Shown here piece after piece: positions 1 through 64,000 of a stretch of DNA of 64,000 bases. Source of the DNA: Aquimarina sp. TRL1 (GTDB lineage Bacteria > Bacteroidota > Bacteroidia > Flavobacteriales > Flavobacteriaceae); assembly GCF_013365535.1 (NCBI RefSeq), contig NZ_CP053590.1, positions 3,400,501-3,464,500 of the forward strand. Reading direction: 5' to 3'. The notes under the pieces were generated by a model. That model was not told the origin of the DNA. It saw only the letters and a program-made list of their open reading frames with translations, and ran no database searches. Each line of letters opens with the position of its first letter. Position 1 is the first letter of the stretch. The position numbers and the translations under genes were made by a program.

Positions 1-1
1 A

Positions 2-1171
2 ACAGAAGAAAACAAAGAGTATTTACTGGACAACTGGAAAGTCCATACCATGGCTAATCAGAATGCAGTAGTGATAACCTCTGCTTCTGCAAACTCAATC
101 TCCAGAGAAGTTGCTGTTAAGAGAGGGTTACAGGAGCTGAGAATGATGGAACCAATGATCAATGATATGCTAGGTCCCATTATGGAGCGAATGGCTAATA
201 ATCCTATGCCAAGTACATTGCCTAAAAATAATAAGATAAATGCCAGTTTTGATTACGGAAAATACAAAGAAGGAGAAGAAAAATATATAAAACAATGGGA
301 GCATCAGATATCAGAGAAGTTTGGAGGTAATTTTGGAAACTCATTAAAAGATTGGAAACAACAATTTCAGAAAGGAGCAGAAGAAATTAGTGCTAAAATG
401 GAAGTCCGCATGCAGGAAATAGGAGGAGAGAATTCTAAATACTGGGGAGAGCAGTTTGGAAGAGAGATGGAAGCATGGGCTAATCAGTTTGCTAGAGAAT
501 TTCAAACAAAACAAAATGTAGGAACAACTATACAAGTATATAGATATACGACCAGTAGTACGAATATAAATGCCAGTAAAATAATAAAGGTATACATGCC
601 TAAAAATGCTAAATTGAGAATTAACTCCAGACACGGAGAAGTGAAACTTCCTGATTTTTCAGCAGATGTAAAAGCCTCTTTGTCACATACACTATTAACT
701 GCGGGAACGATTGATGGTAGAGATACTTATATAGAAGCTTCATACTCTCCTGTATTTATTACCAACTGGAATGAGGGAGAATTGATACTTAATTATGTGA
801 AAAGATGTGAAATTAAAAAGGCAAATACATTACATGCTAACGCGGATTCCAGTAGCATTATAGTTCATGAATTAAGTAAGAAAGGAGCTATTACAGGGAG
901 TTTTGGAGCTGTTACGATTTTGAAGGTTGGAGCTGATTTTGAAAGCCTAAACCTGGCAGTAGCAAATAGTGATTTTAAACTAAAACTACCTGAAGAAGCA
1001 TTTAATTTCGTGTATAATGGAGCACAAAGTAGAATTTCGTTGCCTAAAACCATGGAGAAAACAGTAACAAGAAACTTTGGAAATATTTTTATCAACGGAT
1101 TTAATGAAACCAGAAATACAGAAAAAATAATTACTATTAATGCTAAGTATAGTGAGCTAATATTACAATAA
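2..1171 (+). CDS. C-terminal part of a DUF4097-like surface/adhesin-type protein (5' end outside window)
   Basis: The frame is open from base 2, before the first ATG at 50, so this is probably the 3' part of a longer gene; 389 residues are visible. The first ~190 residues are polar and helix-prone, rich in Lys, Glu and Trp. From about residue 195 the sequence becomes short alternating beta stretches (INSRHGEVKLPDF, ADSSSIIVHEL, GSFGAVTILKV), the pattern of DUF4097-like beta-helical proteins. In flavobacteria such proteins often lie near sigma/anti-sigma genes, but the upstream neighbour is not visible. A strong terminator follows 40 bp after the stop. The family assignment is by pattern only; the function is unknown. 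Confidence 0.6.
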   Translation, partial: TEENKEYLLDNWKVHTMANQNAVVITSASANSISREVAVKRGLQELRMMEPMINDMLGPIMERMANNPMPSTLPKNNKINASFDYGKYKEGEEKYIKQWEHQISEKFGGNFGNSLKDWKQQFQKGAEEISAKMEVRMQEIGGENSKYWGEQFGREMEAWANQFAREFQTKQNVGTTIQVYRYTTSSTNINASKIIKVYMPKNAKLRINSRHGEVKLPDFSADVKASLSHTLLTAGTIDGRDTYIEASYSPVFITNWNEGELILNYVKRCEIKKANTLHANADSSSIIVHELSKKGAITGSFGAVTILKVGADFESLNLAVANSDFKLKLPEEAFNFVYNGAQSRISLPKTMEKTVTRNFGNIFINGFNETRNTEKIITINAKYSELILQ

Positions 1172-1211
1172 TCGTTTTTACGATAATGTGTTAATTTTGT
1201 AGTAACTTGAA

Positions 1212-1249
1212 AATAGCTTGTCAAAACATATTTGACAAGCTATTTTTTT
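1212..1249 (+). terminator. Rho-independent terminator
   Basis: A perfect 14-bp stem (AATAGCTTGTCAAA at 1212-1225 with its complement at 1231-1244) closes a 5-nt loop and runs into a T tract ending at 1249. It ends the transcript of the preceding surface-type protein gene. Confidence 0.9.
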
Positions 1250-1326
1250 ATAGACTGTTTGTCTTAGAATTAAGACGCTGAATGTTAAGTTATTAAAAAT
1301 TAATCTAAATAAATTTTATTTTTCTC

Positions 1327-1368
1327 TTAGACTGCTTTATTTTTGTGTACAATAATTAATCAGTCTAA
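1327..1368 (+). promoter_or_regulatory. Promoter flanked by dyad half-sites; possible iron-responsive operator
   Basis: TTAGACTG (1327-1334) and CAGTCTAA (1361-1368) form a perfect 8-bp inverted repeat with a 26-bp spacer. Between them lies TATTTTTG (1338-1345), an exact match to the Bacteroidetes -7 consensus TAnnTTTG. TCTAAATAA occurs twice as a direct repeat, just upstream (near 1304) and in the right half-site (1364). The downstream genes belong to siderophore and iron uptake families, so a Fur- or DtxR-type operator is a reasonable inference. The regulator is not shown. Confidence 0.5.
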
Positions 1369-1752
1369 ATAAGGATAAATGAATTTTCTCAAACAGGATA
1401 ACGCTTTTTTATCGTTACCTCTACAATGTATGTACTATAAAAATAGGTGAAGCATTAATTAGGTACTTTTCTCGATGCCCTTAAGAATATATTGATTTTT
1501 AGAAGAGAGGCGTTCGAAAGTGACTAGGTAAGTTCTGACCCGTATTCATTAAGGGTAAAATCTATCTAAAAAAATAGTGTATACTAGTACTTCTAATGTT
1601 TAGAGTACCAATAACTAAAATATGGTTGAGTACTGCATCTGCTAATTAATACATACATTTTTTATACTGATACTAATTGTTTTTTGATTACAAGTTACGA
1701 CTGTATTTAACAGTTTTAAAAAATGAATTAATAATTAATAATTAATATAATC

Positions 1753-2085
1753 ATGATTTCAATTACAGTTTTATTGATGTTATCTGGTTTCTTTTTTTTG
1801 TATAATACATCAAAAAGAGCCGTTTTGGAACTACCGGTAAAAGTAGAAACCTGGTTTCAGGGAAATGATGCAATTGCAAAATGTATAGGAATTACATTGT
1901 TACTAGCTTCATTAATTGGTTTAACGGCTAATTTGGGAGTAGGAGCAGGAGTTTTTATCGCTTTTTTAATTTTTATGATGTTAGGTAGTTTGGTGATATT
2001 ACTAGCACCTCTTCATGTCATAACATATAAGCGGATAGCCATTTCATTTTGTGTTTTTTTATTATTAGAACTAATACTTTCATAA
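1753..2085 (+). CDS. DUF3325-like small membrane protein
   Basis: A 110-residue protein with four hydrophobic segments (about residues 1-17, 44-61, 65-87 and 92-109). Size, topology and its place as first gene before a DUF3649-like and a PepSY-associated TM protein match the DUF3325 position in siderophore-uptake operons. That family is of unknown biochemical function. The next gene starts one base after the stop, so the three genes are one operon. The DUF assignment rests on context and topology more than on sequence motifs. Confidence 0.6.
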   Translation: MISITVLLMLSGFFFLYNTSKRAVLELPVKVETWFQGNDAIAKCIGITLLLASLIGLTANLGVGAGVFIAFLIFMMLGSLVILLAPLHVITYKRIAISFCVFLLLELILS

Positions 2086-2086
2086 G

Positions 2087-2389
2087 ATGCCGGCAAATCC
2101 AAAATATTTAACGACTTCGAATTGGCAACGTTTTGCAAAGATATCTTCAGGGATTTTAGGAGGGTATTTTGTAGCTGCTGCAATACATGTAGCGATCGCT
2201 TATTGGGTACCAGATTTTAAAGCTGTTCTGATCACGTCTATATATAGTATGTATTTGTTATGGGTAGCACTGATTATTGTGCCGTTTTGGGCTAAGAATG
2301 GGTGGAAAGTATGGGGCGTGTATACGCTTGTGTTTTTTATATGTTCTATTGCGATTTATTTAGGGAAAATGTATTATCCAATAGTATAA
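2087..2389 (+). CDS. DUF3649-like small inner-membrane protein
   Basis: A 100-residue protein with three hydrophobic segments. The motif GILGGYFVAAA near residues 22-32, followed by a proline-containing break and two more helices, resembles the DUF3649 iron-uptake accessory family, which typically sits just before PepSY-associated TM proteins. It starts 1 bp after the previous stop and ends 7 bp before the PepSY gene. It is probably part of an iron-siderophore processing complex in the inner membrane; the exact role is unknown. Confidence 0.65.
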   Translation: MPANPKYLTTSNWQRFAKISSGILGGYFVAAAIHVAIAYWVPDFKAVLITSIYSMYLLWVALIIVPFWAKNGWKVWGVYTLVFFICSIAIYLGKMYYPIV

Positions 2390-2396
2390 ATATAGC

Positions 2397-4028
2397 ATGA
2401 GTAAGAGGGATTATAATGTGTTTTTTCATACACATACAGTAAGTGGAATAGTTATAAGTGTAGCACTATATGTGATTTTTTTTGCAGGAGCATTTGCACT
2501 TATAAAAGATGAAATTACAGCGTGGGAAAAAGGGAACCCTACAGCTGTAGAAAACAGGGTAGATGTAAACTACGATAAAGTGGTTGAAACTATCGAATGT
2601 GAAGGGTATAACCTATACGGAAGAGATATTCGATTAATGCCGAGTGATGTCAAGCAAGAAGTATTGGTAATTCTCCAGGGATCAAAAGATTCGTTAGCAA
2701 CAAAAGAAGATAAAGGGAGAGCTTATTTTAAAATCAATACAGAAACTTATGAGACATCAGGATATTATGATTACTACAGCATGGGAGAGCTGTTGTTTCG
2801 GCTTCATTTTTTTAGCCAAATTCCTTATATAGGGATGTATTTGGCAGGATTAGTAGCGGTATTTTTCTTATTCGCTATTGTAACAGGGGTTGTAGTACAT
2901 TGGAAAAAAATTATATCTAATTTTTATGTTTTCAGACCAGCAGCTAAGCTAAAAACGGTTTGGACAGATGCGCATACAGTATTAGGAATGATTGGCGTGC
3001 CGTTTCAGTTTGTGTATGCTGTAACCAGTTGCTTTCTGGGGTTGTCTATTCTGGCATTATTGCCAGCAAATTTTCTGTACAATGGAGATCAGGAAAAATT
3101 AATGGCAGATGTACTTCCTATGATGAAGACATACCCATTAGAAGAGAAGATTGAGGACGTGCCAAAAGTAAATCAGTTTATGCAGTTCACACTGGATAAA
3201 TGGGAAGGTTTTACTGCAGAAGAAGTACATATAAAAAATTATGGTTCTTCCAATATGAAATTTCTGGTGGAAGGACTTATACGAGCAGAAGACGGCTTTC
3301 TGGGAAAAGGAAGGATTGTATACGAGGCCACTTCAGGAAAAATAACCTCTATTAAAGATCCTTATGAGAGCTCTTATATGGAGGGAGTTCGACTTGTGAT
3401 ATATCGTCTTCACTTTGGAGATTATGGAGGGCTTGCTTTAAAAATGGTCTACTTTATAATGGCTATTATTACCTGTTTCGTAATTATATCAGGTGTTTTG
3501 ATTTGGTTAGAAGCGAGAAAGAAACGAAATATGCCAGAACGAAAAAGAAGATTCAACAGAAGAGTAGGGGTCGTATACCTGGCATTATGCTTAAGTATGT
3601 ACCCGATAACTGCAATTTCTTTTGTAGTCTCAAAATTAATTCCGGAAGAGCATAACCTCATGCGAATGGATATTCTGTATTGGACGTTTTTTGGTGGGTG
3701 GCTTTTAGCAACAGTATTCTTTATTCTCAAAAAAGACAATTTTTATACTAATAAGTATTGTTTGTTGTCAGGAAGTATTGTTGGTTTTTTTATTCCGATT
3801 AGTAATGGAATTTCTTCAGGCAATTGGATTTGGGTTACCTATATGAATCATCAACATGAGATTCTTTTTATTGATGTTTTTTGGATAGTGGTGTCTGTGA
3901 TAACTTTTATAACAGCATTAAAAGTAAAGAGAAAAGAAGAACCCCAGAGAAAGATGAAAAAAGGGAAAATATCCATTGAGCTTGATAAGGAAAAAATGAC
4001 CATAGCAGCAATGGAACCTGCCAAGTAG
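2397..4028 (+). CDS. PepSY-associated TM protein (PiuB/FoxB-like siderophore reductase family)
   Basis: A 543-residue multi-pass protein of the PepSY-associated TM helix family, inner-membrane proteins tied to ferric-siderophore reduction and release. The N-terminus has the family's FHTHTVSG segment and a first TM helix, and a periplasmic PepSY-like domain covers about residues 40-135. Histidine-bearing helices follow: RLHFF and VVHW near 140-180, DAHTVLG near 195, YRLHFGDYGG near 335. Four further C-terminal TM helices and a basic tail complete the protein. The paired His residues are consistent with heme binding. It is last in the three-gene operon; the TonB receptor usually found next to such operons is absent here. 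Confidence 0.8.
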   Translation: MSKRDYNVFFHTHTVSGIVISVALYVIFFAGAFALIKDEITAWEKGNPTAVENRVDVNYDKVVETIECEGYNLYGRDIRLMPSDVKQEVLVILQGSKDSLATKEDKGRAYFKINTETYETSGYYDYYSMGELLFRLHFFSQIPYIGMYLAGLVAVFFLFAIVTGVVVHWKKIISNFYVFRPAAKLKTVWTDAHTVLGMIGVPFQFVYAVTSCFLGLSILALLPANFLYNGDQEKLMADVLPMMKTYPLEEKIEDVPKVNQFMQFTLDKWEGFTAEEVHIKNYGSSNMKFLVEGLIRAEDGFLGKGRIVYEATSGKITSIKDPYESSYMEGVRLVIYRLHFGDYGGLALKMVYFIMAIITCFVIISGVLIWLEARKKRNMPERKRRFNRRVGVVYLALCLSMYPITAISFVVSKLIPEEHNLMRMDILYWTFFGGWLLATVFFILKKDNFYTNKYCLLSGSIVGFFIPISNGISSGNWIWVTYMNHQHEILFIDVFWIVVSVITFITALKVKRKEEPQRKMKKGKISIELDKEKMTIAAMEPAK

Positions 4029-4037
4029 GTAAACTAT

Positions 4038-4080
4038 CACGAAACATTCCGTTAGAAACAATTTTTCAGTTTCAAGGCAA
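4038..4080 (+). repeat. Dispersed intergenic repeat, copy A
   Basis: This 43-nt segment starts 10 bp after the PepSY stop codon. It matches the minus strand of 57967-58008 at 36 of 42 aligned positions with one single-base gap, and is more distantly related to the minus strand of 51290-51331. The conserved core is CACGAAnCATTC followed by AGAAACAATTTTT. It has the same orientation as the upstream gene. Confidence 0.75.
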
Positions 4081-4182
4081 ACTTTGGGGCATTAAACCGC
4101 CAATAATAAATATTTAAATCTAATAAAGCGTGCTGTACAGAAAATGTAAAATACGTAAGCACGTCAAAACAATAATTAAAAC

Positions 4183-4578
4183 ATGAAATTAAAAATATCA
4201 CTTTTATGGTTATTTCTGGCAGTAGGTTTTATACTACACCACATCTATGGACTTTTTGGAGTATACTATCATGAGAGCCTGATGATGGAAGGAGCCACAG
4301 GCGAAGTACCTCTGATACATCATATATACCGAATCCTTTTCGAAGGAATAGCATTGATTTTCTGTTTATTGTCATTAGAGATTACAGCAAAGCTTTATAA
4401 GTGGGTTGCATTTGTATGGGCAATCTTGCTAGGAGGGTATAATGTATATCATCTAGTAGCCTCATTTATGTATGAAGCATCAAACATATCCGAGATATTA
4501 ATTTTAGGTTGGATGGTTGCCGTAAGTGCTTTATTAATATTGAATGGATATAAATGGATAAAAAATGGGCAAGAATAA
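4183..4578 (+). CDS. Four-TM membrane protein of unknown function
   Basis: A 131-residue integral membrane protein with hydrophobic segments at about residues 5-25, 45-65, 71-92 and 103-121, several His residues near the first loop (HHIYG, LIHHIYR) and no recognised domain. Its 3' end overlaps the flavodoxin start by 14 bp, so the two are co-transcribed and probably translationally coupled. An AT-rich AATCTAA half-site near 4116 weakly resembles the motif upstream of the PepSY operon. Linkage to flavodoxin suggests an iron-limitation role; this is inference. Confidence 0.7.
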   Translation: MKLKISLLWLFLAVGFILHHIYGLFGVYYHESLMMEGATGEVPLIHHIYRILFEGIALIFCLLSLEITAKLYKWVAFVWAILLGGYNVYHLVASFMYEASNISEILILGWMVAVSALLILNGYKWIKNGQE

Positions 4579-5083
4579 TGGTATTCTTTTAGTGTACGGT
4601 TCTGATACAGGTATGACAGAAGAGATAACACATGTAATTGTAGATGAATGTGATTTTAATGAAATAAATGTTGTCGAAGTAGCTAATGTTACTAAAGATG
4701 ATTTTGCGGCTTATGATTATTTCATTCTAGGGCTTCCTACTTGGTATGATGGAGAACTACAGAGTGATTGGGAAGAATATTTCGAGGAGTTCAAAACTAT
4801 TGATTTTACAGGAAAAACGGTAGCTGTTTTTGGTCTGGGAGATCAATATGGGTATCCGCAGTATTTCGTGGATGGAATAGGGATAATAGCAAAAGAGGTG
4901 CTAAGAAACGGAGGGGAAATTGTCGGGCATTGGTCTACTGAATTTTATGATTTTGATGAATCAAAAGCGCTCTATAACGAAGAGTTATTTTATGGTCTGG
5001 CTCTTGATGAAGATAATCAAACTGATCTGTCTTCAGAACGTATTACTGACTGGTTAGAAATACTACGCAAGCATTTTAATTAA
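4565..5083 (+). CDS. fldA: Flavodoxin (long-chain)
   Basis: A 172-residue FMN-binding electron carrier that replaces ferredoxin when iron is scarce. The phosphate loop GSDTGMTE (residues 13-20), the Trp-bearing loop PTWYDGE (about 58-64) and the Tyr-bearing loop GLGDQYGYP (about 95-103) are all present, as is the extra C-terminal segment of long-chain flavodoxins. It overlaps the preceding small membrane protein gene by 14 bp. Its position behind an iron-uptake operon fits an iron-starvation response. Confidence 0.93.
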   Translation: MGKNNGILLVYGSDTGMTEEITHVIVDECDFNEINVVEVANVTKDDFAAYDYFILGLPTWYDGELQSDWEEYFEEFKTIDFTGKTVAVFGLGDQYGYPQYFVDGIGIIAKEVLRNGGEIVGHWSTEFYDFDESKALYNEELFYGLALDEDNQTDLSSERITDWLEILRKHFN

Positions 5084-5750
5084 GTAATAATAAGATGCTT
5101 AAAAGATTTTTTTGTTTTTTGGTAGAACCTTCGGTCTAATTACGGGGAATGTCAAATAAGAAATAGATGCTGTTTTTGGATAACTCCAGGGTATTTATGT
5201 TTCGATTATCAAGTGAAAATTACAAGATATAATTCAAAGGTTTTTTCGAGAGGAAAAACCTTTTTCTTTTGTTTGTAAACGAAAAAAATAAAATAGTTAA
5301 AATATCTTAAATATATGTAAAAATAATATTGGTTACTGACTGATTTTAAGCAATAAAAGTGCCAAGGATAACAAGAAATATACTTGTGTTTTTGTAGGTT
5401 TTTTTCTTTTTGTTAAAAGGTTTTTTTAGGAATTGATACATTGTTTTTATTATGTATTTTGTTGATTTATATGATTTTAACATTAATAAACTTTTGATAA
5501 CAAACAGTTAATTGAGTTGTTGGTCTGTAAATTATGTCTTTTGTCTATTAAAAAAACTTTTTAAAAATGTAATTAATTATAAATCAACATGTTAGTGTTT
5601 TAAAAGTGTGAAAAGTTCGTTTTTTGTGTTCTTTATCGAATATCAAAAACAGTTGATCTAAAAGTTAAGTTTTTTCTTTAGAGGGTCACAATTTAGTAAT
5701 ATTATTGTACGGTAATCACGTAACAATATTGACAGATAAGGGGACACAGT
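5084..5750. other. AT-rich intergenic region
   Basis: 667 bp with no gene. It contains a small hairpin near 5127-5140, the motif GATTATCAAGTG at 5204-5215 (also found at 11475 and in variant form at 26527), and the flavodoxin terminator. A long AT-rich run follows, then a strong Shine-Dalgarno-like AAGGGGA just before the next ATG. An imperfect inverted repeat (ATTATTGTACG with CGTAACAATAT) lies at about 5700-5730. No consensus promoter was recognised. Confidence 0.5.
5236..5270 (+). terminator. Rho-independent terminator after flavodoxin
   Basis: An inverted repeat pairs AAAGGTTTTT-type sequence at 5237-5247 with AAAAACCTTT ending near 5263. The loop is short (CGAGAGG) and a T-rich tail follows. 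It lies about 150 bp after the flavodoxin stop. Confidence 0.75.
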
Positions 5751-6395
5751 ATGAGAACAACTTTACTTTTAATTACTTTATTTTTCGTAACTAACTTTTA
5801 TGCATTTTCAGATAATAATCTTCAGGTAGAATTTGATGGATTGACTGTAGTAGTGGTAAACTTTGAAGAAGGAGATAAGATAAAATTATTTGAAGTAGAA
5901 ACAGGGGATCATGTGTTGTCTAAAACTAGAGGACAAATCGATTTAAGTCAATTACCAATCGGGAAGTACTTATTAGAAAATAATGAAGGTCGATCAATTG
6001 TTATTGAGCGAGGAGAAGATGAGATTTATCTAGAAGAAGAGGATGTGTTAGGTACTGATTATATGGTTGCGGAAGACAGTGAGAGAGCGACTGATCTTGG
6101 AGATATGAACACAGCAGAAGAATTGAACAATTTTTATGCTAGTACAGATTCAGACGAATTGGAGATTTCTAGAGAAGGAGATATCATAACAGTAGTTGAT
6201 TTTGAAGAAGGTGATATGATTAAACTTTTCGAGATTAAAAATACAGTTCATGTATTATCTAAAACGACAAGAACAATTGATCTTAGTCAACTTCCTTTTG
6301 GAAGATATGTGCTGGAAAACAATAGAGGAAAAGCTATTGTAATTGAAAAAATTAAAGAAGAAATAATAGAGGGGCAAGGATACGCTATGTATTAA
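5751..6395 (+). CDS. Secreted protein with two tandem copies of a T9SS-CTD-like beta module
   Basis: A 214-residue protein with an N-terminal signal peptide (residues 1-20). It contains two copies of a ~62-residue module (about 30-93 and 142-205). Each has NFEEGDKIKLFE or DFEEGDMIKLFE, then HVLSKT, IDLSQLP and GKYLLENN or GRYVLENN. The module resembles the beta-sandwich of type IX secretion C-terminal domains (a strand, then DLSxLPxGxY), but here it is duplicated and forms the whole protein. An acidic linker separates the copies. The upstream AAGGGGA is an unusually strong ribosome-binding site for this phylum. Function unknown. Confidence 0.8.
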   Translation: MRTTLLLITLFFVTNFYAFSDNNLQVEFDGLTVVVVNFEEGDKIKLFEVETGDHVLSKTRGQIDLSQLPIGKYLLENNEGRSIVIERGEDEIYLEEEDVLGTDYMVAEDSERATDLGDMNTAEELNNFYASTDSDELEISREGDIITVVDFEEGDMIKLFEIKNTVHVLSKTTRTIDLSQLPFGRYVLENNRGKAIVIEKIKEEIIEGQGYAMY

Positions 6396-6417
6396 TAAAC
6401 CAAAAACTCACATACAC

Positions 6418-6450
6418 AAAAGACCGAATCATTCACAAATTCGGTCTTTT
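6418..6450. terminator. Bidirectional terminator between convergent genes
   Basis: AGACCGAAT (6421-6429) pairs with ATTCGGTCT (6439-6447), with flanking A and T tracts on the two sides. It can serve both the secreted-protein gene on the plus strand and the DUF6249 gene on the minus strand. Confidence 0.88.
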
Positions 6451-6464
6451 TTTTATTATAACCT

Positions 6465-6812
6465 TTATTTGTCCAGGTTTTTTGTTATTGTGAAGGAAGT
6501 GTATAACCCAATACCAGCCATCAGGAATATGGTGCCTGGGTAGGCAATATCTTCATCTACACCAATAGCCTTATCCAAAATACCGGCTATAAATATACCA
6601 ATACCGATCCCCATACATAATAGGGATAGGTTGAGGATAATGATTTTCCAAATTGGGGTAACTTTCCTGTCCTTAGAATTAAAAAAGATAGAGGCGTCTG
6701 CTCCTTTATCAATTAAAGCCATTCGTTCTTTATTTCTGGCAGAGATATATACGTAGTATATACCAAAAATAACTCCTAATATAGCAGGTAAAATAATAAC
6801 TTCTGCTCCCAT
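6465..6812 (-). CDS. DUF6249-type small membrane protein
   Basis: A 115-residue protein with an N-terminal TM helix (about 4-23), a charged stretch with NKERMALIDKGAD, and two more TM helices (about 53-76 and 88-108). The NKERMALIDKG segment after the first helix is typical of the DUF6249 family that accompanies ECF sigma factors in Bacteroidetes. It is divergent from the sigma gene, and its upstream region carries a promoter matching the sigma gene's own promoter in boxes and spacing. It is therefore probably part of the sigma factor's regulon. Confidence 0.8.
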   Translation of the reverse strand: MGAEVIILPAILGVIFGIYYVYISARNKERMALIDKGADASIFFNSKDRKVTPIWKIIILNLSLLCMGIGIGIFIAGILDKAIGVDEDIAYPGTIFLMAGIGLYTSFTITKNLDK

Positions 6813-6856
6813 AGATTTACATTTTTTGTGATTAATACTGTTCGTTTTCTTAGTAA

Positions 6857-6883
6857 GACGGGATTGTTTTGAAGTTGGTTACA
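6857..6883 (-). promoter_or_regulatory. ECF-type promoter for the DUF6249 gene
   Basis: Read on the minus strand, TGTAACC (ending at plus-strand 6883) is followed by a 16-bp spacer and CGTC (6860-6857). The AAC -35 and CGTC -10 core with this spacing is typical of ECF sigma factors. The opposite promoter at 6925-6951 has the same elements and the same spacing. Confidence 0.7.
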
Positions 6884-6924
6884 GGTTTAATTAAAAAAAA
6901 AATTTATTTTTTTAGTAAGTAAAA

Positions 6925-6951
6925 TGTAACCGTAAAGAAAGATTGTGCGTC
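6925..6951 (+). promoter_or_regulatory. ECF-type autoregulatory promoter of the sigma gene
   Basis: TGTAACC (6925-6931), a 16-bp spacer and CGTC (6948-6951) lie immediately before the sigma factor ATG at 6961. Transcription would begin within about 10 bp of the start codon, so the mRNA would be nearly leaderless. Identity with the divergent promoter supports autoregulation. Confidence 0.7.
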
Positions 6952-6960
6952 ATATAGATA

Positions 6961-7548
6961 ATGACACACTATACTGACCAGGAAATTATCGATAGAACCT
7001 TAGAAGGGGATACAGCTATCTTTGCGGCTCTTGTGGAGCGGTATCAGTATATGGTGTATACGGTAGTGTATCGTATTGTACGTAATAAAGAGGAAGCGGA
7101 AGAAATAGCACAAGATAGTTTTGTAAAAGCATATCAGTCGTTGGGAACGTATAAAGGGAAGTCGAAATTTTCTTCATGGTTATATACTATTGCATACAGA
7201 AAAAGTTTGGATAGGGTTCGGAATCAATCTGTAACTTTTACAACTAGTGTAATAGATAAAGTATCAGAAAAAGCTTTAAAACAAGTAGAGAATGCATTAG
7301 ACTATATGGAGAGTAAAGAGCAGAATGAAATTGTTTTGGAGGCAATTATGAAGCTCCCAGAAAAGGAATCTGTTATTGTTACACTCTATTATTTAGAGGA
7401 AAATTCAGTAAAAGAGATAGCAGCTATTGTCGGGATTTCTCCTCAAAATGTAAAAATTAAACTTTACAGAGCGAGAAAAAAACTATATTCGCTACTAAAG
7501 GACTATGTTTCACCAGAAATAAAGGATAGATATGGAAGAGCGTTATGA
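6961..7548 (+). CDS. ECF RNA polymerase sigma factor
   Basis: A 195-residue sigma-70 family ECF factor. Region 2 includes EEAEEIAQDSFVKAYQSL and KFSSWLYTIAYRKSLDRVR (about residues 45-90). Region 4 has LPEKESVIVTLYYLEENSVKEIA and a helix-turn-helix in GISPQNVKIKLYRARKKL (about 135-180). The next gene overlaps it by 17 bp and encodes a membrane protein expected to act as anti-sigma factor. Two matching ECF promoters in the divergent upstream region suggest it drives itself and the DUF6249 gene. Confidence 0.93.
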   Translation: MTHYTDQEIIDRTLEGDTAIFAALVERYQYMVYTVVYRIVRNKEEAEEIAQDSFVKAYQSLGTYKGKSKFSSWLYTIAYRKSLDRVRNQSVTFTTSVIDKVSEKALKQVENALDYMESKEQNEIVLEAIMKLPEKESVIVTLYYLEENSVKEIAAIVGISPQNVKIKLYRARKKLYSLLKDYVSPEIKDRYGRAL

Positions 7549-7918
7549 TGAAATAGAAGAATTGATAAAGAAGACAGGAGTAGATGTTCCTTCTGTAGGG
7601 TTTGTTGATACTGTGATGAAAAAGATTCATGCAGAGACAGTGCCTTGTAAAGAAGATTATAAGATGTCTCCTATTGTGTCAAAAAAAGCATGGGGTGTTA
7701 TTGGAATTTTGATAACAATGTTTTTAGTGGGGACCTATCTTTTTGTGGATGTTTCACATTTTTTTAGCTATAAGTTCAAGTTCTCGTTTTTTAAATTCGG
7801 GTTTAATTTTTCAGGATATACAGCAAGTAAATCGGTTATTTATAGTGTATTGTTATTAATGGTGTTATTTGTAGTTCAAGTAGTTTTTTTGAAAAAACGA
7901 ATAGAAAATAAAGTGTAG
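7532..7918 (+). CDS. Putative membrane anti-sigma factor
   Basis: A 128-residue protein overlapping the sigma gene by 17 bp. The N-terminal ~50 residues are cytosolic and charged (MEERYDEIEELIKK), and TM helices follow at about 52-72 and 100-120. This layout, with coupling to an ECF gene, is that of an anti-sigma factor, although no zinc-binding HxxxCxxC motif is present. Between the helices is a Phe- and Lys-rich stretch. The role is inferred from position; no conserved domain was recognised. Confidence 0.65.
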   Translation: MEERYDEIEELIKKTGVDVPSVGFVDTVMKKIHAETVPCKEDYKMSPIVSKKAWGVIGILITMFLVGTYLFVDVSHFFSYKFKFSFFKFGFNFSGYTASKSVIYSVLLLMVLFVVQVVFLKKRIENKV

Positions 7919-7950
7919 AATATGTTTTATTTGTATAAATAAAGTAATAA

Positions 7951-7984
7951 AAAAAACCTCCAAATCGCGATTTGGAGGTTTTTT
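7951..7984. terminator. Bidirectional terminator, 34-bp perfect palindrome
   Basis: The sequence is a perfect palindrome centred between 7967 and 7968, with arms AAAAAACCTCCAAATCG and the exact complement. It lies between the convergent anti-sigma gene and secA and has the A and T tracts needed to terminate both. Confidence 0.93.
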
Positions 7985-7996
7985 TATGTTGTTAAA

Positions 7997-10900
7997 TTAC
8001 TCTTCTATAAGAACCCATTCTCCTTTTTGAATTAAAGGAATGGCTTGTTTGTATTTTACGGTTTTGTTTTCTCCGCTCATTACATGCTTAATAGTCACCT
8101 TGTCATTACGTCCGATTTTAGGATGTTCTCTGGTGATAGTTTCTGTAACCTGCTGAGGCTGGCTTTGTGTTTGTCCGGCAGCACGATTCATGGCTGCACG
8201 CTCATCCATATTAGGGATCTCCTCTTTGGATGTTTCAAGATTTTCCCTCTTCTTTACCTGACGAGCCTCAGAGATATCCTCTGTATTTCCGGTTGGGAGC
8301 TCTCCTTTGAATAAGAAGGAGATTACATCTTTATTTACATTTTCGATCATGCTCTTGAAAAGCTCAAAAGCTTCGAATTTGTATATTAATAATGGGTCTT
8401 TTTGTTCATGAACAGCAAGCTGTACACTTTGCTTTAATTCATCCATTTTTCGAAGATGCGTTTTCCAGGCATCATCAATGATGGCTAAAGAGATATTTTT
8501 TTCAAAATCAGTAATCAGCTGTTTTCCTTCCGATTCGTATGCTTTTTCTAGATTAGTAGCAACATTTAAACTTTTTACACCGTCAGTAAATGGTACGAGG
8601 ATTCTTTCGTAGTTGTTAGAAGGGTCTTCGTATACCTGTTTGATGACAGGGAATGCAGTTTCTGCATTGCGTTTCATTTTGTCTTGATAGTGTTGATAAG
8701 CATTTTTGTATACTTCTCCTGCAATTTTTTTCGAGTCCATTTTTTCGAACTCCTCAGCACCTACAGGGCTACTCATAGAGAAATAACGGATCAGTTCGAA
8801 TTCAAAATTTTTGAAATCCTGAGCGCCTTTATTTGTTTCAGTGATTACCTCTGCGGTGTCATAAATCATATTAGCGATGTCTACTCGTAGTCGCTCTCCA
8901 AAAAGGGCATGATATCTACGTTTGTAAACAACCTCTCTCTGAGCATTCATTACATCGTCATATTCCAGTAATCGTTTACGAACCCCAAAGTTGTTTTCTT
9001 CTACTTTCTTCTGTGCTCTTTCTATAGATTTAGAAATCATAGAATGCTGTATCATTTCTCCTTCTTTATGCCCCATTCGGTCCATCATTTTAGCAATTCT
9101 TTCCGATCCGAACAAGCGCATAAGGTTGTCTTCCAGTGAAACATAGAAAAGAGAACTTCCTGGATCTCCCTGACGACCAGAACGACCTCTAAGCTGTCTG
9201 TCTACACGTCTGGAATCATGACGCTCTGTACCGATAATGGCTAGACCACCAGCTGCTTTTACTTCATCAGATAACTTGATATCTGTTCCCCTTCCTGCCA
9301 TATTGGTTGCGATGGTTACAACTCCTGGGTTACCGGCTTCAGCAACGATATCCGCTTCTTTTTTGTGTAATTTTGCATTCAGTACATTATGCGGAACTTT
9401 TCTGATGGCAAGCATTCTGCTCAGAAGTTCTGATATTTCTACAGATGTAGTACCGATAAGTACAGGACGACCTGCTCTAGACAGATTTGTAACCTCTTCT
9501 ATAACGGCATTGTATTTTTCTCGTTTTGTTTTGTAGATAAGGTCTTCCTGATCTTTTCTGGCAATAGGTCGGTTCGTTGGAATTTCAACAACATCTAATT
9601 TGTAGATTTCCCACAGTTCTCCTGCTTCTGTTACAGCAGTACCAGTCATTCCTGATAACTTGTTGTACATACGGAAGTAGTTTTGCAAGGTAACTGTTGC
9701 AAATGTTTGAGTAGCATCTTCGATTTTTACATTTTCTTTTGCTTCAATTGCCTGGTGTAGTCCATCACTATAGCGACGACCATCCATGATACGTCCTGTT
9801 TGTTCATCTACAATTTTCACTTTGTTGTCCATTACAACATATTCCACATCTTTTTCAAATAATGAATATGCTTTAAGTAGTTGACGTAAAGTGTGAATAC
9901 GTTCACTTTTTACACTGTAATCTCTAAATAGCTCTTCTTTTTTCTCGGCTTCTTCCTCTTTAGAGAGTTCCAGATTTTCGATTTTGGCAATTTCCATTCC
10001 TATCTGCGGTAGAACAAAGAAGTCAGGATCTTCTTTTCCGGATAAGAATTCAATTCCTTTATCAGTAAGGTCTATTTGATTGTTTTTTTCTTCGATAACA
10101 TAATACAGGTCTGCATCAATTTGGTGCATTTCCCTGTTGTTATCCTGCATGTAGAAATTCTCAGTTTTTTGAAGCAATTGCTTAATTCCTTCTTCACTTA
10201 AGAATTTAATTAATGCTTTATTTTTAGGAATACCCCTGTAGACTTGAAGTAACTTAAATCCTCCGTCTTTTGTGTTTCCTTCTTTGATTAATTTTTTAGC
10301 TTCGGCAAAGACCCCTGTAAGGAACTTCTGTTGAACAGAAACTATTTTTTCAATTTTTGGTTTTAATTCATCGAATTCATGTATGTCTCCCTTTGGAATA
10401 GGACCAGAAATGATAAGTGGTGTTCTGGCATCGTCAATCAATACAGAATCTACTTCATCTATGATCGCATAGTTATGAGGTCTCTGAACTAAGTCTTCTG
10501 GAGAGTGAGACATATTGTCTCTTAAGTAATCAAAACCAAATTCATTGTTTGTACCATATGTAATATCTGCATTGTAGGCAGCTCTTCGTTCAGGGGAATT
10601 AGGTCGGTGATTATCGATACAGTCAACGGTTAATCCGTGAAACTGAAACAACGGTGCCATCCACTCGCTATCACGACGCGCAAGATAATCATTAACAGTA
10701 ACCAGGTGTACGCCATTTCCACTTAATGCGTTTAGGTAAACAGGAAGTGTTGCAACTAAAGTTTTTCCTTCTCCGGTTTGCATCTCTGCAATTTTTCCTT
10801 CATGCATGGCGATTCCTCCGATGAGCTGTACATCATAATGAATCATATCCCAGGAAACTTCTTTTCCTGCGGCATTCCAGCTTGTTGCCCAAATCGCTTT

Positions 10901-11356
10901 TTCTCCGTCTAGTGTTACGTATTCTTTAGAGCCAGATAATTCACGATCATATGCAGATGCCTGTACAGTGATATTGTCATTTTTAGCGAAGCGCTTGGCG
11001 GTTTCTTTGACTAAGGCATAAGCTTCAGGAAGGATTTCAGAAAGTGTTTTTTCTACAATTTCGTAGGCTTCCTCTTTTAATTTATCGATTTCTGCATAGA
11101 TATCTTCTTTCTTATCGATATCCTCTGTAGTGTTTGCTTCATTAGTAAGCGTTTCGATTTTATTTTTAACTTCGGACTGAGCCTCTTTTATTATGTTTTG
11201 AAAAGAAACAGTTTTTGCACGCAATTCATCATTAGATAAACCTTCCAGTGTCTTTTCAGCTTTTTTTATTAATTCAACTTTGGGTTGAATTTCTTTTATG
11301 TCTTTTTTGGATTTATCTCCAACAAATACTTTTAATACAGAATCTAAAATTCCCAT
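7997..11356 (-). CDS. secA: Preprotein translocase ATPase SecA
   Basis: A 1,119-residue motor that drives proteins through SecYEG. The Walker A motif GEGKT (in MQTGEGKTLVATL, near residue 195), DEVD, GTDIKLS-type NBD2 motifs and the IGTERHDSRRVDRQLRGR segment are all clear. The protein is longer than E. coli SecA (~900) because of the insertions usual in Bacteroidetes. The C-terminus ends in an EWVLIEE-type tail and lacks the zinc-binding CxCxSGxxxxxCH motif. It is monocistronic, with a palindromic terminator downstream and an unusual 20-bp palindrome 130 bp upstream. Confidence 0.98.
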   Translation of the reverse strand: MGILDSVLKVFVGDKSKKDIKEIQPKVELIKKAEKTLEGLSNDELRAKTVSFQNIIKEAQSEVKNKIETLTNEANTTEDIDKKEDIYAEIDKLKEEAYEIVEKTLSEILPEAYALVKETAKRFAKNDNITVQASAYDRELSGSKEYVTLDGEKAIWATSWNAAGKEVSWDMIHYDVQLIGGIAMHEGKIAEMQTGEGKTLVATLPVYLNALSGNGVHLVTVNDYLARRDSEWMAPLFQFHGLTVDCIDNHRPNSPERRAAYNADITYGTNNEFGFDYLRDNMSHSPEDLVQRPHNYAIIDEVDSVLIDDARTPLIISGPIPKGDIHEFDELKPKIEKIVSVQQKFLTGVFAEAKKLIKEGNTKDGGFKLLQVYRGIPKNKALIKFLSEEGIKQLLQKTENFYMQDNNREMHQIDADLYYVIEEKNNQIDLTDKGIEFLSGKEDPDFFVLPQIGMEIAKIENLELSKEEEAEKKEELFRDYSVKSERIHTLRQLLKAYSLFEKDVEYVVMDNKVKIVDEQTGRIMDGRRYSDGLHQAIEAKENVKIEDATQTFATVTLQNYFRMYNKLSGMTGTAVTEAGELWEIYKLDVVEIPTNRPIARKDQEDLIYKTKREKYNAVIEEVTNLSRAGRPVLIGTTSVEISELLSRMLAIRKVPHNVLNAKLHKKEADIVAEAGNPGVVTIATNMAGRGTDIKLSDEVKAAGGLAIIGTERHDSRRVDRQLRGRSGRQGDPGSSLFYVSLEDNLMRLFGSERIAKMMDRMGHKEGEMIQHSMISKSIERAQKKVEENNFGVRKRLLEYDDVMNAQREVVYKRRYHALFGERLRVDIANMIYDTAEVITETNKGAQDFKNFEFELIRYFSMSSPVGAEEFEKMDSKKIAGEVYKNAYQHYQDKMKRNAETAFPVIKQVYEDPSNNYERILVPFTDGVKSLNVATNLEKAYESEGKQLITDFEKNISLAIIDDAWKTHLRKMDELKQSVQLAVHEQKDPLLIYKFEAFELFKSMIENVNKDVISFLFKGELPTGNTEDISEARQVKKRENLETSKEEIPNMDERAAMNRAAGQTQSQPQQVTETITREHPKIGRNDKVTIKHVMSGENKTVKYKQAIPLIQKGEWVLIEE

Positions 11357-11486
11357 AATTATGGTCGTGTGTTTTATCTAGTTCTTATACGTCTAACTAA
11401 TAAAAATTATTGTGGCTACCCGAATTATTGTATAGTGCTATATAATAAGGGGGTAATCACCGTATAATTCCTAAGATTATCAAGTG

Positions 11487-11506
11487 TTATACAAAGCTTT
11501 GTATAA
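11487..11506. promoter_or_regulatory. Perfect 20-bp palindrome upstream of secA
   Basis: TTATACAAAGCTTTGTATAA is perfectly self-complementary with no loop. That is the shape of a dimeric regulator's operator rather than an RNA hairpin. It lies in the 233-bp gap between the DUF2795 gene and secA, 130 bp upstream of the secA start. GATTATCAAGTG abuts its left edge. No consensus secA promoter was found. Confidence 0.5.
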
Positions 11507-11544
11507 AACCGTGTCAAGGTCAGTATACAAGGCGTAATTTACGC

Positions 11545-11571
11545 AAAAAAAAAGCCTCTTTCGAGACTTTT
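11545..11571 (-). terminator. Terminator of the DUF2795 gene
   Basis: On the minus strand AAAGTCTC pairs with GAGGCTTT (one G-T wobble) around a GAAA loop, followed by a run of nine T. Confidence 0.8.
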
Positions 11572-11589
11572 AGCGCTATTTTCTATGTT

Positions 11590-11811
11590 TTAATATTCAT
11601 CCTCGTTCCAAAGATAATCTTCGTCTGTAGGATAGTCGGGCCATATTTCTTCTATAGAATCATATGAGTCTCCTTCATCTTCTATTGATTGTAGGTTTTC
11701 TACAACTTCCAGAGGTGCTCCAGTACGAATTGCGTAATCTATCAATTCATCTTTTGTAGCCGGCCAAGGTGCATCACTTAAGTAAGATGCTAGTTCTAAA
11801 GTCCAATACAT
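11590..11811 (-). CDS. DUF2795 domain-containing small acidic protein
   Basis: A 73-residue, strongly acidic protein. The N-terminal part (MYWTLELASYLSDAPWPATKDELIDYA) matches the DUF2795 fold, in which a short helix pair carries the W-P-A-T-K-x-E-L motif. The C-terminal ~25 residues are almost all acidic or aromatic. The family is widespread and its function is unknown. A promoter with consensus -7 box lies just upstream and a terminator downstream, so it is a single-gene unit. Confidence 0.85.
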   Translation of the reverse strand: MYWTLELASYLSDAPWPATKDELIDYAIRTGAPLEVVENLQSIEDEGDSYDSIEEIWPDYPTDEDYLWNEDEY

Positions 11812-11834
11812 ACGTTTACTGGTTTAATTTTTTG

Positions 11835-11865
11835 CAAAAATAAATTTTTAGTTCAAAAAGTCAAG
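11835..11865 (-). promoter_or_regulatory. Bacteroidetes-type promoter of the DUF2795 gene
   Basis: Minus strand: CTTG (11865-11862), 19-bp spacer, TATTTTTG (11842-11835), an exact TAnnTTTG -7 box. Transcription would start about 20 bp before the ATG. Confidence 0.65.
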
Positions 11866-11941
11866 TAAAAAATTAATTATTTAAACAATAATATCTAAGA
11901 ACGTGATTTTTTGTTGTTTTTTAATACTCAGGTTTTTAGGC

Positions 11942-12517
11942 TTATGAATTCTTTGTAGGAATCCATTGTATTTCGTCAGCCTTTAAATCGTATGACAACT
12001 TTCGTGCCAGTACGAATAGGTAGTCAGATAGTCTGTTTAAGTACTTCAAAGAAGCTTCTTCAAATGGTTCTAATTCATATAAGGCAGCTGCTAAACGCTC
12101 AGCCCGCCTGCATACACAGCGTGCAATATGACAGAATGACACAGTTTGATGTCCTCCGGGTAATACGAAATGTGTCATTGGTGGCAAGGCGGTATTCATT
12201 TCATCGATTTGTTCCTCAAGAAAGCTAATGTCTTCTGTAGAAATAGTAGGAATGTTTAGACGTTTTTCTCCGTTTTTTAATACTGCTTTTTCAGGATCAG
12301 TTGCTAATACAGCCCCAAGGGTGAAAAGATGATCTTGTATAGCGATCAAGTGCTTTTTTGTAGTCTCGTCAATGTCTTGATCCCGAATAAGACCAATATG
12401 AGAGTTTAGCTCATCGACAGTTCCATAGCTGTCAATACGAATGTGATGCTTAGGAACTCTGGTTCCACCGAATAAAGCGGTTGTCCCTTTGTCCCCGGTT
12501 TTTGTGTATATTTTCAT
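11942..12517 (-). CDS. Cob(I)yrinic acid a,c-diamide adenosyltransferase (PduO type)
   Basis: A 191-residue ATP:cob(I)alamin adenosyltransferase that makes adenosylcobalamin. The N-terminal TKTGDKGTTALFGGTRVPK motif (residues 5-23) binds ATP. The conserved C-terminal helix with VCRRAERLAAAL (about 135-146) and LNRLSDYLFVLAR (about 160-172) is that of the PduO family. The window shows no cobalamin-dependent enzyme, so its client is elsewhere. The start ATG is followed directly by the conserved motif, which fixes the N-terminus. Confidence 0.94.
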   Translation of the reverse strand: MKIYTKTGDKGTTALFGGTRVPKHHIRIDSYGTVDELNSHIGLIRDQDIDETTKKHLIAIQDHLFTLGAVLATDPEKAVLKNGEKRLNIPTISTEDISFLEEQIDEMNTALPPMTHFVLPGGHQTVSFCHIARCVCRRAERLAAALYELEPFEEASLKYLNRLSDYLFVLARKLSYDLKADEIQWIPTKNS

Positions 12518-12609
12518 TTCTGATTAAAAATTAGTGCTTTTGGTCTGTATAGATACTTATAAACTGTAAAATACTGTAAATAGTATATGGGGTAAAATAG
12601 AGAAAAAAA

Positions 12610-12780
12610 CTAAAGTCTCTGATGTTTCTTCTTGGCGTAATTTTTTTTGAAATTCCGTTGTTCTCTGTGATAAAGTTTTTTTCGATTTCTTTTGGTGTTC
12701 CAAAGCACAATACCAAATAATATAGCGATTCCAATAATTGCCAGTACAAGTTGTGTCTCTTCGGATAAAGATGCTAGCAT
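12610..12780 (-). CDS. Small single-TM basic protein (56 aa)
   Basis: An ATG-initiated ORF of 56 codons. It has a short acidic N-terminus (MLASLSEE), one TM helix (about residues 9-26, ending GIVLW) and a strongly basic tail (NTKRNRKKLYHRE). This bitopic N-out, basic-tail design is a common small-protein type in flavobacteria. It is preferred over an overlapping 72-codon ORF in another frame, which has no coherent topology. It lies upstream of the adenosyltransferase on the same strand. Function unknown. Confidence 0.7.
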   Translation of the reverse strand: MLASLSEETQLVLAIIGIAILFGIVLWNTKRNRKKLYHREQRNFKKNYAKKKHQRL

Positions 12781-12888
12781 GTTTCTTTTAGTTTGAAGTA
12801 AAAATACTAAAATAGAATGAAATATATTATGGAGGTAGAGAATGGATAATTAAGCTTCTTTTTTACCAGGGAATAGTTCCAAAAACGT

Positions 12889-12896
12889 TAAATTTG
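12889..12896 (+). promoter_or_regulatory. -7 promoter element of recR
   Basis: TAAATTTG matches TAnnTTTG exactly and ends 7 bp before the recR ATG, predicting a nearly leaderless transcript. No good TTTG element was found at the 19-bp spacing. Confidence 0.55.
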
Positions 12897-12903
12897 CAGT
12901 GCT

Positions 12904-13524
12904 ATGGAATTTTCTTCAAAACTGTTACAAAATGCCGTAAATGAAATGTCTCAATTACCTGGAATAGGGAAGAGAACTGCATTGCGATTGGTGTTGCATT
13001 TATTAAGACAACCGCCTACCCAAACAGAGTATTTGGTAAATGCCTTACGGGAATTACGAACAGAAATAAAGTTTTGTAAAAAATGTCATAGTATAAGTGA
13101 TATAGAAATATGTGAGATATGCAGTAATCCTAATAGAAAAAATACTGTTATCTGTGTTGTCGAAGATATCAGAGATGTAATGGCTATTGAAGCAACAAGT
13201 CAATACAGAGGGCTGTATCATGTATTGGGAGGTAAAATAAGCCCGCTAGATGGAATAGGGCCTCAGGATTTAACGATTCAATCTTTATTGGATAAAGTGA
13301 AGTCTGGGGATGTTCAGGAGTTGATTTTTGCTTTGAGTGCTACGATGGAAGGAGATACAACCAATTTCTATATCTATAAGCAACTAGAAGGAACAGCGGT
13401 CAAAATATCAACAATAGCAAGAGGAATAGGAGTTAATGATGAATTAGAATATGCAGATGAAGTAACGCTGGGAAGAAGTATAATTAATAGAGTGCCGTTC
13501 GAAAATGCATTAAAAAATTCGTAA
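12904..13524 (+). CDS. recR: Recombination mediator protein RecR
   Basis: A 206-residue RecFOR-pathway protein. It has the N-terminal helix-hairpin-helix ([18 protein letters not shown], residues 17-34), the four-Cys zinc finger (CKKC at 58-61 and CEIC at 70-73) and a Toprim domain beginning CVVEDIRD (about 84). The C-terminal region contains [14 protein letters not shown]. All key motifs are intact. The glycosyltransferase gene begins 18 bp downstream. Confidence 0.97.
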
Positions 13525-13542
13525 ATTATAAAATAATATCTT

Positions 13543-14673
13543 CTGAAATTATCAATAGTTATAGTAAGCTTTAATGTTGAGTATTTCTTGCAGTTATGCC
13601 TGTTAAGTATTAAAGAAGCTATACGCGGTCTGGAAGCGGAGATTATTGTGGTAGATAATAACTCTCAGGATGGTACTGTCACTATGATTCGGCGATTGTT
13701 TCCAGAGGTTGTTTTGTTGATTAATACAGAAAATGTAGGGTTTGCACAAGCTAATAACCAGGGAGTAGCAGTGTCAAAAGGAGAGCAGATATGTTTTGTG
13801 AATCCGGATATAATGGTTCCCGGTGATATTTTTAAGAAATTATCTGAATTGGAAGAACGTTTGCCTGATGTAGGAGGAATAGGCCCTAGATTGATTGATG
13901 GAAGAGGGCTTTTTTTGCAAGAGAGTAAACGAAATATTCCAGCTCCTTTGATTGCTTTTCAGCGATTGTTTGGAATTCGGTCAGGAATCATAAAAAAATA
14001 TTATGCGAGTCATATTTCTGAAAAATCATTAGGAGCTGTAGAGGTATTAACAGGTGCTTTTTTGTGGATAAAAAAAACTGTTTTTCAGGAGATAGGAGGT
14101 TTTGATACAGCATATTTTATTTATGGAGAGGATATTGACTTAGCATATAGATTAAAAAAAGCAGGGTATCAAAATTATTATTGTGGAAAAGTAACTGCGG
14201 TTCATTTTAAAGGAGAGAGTACGAAACTGACCAGTTTTTATAAAAAACAGTTTTATACTGCAATGACTATTTTTTATAAAAAACATTTTAAGACCAATTG
14301 GTTGTTAGATCGGATTGTTTGGGTTGGGGTGTCTTTTGTGTCTTCTGTTCAATTTTTGTTTGATAAGAAAAAAGATCTCCCCAAAAATAAAGAGCTTATG
14401 CTGGTGTCTCAAAACCAGAAGTTGGTCATAAAAATAGAAAAAGCAGTAAAAAAAGAAGTAGCGTTAGCAACATTGAATCAATTACCTGATTTGGGAACTA
14501 ATAATATCGAAGTTATCTTTGACGGTGATTTTGTAAGATATGATGAGATGATTTCTGCAATGCAATCGAATAATACACATACAATTACCTTTAGAATTCG
14601 TCCTCGGAATGAATGCTTTTTTTTAGGAAGTGATTGTAGTAGTAATCACGGCGAAGTTGTTTTGCTGGGATAA
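13543..14673 (+). CDS. Family 2 glycosyltransferase (non-ATG start)
   Basis: A 376-residue GT2 enzyme if started at the CTG at 13543. The first ATG-like frame start (13588, TTG) would remove the essential first beta strand, KLSIVIVSFNVEYFL, which is encoded in frame upstream after a TAA at 13534. The nucleotide-sugar motifs VVDNNSQDGT and CFVNPDIMVPGD (DxD-like) and the ED of YGEDIDLAYRLKKAGY are present. A C-terminal hydrophobic segment (about 250-265) may tether it to the membrane, and the last ~100 residues are a less conserved extension. Probably rhamnosyl- or glucosyltransferase-like; the acceptor is unknown. Confidence 0.85.
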   Translation: MKLSIVIVSFNVEYFLQLCLLSIKEAIRGLEAEIIVVDNNSQDGTVTMIRRLFPEVVLLINTENVGFAQANNQGVAVSKGEQICFVNPDIMVPGDIFKKLSELEERLPDVGGIGPRLIDGRGLFLQESKRNIPAPLIAFQRLFGIRSGIIKKYYASHISEKSLGAVEVLTGAFLWIKKTVFQEIGGFDTAYFIYGEDIDLAYRLKKAGYQNYYCGKVTAVHFKGESTKLTSFYKKQFYTAMTIFYKKHFKTNWLLDRIVWVGVSFVSSVQFLFDKKKDLPKNKELMLVSQNQKLVIKIEKAVKKEVALATLNQLPDLGTNNIEVIFDGDFVRYDEMISAMQSNNTHTITFRIRPRNECFFLGSDCSSNHGEVVLLG

Positions 14674-14757
14674 AATAATAGATAAAAAACAAAATAAAAG
14701 GAGAATTTTAATTAAATTCGCAAAAATAATAACCAATAAATACTTTTGATTAAGAAT

Positions 14758-16098
14758 ATGGCAAAATTTGAGCTGAAACTTCCGAAAATGGGTGAGAGTG
14801 TTGCAGAGGCAACGGTAACTACTTGGTTAAAAGAAGTAGGAGATACTATTGAAATGGATGAGGCAGTGGTAGAAATCGCTACAGATAAAGTGGATAGCGA
14901 AGTACCAAGTGAGGTAGAAGGTGTGTTGGTTGAGAAACTGTTTGATGTAGATGATGTAGTAAAAGTAGGAGAAACAATTGCTATTATTGAAATAGATGGA
15001 GAGGGTGTTGTAGCGGAAACTCCTGCCGCAAGCAAAGAAGTAGTAAGTGAGCAACCAGAAGAAGCAGTAGTACTGGAAGCAGGAATAGAAGAAGTTGCAT
15101 CTTCAAAGCAAATAGATTTTAGTAGCTCTAATAAGTTTTATTCTCCGTTAGTTAAGAACATAGCAGCAACGGAAGGAGTGTCTATAGAAGAGTTAGAAAG
15201 TATTCATGGTACCGGAAAGGATAATAGAGTCACAAAAGACGATATTCTTTCGTATATAGAAAAAAGGAAAGCAGGAGTAGTAGCTAAAGAAGTACCTGTT
15301 GCTAATGTAGAAAAAGAAGCAGTTGTTAAACCAGCAAATGCCGTAGCGGTAAAAACAAAAACTCCTGATCCGGTGATTCCTGTGTCTGGAGAGGATGAAA
15401 TTATCGAGATGTCCAGAATGGGGAAACTAATTGCGCATCATATGATTGATTCTGTGCAAACTTCTGCTCATGTTCAGTCATTTATTGAAGCGGATGTTAC
15501 CAATATCTGGAACTGGAGAAAGAAAGTGAAAAACGAATTCCAAAAAAGAGAAGGAGAGAATATAACATTTACTCCTATTTTTATGGAAGCAATAGCAAAG
15601 GCATTAAAAGATTTTCCAATGATGAACATCTCTGTTTCTGGAGATAAAATCATCAAAAAGAAAAATATAAATCTTGGAATGGCTGCAGCATTACCTGATG
15701 GTAATTTGATCGTTCCTGTTATTAAAAATGCAGACAGGTTGAATTTAGTAGGGATGACCAAAGCTGTAAATGATCTAGCTGGTAGGGCAAGAAATAATCA
15801 ATTGAAACCAGATGATATTCAGGATGGAACATATACAGTGACTAATGTAGGGACTTTTGGTAGTATTATGGGAACTCCGATTATTAATCAACCACAGGTA
15901 GGGATTTTGGCATTGGGAGCTATTAGAAAAGTACCAGCGGTTATAGAAACACCAGAAGGAGATTTTATAGGAATACGCTATAAAATGTTCTTGTCACATT
16001 CTTATGATCATCGTGTGGTAAATGGAGCTTTAGGAGGACAATTTGTTCTAAGAGTAAAAGAATACTTAGAAGATTGGGATGTGAACAGAGAGTTCTAA
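14758..16098 (+). CDS. 2-oxo acid dehydrogenase E2 (dihydrolipoyl acyltransferase)
   Basis: A 446-residue E2 subunit from the ATG at 14758 (a TTG at 14746 could add four residues). Domains in order: an N-terminal lipoyl domain with IATDKVDSEVPSE (lipoyl Lys near residue 44); a peripheral-subunit-binding domain (SPLVKNIAATEGV, about 127-165); and a C-terminal CoA-acyltransferase domain ending with SYDHRVVNGALGG. The usual HxxxDG active-site motif has Asn in place of Asp. The NIWNWRKKVK-type sequence suggests branched-chain or mixed substrate use. No E1 or E3 gene is adjacent. Confidence 0.93.
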   Translation: MAKFELKLPKMGESVAEATVTTWLKEVGDTIEMDEAVVEIATDKVDSEVPSEVEGVLVEKLFDVDDVVKVGETIAIIEIDGEGVVAETPAASKEVVSEQPEEAVVLEAGIEEVASSKQIDFSSSNKFYSPLVKNIAATEGVSIEELESIHGTGKDNRVTKDDILSYIEKRKAGVVAKEVPVANVEKEAVVKPANAVAVKTKTPDPVIPVSGEDEIIEMSRMGKLIAHHMIDSVQTSAHVQSFIEADVTNIWNWRKKVKNEFQKREGENITFTPIFMEAIAKALKDFPMMNISVSGDKIIKKKNINLGMAAALPDGNLIVPVIKNADRLNLVGMTKAVNDLAGRARNNQLKPDDIQDGTYTVTNVGTFGSIMGTPIINQPQVGILALGAIRKVPAVIETPEGDFIGIRYKMFLSHSYDHRVVNGALGGQFVLRVKEYLEDWDVNREF

Positions 16099-16121
16099 TC
16101 ATCGAATCTAAAATATAAAGG

Positions 16122-16157
16122 AATCAGGATAGTTACGTAACTATCCTGATTTTTTTT
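16122..16157 (+). terminator. Terminator after the E2 gene
   Basis: A perfect palindrome at 16122-16151 (AATCAGGATAGTTAC and its complement) is followed by a T tract to 16157. The T tract is only on the plus-strand side, so it mainly serves the E2 gene. Confidence 0.9.
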
Positions 16158-16187
16158 GAATTAAAATGTCTGGAATGTAGAAGTTTT

Positions 16188-17351
16188 TTATCCCCGAAAC
16201 AGGAAAAAACGATCTTTCATGTGCTCTATTTCTGTGTTTTTTTCTTTAATAATGTAGTTGATCGCCTCTTTGGTAAATTTCTTTCCTTTAGGGGTAAGAG
16301 AGATGATATCATCAGAAATATGAATCATATTATTCTTTAGGGCGAGGTCTAGTACAGATTTAGAAGTAACTTTTTGCCAGTTGATATGCTCGTTCAGGTG
16401 GTCGATATGACATTCTTTAGGGTCATCGCTATGATTTCTGATATGCAATAAAAAAGTGAGGAGGGATACTTCGATACGTTGCTGTTTCTGACGGTAAAGT
16501 ACAGTAAAAAGCCCTTTGTCAGGAGCAAAAAGATAAGCAGCTAAAAAGATGACTCCCAAAACGGTTGTCATAGCCCCAGAAATGGATGTGTCTAGCAAAT
16601 GTGCGATCCAGTAACCAGATAAGGCGGCGGATATGCCAAATATACATGCCAGACCAATCATTTTTTTTAGGTCATTTGTTAATAGATAGGCGGTGGCTGC
16701 AGGAGCAATCATAAGGGCAATTACTAAAATGGCTCCAACAGCATCAAATGCTCCGACAGTGGTAACAGATGAGATCGTCATTAATCCATAGTGAATAAGG
16801 ACAGGAGAGAATCCTAAAGAAGCAGCGAGTCCTTTGTCAAAGGTGCTTATTTTTAATTCTTTGAAAAAAGTGAAAAGCAGTATGATGGTAACTAACAATA
16901 TAATTCCGATGGTCCATAAAGATTTAGGACCAAGATCAGTATCGTTGATAAGTATCCTGTCAAAAGGGGCAAATGCTAATTCTCCTAGTAAAACAGCGTC
17001 GATATCCAGGTGTACATCATTGGCATTTTGAGCGATGAGGATCACTCCTATGCTGAAAAGTGCAGGGAAGACTAAGCCAATGGCGGTATCCTCCTTAACG
17101 AGCCCTGTTTTTTGAATAAATTCTACAAGAACGACTGTTAGAACTCCGGTAGCCGCTGCGAGAATGATGAGAAGAGGAGATGATAAATCATGAGTGATAA
17201 AAAAACCGAGGACTATACCGGGAAGGATAGAATGGCTAATCGCATCAGTAATTAATGCCATTTTTCTGAGAACTAAAAAAGTTCCCGGAATAGCACAGGC
17301 AATAGCAACCAGACAAGCGATTAATTGTATTTCTATTTGGATATTACTCAT
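16188..17351 (-). CDS. Metal ABC transporter permease with C-terminal winged-helix-like domain (TroD-like)
   Basis: A 387-residue protein. Residues ~1-275 form the eight or nine TM helices of an ABC-3 (TroC/ZnuB) permease, including SHSILPGIVLGF and the cytosolic coupling region. Residues ~295-387 are soluble; they contain LDLALKNNMIHISDDIISLTPKG, the pattern of a winged-helix recognition helix and wing. The gene overlaps the upstream permease by 8 bp and is last in the operon. Such permease-DtxR-like fusions are known (Chlamydia YtgCR, B. subtilis MntC). A DNA-binding role here is inference. Confidence 0.9.
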   Translation of the reverse strand: MSNIQIEIQLIACLVAIACAIPGTFLVLRKMALITDAISHSILPGIVLGFFITHDLSSPLLIILAAATGVLTVVLVEFIQKTGLVKEDTAIGLVFPALFSIGVILIAQNANDVHLDIDAVLLGELAFAPFDRILINDTDLGPKSLWTIGIILLVTIILLFTFFKELKISTFDKGLAASLGFSPVLIHYGLMTISSVTTVGAFDAVGAILVIALMIAPAATAYLLTNDLKKMIGLACIFGISAALSGYWIAHLLDTSISGAMTTVLGVIFLAAYLFAPDKGLFTVLYRQKQQRIEVSLLTFLLHIRNHSDDPKECHIDHLNEHINWQKVTSKSVLDLALKNNMIHISDDIISLTPKGKKFTKEAINYIIKEKNTEIEHMKDRFFLFRG

Positions 17352-18477
17352 TTTCCGGATCAGTTGTTAGTTGATTGTATAAGTTAGCAGCTGTTTCATA
17401 TCCCAAAGTGGTTAATGACCACATATTTCCTGAGATGGTAATAAAATTTTTGTCTTCCAGTTTTTTTAAAGACTTTTTGGTGAATCCCTGAAAGTTGTTT
17501 AGGATTTTTATAGCATGAGGGTGAGATTTGTTTTCATGAGTACTGGCAATATTGTACATAAATGACAGTGTTTTGTGTAGTTGTAGGTCATGTCTGTTTT
17601 TTCTAAATCTGATTTCTCGAAAAAGTAACCCTCTTCCTGGGGAGAAAATAAAGGAGACCAGAACAAAAATGGCTGCAATTAAAACAATGACAGGTCCTGT
17701 CGATAAGTTGTTGCTCGAAGCACTGATAGCAGTTCCGATAACCCCGGAAGAAGCACCAAAGACAGCTGCGATAATGATCATGGTGGCTAAGTTATTTGTC
17801 CATTGTCGGGCAGCAGCAGCAGGAGCAAGAAGCATGGCGCTCATCAGGACTACTCCAACAGTCTGTAGCCCCAGTACGATTGCAATAACAATAAAGGTTG
17901 TTATTAAGATATCCAGAAAACGGGTGTTGAATCCAAGTGTTTTCGTATAATCTTCATCAAATAATAACAGTTTTAGTTCTTTCCAGAAAATTAGCAGGAT
18001 AAACAAGCATATTCCTGTGATTATTGCCATGAGCCAAACATCACTCTCTAACAAGGTTGCAGCCTGACCAAATAAATAATTTTCTAAGCCTGCCTGATTG
18101 GCGTTAGGGAGTTTTTGGATATAGGTGAGCAAAAGCATCCCCAAACCAAAAAACAAGGATAGGATTAACCCAAGCGCAGTGTCAGATTTTAGATGTGTTT
18201 TTTTTATAATTCCGCGTATCCAGAACGAACCGATAAGACCACTTACTAATGCGCCTATCAATAAAATAGCATTGTTTTTTGTACCTATAATAAGAAAAGC
18301 AATTGCGATTCCGGGTAATGAAGCGTGTGAAATAGCGTCTCCTAAAAGACTTTGTTTTCTCAATACAGCAAAACTACCAAGCATTCCACAAATAGCTCCG
18401 AGAATCGCAGTTCCCAAAGTAATTGTTCTCAAGGTGTAATCAGTTACAAGTAATTCTATGTATTCTGTAATGTTCAT
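17344..18477 (-). CDS. Metal ABC transporter permease with C-terminal winged-helix-like domain (TroC-like)
   Basis: A 377-residue permease with the ABC-3 fold (SHASLPGIAIAF, LAPAAAARQW), ending near residue 285. An ~85-residue soluble tail follows with ILNNFQGFTKKSLKKLEDKN and WSLTTLGYETA, again a winged-helix-like pattern. It pairs with the downstream permease as the transmembrane core of the transporter. It overlaps that gene by 8 bp and lies 13 bp after the ATPase gene. Both permeases carrying regulator-like tails is unusual. Confidence 0.9.
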   Translation of the reverse strand: MNITEYIELLVTDYTLRTITLGTAILGAICGMLGSFAVLRKQSLLGDAISHASLPGIAIAFLIIGTKNNAILLIGALVSGLIGSFWIRGIIKKTHLKSDTALGLILSLFFGLGMLLLTYIQKLPNANQAGLENYLFGQAATLLESDVWLMAIITGICLFILLIFWKELKLLLFDEDYTKTLGFNTRFLDILITTFIVIAIVLGLQTVGVVLMSAMLLAPAAAARQWTNNLATMIIIAAVFGASSGVIGTAISASSNNLSTGPVIVLIAAIFVLVSFIFSPGRGLLFREIRFRKNRHDLQLHKTLSFMYNIASTHENKSHPHAIKILNNFQGFTKKSLKKLEDKNFITISGNMWSLTTLGYETAANLYNQLTTDPENE

Positions 18478-18490
18478 GCTGTGGTTGTTT

Positions 18491-19228
18491 TTATCCTAGA
18501 ATACTTACTTTGTAATTGATTCCATATGTTTTGGTTAGGTTGTCATCATTAAAAATATCTTTGACAGGACCAGTAGCTATTTTTTTTACATTAAGAAATG
18601 TAACCCAATCAAAATATTCAGGAACAGTTTGTAAATCATGATGGACAACGATCACTGTTTTTCCTGATTTTCTGAGTTCTTTGAGAATGTTGATAATTGC
18701 TTTTTCGGTAGTAGCATCTACTCCTTGAAAAGGCTCATCCATAAAATAGATTGCTGCATTTTGAACCAGCGCTCTTGCTAAAAAGATACGCTGTTGCTGT
18801 CCTCCTGATAATTGACTTATCTGACGACTTCTGAAACTGAGCATTCCTACTTTTTCCAGAGCTTCTAAGGCAGCCTTCTTTTCTTTTTTTCCGGGACGTT
18901 TGATCCATCCTAGACTTCCGTAAGTTCCCATCATTACCACATCTAAAGCTGTCGTAGGGAAATCCCAGTCTACACTCCCTTTTTGAGGGACATAAGCAAC
19001 TAGATTTCGATTTTTGCGATACGGTTTTCCATAAATCTGTACACTGCCGGCAATGGGATCAATAATATCTAGGATTGATTTGATTAAAGTAGATTTTCCA
19101 GCACCATTAGGACCGACTATGGCCATTAAAACCCCTTCTGGAATAACTAAATCGATATCCCATAATACAGGCTTATAATTATAAGCAACCGTTAAATCAT
19201 CTATTCTAACAGCAATAGTTTCTTTCAT
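18491..19228 (-). CDS. Metal ABC transporter ATP-binding protein (TroB-like)
   Basis: A 245-residue ABC ATPase with Walker [10 protein letters not shown] (about residues 38-46), Q-loop [12 protein letters not shown], the signature LSGGQQQR (about 139-146) and Walker [14 protein letters not shown]. The switch His is in VVHHDL. The VDWDFPTT segment after the Q-loop is characteristic of Mn/Zn/Fe importers. It lies 2 bp after the binding-protein gene and powers import through the two downstream permeases. Confidence 0.95.
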
Positions 19229-19230
19229 AA

Positions 19231-20145
19231 TTATTGTAGTGAATTAACAATTGTATTGACGTTGTATAAAAACATGCCTGTATAGGTTCCTTCTTTAGTG
19301 TCTGGGTTACCTAATGCATCTGAATATAAGGTTCCTCCGATAGTTACTTCATGGTTTTTAGAGGTTACAGCAGCCTGTAGTGCTTCAATAGTTCGTTTAG
19401 GAACAGAGCTTTCTACAAAAATAGCTTTTACCTTTTTTTCAATAATTAAGTTCGCCAATCGCTGTACGTCCTGTACGCCTGCTTCGGTCGCTGTAGAAAT
19501 CCCTTGTAATCCGATTACTTCAAAATCGTACGCTTTTCCAAAATAACTAAAAGCGTCATGAGCAGTTACTAAAACTCTTTTTTCTTGAGGTAGCGTGTTA
19601 ATGATTTGCTTGATCTCTGTGGCTAAAAGGGTTAGTTTTTTTAGATATATATCCTTGTTTTTTTCAAAAGCATCTGCATTTTTAGGATCTGCCTTTTTTA
19701 ATTCCTGAGTTGCGTATTGTACTACCTCTTTCCAATTGTTAATATCGAACCAAACATGAGGGTCATAATTAGAAGCAAAATAATCAGAGTCAATCAGCGC
19801 TTCTTTTTGCAAAATATTCGCAAGTGCTACAGTTTTGATTTGCTGGTGCTTCATTTTTTCAAAAATTGCTACCAGTTTCCCTTCTAAATGTAATCCGTTA
19901 TAGAAGATGATATCTGCATTGATTAATTTAGAAACATCTCCCTCTGTGGCTTTGTATAAATGAGGGTCAACTCCTGTTCCCATCAGGCCATCTACCTGGA
20001 TTAAGTCTCCTCCTATATTATGTAAGATATCAGTAATCATAGATGTGGTAGTGACTACATGAAGTTTTTCCTTAGGTGTTTTTTTATTTGAATTACAAGA
20101 GAAAAGAGAAAGGGTTATAAGGAGTAGAAGGGTGATTTTTTTCAT
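19231..20145 (-). CDS. TroA-like metal-binding lipoprotein of the ABC importer
   Basis: A 304-residue solute-binding protein of the cluster 9 (TroA/ZnuA/PsaA) family. The lipobox LFSC places the lipidated Cys at 17. The expected metal ligands are His62 (VDPHLY), His130 (DPHVW), His196 (VTAHDAF) and Asp276 (YSDALG). A His,His,His,Asp set is TroA/ZnuA-like rather than the His,His,Glu,Asp of Mn-specific Psa[10 protein letters not shown] and ESSVPKRT also fit TroA. First gene of the operon, divergent from a DtxR-family gene. Confidence 0.94.
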
Positions 20146-20456
20146 GTCTGATTAAATAATAGTGATTAAATGCGCTTAGGGGATAGCTTTCTTATTAATA
20201 ATATGATAACTGAAAGGAGAAGTAAATCGTATAAAGGGGAGGAGATAGGACTTCTCTTTTGTTTTTAAAATTTTTTTATAAATAGAGAAAAGACTTGTTA
20301 ACTTTTTCGGAATAAATAAGGGGTGAGGGGATTTTTCTCGATAGAAAATAAAAGATATTCCGTACAAGTTGAAAAAAACGAACGAAACGATCTTAAGTAA
20401 TTGCATTCGGTTTAGTAAATTTGCCTTTTAATGGTACAAAATTAAAAAAGTTAGCT
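20146..20456. other. Divergent regulatory region between the metal importer and its DtxR-like regulator
   Basis: 311 bp with no gene. TAAATTTG at 20416-20423 is an exact -7 promoter element for the regulator. GATTAAAT occurs twice (20150-20157 and 20164-20171) with a 6-bp gap just upstream of the importer start. No canonical DtxR or MntR palindrome was recognised. Confidence 0.55.
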
Positions 20457-21143
20457 ATGACTAACAAAGGGAATTTGCATAAATTAACAAAAAGTGAGGA
20501 GGATTACCTAAAAGCCCTTTTTCAATTGCTTATTGATGAGGGGTTGGAGAAAGTAGGTAATAATCAATTGGCAGATCACCTCAATGTATCTCCTGCTTCG
20601 ACCAATAATATGGTGAAGAAGCTAAAAGCGAAGGGGTATGTAGTGAGTGAAAAATATACAAAATTAGACCTTACAGAAGAAGGGAAGCGAATTGCTGTAA
20701 GGCTGATAAGAAAGCATAGGTTGTGGGAGACATTTTTATGTGATTATCTCAATTTTACTTGGGATGAGGTACATGAAGTGGCAGAGCAAATGGAGCATAT
20801 TAATTCTCCGAAGTTAATTGATGAGTTAGATCGCTTTATGAATTACCCCAGAAGAGACCCACATGGAGAAATTATACCGGATGCAGACGGGAAGTACTCT
20901 ATTCAACCAAAAGTAATGCTGTCTTCTCTGTCAGAAGGAGATGTCTGTCAGCTTGTATCTGTTAATGATGGTTCTGTGACTTTTCTTAGGTACGTGTCAG
21001 AGATAGGACTGGTGCTAAGCAGTAAAATCACCATATTAGAAATTAGAGACTTCGATAACTCTATCAGAATTCAGTTTGATGACAGGGTAGAAACAGTCAC
21101 AAAAAAGTTTGCAGATAACGTATTTGTGAAAATTAGTAAATAG
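20457..21143 (+). CDS. DtxR/MntR-family metal-dependent transcriptional regulator
   Basis: A 228-residue regulator from the ATG at 20457 (an upstream in-frame TTG at 20421 overlaps the -7 promoter box and is rejected). The N-terminal winged helix includes NQLADHLNVSPASTNNMVKKLKAKG (split here as NQLADHLNVSPAST and NNMVKKLKAKG, about 31-56). The dimerisation domain contains the metal ligands typical of the family (LIRKHRLWETFL; EVHEVAEQMEHI). A C-terminal FeoA/SH3-like domain spans about 150-228. Divergent from the TroABCD-like operon, which it most likely represses when metal is replete. Confidence 0.93.
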   Translation: MTNKGNLHKLTKSEEDYLKALFQLLIDEGLEKVGNNQLADHLNVSPASTNNMVKKLKAKGYVVSEKYTKLDLTEEGKRIAVRLIRKHRLWETFLCDYLNFTWDEVHEVAEQMEHINSPKLIDELDRFMNYPRRDPHGEIIPDADGKYSIQPKVMLSSLSEGDVCQLVSVNDGSVTFLRYVSEIGLVLSSKITILEIRDFDNSIRIQFDDRVETVTKKFADNVFVKISK

Positions 21144-21167
21144 ATATACTAATTAAGATAAATAACG

Positions 21168-21199
21168 TTTGAGAATGTAATGAATACCTTATATATTTG
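21168..21199 (+). promoter_or_regulatory. Promoter of the exonuclease operon
   Basis: TTTG (21168-21171), 20-bp spacer, TATATTTG (21192-21199), an exact -7 element. It ends 17 bp before the start codon. Confidence 0.6.
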
Positions 21200-21216
21200 G
21201 GATACACAATCAATTT

Positions 21217-21993
21217 ATGGAGCTTAATTTAAAAAAACCGATATGTTTTTTCGATCTTGAAACAACCGGGGTTAATATAACGAAAGATCGTATTGTCGAA
21301 ATTTCAATTCTAAAAGTATTTCCGAATGGAAATAAAGAAAGTAAAACATGGCTGGTAAATCCGGAGATGCCAATTCCTCCTGCTACCACTGAGATTCATG
21401 GGATTTCTGATGAGAAAGTCGCTAATGAACCTACTTTTAAGCAACTGGCTTCAAAAGTACATGAGATGATCAAAGGCTGTGATTTAGGAGGGTTTAACTC
21501 GAATCGATTTGATATTCCCTTATTAGCAGAAGAGTTGTTGAGAGCAGGATATGATTTTGATATGAAAAATACTGTAGGGGTCGATGTACAGACGATTTTT
21601 CATAAAATGGAAAAGAGAACCTTATCAGCAGCCTATAAGTTTTATTGCGATAAAGATTTGGAAGGAGCACATTCTGCAGAAGCCGATACGATGGCGACAT
21701 ATGAAGTACTAAAAGCTCAGTTAGATCGCTATCCGGAACTAGAGAATGATACTAAATTTTTAGCAGATTTTAGTTCTAGAAATCAGTTTGCCGATTTTGC
21801 AGGTTTTATAGCTTTTAACAATAAAAAAGAAGAAGTGTTTTCTTTCGGAAAACACAAAGGAAAACTTGTAGCACAGGTACTCGAAGATGAGCCTGGGTAT
21901 TTTGGATGGATTCAGAATGCAGATTTTCCATTGTATACAAAAAAAGTATTGACGGCTATTCGTTTGAGGAAATTGAATAATAGCTTTAAATAA
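21217..21993 (+). CDS. DnaQ-like 3'-5' exonuclease (Pol III epsilon / ExoX type)
   Basis: A 258-residue DEDDh exonuclease. Exo I is FFDLETTG (residues 11-18), Exo II includes GFNSNRFDIPLL, and Exo III is HSAEADT (about 150). The C-terminal ~60 residues (FGKHKGK, EPGYFGWIQNADFPLYTKK) are the small domain seen at the end of ExoX-like proteins. It heads a tight group with the FAH-family, HPt and cinA genes. The role is probably DNA repair or end trimming rather than replicative proofreading. Confidence 0.92.
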   Translation: MELNLKKPICFFDLETTGVNITKDRIVEISILKVFPNGNKESKTWLVNPEMPIPPATTEIHGISDEKVANEPTFKQLASKVHEMIKGCDLGGFNSNRFDIPLLAEELLRAGYDFDMKNTVGVDVQTIFHKMEKRTLSAAYKFYCDKDLEGAHSAEADTMATYEVLKAQLDRYPELENDTKFLADFSSRNQFADFAGFIAFNNKKEEVFSFGKHKGKLVAQVLEDEPGYFGWIQNADFPLYTKKVLTAIRLRKLNNSFK

Positions 21994-22036
21994 AAAGAAG
22001 GAGAAAGTCCTTTTTTATGAAATAGTAAAAAAATAA

Positions 22037-22648
22037 ATGAAGCTTATTTGTATTGGTCGTAATTATACGGATCATATAGAAGAATTAGAAAATGAAAAAC
22101 CAAAAGATCCGGTAATTTTCTTGAAACCTGATACTTCTATCTTATTAAAGAAACAACCTTTTTTTATACCTGATTTTTCTGATGAAGTGCATCATGAAGT
22201 GGAGATTTTGGTAAAAATCAATCGGATTGGGAAATATATTGATAGAAAATTTGCTCATAAGTATTATGATGAAATTGGTTTGGGAATTGACTTTACGGCT
22301 AGAGATCTGCAGCGAGAATTAAAAGAAAAAGGATTGCCTTGGGAAAAGGCTAAATCATTTGATGGTGCTGCAGTAATAGGGAAGTGGGTTTCTAAAAATG
22401 AATTCGAAAATGTAGATGCAATTGACTTCTGTTTGAAAAAAAATGAAGAAGTCGTGCAGCAGGCAAATACAAGTCTTATGTTGTGGAAGATTGATGAATT
22501 AATAGAATATGTGTCAAAATATTTTACTTTAAAGATAGGAGATATTATATTTACAGGAACGCCTTCTGGAGTTGGAGCAGTAAAAGCAGAGGATAGATTA
22601 GAAGGATACATCAATAATCAGCAGTTTTTTTCAATACGAGTAAAATAA
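22037..22648 (+). CDS. Fumarylacetoacetate hydrolase family protein
   Basis: A 203-residue single-domain FAH-fold enzyme. It starts at the conserved CIGRNYTDHIEEL (about 5-16). The metal site is formed by HHEVEI (about 54-59) plus GLGIDFTARD, and SFDGAAVIG, IFTGTPSGVG and KAEDRLEGYI follow. Members act as oxaloacetate decarboxylases or acylpyruvases. The stop overlaps the next gene's ATG by one base, so translation is coupled. The exact substrate is undetermined. Confidence 0.92.
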   Translation: MKLICIGRNYTDHIEELENEKPKDPVIFLKPDTSILLKKQPFFIPDFSDEVHHEVEILVKINRIGKYIDRKFAHKYYDEIGLGIDFTARDLQRELKEKGLPWEKAKSFDGAAVIGKWVSKNEFENVDAIDFCLKKNEEVVQQANTSLMLWKIDELIEYVSKYFTLKIGDIIFTGTPSGVGAVKAEDRLEGYINNQQFFSIRVK

Positions 22649-22986
22649 TGGAAAAAGGATATAGTTTAGAAAAAGTGAATGAATTATCGGGAGGAGATAC
22701 AGAATTTGTGTCTGTTTTAGTACAGACATTTTTAGAAGAAATTCCTCAGGATTTGGATAAGATGGTTCATGCAGTAAATTCGGATGATCCTCCTCAGGCA
22801 TATCAGTATGCGCATAAAATGAAACCAAATCTTCAATTGTTTGATATCGATCTTCTATCGTATATAAAAGAAGTAGAAGCTTGGTCTAAAACCAATAAAA
22901 CAAAAGAAGAGATTTCGATTGTTATAGAGCATATAGTTGCTACTATAAGTAAAGCAATTTCTGATCTCAAAGCAGATTTTGAATAA
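22648..22986 (+). CDS. Stand-alone HPt (histidine phosphotransfer) domain protein
   Basis: A 112-residue four-helix HPt domain. The phosphoacceptor His lies in YAHKMKPN (about residue 52), followed by a hydrophobic helix (LQLFDIDLLSYI). The N-terminal helix carries LSGGDTEFVSVLVQTFLEE. No histidine kinase or response regulator is adjacent, so its partners are encoded elsewhere. It is fused by a 1-bp overlap to the FAH gene and ends 2 bp before cinA. Confidence 0.85.
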   Translation: MEKGYSLEKVNELSGGDTEFVSVLVQTFLEEIPQDLDKMVHAVNSDDPPQAYQYAHKMKPNLQLFDIDLLSYIKEVEAWSKTNKTKEEISIVIEHIVATISKAISDLKADFE

Positions 22987-22988
22987 TA

Positions 22989-24227
22989 ATGCAAGCAGAA
23001 ATTATAACGATAGGAGATGAAATTCTTATCGGTCAGATTGTTGATTCAAATTCTTCATTTATAGGGCGAAAGCTTGGCGAGATAGGAATTGATGTAGCTC
23101 AAATAACTTCCATTAGTGATCAGCGAGAACATATTTTAACAGCTATGTCAGCAGCGGCGGCTCGTGTAGATGTAGTGCTCATAACCGGTGGTTTGGGACC
23201 TACAAAAGATGATGTTACCAAAGCGACTTTATGTGAGTTTTTTCAAGATTCATTGCAGGAAAATGAAGAAGTTCTGGCGCATATAGAAATGTTATTCACT
23301 ACCTATTTGAAAAAACCAACTTCAGAATTAAATAGATTGCAGGCAATGGTGCCTAGTCAGGCTATAGTGCTAAAGAATGAGTATGGAACTGCTCCTGGAA
23401 TGTGGATGGAAAAAGACGGAACAGTATTTATAGCTATGCCGGGAGTGCCTTTTGAGATGGAAAACATCATGCTGTCAGGAGTATTGCCTCGGTTGCAAAC
23501 AAAATTTGAACGTCCTTTTATTTTGCATACCACAATCCAGACCTATGGAATAGGAGAGAGTGATCTGGCAATACAGTTAGAAGATTGGGAGGATAACTTA
23601 CCACCCTTTATAAAATTAGCATACTTGCCTCAATTGGGTAGAGTGCGGTTGCGTTTATCAGCCAGAGGAACAGATCAAAAACGTATAGAAGAAGCAGTAG
23701 CTAAAGAGATTGCTTCTCTTCAGAAATTGATAGGTACTTCTATTGTTAGTATAGGAGAGGATCCTATAGAAAAGCGTATCGGAGCTCTTTTGAAAGAAAA
23801 AGGGTATACCCTTGCTGCGGCAGAAAGTTGTACAGGAGGTAAGGTAGCGCATACTATATCGGCAGTAGAAGGTGCTTCTGCTTATTTTGTGGGAGGGATT
23901 GTCTCATATGCAACCAGAAGTAAAACAGAAGTACTCGGAGTAGAAGCTTCCTTAATTGAACGTTATTCAGTAACTAGTATCGAAGTAGCCGAGCGTATGG
24001 CATTAAAAGCTAAAGAAAAGTTTGGAAGTGATTATGCGATAGCAACGACAGGTAATGCAGGACCTGATAAAGGCGATGGAGATGTTGAAGTAGGAACGAT
24101 TTTTCTAGCTGTAGCAACACCGGATGGAGTGTCTTCTAAAGAAGTTCGTTTTGGGAAAAACAGAGCTCAGAATGTAGCAAGAGCTGTTAATAAATCCCTT
24201 GAGATGGTATTTAATCTATTAAAATAG
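22989..24227 (+). CDS. cinA: CinA family protein (NMN amidohydrolase / competence-damage inducible)
   Basis: A 412-residue two-domain protein. The N-terminal MoCF-type domain (EIITIGDEILIGQIVDSN, then ITGGLGPTKDD near residues 65-75) hydrolyses nucleotide substrates. The C-terminal CinA domain (AAESCTGGKVAHTI, about 278-291, and ATTGNAGPD) is the nicotinamide-nucleotide amidase. Length and motifs are normal for the full-length family. It is last in the four-gene group. Confidence 0.94.
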   Translation: MQAEIITIGDEILIGQIVDSNSSFIGRKLGEIGIDVAQITSISDQREHILTAMSAAAARVDVVLITGGLGPTKDDVTKATLCEFFQDSLQENEEVLAHIEMLFTTYLKKPTSELNRLQAMVPSQAIVLKNEYGTAPGMWMEKDGTVFIAMPGVPFEMENIMLSGVLPRLQTKFERPFILHTTIQTYGIGESDLAIQLEDWEDNLPPFIKLAYLPQLGRVRLRLSARGTDQKRIEEAVAKEIASLQKLIGTSIVSIGEDPIEKRIGALLKEKGYTLAAAESCTGGKVAHTISAVEGASAYFVGGIVSYATRSKTEVLGVEASLIERYSVTSIEVAERMALKAKEKFGSDYAIATTGNAGPDKGDGDVEVGTIFLAVATPDGVSSKEVRFGKNRAQNVARAVNKSLEMVFNLLK

Positions 24228-24370
24228 GAAACGTATTTCCGAACTCTCTTTTTAGAATAGAAACATGTTTTGAGTAGTTGTTTGCTATGTTCTCCAGCTC
24301 CGTATGATGTATAGGGAACAATTATTAGTTTGCGGCTTATTTTGGGGTTGTTACATCTTGATTATTGTAT

Positions 24371-24401
24371 AAAAAAGAACGAGTCATCAAAGATGACTCG
24401 T
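24371..24401 (-). terminator. Terminator of the candidate small RNA
   Basis: Minus strand: a perfect 10-bp stem ACGAGTCATC (24401-24392) with GATGACTCGT (24388-24379), loop of 3, then TCTTTTTT. The T run is only on the minus-strand side. Confidence 0.85.
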
Positions 24402-24469
24402 CCAAATGTACTACTTAATACCCCATATCAAGTATCTGTTAGCTTCTATCAGCTATGATAAACTAACAG
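24371..24469 (-). ncRNA. Candidate structured small RNA, about 99 nt
   Basis: The RNA would start at about 24469, just after an exact Bacteroidetes promoter, and end at a strong terminator. Its 5' half folds into a two-part hairpin: CTGTTAG (24469-24463) pairs with CTAACAG (24442-24436), and inside it TATCA pairs with TGATA around a four-base loop. A ~30-nt linker with GGGGTATT follows, then the terminator hairpin ACGAGTCATC/GATGACTCGT with loop TTT and a T-rich tail. No ORF of note is inside. Family is unrecognised; Flavo-1 or a 6S-like RNA are unverified possibilities. Confidence 0.7.
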
Positions 24470-24472
24470 GAG

Positions 24473-24503
24473 CAAAATTAAGCGCTTTATGGAGTTGTGC
24501 AAA
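24473..24503 (-). promoter_or_regulatory. Consensus promoter of the candidate small RNA
   Basis: Minus strand: TTTG (24503-24500), exactly 19 bp, TAATTTTG (24480-24473). This matches the Bacteroidetes sigma-ABfr consensus TTTG-N19-TAnnTTTG at every fixed position. Confidence 0.8.
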
Positions 24504-24524
24504 CAGGTGAAAATACCTGTTTTT
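24501..24524 (+). terminator. Plus-strand hairpin with T tract
   Basis: AAACAGGT (24501-24508) pairs with ACCTGTTT (24515-24522), followed by further T. It may end transcripts running from cinA, which would then be antisense to the small RNA. It overlaps the -33 box of the small RNA promoter. Confidence 0.5.
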
Positions 24525-24654
24525 GAAATTTAGTAGGTGATCAGAAAAAAAAGTAGGGATTAATATTAAAAAAGATAGAAGTATTATTGGTTGTTAGGTA
24601 AAAAATTTGTTAATTTGCACCCTGTTTTGAAATAACACCAAAATTTAGAAAGAA

Positions 24655-24891
24655 ATGTCAAGAGTTTGCGAACTTACAGGTAAAAAAGCGATGGTAGGGA
24701 ACAATGTTTCTCACGCGATGAATAAAACGAAACGTAAATTTAATGCTAACTTAATTAAAAAACGTTTTTATATTCCAGAAGAAGATCGTTGGGTAACACT
24801 TAAAGTTTCTGCAGCGGCATTAAAAAATATAAACAAGAACGGGATTTCTGCTGTATTAAAAGAAGCGAGAGCCAAAGGTTTCTTTAAATAA
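24655..24891 (+). CDS. rpmB: 50S ribosomal protein L28
   Basis: 78 residues starting [20 protein letters not shown], the standard L28 N-terminus, with [18 protein letters not shown] after it. It has normal length. First gene of rpmB-rpmG-DUF4295, a conserved Bacteroidetes ribosomal cluster, usually followed by ftsY as here. Confidence 0.97.
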
Positions 24892-24918
24892 TCAATCCTT
24901 TATTAAAGATATAGAATA

Positions 24919-25101
24919 ATGGCAAAGAAAGGTAATAGAGTTCAGGTTATATTAGAATGTACAGAGCATAAAGCAACTGGTAAGCCAGGTACTTCTAGAT
25001 ATATTACTACAAAAAATAAGAAAAATACTCCTGATAGAATTGAGTTAAAGAAATTTAACCCTGTTCTTAAGAAGATGACTGTTCATAAAGAAATAAAATA
25101 A
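24919..25101 (+). CDS. rpmG: 50S ribosomal protein L33
   Basis: 60 residues with the L33 pattern [32 protein letters not shown] and a basic C-terminus. The two CxxC zinc pairs are absent, so it is the zinc-independent (C-minus) form of L33. It lies 27 bp after rpmB. Confidence 0.96.
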
Positions 25102-25107
25102 GAAAAG

Positions 25108-25260
25108 ATGGCAAAGAAATCAGTAGCATCGTTACAGACTAAGTCGAACAGGTTAACTAAAGCCATAAAAATGGTTAAGTCACCTAAGACTGGCGCTTAT
25201 ACTTTTGTGGAATCAATCATGGCTCCGGAAGCAGTGAATGACTTCTTAAAGCAAAAATAA
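25108..25260 (+). CDS. DUF4295 family small basic protein
   Basis: A 50-residue ORF starting MAKKSVASLQTKSNRLTKAI, 6 bp after rpmG. The DUF4295 family is found in Bacteroidetes between rpmG and ftsY. The protein is basic and small, in keeping with a ribosome-associated role, but its function is not established. Confidence 0.92.
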   Translation: MAKKSVASLQTKSNRLTKAIKMVKSPKTGAYTFVESIMAPEAVNDFLKQK

Positions 25261-25283
25261 ATTCGCACTTAAAATATTTCAAA

Positions 25284-25325
25284 AAGAAGCCGTTTCAATT
25301 TTATTGGAATGGCTCTTTCTTTTTA
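25284..25325 (+). terminator. Terminator of the rpmB-rpmG-DUF4295 operon
   Basis: An imperfect stem (AAGAAGCCGTTTCAAT with ATTGGAATGGCTCTTTCTT, including G-T pairs) precedes a T-rich tail. ftsY starts 55 bp further. Confidence 0.65.
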
Positions 25326-25380
25326 TATTTATACGCAGATAAATAATGTCTGATAGAATTTTTATAGAATACGTATATAG

Positions 25381-26334
25381 ATGAGTTTTTTTAAAAGGAT
25401 TTTCTCTTCGGAGAAGAAAGAAACACTTGACAAAGGATTAGAAAAATCAAAAACAAGTTTCTTTTCTAAACTTAGTAAAGCTGTTGCCGGGAAATCTAAG
25501 GTCGATGATGAGGTTTTGGATGATTTGGAAGAAGTTTTGGTCAGTAGTGATGTCGGTGTCAAGACTACTATTAAGGTTATTGAAAGAATTGAAGAAAGAG
25601 TAAGTAAGGATAAATATTTAGGGACTGCCGAATTAAATCAGATCCTGAGAGAGGAAATAGCCGGATTGCTTTCTGAGACAAATTCAGGAGAAGCAACAGA
25701 TTATGACATTCCAAAAGACAAAAAACCATATGTATTAATGGTGGTAGGAGTGAATGGTGTAGGAAAAACTACGACTATAGGAAAGTTAGCTTATCAGTTT
25801 AAGAAAAAAGGACTAAATGTTGTTCTTGGAGCTGCAGATACATTTAGAGCAGCAGCAATTGATCAATTGCAGGTATGGGCGGATAGAGTAGATGTGCCTA
25901 TTGTAAAACAGGCAATGGGTAGTGACCCTGCCTCTGTAGCGTATGATACTTTACAGTCAGGAGTTAGTCAGGATGCAGATGTAATAATAATTGATACAGC
26001 AGGAAGACTTCATAATAAGATCAACCTGATGAGTGAATTGACTAAGGTAAAAAGAGTGATGCAAAAGGTTGTAGGAGATGCGCCTCATGATGTATTATTG
26101 GTGTTGGATGGTTCTACGGGACAGAATGCCTTTGAGCAGGCAAAACAATTTACTGCTGCAACAGAAGTAACCTCTCTCGCAGTTACCAAACTAGATGGTA
26201 CAGCAAAAGGAGGAGTGGTTATCGGAATTAGTGACCAGTTTAAAATTCCGGTTAAATATATTGGTGTAGGAGAAGGGATTGAAGACTTGCAGGTGTTTAA
26301 TAAATATGAATTTGTCGATTCTTTCTTTAAATAA
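25381..26334 (+). CDS. ftsY: Signal recognition particle receptor FtsY
   Basis: A 317-residue SRP GTPase. The N domain is followed by the G domain with GVNGVGKTTTIGKLA (about 124-138), DTFRAAA, DTAGR and TKLDGTAKGG motifs. The acidic A domain is almost absent (the N-terminus is only KRIFSSEKKETLDK), as in other Bacteroidetes. It docks SRP-ribosome complexes at the membrane for co-translational insertion through SecYEG. Confidence 0.97.
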   Translation: MSFFKRIFSSEKKETLDKGLEKSKTSFFSKLSKAVAGKSKVDDEVLDDLEEVLVSSDVGVKTTIKVIERIEERVSKDKYLGTAELNQILREEIAGLLSETNSGEATDYDIPKDKKPYVLMVVGVNGVGKTTTIGKLAYQFKKKGLNVVLGAADTFRAAAIDQLQVWADRVDVPIVKQAMGSDPASVAYDTLQSGVSQDADVIIIDTAGRLHNKINLMSELTKVKRVMQKVVGDAPHDVLLVLDGSTGQNAFEQAKQFTAATEVTSLAVTKLDGTAKGGVVIGISDQFKIPVKYIGVGEGIEDLQVFNKYEFVDSFFK

Positions 26335-26651
26335 GAAAAAAGAAAAGTCAGCTATCCCTGAATAAACTCATGTAAGGTTCAAAGGAAGCTACCAGAATAT
26401 ATTTCAATACGAGGAATGAAGTGTTTAAAACCTACCAAGTGAATAAAGTATTTCAATGTAGAAACAAGAATCGTTTACTAGAAAATATGTGTTGATTTCT
26501 GAAGAAATCTAAGAATGTGACATCTCGATTATCGAGTAAAAAGAACGGTACATGCTTATATGTGCGGTTCTTTTTTTATTTTGTGTTCGTTTTAGAAATG
26601 GTACTGATAGTTTTTATGTTGTCAAATAAGACAATTGTATATAAGTAAGAT
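26335..26651. other. Intergenic region after ftsY
   Basis: 317 bp. It holds two short inverted repeats (GATTTCT-GA-AGAAATC at 26494-26509 and CTCGAT-T-ATCGAG at 26524-26536) and the terminator at 26541-26577. GATTATCGAGT at 26527 resembles sequences at 5204 and 11475. No gene or promoter was recognised. Confidence 0.5.
26541..26577 (+). terminator. Terminator after ftsY
   Basis: AAGAACGGTACAT pairs with ATGTGCGGTTCTT with one mismatch and one G-T pair, followed by eight T. It lies ~205 bp after the ftsY stop. Confidence 0.75.
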
Positions 26652-28307
26652 ATGAAAAGAATATTTTTTTTACTGTTGTTAGGGATGATAGTATCGTGTA
26701 AATCGGAGCCCAAACAAGAGAAAGTGCAAAAAGAAGAAGTTGTTCACCAGCAAGATAGTCTGGATAAAATAGCAACGAAACAATTCAGAGACTTCAAAGT
26801 GACGGATGCAAAAGTGATCCAAAATAAAACAATATGGGCTGCTTTTGAAGAAGATTTTAAAAAGTTTACAGAAGTAGAATATCAAAAACTACGTCCTGTA
26901 CTTTTGGAGCGCGAGATTTCTGAAATCCATCGATTGCTTAACGATGGAACTTTGTCCTATGAAGAATTAGTTTTGTTTTATCTATACCGGATTCGTAAAT
27001 ATGATCGGGAGAATGATACATCTCTTAATTCGGTTATAGCGATAAATCCTGATGTGGTAAAGCAAGCAAGGTTATTAGATGAAAAAGAACATGAAATGGT
27101 TTCGGAAAATTCCATGTATGGGATTCCGGTTTTGGTAAAAGATAATGTGAATACTAGCAAGATGTCAACGACAGCAGGAGCTATTGCTATGATGAATAAT
27201 AAAACCGAAGATGCTTTTGTAATAACCAAATTAAAGGAACGAGGAGCACTTATTTTAGGGAAAGCAAACCTGAGTGAATGGGCGTATTTCTTTTGTGGAG
27301 ATTGCCCCAGTGGGTATTCGGCGGTAGGAGGACAAACCTTTAATCCATATGGGAGAAAAAAGTTTGATACGGGAGGTTCTAGTTCAGGAAGTGGAGTGGC
27401 TGTTGCAGCTAATTTCTGTGCGGTGGCTATTGGAACAGAGACTGCTGGCTCTATTTTGTCTCCTGCCAGTCAAAATGCTGTAGTAGGACTCAAGCCTACC
27501 ATTGGATTGATAAGCAGAGGAGGAATTGTTCCTATTTCGAGTACACTCGATACGCCGGGACCTATGGGAAGAAAAGTAAAAGATGTAGCGATTATGTTGA
27601 CGGCGATGGTAGGAGAAGATCAGGAAGATCCTGCAACTTTATTAGGAGGAAAAAGAAAACAAAAAACATATTATGAAGGGTTCGATACAGCATCTGTAAA
27701 AGGAAAACGTTTTGGAGTACTAAAATCATTGGTAGAAGATTCATTATATCAGAACGCAACAAAGGTAATTGAAGAATTAGGAGGCACTTTAGTTGTTGTA
27801 GAAGAGGAAAAAGTGGAGCTACCCGGCTTCCTGCGATTGCTTAATTTGGATATGAAAAAAGATCTTGAAGTGTATTTGTCTATCTATGGAGGAAAAGATG
27901 TAAAGATCAAAAATGTTGAAGATGTGATTTTGTTTAATGAAAAAGACACGCTTATTAGAGCTCCTTATGGACAAGCATTGTTAAAAGGTGTGGTTGCCGA
28001 TTCAGCGAGTACAGAAGAGTTGTTATCGATAAAGGAAAAACTAAAAACAGAAGGAAGAAAATTTTTTGATGTTCTTATGGATGCGAATCAATTAGATGTT
28101 GTGTTATCTGTTAATAATTATCATGCAGGTTTTGCAGCTGTAGCGGAATATCCTGCATTGACAGTGCCAATGGGGGTTACAGAAGAAGGGGAACCAAAGG
28201 GGTTGACATTTATAGGTAAGCCATTTGCTGAAAAGAAATTATTGGAATGTGGGTATGTGTATGAGCAGCAATCAAAAAGTCGGAAACAACCAAAAGCATA
28301 TCAGTAA
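26652..28307 (+). CDS. Amidase-signature family lipoprotein
   Basis: A 551-residue secreted enzyme with lipobox IVSC (Cys17), so it is lipidated and exported. It belongs to the amidase signature family: catalytic Lys in VLVKDNV, the Gly/Ser loop in DTGGSSSGSG, and nucleophilic Ser in GTETAGSILSPAS. It hydrolyses amides in the periplasm or at the cell surface; the natural substrate is unknown. Length is close to the 500-550 of similar bacterial amidases. No operon partner; it is preceded by a terminator. Confidence 0.93.
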   Translation: MKRIFFLLLLGMIVSCKSEPKQEKVQKEEVVHQQDSLDKIATKQFRDFKVTDAKVIQNKTIWAAFEEDFKKFTEVEYQKLRPVLLEREISEIHRLLNDGTLSYEELVLFYLYRIRKYDRENDTSLNSVIAINPDVVKQARLLDEKEHEMVSENSMYGIPVLVKDNVNTSKMSTTAGAIAMMNNKTEDAFVITKLKERGALILGKANLSEWAYFFCGDCPSGYSAVGGQTFNPYGRKKFDTGGSSSGSGVAVAANFCAVAIGTETAGSILSPASQNAVVGLKPTIGLISRGGIVPISSTLDTPGPMGRKVKDVAIMLTAMVGEDQEDPATLLGGKRKQKTYYEGFDTASVKGKRFGVLKSLVEDSLYQNATKVIEELGGTLVVVEEEKVELPGFLRLLNLDMKKDLEVYLSIYGGKDVKIKNVEDVILFNEKDTLIRAPYGQALLKGVVADSASTEELLSIKEKLKTEGRKFFDVLMDANQLDVVLSVNNYHAGFAAVAEYPALTVPMGVTEEGEPKGLTFIGKPFAEKKLLECGYVYEQQSKSRKQPKAYQ

Positions 28308-28367
28308 GAGGTTACTTATTAGTATATAATGTTTGAAGTATAAGGAATTTTATTAAAGGATTCTCTG

Positions 28368-28375
28368 TATCTTTG
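28368..28375 (+). promoter_or_regulatory. -7 promoter element of rimO
   Basis: TATCTTTG matches TAnnTTTG exactly, 20 bp before the rimO ATG. No -33 TTTG at the consensus distance. Confidence 0.55.
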
Positions 28376-28395
28376 CAAACCTTTACCAAGAAGCT

Positions 28396-29697
28396 ATGAG
28401 GACAAAGACGTTAAAGAAAAATAAAATCAATGTAGTAACCCTGGGATGCAGTAAGAATGTCTACGACAGTGAGGTGTTGATGGGACAACTAAAAGCCAAT
28501 AATAAAGAAGTAGTGCATGAGGAGGAAGGAAATGTGGTTGTGATCAATACATGTGGTTTTATTAATAATGCGAAGGAGGAATCAGTGAATACTATACTAG
28601 AGTATTTACATAAAAAAGAAGAAGGAGTTGTAGATAAGGTTTTTGTTACAGGGTGCTTGTCGGAGCGATACAAACCGGATTTGCAAAAAGAGATTCCTGA
28701 TGTGGATCAGTATTTTGGAACAACAGAATTGCCGGGGCTATTAAAGGCTTTAGGAGCAGATTATAAGCATGAACTGATTGGTGAGCGATTAACTACTACA
28801 CCTAAGAATTACGCGTATCTCAAAATAGCAGAAGGGTGTGACAGACCTTGTTCTTTTTGTGCAATTCCGTTAATGAGAGGGAAACATGTGTCTACCCCCA
28901 TAGAAGAATTGGTTGTAGAAGCGACAAAATTGGCAGCTAATGGGGTAAAAGAAATTATTCTGATCGCTCAGGATTTGACATATTATGGTCTGGATTTGTA
29001 TAAAAAAAGGAAACTGGCAGACTTGTTAAAAGAACTGGTGAAAGTTGATGGTATTGAGTGGATACGTCTTCATTATGCATTTCCTACCGGATTTCCGATG
29101 GAGGTATTGGCGCTAATGAGAGAAGAACCAAAAATATGTAATTATATCGATATTCCATTACAGCATATTGCAGACCCTGTTTTAAAATCCATGCGCAGAG
29201 GAACTACGAAAGCAAAAACAACTAAGTTGCTAAATGAATTTAGGACTGCTGTCCCTGAAATGGCAATCCGTACTACTTTGATTGTTGGATACCCGGGAGA
29301 AACGCAGGAAGATTTTGAGACGCTTAGAGAATGGGTACGAGAAATGCGTTTTGAGCGTTTAGGTTGTTTTACATATTCCCATGAGGAAAATACCCATGCC
29401 TATTCTTTAGAAGACGATGTGCCTGAAGATGTGAAAATAGCAAGAGCTAATGAGATTATGGAAATCCAATCACAAATTTCCTGGGAACTCAATCAGGAAA
29501 AAATAGGAAAAGAGTTTAATGTGATTATTGATCGAAAAGAAGGGCAGTATTTTGTAGGTAGAACAGAGTCAGATTCTCCGGATGTGGATAATGAAGTGTT
29601 GATTGATGCTACCAAACAATATTTAAAAACAGGAGAATTTACACGAGTAAAAATATATGAAGCAGAAGATTTTGATCTGTACGGAGAGTTAGTTTAG
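28396..29697 (+). CDS. rimO: Ribosomal protein S12 methylthiotransferase RimO
   Basis: A 433-residue radical-SAM methylthiotransferase. The N-terminal UPF0004 domain carries the first cluster's Cys (LGCSKN, NTCGF, TGCL). The SAM cluster motif is EGCDRPCSFCAIP (about 152-164), and the C-terminal TRAM domain starts near residue 370. It modifies an Asp of ribosomal protein S12. All six cluster cysteines are present and the length is normal. Confidence 0.96.
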   Translation: MRTKTLKKNKINVVTLGCSKNVYDSEVLMGQLKANNKEVVHEEEGNVVVINTCGFINNAKEESVNTILEYLHKKEEGVVDKVFVTGCLSERYKPDLQKEIPDVDQYFGTTELPGLLKALGADYKHELIGERLTTTPKNYAYLKIAEGCDRPCSFCAIPLMRGKHVSTPIEELVVEATKLAANGVKEIILIAQDLTYYGLDLYKKRKLADLLKELVKVDGIEWIRLHYAFPTGFPMEVLALMREEPKICNYIDIPLQHIADPVLKSMRRGTTKAKTTKLLNEFRTAVPEMAIRTTLIVGYPGETQEDFETLREWVREMRFERLGCFTYSHEENTHAYSLEDDVPEDVKIARANEIMEIQSQISWELNQEKIGKEFNVIIDRKEGQYFVGRTESDSPDVDNEVLIDATKQYLKTGEFTRVKIYEAEDFDLYGELV

Positions 29698-29770
29698 ATA
29701 ACGAATACTTCTTTTTTGTGTTTTTTTGAATACAAAGGTAATTTCTAAATAGATATCTTTAATAAAGAAA

Positions 29771-29817
29771 AAAAGCTGAATTCATTTCTCTTTATGTTGT
29801 GAATTCAGCTTTTTTTT
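29771..29817 (+). terminator. Terminator of rimO
   Basis: AAAAGCTGAATTCA (29771-29784) pairs perfectly with 29800-29813 across a 15-nt loop and is followed by T residues. Confidence 0.9.
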
Positions 29818-29830
29818 AAAGTAAATATAG

Positions 29831-30181
29831 ATGAATACTACAGAGGCAATAGTACAAGAGCAATTAGATGCATATAATTCGAGAGATCTTGAGTTGTTTT
29901 TAAGTTTTTATTCGGATGACATTGTAATTTTGGATTTTCCGGGTGAAAAAGTTACCATTTCAGGAAAAGAAGCGTTAAGAAACGTGTATAAGGAGATGTT
30001 TGAGAACTCTCCAAAGCTTCATTGTGAGATTGTTAGTCGTATTGTTTTTGATGACAAGGTATTGGATCATGAACGAGTTAGTGGGCGATATGGAGTAGAT
30101 TTGGTAGAGGTGGTAGCAATTTATAAACTGAGAGAAGGTTTGATTTCGAGTGTTCATTTTGTTAGAAAAAATACAAAATGA
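29831..30181 (+). CDS. NTF2/SnoaL-like small protein
   Basis: A 116-residue protein of the nuclear transport factor 2 fold. The N-terminal helix VQEQLDAYNSRDLELFLSFYSDDIVILD is the usual opening, followed by a curved sheet. Family members are ketosteroid-isomerase-like enzymes or binding proteins; nothing here fixes the activity. It overlaps the YdcF gene by 4 bp (ATGA), so the two are translated together. Confidence 0.85.
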   Translation: MNTTEAIVQEQLDAYNSRDLELFLSFYSDDIVILDFPGEKVTISGKEALRNVYKEMFENSPKLHCEIVSRIVFDDKVLDHERVSGRYGVDLVEVVAIYKLREGLISSVHFVRKNTK

Positions 30182-30672
30182 AAAAAGAAGTGTTGGTTGT
30201 GTTGGGAGGTCCCAATTCTGTATTAGGAGAGCTTAGTGCTATTTCTAAAAGTAGATTAAATCACTGTGCATTATTGTATAGAGAAGGAAAACAAGTTTTG
30301 TGTACAGGAGGATGGGGAGAAGGGTTTAATACTTCTGAGGCACCTCACGCTTTTTATGCAAAACAATACTTACTTCGGAAAGGAGTTAAAGAAGATGATT
30401 TTTTAGCATTTGCACTATCAAAACATACGGTAGATGATGCGGTAAAGGTAAAAGAAGTTCTTTATAACCGGGAAGATGTCTCTCTAAAAATTATTACTTC
30501 AGATTTTCATGTCAGGAGAGTAAAATTGATTTTTAATGAAATTTTAAGTGCATACGATATGGATTTTATCGGGGTATCTTGTCAGGAGCTATCAGGAGAA
30601 GCATTAGAAAAACGGTTAGCACATGAGAAAAAAGCAGTAGAAGAAATCCAGAAAAAGGGGTTGTATTACTAA
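30178..30672 (+). CDS. YdcF/DUF218 family protein
   Basis: A 164-residue DUF218 protein. It has a Rossmann-like start (EVLVVLGGPN), LLYREGKQVLCTGGWG near residues 33-48, SKHTVDDAVKVKEVL, and the conserved ITSDFHVRR near 106-114. It lacks a membrane anchor. Members bind nucleotide-type ligands, but substrates are not settled. It is translationally coupled to the NTF2-like gene. Confidence 0.88.
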   Translation: MKKEVLVVLGGPNSVLGELSAISKSRLNHCALLYREGKQVLCTGGWGEGFNTSEAPHAFYAKQYLLRKGVKEDDFLAFALSKHTVDDAVKVKEVLYNREDVSLKIITSDFHVRRVKLIFNEILSAYDMDFIGVSCQELSGEALEKRLAHEKKAVEEIQKKGLYY

Positions 30673-30702
30673 ACTGCTATTGTCGGAAGCGACATAAAAT
30701 TA

Positions 30703-30732
30703 AAAAAGAGCTGTATGATTGCAGCTCTTTTT
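30703..30732. terminator. Bidirectional terminator
   Basis: AAAAAGAGCTG (30703-30713) and CAGCTCTTTTT (30722-30732) around an 8-nt loop separate the convergent YdcF gene and the outer-membrane protein gene. Confidence 0.88.
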
Positions 30733-30760
30733 ATTTTGTATATTGATAAGGAAGGAATTT

Positions 30761-31378
30761 TTAGAAATCAACACCAACACTAAGTATAAACTGATTTGGT
30801 CTGGAATCCACGCGAAGTGGGGTTCCTAATTCATTTTCGATAGATTCAGCTTGGTTTTTGCTTAATCCGCGTTCATAACGAATGTCTGCGTTTAATCGCT
30901 TGATTTTTACTCCGATTCCGAATTGCATTCCTACAGTAAAATCATTTTTGATATCTCCTAGCTTTACATTTTTTAATTCATTATCTACAATGTACTGAAG
31001 TGATGGACCTCCAAAAATATGCAAGGGACCTATCAAAGATACACCAGCCAAAATCGGAAGGTCTATTTTTTTTACTTCATAATCAACTTCGGTTCCATTG
31101 ACATCATAGGAACTTTTGTTTACAGTATATAATAATTCTGGCTTAATATAGAGAGTATTTAGGATACTGGCTCTTAGATATGCACCAAAATGATATCCGG
31201 TACGTTGATTTGCATCTTCAGATAAGATGTTCTCTCCGGCATTGGTTATGTCGACTAGTTCTATTTTTCCGTTATCTCCGTAGTTAACTCCGGCTTTAAC
31301 ACCAAATTTTAAAAGATTGCCCTGGGCAATAGTTAAAAAAGAACTTAATAGGGTAAAAAGAATTAATAAATTTCTCAT
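30761..31378 (-). CDS. Outer-membrane beta-barrel protein (PorT-like family)
   Basis: A 205-residue protein with a signal peptide (residues 1-18, ending AQG). It has eight or so amphipathic strands with alternating glycines (KFGVKAGVNYGDNGK, YHFGAYLRASIL, FTVGMQFGIGVKIK) and a C-terminal aromatic residue (GVDF). This is the small Bacteroidetes porin-family outer membrane fold. Function is unknown. Single gene, facing a terminator. Confidence 0.88.
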   Translation of the reverse strand: MRNLLILFTLLSSFLTIAQGNLLKFGVKAGVNYGDNGKIELVDITNAGENILSEDANQRTGYHFGAYLRASILNTLYIKPELLYTVNKSSYDVNGTEVDYEVKKIDLPILAGVSLIGPLHIFGGPSLQYIVDNELKNVKLGDIKNDFTVGMQFGIGVKIKRLNADIRYERGLSKNQAESIENELGTPLRVDSRPNQFILSVGVDF

Positions 31379-31470
31379 GTAATGAATATTTATTTTTAGA
31401 GTTTATTTTAAACGTAATGGTTAGTAATGTATAAACGTTTTATACGAGTGATTATTCTGTAATAAGACCT

Positions 31471-31506
31471 AAAAAAAACCTCCTGAATTAGTTGTGTCAG
31501 GAGGTT
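31471..31506 (-). terminator. Terminator of the split transketolase genes
   Basis: AACCTCCTGA (31477-31486) pairs with TCAGGAGGTT (31497-31506). On the minus strand the stem runs into eight T. Confidence 0.9.
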
Positions 31507-31533
31507 GATCGATACTATATCTGAAAGTAATCG

Positions 31534-32487
31534 TTATTTTCGTTTGATAACTTTTTGTGCTGCAGATACTATTGCAGCTGCATTTAGTCCGTATTTATCC
31601 ATTAACTGGTCAGGAGTTCCGCTTTCTCCAAAGGTATCCTGAGTAGCGATGAATTCTTGAGGGGTTGGATGTTGTTGTCCTAATACTCTGGCAACACTCT
31701 CTCCTAATCCACCTAAGAAATTATGCTCTTCCGCAGTAACTATACATCCTGTCTTTTTTACAGAGTTGATAATTGCTTCATCATCCAGTGGTTTGATTGT
31801 GTGGATGTTAATTACTTCGGCACTGATTCCTTGTTTGTCCAAGGTTTCTGCGGCTAGTAAAGCTTCCCATACAAGGTGTCCGGTTGCAACTATCGTAACA
31901 TCAGTTCCTTCCTGTAAATGAACAGCTTTTCCTATTTCGAATGTTTGATCATCTGGGGTGAAATTGGCTACTTTAGGTCTTCCGAAACGAAGATATACAG
32001 GTCCATGGTGTTCGGCAATTGCGATGGTGGCTGCTTTTGTCTGATTGTAATCACATGGATTAATTACAGTCATTCCGGGAAGCATTTTCATCAATCCTAT
32101 ATCTTCTAGAATTTGATGCGTAGCTCCATCTTCCCCTAGAGTTAATCCGGCATGAGAAGCACAGATTTTTACGTTCTTATCACTATAGGCAATAGATTGA
32201 CGTATTTGATCATATACACGACCTGTAGAGAAGTTAGCAAAGGTTCCTGTAAAAGGGATTTTTCCTCCGATGGTTAGTCCTGCTGCTAGTCCCATCATGT
32301 TAGCTTCTGCAATACCTGCCTGAAAAAAACGATCGGGATGATTAGCTTTAAAAGCGTCCATTTTTAATGATCCGATTAAATCAGCACATAATGCTACTAC
32401 ATTTTCATTTGTTTTTCCCAGGATTTCTAATCCGGCTCCAAAACCTGAACGTGTATCTTTTTTTCCTGTATCTATATATTTTTTCAT
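31534..32487 (-). CDS. Transketolase C-terminal subunit
   Basis: A 317-residue protein comprising the pyrimidine-binding and C-terminal domains of transketolase (RSGFGAGLEILG near the N-terminus, SHAGLTLGEDGATHQ, DYNQTKAAT, TAEEHNFLGGLG). The N-terminal half is the next gene upstream. Together they form a split transketolase of the pentose phosphate pathway, as is usual in Flavobacteria. The 71-bp gap is within one transcript. Confidence 0.95.
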   Translation of the reverse strand: MKKYIDTGKKDTRSGFGAGLEILGKTNENVVALCADLIGSLKMDAFKANHPDRFFQAGIAEANMMGLAAGLTIGGKIPFTGTFANFSTGRVYDQIRQSIAYSDKNVKICASHAGLTLGEDGATHQILEDIGLMKMLPGMTVINPCDYNQTKAATIAIAEHHGPVYLRFGRPKVANFTPDDQTFEIGKAVHLQEGTDVTIVATGHLVWEALLAAETLDKQGISAEVINIHTIKPLDDEAIINSVKKTGCIVTAEEHNFLGGLGESVARVLGQQHPTPQEFIATQDTFGESGTPDQLMDKYGLNAAAIVSAAQKVIKRK

Positions 32488-32558
32488 ACTCTTAATCTGT
32501 TGGGTGTTTGCTCTTAATTAGTAATAAGGTAAACACGCTTGTTGTTTAATCGATTAAA

Positions 32559-33404
32559 TTAATAATCTCCTAAGGTTTCAGGATTCTGTGCTAAACCTTT
32601 TGCTAATTGCTCATCATTAGGTGCTTTTCCATGCCATGCATGCGTATGCATCATGAAATCTACTCCATTCCCCATAACGGTGTGCATCAATACACAAACA
32701 GGTTTTCCTTTTCCTGTTCTGCTTTTAGCTTCAGTAAGCCCTTCGATGATAGCAGCAACATTGTTTCCTTCTTTAATATCGATAACATCCCATCCAAAAG
32801 CCTCAAATTTAGCTCTTAGGTCTCCCATAGGTAATACATCGTCAGTAGAACCGTCGATTTGCTGACCGTTCAGGTCTACAGTAGAAATTAAGTTATCTAC
32901 TTTATTTCCGGCAGCATACATAGCAGCTTCCCATATTTGTCCTTCCTGTAACTCTCCATCTCCATGTAGACTATATACAATATGGTCATCATTGTTTAGT
33001 TTTTTAGCAAGGGCAGCACCAATGGCTACTGACATTCCCTGACCTAAAGAACCAGAAGCAATACGAATTCCGGGAAGTCCTTCATGCGTAGTCGGATGTC
33101 CTTGTAATCTGGTGTTGATGAGTCTGAATGTATTCAATTCCTCTACAGGGAAATATCCACTACGAGCTAATACACTGTAGTATACTGGAGAAATGTGACC
33201 GTTTGATAAGAAGAATAAATCTTCTCCAATTCCGTCCATTTCAAAACCGTCTTTTCTTTCCATGATCTCTTGATACAAAGCGACAAAAAATTCTGCGCAA
33301 CCAAGAGATCCTCCCGGGTGTCCTGAGTTTACTTTGTGAACCTGACGTAGAATATCTCTACGTACTTGTGTTACAAAATCTTCTAAATGTTTAGTTTCTG
33401 GCAT
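32559..33404 (-). CDS. Transketolase N-terminal (ThDP-binding) subunit
   Basis: A 281-residue protein with the thiamine-diphosphate domain of transketolase: NSGHPGGSLGCAEF, GSLGQGMSVAIGAAL, and the GDG...N motif in HGDGELQEGQ (about 147-156). It pairs with the downstream C-terminal subunit. A consensus promoter lies 31 bp upstream. Confidence 0.95.
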   Translation of the reverse strand: MPETKHLEDFVTQVRRDILRQVHKVNSGHPGGSLGCAEFFVALYQEIMERKDGFEMDGIGEDLFFLSNGHISPVYYSVLARSGYFPVEELNTFRLINTRLQGHPTTHEGLPGIRIASGSLGQGMSVAIGAALAKKLNNDDHIVYSLHGDGELQEGQIWEAAMYAAGNKVDNLISTVDLNGQQIDGSTDDVLPMGDLRAKFEAFGWDVIDIKEGNNVAAIIEGLTEAKSRTGKGKPVCVLMHTVMGNGVDFMMHTHAWHGKAPNDEQLAKGLAQNPETLGDY

Positions 33405-33435
33405 TACGATGCTAATTATCTTAATATTGAACGCT

Positions 33436-33466
33436 CAAAAATAACGGTTTTACCTGCGGTGACAAA
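33436..33466 (-). promoter_or_regulatory. Consensus promoter of the split transketolase operon
   Basis: Minus strand: TTTG (33466-33463), exactly 19 bp, TATTTTTG (33443-33436). Full match to the Bacteroidetes consensus. Confidence 0.8.
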
Positions 33467-33552
33467 ATGTCGAAGCAGCTTTTAGTTAAAATACTATTGT
33501 TGATAACTTTGGTTTTTGAAATTTAAAGCGCTTCTAAGTAGTTTTAGTTAGT

Positions 33553-33560
33553 TATCTTTG
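33553..33560 (+). promoter_or_regulatory. -7 promoter element of tgt
   Basis: TATCTTTG, an exact TAnnTTTG, 20 bp before the tgt ATG. No consensus -33 box at the right distance. Confidence 0.55.
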
Positions 33561-33580
33561 CGATCCACGAAATAGAAATT

Positions 33581-34711
33581 ATGCAATTTGAGCTTTTATC
33601 CAAAGACCCTGGAAGCAGTGCTAGAGCAGGGAAAATAACCACGGATCACGGTGTTATAGAAACACCAATTTTTATGCCCGTAGGAACAGTCGCAACTGTA
33701 AAAGGTGTACACCAAAGAGAGTTGAAAAATGATATCAATCCAGATATTATTTTAGGGAATACATATCATCTGTATTTGAGACCGCAAACACCTATTCTGG
33801 AAAAAGCAGGAGGACTTCATAAATTTATGAATTGGGATCGAAATATATTGACAGATAGTGGGGGATATCAAGTGTATTCATTATCAGCTAATAGAAAAAT
33901 AAAAGAAGAAGGGGTAAAGTTTAAATCGCATATCGATGGGTCGTACCATTTCTTTACGCCAGAGAATGTAATGGAAATTCAGCGAACAATCGGAGCAGAT
34001 ATTATTATGGCGTTTGATGAGTGTACTCCATACCCTTGCGATTATCAATATGCTAAAAGAAGTATGCATATGACTCATCGCTGGTTAAACAGGTGTATGC
34101 AACATCTGGAAAAAACACCAGTTAAGTATGGGTATGATCAGACATTTTTTCCAATTGTTCAAGGAAGCACTTATAAAGATTTGAGAAGACAGTCTGCAGA
34201 ATATATTGCGAATGCAGGGGCAGAAGGAAATGCAATAGGAGGATTGTCTGTAGGAGAACCGGCAGAAGAAATGTATGAAATGACGCAGGTAGTAACAGAG
34301 ATTTTGCCAGAGGATAAACCCAGGTATTTGATGGGAGTAGGAACGCCTATTAATATCTTAGAGAATATAGCTTTAGGGGTAGATATGTTTGATTGTGTGA
34401 TGCCAACGAGAAACGCGAGAAACGGAATGTTGTTTACTGCACATGGTACCATAAACATTAAAAATAAGAAATGGGAAGATGATTTCTCTCCGATTGATGA
34501 AATGGGAATTACCTATGTAGATACGGAATATTCCAAAGCATATTTAAGACATCTGTTTACAGTAAATGAATTGCTGGGAAAACAAATAGCAACCATTCAT
34601 AATTTAGGATTCTATTTATGGTTGGTTAGAGAGGCTAGAAAACATATCTTAGCTGGAGATTTCTATACGTGGAAGAATATGATGGTTAAACAAATGGATA
34701 AAAGATTATAA
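33581..34711 (+). CDS. tgt: tRNA-guanine transglycosylase (queuine biosynthesis)
   Basis: A 376-residue Tgt that swaps guanine 34 for preQ1 in queuosine tRNAs. Substrate-binding and catalytic segments are intact: DSGGYQVYSL (about 90-99), DECTPYPC, QGSTYKDLR, GGLSVGEPAEEM and FDCVMPTRNARNG, which carries the nucleophilic Asp. The zinc-binding CxCxxC triad normally found just before YSRAYLRHL is absent: this protein has GITYVDTEYSKAYLRHL. The His of the site (TIHNLGFY) is kept. First gene of tgt-lptF/G-EamA. Confidence 0.95.
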   Translation: MQFELLSKDPGSSARAGKITTDHGVIETPIFMPVGTVATVKGVHQRELKNDINPDIILGNTYHLYLRPQTPILEKAGGLHKFMNWDRNILTDSGGYQVYSLSANRKIKEEGVKFKSHIDGSYHFFTPENVMEIQRTIGADIIMAFDECTPYPCDYQYAKRSMHMTHRWLNRCMQHLEKTPVKYGYDQTFFPIVQGSTYKDLRRQSAEYIANAGAEGNAIGGLSVGEPAEEMYEMTQVVTEILPEDKPRYLMGVGTPINILENIALGVDMFDCVMPTRNARNGMLFTAHGTINIKNKKWEDDFSPIDEMGITYVDTEYSKAYLRHLFTVNELLGKQIATIHNLGFYLWLVREARKHILAGDFYTWKNMMVKQMDKRL

Positions 34712-34713
34712 AT

Positions 34714-35784
34714 TTGAAAATACTTGACTGGTACATATTAAAGAGATATCTGGGGACTTTTTCTACCATGATATTATTATTTATTCCTATCGGGATTATC
34801 GTAGATCTTTCAGAAAAGATAGATAACATTCTGGAGCACGAAGTTCCCCTGGATGCGGTGTTGAAATACTACCTGGATTTTACTATTTATTTTGCAAATC
34901 TGCTGTTTCCTCTTTTTGTTTTTTTATCAGTAATATGGTTTACGTCTAAATTAGCTAATAAGACAGAGATTATTGCTTTTTTGAGTTCAGGAGTATCTTT
35001 TTGGAGGTTTTTAAGACCTTATATGATTGGTGCTGTGATTATCTGTGTGGGAGCGTTGGCTATGGGATTATTTCTGGCTCCTAAAGCAAGTTTGGGATTT
35101 AATGAATTTAGGTATTCCTATCTGAAGAAAAATAAAAAAGTTCAGGAAACTAAGAATGTATACAAAAGACTTAATGATACAGTGTACTTGTATGCGAGTG
35201 ATTTCAAACCGGTAGATAAGTCTGCCTCTAATTTTACCTTGGAGTATTTCAAAGGGAATACCTTGGTAACTAAAATTTCAGCGAGAAAAATTACCTATAA
35301 AGATAGTCTTTATGAGTTGAGTAATTATGTGAGAAGAGATGTGACGGATAAGGGAGATATTATTGTTAAAGAACGTAAAAAAGATACCCTGCTGCCTTTT
35401 AATATAGAAGAATTTACTCCCGTTACTTATGTAGCTGAGACACTCAATTATATGGAGCTTAACGAGTTTATAAACAAAGAGAGTAAAAGAGGGTCTTCCG
35501 ATATAAACAGATATAAGGTCGTTGCTTATAAAAGATGGAGTATTCCTATATCTGCATTCATTCTTACAGTAATCGGAGTGGCTGTATCTTCTATGAAAAG
35601 AAGAGGAGGAATGGGAATCAATTTAGCCGTAGGAATTTCCTTGGCATTTATTTTTATCTTTTTGGATAAGGTTTTGGGAACTCTGGCTAAGCAATCAGAT
35701 TTTTCACCCATTGTTGCAGTATGGTTTCCGAATGTGTCCTTTGGAATTTTAGCTATTTATTTATTGTATAATGCCAAACGCTAG
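34714..35784 (+). CDS. LptF/LptG family permease (lipopolysaccharide export), TTG start
   Basis: A 356-residue YjgP/YjgQ permease with six TM helices, three on each side of a periplasmic beta-jellyroll (about 130-270). The canonical N-terminus MKILDWYILKRYL is recovered only with the TTG at 34714, 2 bp after the tgt stop. It forms part of the LptBFG complex that extracts LPS. The 3' end overlaps the EamA gene by 14 bp. Confidence 0.92.
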   Translation: MKILDWYILKRYLGTFSTMILLFIPIGIIVDLSEKIDNILEHEVPLDAVLKYYLDFTIYFANLLFPLFVFLSVIWFTSKLANKTEIIAFLSSGVSFWRFLRPYMIGAVIICVGALAMGLFLAPKASLGFNEFRYSYLKKNKKVQETKNVYKRLNDTVYLYASDFKPVDKSASNFTLEYFKGNTLVTKISARKITYKDSLYELSNYVRRDVTDKGDIIVKERKKDTLLPFNIEEFTPVTYVAETLNYMELNEFINKESKRGSSDINRYKVVAYKRWSIPISAFILTVIGVAVSSMKRRGGMGINLAVGISLAFIFIFLDKVLGTLAKQSDFSPIVAVWFPNVSFGILAIYLLYNAKR

Positions 35785-36685
35785 ACTTAAAAACTACTTC
35801 CACTTACATTTTATCGTTTTTATTTGGGGGTTTACAGCAATTTTAGGAGAGTTAATTTCTATTGATGCAATACCATTAGTTTGGTATCGGATGTTATTGG
35901 CTTCTGTTTTTATATGGGGGTATATAAAAATCAGAAAGATAGGACTGCAGGTGTCAAAAAAATTATTGTTGGCATTTTTAGTGGCAGGAATTGTAATAGC
36001 ATTACATTGGATTACATTTTTTGCAGCTATAAAGGTTTCTAATGTTTCCATTACATTGGCTGTATTGTCCACAGGAGCCTTTTTTACATCTATTTTGGAA
36101 CCTATTTTCTATAAACGTAAACTAATCTGGTATGAAGTGCTGTTTGGTCTTATGGTTATTGGTGGACTCTATTTGATATTTAATGTGGAGAAAAATTATT
36201 TTCTGGGAATTGTATTGGCATTAATATCTGCCTTTTTATCATCCGTATTTTCTTTGATCAACGGGAAGTTAGTACAAGGGTATGCACCTTCTGTAATATC
36301 TTTTTATGAACTGATAAGTGGAGTAGCTGTCGTTACTTTATACCTTATTGTTATGACATGTATAGGGGATGGAGCAGAAGGATTTTCCTGGAGCTTTTTC
36401 CAATTGTCTACCTCAGACTGGGTGTTTTTAATGATTTTAGCTTCTGTTTGTACAGCATATGCACTCATCGGATCGGTACAGGTAATGAAGTACTTAAGTC
36501 CTTATACCGTGATGCTTACTATTAATATGGAGCCTGTTTATGGAATTTTACTTGCTTTTTTGATTTTCGGAGATTCAGAAAAAATGAGTTCTCAATTTTA
36601 TTACGGAGCCTTGATTATACTTGGGACCGTGGTGCTAAATGGTGTTTTTAAAAATATCAAAAAGCGAAAAAGAATGCCTACATGA
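35771..36685 (+). CDS. EamA/DMT family transporter
   Basis: A 304-residue ten-TM protein with the two EamA repeats (about 10-137 and 150-290). HLHFIVFIWGFTAILGELIS opens the first. These are drug/metabolite or amino-acid exporters, with substrate unknown. It overlaps the LptF/G gene by 14 bp, an arrangement kept in many Flavobacteria. Confidence 0.9.
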   Translation: MPNARLKNYFHLHFIVFIWGFTAILGELISIDAIPLVWYRMLLASVFIWGYIKIRKIGLQVSKKLLLAFLVAGIVIALHWITFFAAIKVSNVSITLAVLSTGAFFTSILEPIFYKRKLIWYEVLFGLMVIGGLYLIFNVEKNYFLGIVLALISAFLSSVFSLINGKLVQGYAPSVISFYELISGVAVVTLYLIVMTCIGDGAEGFSWSFFQLSTSDWVFLMILASVCTAYALIGSVQVMKYLSPYTVMLTINMEPVYGILLAFLIFGDSEKMSSQFYYGALIILGTVVLNGVFKNIKKRKRMPT

Positions 36686-36708
36686 TATAAGATAACGACT
36701 AAAGTTTT

Positions 36709-36716
36709 TATATTTG
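36709..36716 (+). promoter_or_regulatory. -7 promoter element of accA
   Basis: TATATTTG, an exact TAnnTTTG, 37 bp before the accA start. Confidence 0.5.
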
Positions 36717-36753
36717 TCCGCTAACCCTAGTAAAAATAAAATATATTCTTGAT

Positions 36754-37707
36754 ATGGAATATTTAGATTTTGAACTCCCTATAAAAGAGCTCGAAGAGCA
36801 GTACAACAAAGCATGTGCTATTGGAGAAGAGAGTGATGTAGATGTGACTGATACATGCAAACAGATTGAAAAAAAGCTGAACGAGACTAAAAAAGATATC
36901 TATAAAAACCTATCGGCATGGCAGCGTGTCCAATTGTCTAGACATCCATCTAGACCTTATACCCTTGACTATATTCATGCAATCTGTGGGGATTCGTTTC
37001 TTGAATTACACGGAGATCGTACTGTAAAAGACGATAAGGCAATGATCGGAGGATTGGGAAAAATTGGAGATCAAAGCTATATGTTTATTGGGCAACAAAA
37101 AGGATACAATACAAAGACAAGACAATACCGAAATTTCGGAATGGCAAATCCTGAGGGATATAGAAAAGCGCTTCGATTAATGAAAAGTGCAGAGAAATTC
37201 GATATTCCTGTAGTTTGTTTTGTAGATACACCAGGAGCATATCCAGGTCTAGAAGCAGAAGAACGTGGACAAGGAGAAGCGATTGCCAGAAATATTTTGG
37301 AGATGACACGACTCAAAGTACCTGTTATAGTTATTATCATTGGTGAAGGAGCCAGTGGAGGAGCTTTAGGTATAGGCGTAGGAGATAAAGTTTTAATGTT
37401 AGAAAATGCATGGTACTCTGTGATCTCTCCAGAAAACTGTTCTTCTATCTTATGGAGAAGTTGGGATCATAAAGAGCGCGCAGCAGAAGCATTAAAATTG
37501 ACAGCAAAAGACAGTGTAAAACTGAAAGTTGTTGATCAAATAGTAAAAGAACCTCTTGGAGGAGCACATAGTGACAGAGAAAAAATGTTTTTAACTGTCA
37601 GAGATCAAATTACAGCCTCTTTTGAAGAATTAAAAAACTTATCAAAAGAAGATTTGATAGAAAAGCGTATGGAAAAATATGCCAATATGGGAGACTTTAA
37701 AGGGTAA
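36754..37707 (+). CDS. accA: Acetyl-CoA carboxylase carboxyltransferase subunit alpha
   Basis: A 317-residue subunit of the carboxyltransferase that makes malonyl-CoA. The N-terminal coiled helix ends in [12 protein letters not shown], followed by [17 protein letters not shown]. The oxyanion/CoA loops are [13 protein letters not shown] (about 165-177) and [15 protein letters not shown] (about 195-209). All motifs are intact. Monocistronic, with a good terminator. Confidence 0.97.
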
Positions 37708-37730
37708 CCCTTAAAAAATCACTTATTCCA

Positions 37731-37763
37731 AAATCTGAAGACTTGCACTTCAGATTTTTTTTA
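37731..37763 (+). terminator. Terminator of accA
   Basis: AAATCTGAAG (37731-37740) pairs with CTTCAGATTT (37748-37757) and is followed by a T tract. Confidence 0.9.
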
Positions 37764-37874
37764 TGTTTATTAACAAAAAAAAAGAGTTGTTAACAGGTAA
37801 AATGTTGAAGACCAGTGAACATTGATATGTAGTTATTCCGTTCATCTCTTTACATTTTTTTTACATTCGTAACT

Positions 37875-39419
37875 ATGGAAAAAGCACAAAGAAATCCATC
37901 GGCAAATTATGGTAAGGGAAACGTAATACCGTTGGAAAAAGGGAAAGTACCTCCTCAAGCTGTTGATTTAGAGGAAGTTGTGCTTGGAGCAATGATGATT
38001 GATAAAAAAGGGGTTGACGAAGTTATTGATATTCTCAATGCCGAAGTTTTTTATAAAGAATCGCACCAATACATCTTCGAGGCTATATTTAGATTGTTTG
38101 AAAACTCAGAACCCATTGACTTATTAACTGTTTCTAACCAGTTAAAAAAAGATGGGAAATTAGAACAAGCAGGGGGAGAATATTATTTGATACAACTGAC
38201 GCAGAAAGTGGCTTCTTCTGCGCATATTGAGTTTCATGCACGTATTATTCTGCAAAAATTTATTCAGCGAAGTCTCATTAAAATATCTAACGAAATCATA
38301 GAAGAATCCTATGATGAGACTACAGATGTTTTTGACTTACTGGATATGGCAGAATCCAGATTGTATGAAGTAACTCAAGGAAACATTAAACGATCGAGTG
38401 AATCTGCTCAGAGTTTGGTAATACAGGCTAAAAAGAAGATAGAAGAAATCTCCAATAAGGAAGGAATGAGTGGAGTACCTTCCGGTTTTGATAAGTTAGA
38501 TAAGCTAACCTCAGGATGGCAACCAAGTGACTTGATTATTGTAGCTGCTCGTCCGGGTATGGGAAAAACGGCATTAACGCTATCTATGGCTAGAAATATT
38601 GCTGTAGGACAGGGAATACCTGTTGCGTTTTTCTCTCTGGAGATGGCATCAGTACAGCTGATTACCCGTTTGATCTCTTCTGAAACAGGTTTGTCTTCAG
38701 AGAAATTACGTACCGGAAAATTAGAAAAACACGAATGGGAGCAATTAAATGTAAAGGTAAAAGACCTGGAAAAAGCTCCGTTATTTATTGATGATACTCC
38801 GTCATTATCAATTTTTGACCTTAGAGCAAAAGCCAGGCGATTAGCTTCTCAGCACGGAATCAAGATGATTATTATTGATTACCTGCAGTTGATGACAGCA
38901 GGAGGGTCAGGAAAAAACGGAAACCGTGAACAGGAAATCTCTACGATTTCTCGAAACTTAAAAGCATTGGCCAAAGAATTGTATATTCCGGTAATCGCCT
39001 TATCACAGTTATCCCGTGCCGTTGAATCCCGTGGAGGAAGCAAACGCCCTCTGTTGAGTGACCTTCGTGAATCTGGAGCGATTGAGCAGGATGCTGATAT
39101 TGTATCCTTTATTTATCGTCCGGAATACTATAAAATAGATGAGTGGGATGATGAAGAAAGATCACCGACTCAAGGGCAAGGAGAGTTCATTGTAGCCAAG
39201 CACCGTAACGGTGGTTTAGAAAATATTAGGTTAAAGTTTATTGGACACTTAGGTAAATTTGATAACTTAGATGACTTTAGTACTCCTTTTGAGTATCATT
39301 CCAAAATGAATGAGGGTGAAGAAGAGAATCCATTTGATACCACTCACCTTCCAAGTGCGGATGAAGCTTTTGGGAGTAGTATAAATGATTCTAATGATGA
39401 CGACGACGTTCCTTTTTAA
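37875..39419 (+). CDS. dnaB: Replicative DNA helicase DnaB
   Basis: A 514-residue hexameric helicase. The N-terminal DnaG-interaction domain (about 25-130) is followed by the RecA-type motor with Walker A ARPGMGKTAL (about 229-238), Walker B IIIDYLQLM and the arginine-finger region SDLRESGAIEQDAD. No intein is present. The C-terminal tail is acidic (DSNDDDDVPF). The downstream secreted-protein frame overlaps its last 35 bp. Confidence 0.97.
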   Translation: MEKAQRNPSANYGKGNVIPLEKGKVPPQAVDLEEVVLGAMMIDKKGVDEVIDILNAEVFYKESHQYIFEAIFRLFENSEPIDLLTVSNQLKKDGKLEQAGGEYYLIQLTQKVASSAHIEFHARIILQKFIQRSLIKISNEIIEESYDETTDVFDLLDMAESRLYEVTQGNIKRSSESAQSLVIQAKKKIEEISNKEGMSGVPSGFDKLDKLTSGWQPSDLIIVAARPGMGKTALTLSMARNIAVGQGIPVAFFSLEMASVQLITRLISSETGLSSEKLRTGKLEKHEWEQLNVKVKDLEKAPLFIDDTPSLSIFDLRAKARRLASQHGIKMIIIDYLQLMTAGGSGKNGNREQEISTISRNLKALAKELYIPVIALSQLSRAVESRGGSKRPLLSDLRESGAIEQDADIVSFIYRPEYYKIDEWDDEERSPTQGQGEFIVAKHRNGGLENIRLKFIGHLGKFDNLDDFSTPFEYHSKMNEGEEENPFDTTHLPSADEAFGSSINDSNDDDDVPF

Positions 39420-40731
39420 ACATATATTGACCGATCTGTTTGGTTGGATAAACAATATTACCAAGACTAAAAAAATAAAGACCGTAGTATTTCTGGTAGG
39501 AATATTATTTTCTTTGCAGACTTATGCTTCCTATATTTTGATACCAATGGACGCAGAAAGTCAGCGCAATCATCTAAAAGCATATGGGATTACCTATTGG
39601 ACACTAGGCAAAAACACAAAAGTAAAGTGGTTGCTTAATTACAGAGGAGGTTCTTTTTTGCTTCCGGATGCAGAAGAAATTAGAAAAGAATGTACTGTAA
39701 GAGGGGTTTCTTATGAGGTATTATCTCAGGTAGAAGCTGAGCAAATCCTATCAGAAATCAGTAGTCCATCTCAAAATATGGAGGCAGTTATCTTAGAAAA
39801 AGTGCCTAAGATAGCTGTGTATTCTCCAAAAAGTAAACAACCTTGGGATGATGCCGTAACTATGGTACTTACTTTTGCGGAAATTCCCTATGATATTGTT
39901 TATGATAAAGAGGTGTTAGAAGACAATCTTATTTTGTATGATTGGCTTCATTTGCATCACGAAGATTTTACAGGGCAATACGGGAAGTTTTACGGTACCT
40001 ATAGAGCAACTCCCTGGTATATTAGAGAAAAGGCAAATGCAGAAAAATTAGCAAGTGAGTTAGGATATGATAAGGTATCAGAAGAAAAACTCGCAGTGGC
40101 TTTAAAAATAAGAGATTATGTGATTGGAGGAGGATTTATGTTTGCCATGTGTAGTGCTACAGATAGCTTCGAAATCGCATTGGCAGCAGAAGGAGTTGAT
40201 ATTTGCGAAGCGATGTTTGATGGAGATCCCAGTGAACCAGGATACCAATCCAAAATAGATTATAATAAAACATTTGCTTTTACCAATTTTACCTTGGAAA
40301 GAAGCCCGACAGTCTATGAGTTCTCCACCATTGATATGACGAGAAAAAGAAGGATTCCTGAAACTACGGATTATTTTACACTCATGGATTTTTCTGCAAA
40401 ATGGGATCCGATCCCTACCATGTTATGCCAGAACCATACAGCTTTGGTTAAAGGTTTTTTGGGGCAAACTACTGCGTATGATCATCGAGAGATTAAATCA
40501 AATGTACTGATACTAGGAGAAAATAGAACAAATAATGAAGCTCGGTATATTCATGGAATAAAAGGAAAAGGGTTCTTTACATTTTATGGGGGACATGATC
40601 CCGAAGATTATCGTCATAGAGTAGGTGATCCTAAAACAGAATTAGAATTACACCCCAATTCTCCTGGATATCGACTCATCCTCAATAATATTCTGTTTCC
40701 TGCCGCTAAAAAGAAAAAACAAAAGACCTGA
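39385..40731 (+). CDS. Secreted protein annotated as 'asparagine synthetase B' in Flavobacteria (function unknown)
   Basis: Up to 448 residues. A signal peptide (VVFLVGILFSLQTYA) begins ~31 residues in, so the true start may be the TTG at 39427, 7 bp after the dnaB stop, rather than the ATG at 39385 inside dnaB. The mature part has SKQPWDDAVTMVLTFAEIPYDIVYD, HLHHEDFTGQYGKFYGTYR, GGGFMFAMCSATDSFEIALAAEG and a C-terminal YGGHDPEDY. None of the glutaminase or synthetase motifs of AsnB are seen. It may be a class I amidotransferase-like fold with a MCSATD loop; this is a guess. Confidence 0.8.
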   Translation: MILMMTTTFLFKHILTDLFGWINNITKTKKIKTVVFLVGILFSLQTYASYILIPMDAESQRNHLKAYGITYWTLGKNTKVKWLLNYRGGSFLLPDAEEIRKECTVRGVSYEVLSQVEAEQILSEISSPSQNMEAVILEKVPKIAVYSPKSKQPWDDAVTMVLTFAEIPYDIVYDKEVLEDNLILYDWLHLHHEDFTGQYGKFYGTYRATPWYIREKANAEKLASELGYDKVSEEKLAVALKIRDYVIGGGFMFAMCSATDSFEIALAAEGVDICEAMFDGDPSEPGYQSKIDYNKTFAFTNFTLERSPTVYEFSTIDMTRKRRIPETTDYFTLMDFSAKWDPIPTMLCQNHTALVKGFLGQTTAYDHREIKSNVLILGENRTNNEARYIHGIKGKGFFTFYGGHDPEDYRHRVGDPKTELELHPNSPGYRLILNNILFPAAKKKKQKT

Positions 40732-40862
40732 GTTTCCTGTTTTTCACTGAAAACAGGGTGGTTTAATGCGCTATAAATTTTGAAATTTGTGAAAGGGGAT
40801 AACGCTACTAATAAAAGTTAATCTTCTGTTTACATAAATCATTAATTTTTAATATCATTTTT

Positions 40863-41186
40863 ATGGCTACCACAACAAGTGTAAGTGATGATAAGATGGT
40901 CATCGACATTCTTACTTTTTTCTACCCAGGCGAACCTATTTTAGAACACGATCTCAATAATGAATTGAGAGATTTGGCAGCAGAGATGTTTGCAGAAGCT
41001 TTAGATGCTTCTCATTTAATGGATCTGGTACCAAGGCCAACGTACACTCCAAGTTTTAGCTGGTTGGTAAAGGAAGGAGTGAAGGCTGTTTGGAGATCAA
41101 AGAATGACGATATTTATGAAGCGGTGAGAGGAAGAGTTGCAATTAACTTCAAGTCTGAGTTTCACATGGCCAAAATGGGAATTTAG
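40863..41186 (+). CDS. Hypothetical protein, 107 aa
   Basis: A 107-residue soluble protein with no recognised domain. It has an amphipathic helical middle (NELRDLAAEMFAEALDASHLMDLVP) and a conserved-looking WLVKEGVKAVWRSKND segment near residues 67-82. Codon use and base composition match the neighbours, so it is likely real. Flanked by its own terminator at 41268. Function unknown. Confidence 0.65.
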   Translation: MATTTSVSDDKMVIDILTFFYPGEPILEHDLNNELRDLAAEMFAEALDASHLMDLVPRPTYTPSFSWLVKEGVKAVWRSKNDDIYEAVRGRVAINFKSEFHMAKMGI

Positions 41187-41267
41187 TAATGATATAAGGT
41201 TGATTTAAGAAATTTGATTCTTTTTTAAAGCATTTTTCTTACATCAGGTTTATATTAATTAATTGAT

Positions 41268-41295
41268 AAAGACTGCTTTATAGCAGTCTTTGTTT
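41268..41295 (+). terminator. Terminator of the 107-aa protein gene
   Basis: AAAGACTGCT (41268-41277) and AGCAGTCTTT (41282-41291) around TTAT, with a T-rich tail. Confidence 0.88.
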
Positions 41296-41425
41296 TTATA
41301 AATAACATCTGGAGTATTGTAGGGAATTTAAAAGTCAGACTTTGGCATGTTCTTTGGTTTGGTGGAGATACCTTTTCTAAAAAAGGGGAAATTTTAATAA
41401 ACCAATACTAATTTAAAACAGGAAA

Positions 41426-41890
41426 ATGAAAAAAATTATTTTATCAATCGTACTGACCTTTGCCACTGCTTATGGAATGAAAGCACAAGACGCAACCCCG
41501 AAGTATGAAGTAAAAGTAATAACTAGTGTAGAATCTATTGTAGGGAGTGGATTAGGACGTTCTAGGTTAATCTCTACAAATGAACAAAGGGATTATAAAA
41601 AGTTTACTTCTCATAGAACAGAAGAAAAAAATGAGAGAAATAAATCAGATAGAAAAGAAATCCGAGTTAAAGATTTTGAGGAAACAAAATTGCTAAACTT
41701 CTATAACTTAGGAGGAATTCGTTTTCAGAATATAGCAGCTAATGATGCTGTTGTTTCTTCTAAACTTACTGATATGATTTCTCAGGGATGGGATTTGGTT
41801 TTTGTAGCAAGTGCTGTAGAGAGTGATGCAGGATCAAAAGATGGGAAAGGAATTTTTATTACCCGCTATATTTTTAAACGACCAATATAA
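41426..41890 (+). CDS. Secreted protein of unknown function (possible DUF4177-like C-terminus)
   Basis: A 154-residue protein with a signal peptide (residues 1-20, ending AYGMKA). The middle is highly charged (residues ~50-85). The C-terminal ~50 residues (KLTDMISQGWDLVFVAS, then IFITRYIFKRP) resemble the small DUF4177 fold, where an LNxLGxxGWELV core is typical. The match is weak. Transcribed alone, with a perfect palindromic terminator. Confidence 0.65.
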   Translation: MKKIILSIVLTFATAYGMKAQDATPKYEVKVITSVESIVGSGLGRSRLISTNEQRDYKKFTSHRTEEKNERNKSDRKEIRVKDFEETKLLNFYNLGGIRFQNIAANDAVVSSKLTDMISQGWDLVFVASAVESDAGSKDGKGIFITRYIFKRPI

Positions 41891-41898
41891 GAACTTAA

Positions 41899-41930
41899 AA
41901 AAAGTGGCTTGAGATCTCAAGCCACTTTTT
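41899..41930. terminator. Bidirectional terminator, perfect palindrome
   Basis: AAAAAGTGGCTTGAGA and its exact complement form a 32-bp palindrome between the plus-strand secreted protein gene and the minus-strand amidohydrolase gene. Confidence 0.92.
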
Positions 41931-42037
41931 TATAGTAAAAATATAACTCACTTATTAAATAATAGAGCTATATACTCTGTTTATTTATCTTAGGATAATA
42001 TTCATTTAATGTTTCTCCGGCATTAAAGTATGTACTA

Positions 42038-43330
42038 TTATTCCGTATATTTCTTTTGATATCGTTTCCAAAGTTTTGTTTGATGACTTTCTAAGCTGAT
42101 ATCCCGACCTTGAATAAAAGCACTTTCTATTAAGTTGGTTCTCATATCCAGTGCATCTCCATTACTTATAAATAAAGTAGCATCTTTTCCAACAGTCAGC
42201 GTCCCCATAGAGTTATCAATTCCTAAAATTTTGGCATTGTTAGCAGTAATCAGTTGCAGTGCTTTCTCTTTGTCCAACCCATGAGCAGCTACAGTACCGG
42301 CCTGAAATGGAAGGTTTCGGGTATTGGCGCGCTCCATTCCTCCACTATTTTGTAATCCTACTAATATCCCTTGATCCATAAGGAGTTTTGCATTTTTATA
42401 AGGCAAATCATAATCATCATCTTCATTGTCAGGAGTAGAGTGTGTTCTGTTTACTAAGACGGGAATTCCTGATTTTTTAATTTCAGAAGCAATTTTATAT
42501 GCTTCTGTTCCTCCTACAATAACTACTTTTTTGATCTCATATTTTTTTGCAAATGAAATCATATCCAGTATTGCTTTTTCAGAGTTGATATGTATAAAAG
42601 CAGTTTTTGAACCATCAAAAAGCCCTTTTAAAGCATAATGAGGTAAATTATTGACAGGAGTATTTGCTTTGATCGAAGCTTTGGCATCCGAAAAATAGGC
42701 TCCTAATTCAGTAACCGCCTTGTTGTAGTTTTTATTAGGTTTTAATCCGGGTTCTTCTCCCATCCACCAACGACCTTGAGAAAAAACAGCAGGCCAGTTA
42801 ATATGGATACCATCATCAGTTTTTACAGCAGCATCTTCCCAGTTCCATGCATCTAGCTGTACAATTGATGAAGTTCCGGAAATGCGACCTCCCCTTGGAG
42901 TTGTTTGAGCAATAAGTACCCCATTAGGACGCATGGTTTCTACAATTTTACTTTCGGCATTATATGCGATAATACTGCGTACATGTGGATTGTAGTCTCC
43001 TAATTCACTATCGTCATCCGTAGCTCTGACAGCATCAATTTCTATAAGACCCAATGTGGTGTTTGGAGCGATAAATCCAGGGTATATATGTTTTCCTTTT
43101 GCTTTTATTACACGACCTTTTGGGGCAGTGGTTCCGGCTTTTTCGATAGTGGTGATTTTTCCATTTTCGAAAATAAGAATACTCTCATTGATAACTTCTC
43201 CATTACCAATATGAGCTTTGGCTCCTACAATGGTAATAGCTTCATGTTGTGGTTTTGCAGGAGTTTGTTGCGCAATTCCTTTTCCAATAAAAGCAGTTAT
43301 CAAAGCGCAACTGTATATAAAATTTTTCAT
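42038..43330 (-). CDS. Secreted amidohydrolase-like protein without the HxH metal motif
   Basis: A 430-residue protein with a signal peptide (to about residue 20, ending GIAQ). It has the composite beta-sandwich and TIM barrel of imidazolonepropionase-like amidohydrolases (GKHIYPGFIAPNTTLGLIEID, then DKEKALQLITANNAKILGIDNSMG and GTLTVGKDATLFISNGD at the end). The usual DxHxH after strand 1 is replaced by APNTT, so the bimetal site is incomplete and catalysis is doubtful. Its stop-proximal partner lies 16 bp upstream in the same operon. Confidence 0.9.
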   Translation of the reverse strand: MKNFIYSCALITAFIGKGIAQQTPAKPQHEAITIVGAKAHIGNGEVINESILIFENGKITTIEKAGTTAPKGRVIKAKGKHIYPGFIAPNTTLGLIEIDAVRATDDDSELGDYNPHVRSIIAYNAESKIVETMRPNGVLIAQTTPRGGRISGTSSIVQLDAWNWEDAAVKTDDGIHINWPAVFSQGRWWMGEEPGLKPNKNYNKAVTELGAYFSDAKASIKANTPVNNLPHYALKGLFDGSKTAFIHINSEKAILDMISFAKKYEIKKVVIVGGTEAYKIASEIKKSGIPVLVNRTHSTPDNEDDDYDLPYKNAKLLMDQGILVGLQNSGGMERANTRNLPFQAGTVAAHGLDKEKALQLITANNAKILGIDNSMGTLTVGKDATLFISNGDALDMRTNLIESAFIQGRDISLESHQTKLWKRYQKKYTE

Positions 43331-43346
43331 GTGATTCCTGTTTTTA

Positions 43347-46325
43347 TTATTGGTGTATGGTTTCTATTGTCTCACATTCCATATGCTGATGCTCTTTTTT
43401 CTTGGCAGGTTGCGTTTTCATACCTTTATTTTTTGCCTGTAACAACAGACGAGCTAGTTTGTTTTTCTCATCTGCAATAGTATTCCTCATCGCTTTGTCT
43501 TTTTCTATATCAAAATAAATAGCTCCTTCGATAAGGGTTTTTTCGGCTTTGGCATAGATAGATAAAGGATTGTTATTCCATAGTACAAGATCTGCATCTT
43601 TCCCTACTTTAATACTTCCTACTTTATCGTCGATATGCAATAGTTTTGCCGGATTTAAGGTGACTAACTTCCAGGCGCTCACTTCATCAAGCCCTCCATA
43701 CTTCACAGCTTTTGCAGCTTCCTGATTTAATCTCCGGGACATTTCTGCATCATCACTATTAATAGCGACAGTAATTCCCTGGTTGTGCATGATTGCCGCA
43801 TTGTATGGGATCGCATCATTCACTTCGTATTTATAAGCCCACCAATCCGAAAAAGTAGACCCACCAACACCGTGTTTAGCCATTTTATCAGCAACTTTAT
43901 ATCCTTCTAGAATATGTGTAAAAGTATTTACGTTGAAATTAAATTTTTCGGCAACTTTCATCAACATATTGATCTCACTTTGTACGTACGAATGGCAACT
44001 GATAAATCGTTCTTTGTTTAGAATTTCTGCCAGTGTTTCTAATTCGATGTCTTTTCGATACGGTTTCCCGCTTTTCTTTAACGCATCATAGGCTTTTGCT
44101 CTGGAGAAATAATCGATATATACTTGTTCTACACCCATTCTTGTTTGTGGAAAGCGACTTCTGCTATTCCAGTTACTTTGTTTGACGTTTTCTCCTAATG
44201 CGAATTTTATAAATTTAGGAGCATTCGGGTATAATAAGTTATTGGCACTTTCTCCCCATTTAAGTTTTATAATAGCAGATCTTCCCCCAATAGGATTGGC
44301 AGAACCGTGTAGGATCTGAATGGTAGTAACACCCCCTGCAAGGTTTCTGTAGATATTAATATCATCTGATAAGACAACATCTTCTATACTTACTTCTGCC
44401 GAAGAGTTGTGACCGGCCTCATTTATAGATGCTGCTGCAATATGAGAATGTTCATCGATTATTCCTGAAGTAAGATGTTTTCCGGTAGCATCTATAACGT
44501 TTGCCCCTCCTGCTCGTAGGTTTTTTCCAATTGCTTCAATTTTACCATTTTTGACCAAGACATCAGTCTCATAGAGAATCCCATCTTGTTCATTAGTCCA
44601 GACGGTAGCATTTTTAAACAAAATGGTAGCGGCGGTTGGAATTTTTGAATTTCCATAAGCGATATTCGGATAGGTTACAGGGAGTACTTCTGGTTTTGTA
44701 TTGACTTCTTTTGTATCCTTTTTATCTGATTTTTTATCTGATTTTTTCTTAGCTGTAAATGTGGTAGTTGTTCCATCGGTTGTAATCGCTTTTCCTCTCC
44801 AGTTAGCAGTGTCAGTTTCTATTTTTCCTACGATTCGATTGTATGTTTTTTTAGTAACATCAGGAGAAGTAAAAGTAATAGTTACCCAGTTATCTTTGTA
44901 CTCGATTTTGCTACCCAGTGTATGCGCTCCTGATGATACCGTAATGCTGGGTTTGGAGGGGGATCCTGAAATCACCGCAGTATAGTTTTTAGCCCCTATA
45001 GTAAGATCATAAGTTCCGGTGATATCAATAATATTCATATCATTGATTATGGTTTTATTCCCTTGTACCCAGTTTTCATAAAGTATCGTATCATCCCCAA
45101 ATAAAGCTTTGTTGGTGATTAAGAAATTGGCATAGGCGCCCGGTTGTAATGTGCCAATAAGGTTACTTTTTCCTAATATTTTAGCGGGGATAGTGGTCAA
45201 GGCTTCTAAAGCAGTGGTTTTATCCAGTCCGTGCTTAATTGCTGTTTTTATCCGGGTTTTTAAATCAGCTACCTTTTTTAGTTTATAGGTAGTAAGAGAG
45301 AAAGGGACGTTGTTTTTTTTGAGTACCATTGGGTTGGTGGGAGCCTGATTCCAGTGTTTCATATCTCCAAGACTTATTGCATTTTGCATATAAGGATCTG
45401 ATACATCATAAGCATCTGGAAAATCGAGCGGGATGATGTAAGTAGCATTTGTAGCTTTTACATCCTGTATGCGGGCATATTCATCACCTCCTCCTACCAG
45501 CGTATACTGAATATTAAATTGATCTCCAACCTTATCAGCTCTCAAACTGTTTTCTCTACTTTCTGCAGCAAAGATTTGAGGAATATTTTTATTTCTTAAT
45601 AATGCTTCCAGTGACAGATCTTTATTTTCTATATTTCCTTGTGCATACCATGCAGCATCTATGTACATTTGCCGGAGTAATGCCATCGACCCCATAAGAG
45701 AGGTAGGGTAGGATTGCTTACTTTTTTTACTTTTCTTAAAAGAAAAATAATGAGCAGAACGATCTTCTATAAGTCGATCTCCATCATTTCCCTCATTATT
45801 TAGTGCAACCAATAAACCAGTACCTCGGGCAATTCCATCAGCTACATGTGTGTTGAGAACTCCAAAACCTTCTTTGATATATTCTGAAGCTTTTTTCTTG
45901 TCATACACAAACTCTTGGAGTGCGTTGGTTTCAGGGCGTATATGATCATTCCAGTAATACCCCTCTCTGGACGGGTGGAATTGAGGGTTGCTGTATGGAT
46001 TCCCTCCTTTTCCTTCTGGCTTTTTTATTCCAAATGAGGTAAAAGGGTCAATAAAAGAAGGATAGATATGCTTCCCTTTGAGATCAATAACTGTACTGTT
46101 TACCGGAATATTAACAGATTTTCCTACCTGAATAATTTTTCCTTTCCGAATTAATAAGGTACCGTTTTTTATAACTGTAGTGGGGGTGGTGTGAATTGTT
46201 GCATTCTGAAGTGCGGTGTAATTGGTGTCCGATGTTTTAACACCGTCATTTTTAGGGAAATATTCTTGTGAATGACCACTAAAAAAACCGAACATCAAAG
46301 CAAATAGCAGTAATGTTTTTTTCAT
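43347..46325 (-). CDS. Double-module secreted amidohydrolase, 992 aa
   Basis: An exported protein (signal peptide 1-19) made of two amidohydrolase modules. The first (about 25-430) has HIYPSFIDPFTSFGI, lacking HxH, and is followed by a lipocalin-like beta segment and a Lys/Ser-rich linker. The second (about 560-970) keeps IIDEHSHIA with both histidines, HSYVQSE, THILEG and NSDDAEMSRR, and so looks catalytically competent. It would therefore act as a metal-dependent peptidase or imidazolonepropionase-like hydrolase. A His-rich C-terminal tail (KKKEHQHMECE) is unusual. Co-transcribed with the downstream HxH-less homologue. Confidence 0.92.
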   Translation of the reverse strand: MKKTLLLFALMFGFFSGHSQEYFPKNDGVKTSDTNYTALQNATIHTTPTTVIKNGTLLIRKGKIIQVGKSVNIPVNSTVIDLKGKHIYPSFIDPFTSFGIKKPEGKGGNPYSNPQFHPSREGYYWNDHIRPETNALQEFVYDKKKASEYIKEGFGVLNTHVADGIARGTGLLVALNNEGNDGDRLIEDRSAHYFSFKKSKKSKQSYPTSLMGSMALLRQMYIDAAWYAQGNIENKDLSLEALLRNKNIPQIFAAESRENSLRADKVGDQFNIQYTLVGGGDEYARIQDVKATNATYIIPLDFPDAYDVSDPYMQNAISLGDMKHWNQAPTNPMVLKKNNVPFSLTTYKLKKVADLKTRIKTAIKHGLDKTTALEALTTIPAKILGKSNLIGTLQPGAYANFLITNKALFGDDTILYENWVQGNKTIINDMNIIDITGTYDLTIGAKNYTAVISGSPSKPSITVSSGAHTLGSKIEYKDNWVTITFTSPDVTKKTYNRIVGKIETDTANWRGKAITTDGTTTTFTAKKKSDKKSDKKDTKEVNTKPEVLPVTYPNIAYGNSKIPTAATILFKNATVWTNEQDGILYETDVLVKNGKIEAIGKNLRAGGANVIDATGKHLTSGIIDEHSHIAAASINEAGHNSSAEVSIEDVVLSDDINIYRNLAGGVTTIQILHGSANPIGGRSAIIKLKWGESANNLLYPNAPKFIKFALGENVKQSNWNSRSRFPQTRMGVEQVYIDYFSRAKAYDALKKSGKPYRKDIELETLAEILNKERFISCHSYVQSEINMLMKVAEKFNFNVNTFTHILEGYKVADKMAKHGVGGSTFSDWWAYKYEVNDAIPYNAAIMHNQGITVAINSDDAEMSRRLNQEAAKAVKYGGLDEVSAWKLVTLNPAKLLHIDDKVGSIKVGKDADLVLWNNNPLSIYAKAEKTLIEGAIYFDIEKDKAMRNTIADEKNKLARLLLQAKNKGMKTQPAKKKEHQHMECETIETIHQ

Positions 46326-46523
46326 TGTTAATGATATTGTTTGTGTTTACTGGGGATGATATATAGATATCCCCCATCAATCTTTGCGATATAGGCATTG
46401 CTCCTCAAGCAAAGAAGTGTCTATGATACTAAATATTAAATGTTATATGGGTTTTAAAGATAAATCTTAGGAGAGAAAGACTTAAGGAATTAGTAAATTT
46501 TTAACAGCTGAGGTTGAAATTTA

Positions 46524-47597
46524 TTACTTTTTGAAGCTTTTATCTTTGAAATAGTTAACAATTAAAGCCGAAACATAGCTGTATGTTTCAATTCCATCCG
46601 GTTGATTATTAGCTTTTAAATAGCTGTCATAAGTACTTTTGAAAAGTGGCTCAATAGGATTTTGATATTGATCCCAGAAATCTCGCACTTCCTGATAATT
46701 TTTACGGATTCCCGGACGTAATTTTTCGAGTAAACAAATTGCTTTTTGCTCATCTCTCAGGTATAAATCATTTATGCAGTATCTGAGTGCAAAGGTAGTT
46801 CCGCTATAATTAAAATATCGGTCCTTTGAAGCCAGTGTTGCTAATACAGCAATAAAATTAGCTTCATTTTCTTTAGCAAACCCTAATTGATGTGCTTCTT
46901 CATGGCAACTTGTTGTAGGGAATTTAAAAGGTAAGATTAAGGCATTTACCTGTGCTTCATTCGTAACAGGGTTTAGGTACCCACTAAATCCCATATATGT
47001 CAAAGGTAGACTTAATAAAGATTTTTTTATACTTCCAGGTTGGTATCGAAAATTGGGATATGTATTCCCCAATTCCTGATAGGCAGGAACTGTTTTTTGA
47101 AAAATATCATCTTTAGAATATGGAATTCGTACGGAAACTGAATCATTTTGTTCTAGTTCTGAATGAAGTGCATTAGCTTGCTCTATTAAATGTTCAGTCA
47201 CTTTGATAAGGGCTTCTTCATCGTATTGATCTTCGATTTGAAGAATGGAATGAAGCGGCATTCTATAGTAGTTTAATCCCCATAATATATGAAAACAAGC
47301 ATATACAATTGATAAAGTAGCTCCGATTTCTATTAGGATCTCTTTCCAGGAATACTTTTTTTTGAAGAGTACTTTGTATAAAAACCGAAGGAGTAAAAAA
47401 ATGAGAAGGATATAGGCGATATCTCCAAAAGAAAAGGGCAACCAGCCCAAAGCATATCGCAACAATGTACTGATAAAAGGATAAATACCATTACTATAAT
47501 ATTGTTCTACAAACTCCGGGACAAGAGAGAGTATTTTTACAATTACTATTTGTAATGGGAGTAAAAATACAAGAATACGTTTTGTTGTCAATTGCAT
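46524..47597 (-). CDS. DUF3810 membrane protein with a zincin-type HEEAH motif
   Basis: A 357-residue protein from the ATG at 47597 (the TTG at 47648 would add 17 unlikely residues). Two or three TM helices occupy the first ~120 residues. The remainder is soluble and carries SCHEEAHQLGFAKENEANFIA (about 230-250), where HEEAH plus a downstream Glu is a gluzincin-type metal site. The family is DUF3810 of Bacteroidetes, whose substrates are unknown. Likely a membrane metalloprotease. Confidence 0.88.
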   Translation of the reverse strand: MQLTTKRILVFLLPLQIVIVKILSLVPEFVEQYYSNGIYPFISTLLRYALGWLPFSFGDIAYILLIFLLLRFLYKVLFKKKYSWKEILIEIGATLSIVYACFHILWGLNYYRMPLHSILQIEDQYDEEALIKVTEHLIEQANALHSELEQNDSVSVRIPYSKDDIFQKTVPAYQELGNTYPNFRYQPGSIKKSLLSLPLTYMGFSGYLNPVTNEAQVNALILPFKFPTTSCHEEAHQLGFAKENEANFIAVLATLASKDRYFNYSGTTFALRYCINDLYLRDEQKAICLLEKLRPGIRKNYQEVRDFWDQYQNPIEPLFKSTYDSYLKANNQPDGIETYSYVSALIVNYFKDKSFKK

Positions 47598-47691
47598 AAG
47601 GTAAATGTATGATCTAAAATTAAAAAATCCGTTCTTTGCGGAAAGCAAAACAACGATTTAACGTAATTTTACCATTAAAACATACAAGATT

Positions 47692-49152
47692 ATGAGTTCA
47701 GAAATAAGAAAGCTGGAGCCGGTATCAGTCTGGAATAAGTTTGCAGATCTTAATGAGGTTCCCAGACCTTCAAAAAAAGAAGAGCGGGTTATCGCATTTA
47801 TGAAATCTTTTGGAGAGTCATTGGGATTGGAGACAAAGGTAGATAAAATAGGAAATGTATTTATTAATAAACCGGCTACTCCTGGATTAGAAGATCGAAA
47901 AACGGTAGTGATGCAATCACATCTTGATATGGTACATCAAAAAAATGCGGATACGGTTTTCGATTTTGACACACAGGGAATAGAAATGTATGTAGAGGGA
48001 GATTGGGTAAAAGCAGCTGGAACAACACTTGGTGCTGATAATGGATTAGGAGTAGCTACGATTATGGCTATATTAGAATCGACAGATATTCCGCATCCTG
48101 CTATTGAAGCACTGTTTACGATTGATGAAGAAACTGGTATGACCGGGGCAATGGGTTTAGAAGCTGGATGGTTAACAGGAGATATTTTACTAAATCTGGA
48201 TACAGAAGAAGATGATGAAATAGGAGTAGGCTGTGCTGGAGGAATCGATGTAACAGCTTCGATGTCCTATAAAGAAGAAACATTAGAAGGTGCATATGCC
48301 GGATATTCAATTGCTGTAAGAGGTTTGAATGGAGGACATTCCGGGATGGATATTCATAAAGGGTTAGGAAATGCGAATAAGATAATGAATCGCGTATTGC
48401 ATCTTGGGATTACTCAGTTTGGACTGAGAGTTCATGAGGTCCGTGGTGGGAGTTTACGAAATGCCATTCCAAGAGAAAGTTTTGCCAAAGTACAAGTACC
48501 TGTAGCGGAAGTTACAGCATTTGAAGCTGAAAGTAAGAGGTTAATAGCAACTATTAAAAATGATTTTTCTATTACAGAAGCCGATTTGGAAATTGTAATA
48601 GAAAATACAGAAGTCCCTTTACAGGTCGTAAGTGAAGCGGTAAGTACTAAGTTAATAAAAGCGATATACGCCGCGCATAATGGAGTGTATAGAATGAGTC
48701 CTTCCATAGCAGATCTTGTAGAAGCCTCTAATAATATAGCCAAAGTAACAATAGGGGGAGGAGAGGTTATTATCGAATGTCTGACCAGGAGTAGTGTAGA
48801 ATCTTCTAAGGAGGATGTCGTAAATACCTTAACAGCTACTTTTGAGCTATGCGGATGTCAGGTGAAGACAAGTGGTGATTATCCTGGATGGGCACCAAAT
48901 ATGGAGTCTCCGATTTTAAAGGTTTTAGATACATTATATCAAAAGTTAAATGGAGAAAAAGCACATATAGCAGCCTGTCATGCAGGATTGGAATGTGGAA
49001 TATTAGGACAAAACTACCCGGATATGGATATGATTTCTTTTGGTCCTACCATTTTAGGAGCACATTCCCCGGATGAACGTGCAAGCATTTCTTCCCTACA
49101 AAAATATTGGAAGTTTGTCAAAGAGATTTTAGCAAATATTCCGAAACAGTAA
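47692..49152 (+). CDS. pepD: Aminoacyl-histidine dipeptidase (peptidase D, M20 family)
   Basis: A 486-residue cytosolic dipeptidase. Metal and catalytic motifs are intact: SHLDMVHQKN (about 81-90), GADNGLGVATIMA (about 116-128), DEETGMTGA (about 145-153) and a C-terminal HAGLECG. A lid domain (about 185-370) is inserted as in PepD. No signal peptide. It cleaves Xaa-His dipeptides. Confidence 0.95.
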   Translation: MSSEIRKLEPVSVWNKFADLNEVPRPSKKEERVIAFMKSFGESLGLETKVDKIGNVFINKPATPGLEDRKTVVMQSHLDMVHQKNADTVFDFDTQGIEMYVEGDWVKAAGTTLGADNGLGVATIMAILESTDIPHPAIEALFTIDEETGMTGAMGLEAGWLTGDILLNLDTEEDDEIGVGCAGGIDVTASMSYKEETLEGAYAGYSIAVRGLNGGHSGMDIHKGLGNANKIMNRVLHLGITQFGLRVHEVRGGSLRNAIPRESFAKVQVPVAEVTAFEAESKRLIATIKNDFSITEADLEIVIENTEVPLQVVSEAVSTKLIKAIYAAHNGVYRMSPSIADLVEASNNIAKVTIGGGEVIIECLTRSSVESSKEDVVNTLTATFELCGCQVKTSGDYPGWAPNMESPILKVLDTLYQKLNGEKAHIAACHAGLECGILGQNYPDMDMISFGPTILGAHSPDERASISSLQKYWKFVKEILANIPKQ

Positions 49153-49172
49153 AAAGTAATTTAACTCTAAAA

Positions 49173-49203
49173 AAGAAGCCATTCAATTCATGAATGGCTT
49201 CTT
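49173..49203 (-). terminator. Terminator of the S41 peptidase gene
   Basis: AAGAAGCCATTCA (49173-49185) and TGAATGGCTTCTT (49191-49203) form a perfect 13-bp stem. The T tract is on the minus-strand side, so it mainly ends the S41 gene; pepD may use it less efficiently. Confidence 0.8.
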
Positions 49204-49215
49204 GGTATATGGTAA

Positions 49216-50670
49216 TTATTTATGTTCTCGATCAAGGATAAATTGTAGTTCAGGATCTTTTTCTTCTAGAAGATACTTCATGTATTGATCTACAGGAACT
49301 ATATGATCAGGAATAATTCCATGTGGGGTGTCAATCACATCCCCAAAATATAGTTCGGTAATAGGAATTCGAACTCTTAATTTCGTTTTTGGAAGTTTAT
49401 AGTTCATGAACCACCCGGCAAAAGTGGTGTTTTCATTTCCACCTGTTTCTATTCCTACAATACTTCCTCTTTTATGATCTTTGAATAGTTTAGCGAAATA
49501 CACGGCCGCAGAAAAAGTATTTCCTCCTATAGTAGTATATACAGTTCCTTTAAAATTGTCTTTGTCCGGAGGGAAGTTTTCTAAAATTCCTTCTTTTAAT
49601 CGATCATTTCCGATGTAAATACTGTCTTTTTTATCAAAACGTTGGTACAGGAAGTTTTCGAAATTTTTAATTCCTTCATACCCTACAGGTGCTCCATTTT
49701 CATCGATCAGATTTTCAGAATACAATTTAATAGTACTAGTCTTATAATTAAATAGATTTTTAAAATTAGTATCTGTAATAAATGAAAATAATAAAGCTGC
49801 AATATTTGGATTTCCCCCGGGATTGTTTCGAATATCGATAATAACCGTCTTATATTGATCAGCATTCATTTTTTTGAAAAACTTACTAAATTCTTTATAA
49901 GCGTATGCTTCGTTTATATTAAAACTATTAACTGTTAGAATTCCCGTTTTCGAATCAGGAAGATAATGACCGTGAATTGTTTTGTATTGTTCCAGTTTAT
50001 TAATCGGATGCATTGCCTGAAAAGCTCTTCTGTATAATTCATAATAATCTACAGCGGGAACTTGAATTGTTTTCAGAGAACCTGTATTTATGTTCTTGTA
50101 TTCTATTGAAAATGAAGTAACATTTTTTTGAATGTAATTAGAGTAATAAAAAGGGAAGTCAGATGAAATGTTTGTTTCTGTATTTGTTTTGATATACCCA
50201 TCTCCATGAATATAGTAGTGAAGTTTATCTATGATTTCTTTTGTAGCTATTTTTTCTATAGCAGTAATCTCCGTTCCAAAGGGAAGGGTGGTGTTTTTAT
50301 AATTAATAAACATTTTTCCACCCCTTACGAGTACAGGAAAAGGAAAGAAAATGTCGTTCATAATAGTGTAATCTATAAAATCTTCAGGAGGAGTGTAACT
50401 GAGATGACCATCTCCGAATCGATTTAACGCTTGTATAAAATGATGATAGGAAGGCTCTTTTTTTAAACGTTTGATCGCATTTTTTTTGTTTTTTAATTGT
50501 AATTCTTTTGATACGTACTTATACGGATTAGGGTGTTGAGCTTCAATCGTTTTGTCAAGTGTTTCTAAATCCGATAAGTAGTCATCTAATGTGAGTTTTT
50601 CAATGTCGATTTCCTGAGAAAAACCAAACTGTATTAATAATACGAGAATAAAGGGTACATGTTTTTTCAT
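49216..50670 (-). CDS. S41 family (C-terminal processing) peptidase
   Basis: A 484-residue exported protein (signal peptide to about residue 18, ending GFSQ). The C-terminal half has the S41 fold: VIIDIRNNPGGN (about 284-295) and the nucleophile region TIGGNTFSAAVYFAKLF, where Ser follows TF. There is no obvious PDZ domain; the N-terminal ~200 residues are an unrecognised helical/beta region with KDLETLDKTIEAQHPNPY-like character typical of Bacteroidetes S41 enzymes. Single gene. Confidence 0.9.
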   Translation of the reverse strand: MKKHVPFILVLLIQFGFSQEIDIEKLTLDDYLSDLETLDKTIEAQHPNPYKYVSKELQLKNKKNAIKRLKKEPSYHHFIQALNRFGDGHLSYTPPEDFIDYTIMNDIFFPFPVLVRGGKMFINYKNTTLPFGTEITAIEKIATKEIIDKLHYYIHGDGYIKTNTETNISSDFPFYYSNYIQKNVTSFSIEYKNINTGSLKTIQVPAVDYYELYRRAFQAMHPINKLEQYKTIHGHYLPDSKTGILTVNSFNINEAYAYKEFSKFFKKMNADQYKTVIIDIRNNPGGNPNIAALLFSFITDTNFKNLFNYKTSTIKLYSENLIDENGAPVGYEGIKNFENFLYQRFDKKDSIYIGNDRLKEGILENFPPDKDNFKGTVYTTIGGNTFSAAVYFAKLFKDHKRGSIVGIETGGNENTTFAGWFMNYKLPKTKLRVRIPITELYFGDVIDTPHGIIPDHIVPVDQYMKYLLEEKDPELQFILDREHK

Positions 50671-51289
50671 AAAAATAATTAAGATTTTTTTGAGTGTCTC
50701 AAATTCAATAATTGTACCAGTGACTCATTTCAAAAAGTGTATGTTGCGGGAAACGAGTTTTTTAAGGGAGTTTTATGTTTTTATTGTATTTTTTTAACAA
50801 ACCAGAATGGCACCCGATTAGAAGAAAAAAAGTTTATAAAGAAAATATGTCATTGATGCTTTTCACTTTTATAATCTGAATAGTTGCAGGTTATGTATAA
50901 AAAAGGAGTCATTGGTATAGAAAACGATTCCAGTGGTATAATTTAGTTTAGTATGTATTCAAGATTTTATTTTTTTATTAAATGGTTGATAAAGTGTTTT
51001 TTATGATAAACGAAGTATTTGGATGAAATTTCTTTGAGAAAAAAGACATGTTTTCTTGGACTTACCTAAAGGAAACTAATATTAAAAAGAGGATGAGTAA
51101 TACACAGCCTTTATCTGAAGATACAGCATTGTTTTGTTATATCGCTGCCATGCAAAGAAAAAAATGCAGATACTATTTACCTATTAGGGAAGTCTTTGAT
51201 GTTTTGGTTTGCTAAGAAATTAAAATTTATTTCCTGTATCATGCTTTGTAGACTTGGCTTAGAAGAAATCACAAAGTTTGATCTACATT

Positions 51290-51331
51290 TTACCCCGAAA
51301 TTACTAATTTGTTTCAAACGAATACCTCGTG
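51290..51331 (-). repeat. Dispersed intergenic repeat, copy C (most diverged)
   Basis: Read on the minus strand this matches copy B at about 30 of 42 positions, keeping CACGA, ATTCGT and GAAACAA. In this copy the outer arms TTACCCCGAA and TTCGGGGTAA are complementary, giving an extended foldback not seen in the other two copies. Confidence 0.6.
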
Positions 51332-51348
51332 TTTTTACTTCGGGGTAA
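51290..51348. promoter_or_regulatory. Long-armed inverted repeat in the S8 protease leader
   Basis: TTACCCCGAA (51290-51299) and TTCGGGGTAA (51339-51348) are perfect complements separated by 39 nt, ending 49 bp before the S8 protease ATG. It could fold in the mRNA leader or act as a DNA site. Confidence 0.45.
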
Positions 51349-51397
51349 TTCACTAACTTATATACACACAATTTTTTTAACTTTTAAAACTCAACTT

Positions 51398-54300
51398 ATG
51401 ATTACAAAAAAGAATGTTTTGTTGGCTTTCTTACTGTTTTCGATTTTCGTCACAGCGCAGGATAAAGCAGATAGAGAGCAAATAAAACAACAGACAAACG
51501 TACAAGCGTTACAGAAGATTATTGAACAGTCAGAGCGTCAGCTCAAAAATAATTTTACAAAGGCTACTAAACAAAAAATCCCCCTAAGCAGAACTAATAA
51601 AGATGGTGCTCTGGGAGTCTTGTATTCTTTTGATAAACAAGGAAATCCGGTATATGCTTATGATGATAATGTCGATGCTGCGATTAGTTGTCGGGCGAAT
51701 AAGATATGGAGAGGAGGAAGTACGGGATTAAATCTAACAGGTTCAGGGATCGAAATTGGTGTTTGGGAGAGTGGTGCAGCCAGTCCAACCCATCAGGAGC
51801 TCAGAGGAAGTACCTCTAATGGAGATGGGGCTTTGCCAACGAATCACGGAACCCATACAGGAGGGACGCTAATTGCCAAAGGAATTGTTCCAGCAGCTAG
51901 AGGATTTGCTTCAGAGGCAACATTAAAAAGTTATACTGCAACAGGAATGGTCGCAGAAGCTGCCAGTTTTGCGGCTGCCGGAGGAATCCTGGCAAATAAT
52001 TCAAATTCTCCAATTGGTCCTTATGGTTTGTATGATGATAATGCCAGAGATATGGATAATGTAGCCTATAATGCCCCGTTCTATCTACATTGCAAATCAG
52101 CAGGAAATAACGGAGGAAGATATGGATCTATATATGGAAACCAATTAGCTAAGAATTTATTTGTTGTTGCCAATGCGAATGATGTACCTAATTATACAGG
52201 ACCAACATCGGTAACTATGGCAAGTTCCAGTACCTATGGACCTCCTAAAGATTGGAGAGTAAAACCTGATATTACCAATAATGGAGTAGATGTATATTCA
52301 TCAGATGCTATTAGTGATACCAGTTATAGTTCTAAAACAGGAACTTCGATGTCTACTCCTGCTACTGCTGGGACTGTTGCCTTATTGCAGCAGTATTACA
52401 AAAGTAAAAACGGAGTATATATGAAAGCTGCTACCGCAAAAGCACTTGTTATAGGTACGGCAGATGAAATAGGAGCTCATGATGGTCCTGACTTTAGAGG
52501 AGGATGGGGATTGGTAAATGCAGAAAGAGCTGCAGCAGTTATTACCAATAATGGAGCCGCAGCTGTTATCGAAGAGACTAGACTTCGCTCTGGGGGAACA
52601 TATACTCGGTCAATTACTTCTGATGGAAGAACTCCTTTGGCAGTTACTGTAGTGTGGAATGATCCGGCAGGAACCCCAACTTCGGGAAATGCATTGGCAT
52701 TAGTAAATGATTTGGATCTTAGGGTTATAGGAGGGAATAATACTTATTTTCCTTGGGTGATGGTTCCCAATGCAACCTATGATAATTATACTGACCCTGC
52801 ACAAAAAGGAGATAACTTTAGAGACAATGTAGAGAAAATTGATGCCGTTTTACCAGCAGGGACGTACCGAATTGAGGTCACACATAAAGGAACACTAAGT
52901 AATAATTCACAAGATTTTTCTTTGGTGATAAATGGAATTAAAACAAATCCAGATACGATACCTCCAACACCTCCTACAAATGTAACCGCAGTTGGAGTAT
53001 ATTCAACTACGATAGCACTTTCATGGAACGCGGCAACGGATAATATCGGAGTGACATCCTATGAGATTTTTCAGGACGGAGTTCGTGTAGGAACTTCTAC
53101 GGATACGGCATATACTGTTACCGGGCTTCGCCCGTTAACCACTTATCGTTTTTATGTAAAGGCGAAAGATGGTGCTGGAAACGTATCGACCAATAGTAAT
53201 ACAGTTAGTGTTACCACTGTAGCAACACCAGCATGTACTGGAGTAACTTCATTTCCGTATACAGAAAGCTTTGAAACAGACTTTGGCGTTTGGGTAAACG
53301 CAACTACTGATGATATCCAATGGACCAGAGATTCAGGAGGAACTCCCTCTACAGGAACGGGACCTTCATCGGGACAACAGGGAGCCTATTATATTTATAC
53401 AGAAGCCTCTACTAATGTAAGCCCGGTAGGGAGTCCTAATAAAGTAGCTATTTTGGATAGCCCATGTATCGACCTAAAAGGAACAGCAGATTATTCGATG
53501 GAATTTGGATATCATATGAAAGGGACTGCTATGGGAACCATGGAATTATTAGTGAGTACAGATAATGGAGTAACGTATTCATCACTTTGGTCAAAAACAG
53601 GAACTCAGGGAAGTAACTGGAATCAGGCAAGGGTTTCTTTGTCTCCATATGCCGGATCGGTTATTAAACTGAGAATAAAAGGTGTTACAGGGAGTGGATG
53701 GAGTAGTGATATGGCATTGGATAACCTTCGTATTTTAGAAATGGTACCAGATAATGAGTCACCAACTCCTCCAACGGCAGTAATGGCTTCCTCTGTTTCT
53801 TCTAATTCAATACTTCTTTCATGGACAGCATCTACGGATAATGTAGGAGTCACTGGGTATGACATATTTCAGGATGGAGTAAAAGTGGGAACTTCAGCGT
53901 CCAGTTCTTATCAGGTTGTCGGGCTTTCGCCTACTACAGCTTATCGCTTTTATGTAAGAGCTACAGATGCAGCAGGAAATATTTCGGGAAATAGTAATGT
54001 GGTTAATGTAACAACAACTGCGACCCCTTCTTGTTCTGGAGTAAGTGTTTTTCCTTACACAGAAAGTTTTGAAACAGGTTTAGGTATGTGGACAAATGAG
54101 CTAGGAGATGATATTCAGTGGACCAGAGATTCGGGAGGAACCCCTTCATTTGGTACAGGTCCCTCATCGGGGCAACAAGGAGCTTATTATCTTTATACCG
54201 AAGCGTCTTCTAATACCACTCCCGTGGGAAATCCTAATAAAGTAGCTTTACTGACCAGTGACTGTATTGACTTAAGTGCAGGGAGTAATTATTCGTTGGA

Positions 54301-54853
54301 GTTCGGGTATCATATGAGAGGAAATGCAATGGGGAAGATGGAAGTATTATTGAGTACGGATGATGGAAATACATATACATCTATTTGGTCCCGATCAGGA
54401 AGTCAGGGATCTAATTGGAATCAGGCAGTTGTCGCTTTGTCTAATTATGCGGGAACAGTGATTAAGTTACAGATAAAGGGGGTTACCGGCAATAGCTGGA
54501 GTAGTGATATGGCAATTGATCATATAAAAATAATATCTATTGCTAAAGGAAATACCCAGAAAGACTCTTTTGACGATGCGTTTACTGAAAAGGAAGAAGG
54601 AAATGAATTTACAGGGCTGATACTATATCCGAATCCGGTTAGTTCTTCTGTAGTGCACTTATATTATCCTCAATATGATGAGAAAGTAAAGACAATATTC
54701 ATTGTCAGAGATGTATTGGGAAATACTATTGAAAAGGCAAAACTTTATTCTTATAAAATGGATTATAGTGTGAAATATTTACCTGCGGGGATGTATTTTG
54801 TGAGTGTAGTAACTCCCGAAAAAACAATTAATAAAACATTTGTAAAAAAATAA
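51398..54853 (+). CDS. Secreted S8 (subtilisin-like) protease with FN3/MAM-like repeats and T9SS sorting domain
   Basis: 1,151 residues from the ATG at 51398 (an upstream in-frame ATG at 51329 precedes the signal peptide and is rejected). Signal peptide 1-20. The S8 domain spans about 105-400 with His150 (NHGTHTGG), Asn237 (SAGNNGG) and Ser317 (GTSMSTP). The position of the catalytic Asp is Glu124 (GVWESG). A P-type beta domain follows. Two copies of an FN3 plus MAM-like jelly-roll unit come next (about 520-782 and 785-1046), and a type A T9SS C-terminal domain (LYPNPVSS ... KTFVKK) ends the protein. Exported by T9SS to the surface or medium. Confidence 0.93.
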   Translation: MITKKNVLLAFLLFSIFVTAQDKADREQIKQQTNVQALQKIIEQSERQLKNNFTKATKQKIPLSRTNKDGALGVLYSFDKQGNPVYAYDDNVDAAISCRANKIWRGGSTGLNLTGSGIEIGVWESGAASPTHQELRGSTSNGDGALPTNHGTHTGGTLIAKGIVPAARGFASEATLKSYTATGMVAEAASFAAAGGILANNSNSPIGPYGLYDDNARDMDNVAYNAPFYLHCKSAGNNGGRYGSIYGNQLAKNLFVVANANDVPNYTGPTSVTMASSSTYGPPKDWRVKPDITNNGVDVYSSDAISDTSYSSKTGTSMSTPATAGTVALLQQYYKSKNGVYMKAATAKALVIGTADEIGAHDGPDFRGGWGLVNAERAAAVITNNGAAAVIEETRLRSGGTYTRSITSDGRTPLAVTVVWNDPAGTPTSGNALALVNDLDLRVIGGNNTYFPWVMVPNATYDNYTDPAQKGDNFRDNVEKIDAVLPAGTYRIEVTHKGTLSNNSQDFSLVINGIKTNPDTIPPTPPTNVTAVGVYSTTIALSWNAATDNIGVTSYEIFQDGVRVGTSTDTAYTVTGLRPLTTYRFYVKAKDGAGNVSTNSNTVSVTTVATPACTGVTSFPYTESFETDFGVWVNATTDDIQWTRDSGGTPSTGTGPSSGQQGAYYIYTEASTNVSPVGSPNKVAILDSPCIDLKGTADYSMEFGYHMKGTAMGTMELLVSTDNGVTYSSLWSKTGTQGSNWNQARVSLSPYAGSVIKLRIKGVTGSGWSSDMALDNLRILEMVPDNESPTPPTAVMASSVSSNSILLSWTASTDNVGVTGYDIFQDGVKVGTSASSSYQVVGLSPTTAYRFYVRATDAAGNISGNSNVVNVTTTATPSCSGVSVFPYTESFETGLGMWTNELGDDIQWTRDSGGTPSFGTGPSSGQQGAYYLYTEASSNTTPVGNPNKVALLTSDCIDLSAGSNYSLEFGYHMRGNAMGKMEVLLSTDDGNTYTSIWSRSGSQGSNWNQAVVALSNYAGTVIKLQIKGVTGNSWSSDMAIDHIKIISIAKGNTQKDSFDDAFTEKEEGNEFTGLILYPNPVSSSVVHLYYPQYDEKVKTIFIVRDVLGNTIEKAKLYSYKMDYSVKYLPAGMYFVSVVTPEKTINKTFVKK

Positions 54854-54908
54854 GAAAAAGGTTTCTTTATTCTGGGGGAATTGATAAACTCAGAGGATCT
54901 CTTCATAA

Positions 54909-54938
54909 AAAAACGTCCGTTGATCAACGGACGTTTTT
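54909..54938. terminator. Bidirectional terminator, perfect 30-bp palindrome
   Basis: AAAAACGTCCGTTGA and its exact complement, between the convergent S8 protease and PPIase genes. Confidence 0.92.
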
Positions 54939-54962
54939 ATGTATATAAGGTTGTTTACGATC

Positions 54963-56108
54963 TTATTTAGGAGCTTCTTCCTGAGTTTTGTTAACAATGC
55001 TAACTAAATCAATTTCAAAGATTAAATCAGTCTTAGGAGGAATAGGACCTCTTCCTTTTTCCCCGTATCCTAGGTGGTAAGGAATAAAAAGAATAGCTTT
55101 ATCTCCAACGTTTAATTGTTGTACTCCTTCTTTGAATCCTGGGATCATTTGTGCTTCTGGAGAATATGGCATTTCCATAGGAGCATATCCTTTAGGGTGT
55201 GCCGCTCTACGTTCATCAAATATTCCGTGCTCTTTTGCTTTTTCAGCAATATTCGTGTCGAATATTTTTCCGGTAGCGAAAAATCCTTGGTAGTTGATGT
55301 TAACGAAATCTGTTGGTTTTGGCTTCTCTCCCTCTCCTTCAGTAAGTACTAAGATTTCAAGACCACTTTCCAGTTTTTTAGCTTTTCCTTTTAGTTCACT
55401 GTATTTAGCAGCAACTTTTTCTTGCTTTTCTTTAGCGATACGCTCTTTCTCCTTTTTTTCTTCTTCTAATGCTTTTAGTTTTTCATCAAATACGCTTGTG
55501 GCATCAAAAGCTTTTGCTTCGTCTCCTTTTCTGATGATGTTTACTTCTAGCATTTTTACTTCTGATTTAGGCTTATCCCCAGGAGCTGTTTCTACTACTC
55601 CGATGCTATCTACCACATCCTGACCAATAACAACTTCTCCAAATACGGTATGTTTTTTATTTAGCCATGGAGTTTCTTTTAGTGTAATGAAGAATTGACT
55701 ACCATTGGTAGCAGGACCAGAATTCGCCATAGAAAGGATTCCTTTAGAGTTATGTGTAAGAGAATCTACAAACTCATCAGGGAATTTATACCCTGGGTCT
55801 CCGGTTCCGGTTCCTAATGGATCTCCGGTTTGAATCATGAAGTCTTTGATAACTCTGTGGAAAATGATACCGTTGTAGTATTTTTTTCCTCTATAAGTGC
55901 TATCTACAGCTGTATTGGTTCCTTCTGCCAGAGAAACAAAGTTCGCTACTGTAAGCGGTGTTTCATTATAATGTAATTTGGCAACAGTGGTTCCCTTGTT
56001 GGTAATGATTTCTGCATATAAACCGTTTTCCAAATCCGGGTATTTGTCTTCACAGCTACTAAAAGCAATTGTGATAAGTGCTAACAATAAAAGATTTAGT
56101 TTTTTCAT
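54963..56108 (-). CDS. Lipoprotein PPIase combining cyclophilin and FKBP domains
   Basis: A 381-residue exported lipoprotein (lipobox FSSC, Cys19). Residues ~30-195 are a cyclophilin domain (FHRVIKDFMIQTGD, GSQFFITLKETPWLNKKHTVFGEV). A charged helical linker (about 208-245, KALEEEKKEKERIAKEKQEK) follows. The C-terminal ~110 residues are an FKBP domain (GYGEKGRGPIPPKTDLIFEIDLV). Two prolyl isomerase folds in one periplasmic protein. It is the last gene of the DHH-gldI-PPIase operon and may assist folding of gliding or secreted proteins. Confidence 0.93.
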   Translation of the reverse strand: MKKLNLLLLALITIAFSSCEDKYPDLENGLYAEIITNKGTTVAKLHYNETPLTVANFVSLAEGTNTAVDSTYRGKKYYNGIIFHRVIKDFMIQTGDPLGTGTGDPGYKFPDEFVDSLTHNSKGILSMANSGPATNGSQFFITLKETPWLNKKHTVFGEVVIGQDVVDSIGVVETAPGDKPKSEVKMLEVNIIRKGDEAKAFDATSVFDEKLKALEEEKKEKERIAKEKQEKVAAKYSELKGKAKKLESGLEILVLTEGEGEKPKPTDFVNINYQGFFATGKIFDTNIAEKAKEHGIFDERRAAHPKGYAPMEMPYSPEAQMIPGFKEGVQQLNVGDKAILFIPYHLGYGEKGRGPIPPKTDLIFEIDLVSIVNKTQEEAPK

Positions 56109-56123
56109 TTTTTGTGTTAAGTA

Positions 56124-56681
56124 TTAATTTTTTGTTGTTGATTCTTGTTTTATAGAGTTTAATGTTACTTCTGCTTTTAACGGAATATTTGTCCCAATCT
56201 TGTGATCATCCCCATAATATCCATATGCCTGATATGAGGGAAAGAGAAATGTTATTTTTTCTCCCTGTTTCATGAGCTTTAAACCTTCTCTAAGACCTAA
56301 AAACAATTCTTCCTTATCAATTGCATAGGTGACAGTATCTAATTCTTTTTCGCTATAAATAATAGTATTGTTCAAATCACTTAGGTTATAGGTAAAACGA
56401 ACAACATCTCCAAACTTAGGAGTTCGGTTGGTAAGTGTGTCTTTTTTTTGATAATAATACCAAAAACCATTTTCAGAAGCAATGTAGGTATTGGTACTAT
56501 CGAGGGCGATGATTTTGAGGATGAGTGCTTCTTCTCTGGCAGATAGTTCCTTGTTTCTATGAATAGATTCGCTCATAAAAGAACCCGAAGAAGTACTGAG
56601 AGGTCTTCTGGCTTCCGGAGTCTTACATGAGATTGTAGCAATACCCAGACAAAATAATAAGAGAATGGTCGTTAATCGCAT
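56124..56681 (-). CDS. gldI: Gliding motility lipoprotein GldI (FKBP-type PPIase)
   Basis: A 185-residue lipoprotein (lipobox TISC, Cys19). The C-terminal FKBP-like domain has REGLKLMKQGEKITFLFPSYQAYGYYGD. In Flavobacterium johnsoniae GldI is required for gliding. It overlaps the DHH gene by 10 bp and is followed 15 bp later by the double PPIase. The presence of this gene is strong evidence that the organism glides or descends from a glider. Confidence 0.93.
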   Translation of the reverse strand: MRLTTILLLFCLGIATISCKTPEARRPLSTSSGSFMSESIHRNKELSAREEALILKIIALDSTNTYIASENGFWYYYQKKDTLTNRTPKFGDVVRFTYNLSDLNNTIIYSEKELDTVTYAIDKEELFLGLREGLKLMKQGEKITFLFPSYQAYGYYGDDHKIGTNIPLKAEVTLNSIKQESTTKN

Positions 56682-57688
56682 AATTCGGTTTTATAGGACG
56701 GTAAGATATTAATAAATTTCTCAACCGTCTCTTCCATACTAAGATTACTTTTTCCTCCGGCAGCATTATGGTGACCTCCTCCTTCAAAATGATTTCTGGA
56801 AAATTGGTTTACAGAGAACGCTCCTTTTGAGCGTAGGGATATTTTTATAATATTTTCTCCTTTGTTTTCAATAAAAATCACAGCAAAGATAATTCCTTCC
56901 AGAGATAATCCCATATTTACGAAACCTTCTGTATCTCCTTTTTTGAATTGGTGGTCATCTAACTCTTTTTGAGATAAGGTAATATAAGCTGTTTTATATT
57001 CTGGTAGTACTTTTAGGTTCTTTAGTGCTACACCCTGTAGTTGCAATCTCGAATAGGTATTGGCATCATAAATACGTTCGTGTATAGCAGTATTGTCTGC
57101 TCCTTTATCGATGAGGGCTGCAATTACTTTATGAGTAGTACTGGTAGTAGATCTAAATCTGAATGATCCGGTATCAGTCATAATACCTACATAAATGCAG
57201 GTAGCTATTTCCGGACTTATTTTTTCTGTATCACCGAGTTGTTCAATAAAATGATATACCATTTGACAGGTGGAACTCATACTTGTATCACTATAAGTAT
57301 ACGTAGCATAATCATCAGGTTGCTGATGATGATCAATCATGATAAAAGTAGTCGCTTGTTTTTCCAGAAAAGCTTCCATGTCTCCGGTTCTTGAGAAATG
57401 ATTAAAGTCCAGGGTGAATATGATATCAGCTTCTTCGATCAATTTTTGAGATGCATCTGTTTCATTCTCATATTTAAGAATTGTTTCTTCCCCGGGAATC
57501 CATTTCAAAAAGGAGGGATAATCATTAGGAGTGATCACTGTCGAATCATGACCTAATCCTTTTAAATAGAGTGATAGCCCTAATGTAGAACCAATAGCAT
57601 CTCCATCCGGATTCTTATGTGGGATAATAACGATTTTTTTTGGAGTAGATAAAAGCTCCTTGATTTCTAATATTTCATCTGCATTCAT
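56672..57688 (-). CDS. DHH-family phosphoesterase (NrnA-like)
   Basis: A 338-residue enzyme from the ATG at 57688 (an upstream in-frame start adds six residues). DHH domain motifs: PHKNPDGDAIGS (about 22-33), DFNHFSR and MIDHHQQPD. The C-terminal DHHA1 domain ends with EGGGHHNAAGG. NrnA-type enzymes degrade short oligoribonucleotides and pAp. First gene of the gldI operon. Confidence 0.93.
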   Translation of the reverse strand: MNADEILEIKELLSTPKKIVIIPHKNPDGDAIGSTLGLSLYLKGLGHDSTVITPNDYPSFLKWIPGEETILKYENETDASQKLIEEADIIFTLDFNHFSRTGDMEAFLEKQATTFIMIDHHQQPDDYATYTYSDTSMSSTCQMVYHFIEQLGDTEKISPEIATCIYVGIMTDTGSFRFRSTTSTTHKVIAALIDKGADNTAIHERIYDANTYSRLQLQGVALKNLKVLPEYKTAYITLSQKELDDHQFKKGDTEGFVNMGLSLEGIIFAVIFIENKGENIIKISLRSKGAFSVNQFSRNHFEGGGHHNAAGGKSNLSMEETVEKFINILPSYKTELCD

Positions 57689-57966
57689 AAGGAAGCGAAT
57701 ATACAATATATAAATATTTTGTGATCCTTTGTTCGTTTAATTTTAAGAAAAACCATCTTTAATTCGGTTGAAATAGTACATATTTAAGACTTTTTTTGAA
57801 AAAACTCAACAGCCTTATGGAGAGGGGTAAAGCTTCCTGTTTTGTACAATCGATAGAAAGAAGAGTCGCTGGATTATAAATATAATATATCTGTTTTTGT
57901 GTATTATTATTGCAATCAGTTCCCTTGGTTTTATTGGTGTCGCCAAAGAGTATAATATCCTAAGAC

Positions 57967-58008
57967 TTGCTTTAAAATTAAAAAATTGTTTCTGACGAAT
58001 GCTTCGTG
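57967..58008 (-). repeat. Dispersed intergenic repeat, copy B
   Basis: Minus-strand CACGAAGCATTCGTCAG followed by AAACAATTTTTTAATTTT; 36 of 42 aligned positions match copy A at 4038. It contains a perfect ACGAA-TGC-TTCGT foldback. Confidence 0.75.
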
Positions 58009-58246
58009 GATTTTCCTCGAGAGAGTTTACGTGATGATAGAGGGAGAATGTTTTGGAGTTTGTGCTGAAATCGAAATGTATCGTTTAAAAAGGGACTAGG
58101 TGTATGTAGTCTGAGCCAGTTGGTTGGTATGATATTTTTTGAATTTTAAAGAGAGTTCTGTATGATCTATATACATTGATAGTATGTCAAAAAGAGATGT
58201 GTCCCCGTTTTTTATAAATGAAGTGTACTTTACTATAGATAACTCT

Positions 58247-58275
58247 TGTTTTTATAATCATTATACATACTTTTG
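58247..58275 (+). promoter_or_regulatory. Promoter of ndk
   Basis: CTTG (58247-58250), 17-bp spacer, TACTTTTG (58268-58275), the latter an exact TAnnTTTG -7 box. Leader of about 75 nt before the ndk ATG. Confidence 0.55.
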
Positions 58276-58354
58276 CAAAAAATAAATTTTAATAATCATT
58301 GATTATTGCTCTTTATTAATTAGAGCTGAAAATTATACAAATTAAGACATAAAA

Positions 58355-58774
58355 ATGGCAACAAACAGAACTTTCACAATGCTTAAGCCGGATGCGGTAA
58401 GAAATGGACATATCGGAGCAATCCTTGAGCAAATTACTGCTTCAGGTTTTAGAATTGTAGCGATGAAACTTACACAATTAACTACGGATGATGCAAAGGC
58501 TTTTTATGCAGTACACAGTGAGCGTCCTTTCTACGGAGAGTTGGTTGAATATATGACTAGCGGACCAATTGTAGCTGCAATTTTAGAAAAAGATAATGCA
58601 GTTGAAGACTTTAGAACATTAATCGGTGCTACAAATCCTGAAGAGGCTGCAGAAGGTACTATCCGCAAAAAATATGCTGCTTCTATTGGTGAAAATGCTA
58701 TTCATGGTAGTGATAGCGATGAGAATGCTGCTATTGAGGGAGCATTTCATTTTGCCGGAAGAGAGCAGTTTTAA
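58355..58774 (+). CDS. ndk: Nucleoside diphosphate kinase
   Basis: A 139-residue Ndk. The N-terminal [16 protein letters not shown], the [15 protein letters not shown] segment and the catalytic His of [12 protein letters not shown] (about 119-130) are present. It balances NTP pools. Single gene with its own promoter and terminator. Confidence 0.97.
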
Positions 58775-58799
58775 TAAAATACTGTTTTTAATTATATCG

Positions 58800-58828
58800 A
58801 AACCACCTGCTAGAGGTGGTTTTTTGTT
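58800..58828 (+). terminator. Terminator of ndk
   Basis: AAACCACCT (58800-58808) and AGGTGGTTT (58814-58822) around GCTAG, then T-rich sequence that runs up to the end of the convergent membrane-protein gene. Confidence 0.9.
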
Positions 58829-58829
58829 T

Positions 58830-59498
58830 TTAGGAGAGTTTGTCTCGTAATAACAGCAGGGATTTTTTATGTACCAGTATATCTGATACCTTTCCTTCAT
58901 AAGTGGCAACTGTTCTATAGTTTGGGAAACTGAGTTTCGTTTTGGTAATAGAATAGGTAAGGGTGAGCAGGGGATAGTTGAAAAGTAAAATAAGCAATTG
59001 GATACCATCTTGTTTTGTGCGTTTTAATCCGATTTTATTAGCTGTTCGCTCGTTGATAATATACGATGTACCTTGAATGATGTATTGCGTTTTTGAATTC
59101 GTTTCCAGTTCTTCAACTAATTTGAGAAGCCCTTCAATATAATTGTATAGAATAAAACGGGTTCGTTCTCTTGCATTGGAATTTTTATTGATAGTAAAGC
59201 AATAATCTAACAAAGTTCCACCATGAATTTTGATACGTTTATTCTTTTCTTTTTCTGCAATAAAGAGAGGGGCGTAGTAGGTGATTTTTTTAGTAGCCTT
59301 TAATGAAGGAACATCTATAAAAGGGGCTATGATCGAAATAATGACAGGAAGAATAATAAAAGGGAAAAAATATAAGGTAGTAGCATAAGCGATTACGATA
59401 CTTATGAAGAAACAAAGCAAGGCGAGGCATATGATTTTGAATATAAAAAAACGCTGTTGTTGCTTTGTTTTACTATAAAAGGAATGGGGTATATTCAT
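58830..59498 (-). CDS. Hypothetical membrane protein, 222 aa
   Basis: Two adjacent TM helices near residues 20-62 followed by a soluble, basic C-terminal region with an APLFIAEKEKNKRIKIHGGTL stretch and a long helix (NYIEGLLKLVEELE). No domain recognised. It lies 19 bp after the acyltransferase gene, so the two are probably one transcript. Function unknown. Confidence 0.7.
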   Translation of the reverse strand: MNIPHSFYSKTKQQQRFFIFKIICLALLCFFISIVIAYATTLYFFPFIILPVIISIIAPFIDVPSLKATKKITYYAPLFIAEKEKNKRIKIHGGTLLDYCFTINKNSNARERTRFILYNYIEGLLKLVEELETNSKTQYIIQGTSYIINERTANKIGLKRTKQDGIQLLILLFNYPLLTLTYSITKTKLSFPNYRTVATYEGKVSDILVHKKSLLLLRDKLS

Positions 59499-59517
59499 TG
59501 AGTAACAAGGATGTTTT

Positions 59518-60564
59518 TTACCCGGTAATATAAGTGGTGTTTTTGATTTTTCCTATGAAAAAAATAAGAAGAGAAGAGATCGTAAAACACAAAATTGTTA
59601 CAACAGGAATACTAATGCTTGGGTGACATATTTTCCAATCAATATTGAATGAGCTTAATAGAGAAAGAATGAGGATGTGACATAAGTATATTCCGTAACT
59701 TTTCTTGCTGAGACTGTGAATCACTTTTTGGTATTTCGGATTGGTAATGACAGCTTTTTTAAAGAGGATAAAAATAGCGGTAGCGCATAAGATTGTATCA
59801 AATGTGAGATACCCGTAAAAATAATTAGTAAAGCTGTTATTTTTTTCACTTAGGTAATAAGTACCAATAATAGTGATGGCACTACCTATTGCCAGAAAAA
59901 TATACCAGATGTTTTTATTAGAGATTTTATAAACGGATAAGTAGTATCCCAGTATAGTATAGCCAATAAAGCCACTAAAATTTCTTAGGTCAACAAAGCG
60001 GATGTACTCACGAACTCCAGGAATGTCAATAAGACTTGTGATTCCCCAGATGACTAGAAAATACTGTATTTCTTTTTTTGATGCATTTTTTATCCATTTA
60101 CTTAGGATAGGGATTAATAAATAGATACCAATTAACACGTAAACGAACCAAAGATGATATTCACTACCTCTTAATAAGTTGCTAAATATAGTTTTGAACA
60201 CTAATATAAGGGATGAAAAATCCCATTGCAATTTATGGTAAGGAAAATCATAGGCTATGTAGATACAACTCCAGAAAAGAAAAGGAGGAATGATTCTGTA
60301 GCATCGTTTTTTTAGAAAAGTAGTCAAAGAATATTCTTTTCGGAATAATAACGCCCCCGTAAGCATAAAAAAAATAGGAACACAAAAACGGGTAGCCCCA
60401 TCGTATATATTACCAACCCACCAAAGGTTATCTGGAATTTTTTTGAATTCGTATAAAATAGGAGCAGAGACATGTAATAAGATGACGCTGATTGTAGCAA
60501 AAACCCTTAGGTGATCTGCCCAAAAAAGAGTATTGGTCGATTGATGAAGAGGTGTATGTTTCAT
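59518..60564 (-). CDS. Acyltransferase family (acyltransferase 3) membrane protein
   Basis: A 348-residue ten-TM acyltransferase. The N-terminal WADHLRVFATISVILLHVSAP (about 15-35) holds the conserved R and H; FMLTGALLFRKEY and RRIIPPFLFW-like sequence (RCYRIIPPFLFW) follow. Such proteins O-acylate surface glycans or exopolysaccharides. The acceptor is not evident. It precedes the 222-aa membrane protein in the same direction. Confidence 0.9.
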   Translation of the reverse strand: MKHTPLHQSTNTLFWADHLRVFATISVILLHVSAPILYEFKKIPDNLWWVGNIYDGATRFCVPIFFMLTGALLFRKEYSLTTFLKKRCYRIIPPFLFWSCIYIAYDFPYHKLQWDFSSLILVFKTIFSNLLRGSEYHLWFVYVLIGIYLLIPILSKWIKNASKKEIQYFLVIWGITSLIDIPGVREYIRFVDLRNFSGFIGYTILGYYLSVYKISNKNIWYIFLAIGSAITIIGTYYLSEKNNSFTNYFYGYLTFDTILCATAIFILFKKAVITNPKYQKVIHSLSKKSYGIYLCHILILSLLSSFNIDWKICHPSISIPVVTILCFTISSLLIFFIGKIKNTTYITG

Positions 60565-60841
60565 GATGTGCAGTATACTTAAAGTAAGGGGAAACTAGAC
60601 TGTATAGGAGTTTAAAGTACAGAAAATGAAAGGGATTTAATTCTTTTAACGGGTGAAAGTTTTGTTAAAAAAGGAATCAATGAATAAAAACAGTCGAAGA
60701 GTTGTATAAATGTATTTTTTTGACGAAAAAGATATGATGTTTTTAAATTTGAGTAGAAATATAAAGGTTGTTTGATAAAAGGGAGAAATACCAGTAAGAA
60801 TTTACTTATAGTTACAATTCATTTCTATGTAACAACCCCTA

Positions 60842-61504
60842 CTATCTATAGTTAGGTAATTTTGTTTGGTGTTTTTTCTTTATATATGTTTTATTTCCAT
60901 TGGAATTAATGTAATATTTTCCTCCTCTTGGTCCGGTTAGAATTGTTCTTCTCGATGAATTGTTTGGAGTTGAATAGGTGGGGATTGGGTAGGAGGAAGA
61001 TGAGTAATACCTGTTGGATGTCCTTTTTTTAGGGCTTAGATATACTTTTTTTTCATTGCTGATTATGTAGGATTTTCCTCCGTTCTTTCCAGTGTAAATG
61101 GTTTGTTTTTTGAGATCAGTTTCTAAGTAACTTGAATTCGAAATAGAAGAAGTGTTGTGTCTATTATGATAAGTTGAATTTGAATACTGTTTTTGTTTTA
61201 GGACTGGGTAAGAAGAGTTGCTTCTCTTGGCTCTTTCTCGCGCTGTTTTTCTTTTGTGTTGTTCAATGGTTAGTAACTGCATATTACTTGGGTCATCTGT
61301 ACCTCCTTCAGATAAAGGTTTTATATGATCAATTTCATAGCCATATGGAATTTTGTTATATCCCAATGATTGTAAAAAAACTCTTTTATTAGCAGCACTT
61401 CTTTTTACAAGTGGTTTGCCTGTAGTGGCATAATATTGTCCGTAATAATATTCGGTATTTCCAATCTTGTAAAAGTATAGCCTAACAAAATTATCGAAGT
61501 ACAA
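60842..61504 (-). CDS. HNH endonuclease-like protein with two basic C-terminal repeats
   Basis: Up to 220 residues. The HNH core is YEIDHIKPLSEGGTDDPSNMQLL (as YEIDHIKPLSEGG then TDDPSNMQLL) with Asp59-His60, Asn74 and His83. The C-terminal part has two copies of a ~24-residue basic motif: TGKNGGKSYIISNEKKVYL (138-156) and TGPRGGKYYINSNGNKTYI (190-208), similar to PBCV-type basic adaptor repeats. The only in-frame start is a TTG overlapping the DUF721 gene by 14 bp, and a -7 box lies inside the first codons, so the N-terminus is uncertain. No signal peptide. Confidence 0.75.
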   Translation of the reverse strand: MYFDNFVRLYFYKIGNTEYYYGQYYATTGKPLVKRSAANKRVFLQSLGYNKIPYGYEIDHIKPLSEGGTDDPSNMQLLTIEQHKRKTARERAKRSNSSYPVLKQKQYSNSTYHNRHNTSSISNSSYLETDLKKQTIYTGKNGGKSYIISNEKKVYLSPKKRTSNRYYSSSSYPIPTYSTPNNSSRRTILTGPRGGKYYINSNGNKTYIKKKHQTKLPNYR

Positions 61505-61787
61505 TCTTTTTTATCAGATCTTTTCTAAGGGCTTCATTCAGGTTAGAAATAATTTTTTCTTTACCGTAACTAAGCTCTTCTCTTAACACTGATGAGGTGA
61601 GTCCTATATATAAGGTGCTTTTCTCCAGTGTGATGGTATGGGTATATTTATTAATAGCACTTCCCATGACCTGTTGCCAGGCGTCCCGTACATTTACTTT
61701 GTCCAGACCATTCTCCAGATTATTGCTTTTTACAAAATCCTTGAGAACATCTTTCAGTAACTGATGATCATTCTGTCGTTTGCTCAT
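61491..61787 (-). CDS. DUF721 domain-containing protein
   Basis: A 98-residue DUF721 protein (DciA-like). The pattern LKDVLKDFVKSNNLENGLDKVNVRDAWQQVMG near the N-terminus and TLYIGLTSSVLREELSY in the middle is characteristic. It is often found close to recF in Bacteroidetes, as here. It overlaps the next gene by 4 bp. Its relatives help load the replicative helicase, but that role is not shown for this branch. Confidence 0.88.
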   Translation of the reverse strand: MSKRQNDHQLLKDVLKDFVKSNNLENGLDKVNVRDAWQQVMGSAINKYTHTITLEKSTLYIGLTSSVLREELSYGKEKIISNLNEALRKDLIKKIVLR

Positions 61788-62230
61788 GGTTGTATTACAA
61801 TCTTTTTATAAGGTTTGTAAAAATACGTATTTCCAATAGCATTTTTGAGGACAATCTCATTTTCTTTGGCAGAAATAACAGTTTCCTTATACGGGGAATT
61901 TGCTTTTTGGTAATAGATAAACAGGCTGTCATTTTCTATTTTTAGCTCGATAGGTTCTCCGGGATTGGTTCGGACAAAAGTACCATCTAATCGAGGTTTT
62001 AGCTTTGTACGCATCCCTTTTAGTCCTTCAATAGTAAAATGGTCTACAATGGGGTTGAATCCATATTCTTTTAGAGAACCATCATGCAACCTTACCCGTT
62101 CGATTTCCCAATAACCGTTAATAAAAGGGATTAAGTCTTCAGGGTTTTTCCGGGAACAGCTACTGAATACCAATAGGAATATAGCAAAAAGGTATTGTAC
62201 GCTGGTAGGGAGTATTGATTTGAATGTCAT
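61784..62230 (-). CDS. Lipocalin-like lipoprotein of unknown function
   Basis: A 148-residue lipoprotein from the ATG at 62230 (a longer in-frame ORF to 62341 would overlap recF and has a non-secreted prefix, so is rejected). Lipobox FSSC; the mature part (INGYWEIERVRLHDGSLKEYGFNP) is beta-rich and lipocalin-like (DUF4923/lipocalin type). It lies 7 bp after recF and overlaps DUF721 by 4 bp, in a recF-lipoprotein-DUF721-HNH string. Confidence 0.75.
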   Translation of the reverse strand: MTFKSILPTSVQYLFAIFLLVFSSCSRKNPEDLIPFINGYWEIERVRLHDGSLKEYGFNPIVDHFTIEGLKGMRTKLKPRLDGTFVRTNPGEPIELKIENDSLFIYYQKANSPYKETVISAKENEIVLKNAIGNTYFYKPYKKIVIQP

Positions 62231-62237
62231 AAGGAGG

Positions 62238-63317
62238 CTATAGTTTGATGATTTTATACGATTGAGAAATTCTTTTGACAACGGTCTCCGTTCTTTCTGC
62301 ATGAGTATCACTAATAAATAACTGTCCGAAATTTTGATCATCGACTAGTTTTACGATATGCTCTACTCGTTTTTCATCCAATTTGTCGAAAATATCATCT
62401 AATAGAAGTAATGGGTTGACATTACTTTCTTTTTTTATAAAATCAAATTGGGCTAATTTAAGAGCAATTAGAAAAGACTTTTGTTGTCCCTGACTTCCAA
62501 ACTTCTTAATGGGGTACGCTTCAATTTCAAAAGATAAATCATCTTTATGGGTACCCACGCTTGTGTATTGTAGTGCTCTGTCTTTTGCTATATTTTCCTC
62601 CAATAAGTCGAGTAGTGGTTTATCAGAGAGTTTACTTTGGTAATGCAATGCTATTTTTTCTTTTCCAGAACTGATCATTTCATATCTGTTAATAAAGATA
62701 GGCGTAAATATCTCTAAAAAGTTAGTGCGTTTTTCGTGGATAATAGAACCGTACTCATGAAGTTGCTGATTATAGATGTCGAGCGTAGTTGCGTCGAATG
62801 TATGATTAGCAGCAAAATACTTTAGTAAAGAGTTACGCTGTGAAATGAGTTTCGCATACTTTAATAAGGTCGTTAGGTAGGTAGGGTCACTCTGAGAAAT
62901 TACCCCATCTATAAACTTACGTCGTCCTTCACTACCTCCAGAAATTAAGTCTCTATCAGCAGGTGATATAATTACCAGAGGAAGAAACCCTATATGTTCG
63001 CTAAGAGTATCGTAAGTCTTTCCGTTTCTTTTAATGACTTTTTTTTGTCCTTTTTTGGTACTTACCGTAACTTTTTCATCACGTTCATTTTTTTGATATG
63101 CTCCTTCGATTAAGAAAAAATCAGTTCCGTGTTTTATATTCTGACTCGTGATAGGATTAAAGTAGCTTTTACCAAAAGACAGGTGATAAATGGCATCCAG
63201 AACATTTGTTTTTCCAACCCCATTATTCCCAACAAGGCAGTTTATCTTCTCGTCAAAATCAAAATTAATCGACTCAAAATTTTTATAATTTAATAAGGAC
63301 AGGGATTTTAGAATCAT
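62238..63317 (-). CDS. recF: DNA replication and repair protein RecF
   Basis: A 359-residue SMC-like ATPase. Walker A is [18 protein letters not shown] (about 30-47), the signature region is [17 protein letters not shown] (about 273-289) and Walker B is [14 protein letters not shown]. It loads RecA at gaps with RecO and RecR (recR is at 12904). First gene of the minus-strand operon, divergent from the TPR protein gene. Confidence 0.96.
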
Positions 63318-63425
63318 AAATTTTTAACATTCAAAAGATAAGAACCTTTGTGAAGTATTTAAATTACGAGCGCAAAATATTGAAAAATATCAAATATTTT
63401 CGCTTTTAATTATGAATAAAAATTT

Positions 63426-63433
63426 TATTTTTG
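63426..63433 (+). promoter_or_regulatory. -7 promoter element of the TPR protein gene
   Basis: TATTTTTG, an exact TAnnTTTG, 21 bp before the ATG at 63455. The expected -33 position holds CTTT, so TTTG is not matched. Confidence 0.55.
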
Positions 63434-63454
63434 CGCTTACCTAAAACTAAACTC

Positions 63455-64000
63455 ATGGCAACTTATAAAAAACGAGGATATAAACCAAAGAATAAAGTAG
63501 AAGAAGTAGAACAGGTAGAAGAGCAGTCGACTACTGCTGAAGTTTTTAATACTTTAGATGAAGGAGCCTCCAAAACAGAAGAGTGGGTAGCCAACAATCA
63601 GAAATATATTTTTATGGTAGTTGGAGCTATTGCAATAGTAGTATTGGGGTATCTTGGTTTTCAAAAGTTTATTCAAGAACCAAAAGAGCAAACAGCAGCC
63701 AATGAAATGTTTCAGGCTCAGAAGTACTTTGATGATGCCTTGACAGGAAATACAGCCGTTCGTGACTCTCTTTTTAATCTAGCATTAAACGGAAGTAATG
63801 GGCAGTACGGATTCTTGAGTATTATTGAAGAATACGGAGGGACAAAAGCTGCAAACTTATCAAGCTACTATGCAGGTGTTTGTTATTTGAAAACAAAAGA
63901 ATATCAAAAAGCAATTGATCATCTGGATAAGTTTGATGGAGGAGGAGAAGTGTTAGGACCTTTAGCTCTTGGGGTTATAGGAGATTCTTTCTCTGAACTA
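63455..64000 (+). CDS. TPR-containing membrane protein (YfgM-like), 3' end outside window
   Basis: 182 residues are visible. The N-terminal ~45 are charged, followed by one TM helix (about 50-70, IFMVVGAIAIVVLGYLGF). The remainder has TPR-type helices (AANEMFQAQKYFDDAL, ANLSSYYAGVCYLKTKEYQKAIDHLDKF). It resembles the tetratricopeptide proteins of Bacteroidetes found next to recF. The frame runs off the right edge of the window. Confidence 0.85.
   Translation, partial: MATYKKRGYKPKNKVEEVEQVEEQSTTAEVFNTLDEGASKTEEWVANNQKYIFMVVGAIAIVVLGYLGFQKFIQEPKEQTAANEMFQAQKYFDDALTGNTAVRDSLFNLALNGSNGQYGFLSIIEEYGGTKAANLSSYYAGVCYLKTKEYQKAIDHLDKFDGGGEVLGPLALGVIGDSFSEL

Follow-up and report, generated by a model that had tools for sequence, protein, structure and literature searches.

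The window analysed here, a 64-kb stretch of the Aquimarina sp. TRL1 genome to which all coordinates refer unless a locus is named, very probably contains a real small RNA gene of about 98 nt on its minus strand (24,371–24,468), judging by comparison of its sequence with homologues found in 25 of 52 genomes of the same genus, the window's own included. Transcription would start near 24,468, giving predicted transcripts of 83–98 nt across the homologues. The comparison supports the gene, its borders, its terminator, its non-coding nature, its synteny and a promoter arrangement shared with other genes. On balance, we think it probable that this is an independently transcribed, intergenic and activator-controlled small RNA, which acts in trans by pairing through a GGGG loop.

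The gene lies between rpmB, encoding ribosomal protein L28 (24,655–24,891, plus strand, divergent), and cinA (22,989–24,227, plus strand, convergent). It possesses, in silico, a promoter and a Rho-independent terminator of its own on one strand, the arrangement asked of an intergenic small RNA. From its 5′ end the RNA is predicted by folding to form a nested hairpin (hairpin 1, 24,436–24,469) beginning near the expected transcription start, then a middle hairpin (24,412–24,434), indicated by both folding and conservation, with a GGGG loop at 24,421–24,424. It ends in an intrinsic terminator (24,371–24,403), detected by terminator search and by covariation, in which a 12-pair stem (24,377–24,403) is followed by a T tract to 24,371. 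Closed open reading frames (ORFs) in the window's predicted transcript encode at most 6 aa, and the longest closed ORF is 2–10 aa in all 26 homologous transcripts, hence a conserved ORF is absent, as expected of a small RNA. An initial annotation, made from the window alone, had described the terminator stem with its T tract, the nested hairpin at the predicted start and the lack of an encoded protein, all of which were recovered here; it had overlooked the middle hairpin, which is the most conserved part of the RNA.

Conservation was profiled as mean pairwise identity over 26 distinct sequences anchored at the start. Identity is 0.29–0.40 in the flanking blocks, rises to 0.83 between −57 and −36, where a palindrome is located, and is 0.52 in the spacer and 0.72 in the −7 region; after the T tract it is 0.31–0.37. 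A 23-nt core reaches 0.95 among the 23 sequences that have it at this length; in the other three, which include the window (22 nt), the core length differs. On these sequences, the conserved unit runs from the site over the −35 region through the terminator. In 25 of the 26 sequences four or more consecutive G stand in the loop; the other (L010) has GAGG.

Structure was compared in alignments of 16 loci (A1), 11 loci (A2), 20 of the 26 distinct sequences (A3) and 17 of 18 distinct sequences (A4); MAFFT misaligns L001 within hairpin 1 of A1, A3 and A4, and a shifted terminator in L002 and L009 lowers the A3 counts. Two-sided changes occur in seven of nine terminator stem pairs (20 aligned sequences). 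Cells with a two-sided change number 21, all in the terminator, against 6.7 in shuffled alignments, none of 500 being as high. The middle hairpin is paired in 97.0–99.3% of cells, with one-sided changes only, and hairpin 1 in 95.8% of cells in a structure-fitted alignment (18 distinct sequences), where a single sequence shows one two-sided change, from A-U to U-A. Taken alone, the two upstream hairpins show no covariation above that of shuffles (68–80 of 500 reach it), a test which is uninformative because their sequence is too constant; they are supported by conservation and energy, not covariation. Left unprompted, RNAalifold recovers the middle hairpin, with 10 pairs, as well as the terminator, and leaves out hairpin 1, which has 3 nt in common with an extended form of the middle hairpin, the two being alternatives in most relatives. 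Conserved structure in relatives, which the initial annotation had put forward as a check, was thus found in the covarying terminator stem, together with conserved sequence.

In the working we propose, a putative activator would bind the palindrome over the −35 region and recruit housekeeping RNA polymerase to a TAnnTTT box, and the RNA would be expressed along with a few accessory genes that share its promoter arrangement. The RNA would fold into the 5′ hairpin, a hairpin displaying GGGG and the terminator, and would act in trans, its G-rich loop most likely pairing with C-rich sites in mRNAs. The loop complement has 12 exact matches in the window's genome, one of which is the RNA itself. Allowing one mismatch gives 218 matches, and 178 in a reversed control, which is no clear enrichment. 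When the 11 other exact matches were read against ORFs (first ATG, at least 60 aa), one fell in a start region, at about codons 5–9 of a lipoprotein gene resembling adenosine deaminase, where 12 pairs are possible (by eye). This gene is present in five of the 52 genus genomes, the other four without a loop-complement site, and no conserved mRNA target was found among these 11 exact sites of the window's genome. The main rival explanation is that the GGGG-loop hairpin binds a protein, as a decoy or scaffold, instead of pairing with mRNA. We regard this as unlikely, though as a serious competitor: the loop and its closing stem are near-invariant while the terminator varies, and the missing conserved target also fits, but a constant loop agrees equally well with a base-pairing seed.

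Independence from neighbouring genes can be judged from what follows the T tract. In 18 of the 26 sequences the first gene is a same-direction ORF of 133–142 aa (grouped by eye), 52–160 nt from the T tract in 17 sequences and 513 nt in L003; of the rest, one has another same-direction gene and seven have a convergent gene, cinA in the case of the window. The RNA is conserved as a unit across these three kinds of downstream context, as is required of an independent small RNA, and that it keeps its form in all of them speaks against its being the leader of one particular gene. The frequent same-direction ORF could still suggest that the RNA is the 5′ leader or attenuator of that gene, with a regulated terminator; this we consider improbable, as the RNA is intact in the seven sequences with a convergent first gene, the window included, and several genus genomes which have no RNA carry an ORF of this kind next to rpmB (by eye).

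The distribution of the RNA was determined with two sequence models, one built from 11 relatives with the window left out and the terminator included (R1) and one built with the window and without the terminator (R2, a body model, by which the window's RNA scores 52.3 bits). R1 accounts for the 25 carriers among the 52 genus genomes, detecting the window's own RNA at E 3e-4, and rpmB is present on every such locus; its other genus matches, down to E 0.1, were left out of this count. BLAST with the 133-nt stretch likewise gave relatives within the genus, 15 of them adjoining rpmB. Among 45 loci tested, some sharing a genome, rpmB is divergent and 173–287 nt from the RNA start in 42, and the remaining three stretches show no rpmB within their length. 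The cinA–rpmB junction, proposed in the initial annotation as the place to look for synteny, held in its rpmB half only: rpmB stays as the neighbour and cinA does not. This constant neighbour might suggest that the RNA, being divergent, regulates rpmB in cis, which we regard as very improbable, since the RNA starts at that distance and is transcribed away from rpmB, and the block upstream of rpmB is also kept in many RNA-less genomes (by eye).

Across 84,980 species genomes, in a scan which may leave out records near the window, the core pattern matches 20 contigs, of which 18 bear the name Aquimarina, one is Flavobacteriaceae bacterium RhTr2 (probably the same as genus genome G047) and the last is a Bacteroidia metagenome-assembled genome (L148) with the same synteny. 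R2 gave one match in 397 family genomes, the window's own, and no other carrier under stricter filters with 13 candidates scored per genome. The RNA is accordingly genus-restricted as found so far, in Aquimarina only. Several further candidates were rejected. R1 matched 117 of 299 family genomes at E values of at most 0.1. Of the loci retained from this search, the 29 other than the window all lacked an rpmB, cinA or ftsY match, and those with the match displayed looked like terminator hairpins; four second R1 matches within the genus were terminators of other genes (by eye). The pattern GGGGTAATTNAGTAG, which does not fit the window's own core, one base shorter, occurred in five of the 397 family genomes, fewer than its reversed control, with rpmB at none of the five loci.

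In 26 of the 51 genus genomes in which rpmB was found there is no intact RNA at that locus, hence the RNA is dispensable. R2 left 25 of these 26 loci blank and detected a degenerate copy in G023 (L089; 26.4 bits, E 0.03). On a quick tree of the rpmB–ftsY region with many weak branches (51 of the 52 genomes, G046 giving no rpmB match), RNA presence requires seven changes, at least four of them on well-supported branches. We take this, from the sequences compared, to mean that the gene is old in the core genus and has been lost repeatedly, with repeated gains as the alternative. By eye, the copy in L089 (about 1,286–1,355 and beyond, minus strand) looks like a degenerate RNA gene split by an insertion with inverted ends.

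The promoter had been called perfect in the initial annotation, and TTTG-N19-TAATTTTG is indeed present on the minus strand, with the −33 TTTG at 24,500–24,503 and the −7 box TAATTTTG at 24,473–24,480. Across the homologues, however, only part of this motif is retained: the TA and TTT of the −7 box are invariant in all 26 sequences, whereas its final G occurs in two and the −33 TTTG in the window alone. The promoter is thus not simply canonical, the conserved part being a block over the −35 region (24,501–24,524) containing the palindrome ACAGGTATTTTCACCTGT at 24,503–24,520, presumably an activator site. The palindrome consensus, ACAGGTRTTTWTACSTAT, lies 22 nt before the TA of the TAnnTTT box, a distance constant in all 26 sequences, and the composite of palindrome and box is present in each of them with 0–3 mismatches. 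In the window, the inverted repeat of the palindrome is exact over 6 + 6 bases and its right end is overlapped by the TTTG, hence the agreement with the consensus is probably incidental.

Against chance expectation the motifs fare unevenly. TTTG-N19-TAnnTTTG occurs twice in the 64-kb window and is equalled in 14 of 100 shuffles, therefore the promoter match alone proves little; TAnnTTTG alone occurs 89 times against 87 expected. The terminator ranks first of 12 terminator-like sites in 20,000–30,000, where shuffles give 3.6. A 103-nt minus-strand segment folds at −38 kcal/mol (z −6.2), a value that none of 200 shuffles attains; once most of the terminator is removed, the remaining 76 nt score z −2.4, which 7 of 200 shuffles match. 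Since the opposite strand is also well folded (z −4.7), it is the promoter and T tract, and not the fold, that choose the strand. That promoter and terminator motifs merely coincide by chance around the cinA 3′ end, with no gene there, is practically negligible as an explanation: chance would place 0.62 copies of the promoter motif in the window, but the sharp conservation over 26 distinct sequences, the covariation of the terminator and the stable synteny all stand against it, and it is this conservation, rather than the motifs, which settles that the RNA is a gene.

The reading of the initial annotation, an RNA gene of no recognised family, was supported by the homologues beside rpmB and by the Rfam searches. 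Rfam 15 gave no match at the gathering score in the window or in six homologous loci, and a relaxed search gave four sub-threshold matches (E 0.89–5), each far below gathering, with neither 6S-flavo (RF01685) nor Flavo-1 (RF01705) among them. The latter two are listed as non-coding RNAs for Bacteroidetes (PMC2864571); they resemble the Aquimarina RNA in being Bacteroidetes non-coding RNAs and have no covariance-model match to it. Rfp18 of Flavobacterium psychrophilum is described as a small RNA with strong predicted structure, conserved beyond its species, whose deletion lowers the mRNA of two metalloproteases and which pairs via its third stem-loop (PMC9723704). The two are both structured flavobacterial small RNAs, compared here by description only: Rfp18 is a Flavobacterium small RNA, whereas the core of the Aquimarina RNA matched 20 contigs, 18 of them named Aquimarina, in the whole collection.

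GibS and FopS of Bacteroides thetaiotaomicron are also Bacteroidota small RNAs with conserved seeds (PMC7366714, PMC11697453). GibS is alike in that its promoter is non-canonical and includes a near-palindromic motif (PM2) common to other genes, but the PM2 elements are at −10 and −30, whereas the Aquimarina palindrome is at about −43 and joined to a TAnnTTT box. Furthermore, the FopS seed occupies a 5′ region that is single-stranded, and GibS is described as largely unstructured, in contrast to the GGGG of the Aquimarina RNA, which is in a hairpin loop. Titles found in literature searches on Aquimarina small RNAs and on a Flavobacteriaceae small RNA at rpmB named nothing on this RNA. On these Rfam and title searches, the Aquimarina RNA belongs to a known kind of small RNA but forms a new family, restricted to its genus.

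To our knowledge, few small RNAs of marine Flavobacteriaceae have been described and hardly any with an assigned regulon. The Aquimarina RNA offers clear borders, a testable loop and natural presence and absence among sister species; its shared promoter site predicts which genes are made together with it and gives a handle on a putative regulator of Aquimarina accessory genes. Allowing at most one mismatch, the palindrome element has 77 occurrences in the 52 genus genomes, of which 18 are promoters of the RNA; the reversed pattern has five. In front of other genes, too, the palindrome is followed by a TAnnTTT box, after 22 or 21 nt. Pfam hits behind palindrome and box include a tyrosinase (L185), a patatin-like phospholipase (L188) and a formyl transferase (L234), with a ferritin-like protein (PF12902) at spacing 21 in L187; in the window's own genome (L232) the element precedes an FHA protein, a kinase and a YcaO protein. 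In L234, L237 and L239 this promoter leads into short ORFs of about 28–31 codons, two of which resemble membrane peptides (by eye). The ORFs behind the element in L235 and L238 gave no Pfam match, and other palindrome sites have no box at that distance, some of these sites being within ORFs.

Composite matches beyond the RNA's own (at most three mismatches, fixed box, one match subtracted per RNA-bearing genome for the RNA itself) number 126 in the 25 RNA-bearing genomes (reversed control 22) versus 30 in the 27 others (control 11), with zero in the RNA-bearing G044. On well-supported branches, RNA presence and promoter number can be compared in four independent pairs, none contrary, for which a sign test is not significant; the association is confounded by descent and involves few independent events. 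In other genera, the composite (at most two mismatches) was detected 29 times in 297 Flavobacteriaceae genomes (control 4), one example being ATACGTGTTTTTACGTAT followed after 22 nt by a TAnnTTT box, hence the regulator is probably older than, and wider than, the RNA. Tentatively, and with rather less than even confidence, we suggest that Aquimarina may have an undescribed regulator which binds the palindrome, with the RNA as its post-transcriptional arm, and which would also activate the tyrosinase, patatin, FHA-kinase-YcaO and short-peptide genes. The GGGG hairpin would then be a constant pairing seed in bacteria which are said to lack Shine-Dalgarno sequences, and the RNA and regulon would have been lost together.

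Some further observations were made at these loci. An OAA-family lectin gene (L236, PF17882) was not counted in the regulon, as GAAATTTG stands at the box position and no TAnnTTT is present within 72 nt; the palindrome is at L236:1,293–1,310 and the lectin gene at 1,367–2,197 (G000:C1, about 5,056.3 kb). Many Aquimarina genomes, whether they have the RNA or not, encode next to rpmB a member of a protein family of 133–142 aa (L004, L012, L044, L104, L105, L114 and others, by eye). The FHA, protein kinase (with AAA/TPR) and YcaO genes are in a row at L232:8,479–18,865 (G000:C1, about 4,783.5–4,793.9 kb), in what looks like a peptide-modification cluster, and a second palindrome-N22-TAnnTTT promoter is located at its far end (L232, about 18,903). 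Very short hydrophobic ORFs (about 28–31 codons, by eye) follow the same promoter at about 13,334–13,480 in L234 and on the minus strand of L237 and L241, near 2,209 and 2,749, and adjoin genes resembling ABC-transporter and MATE-type transporters.
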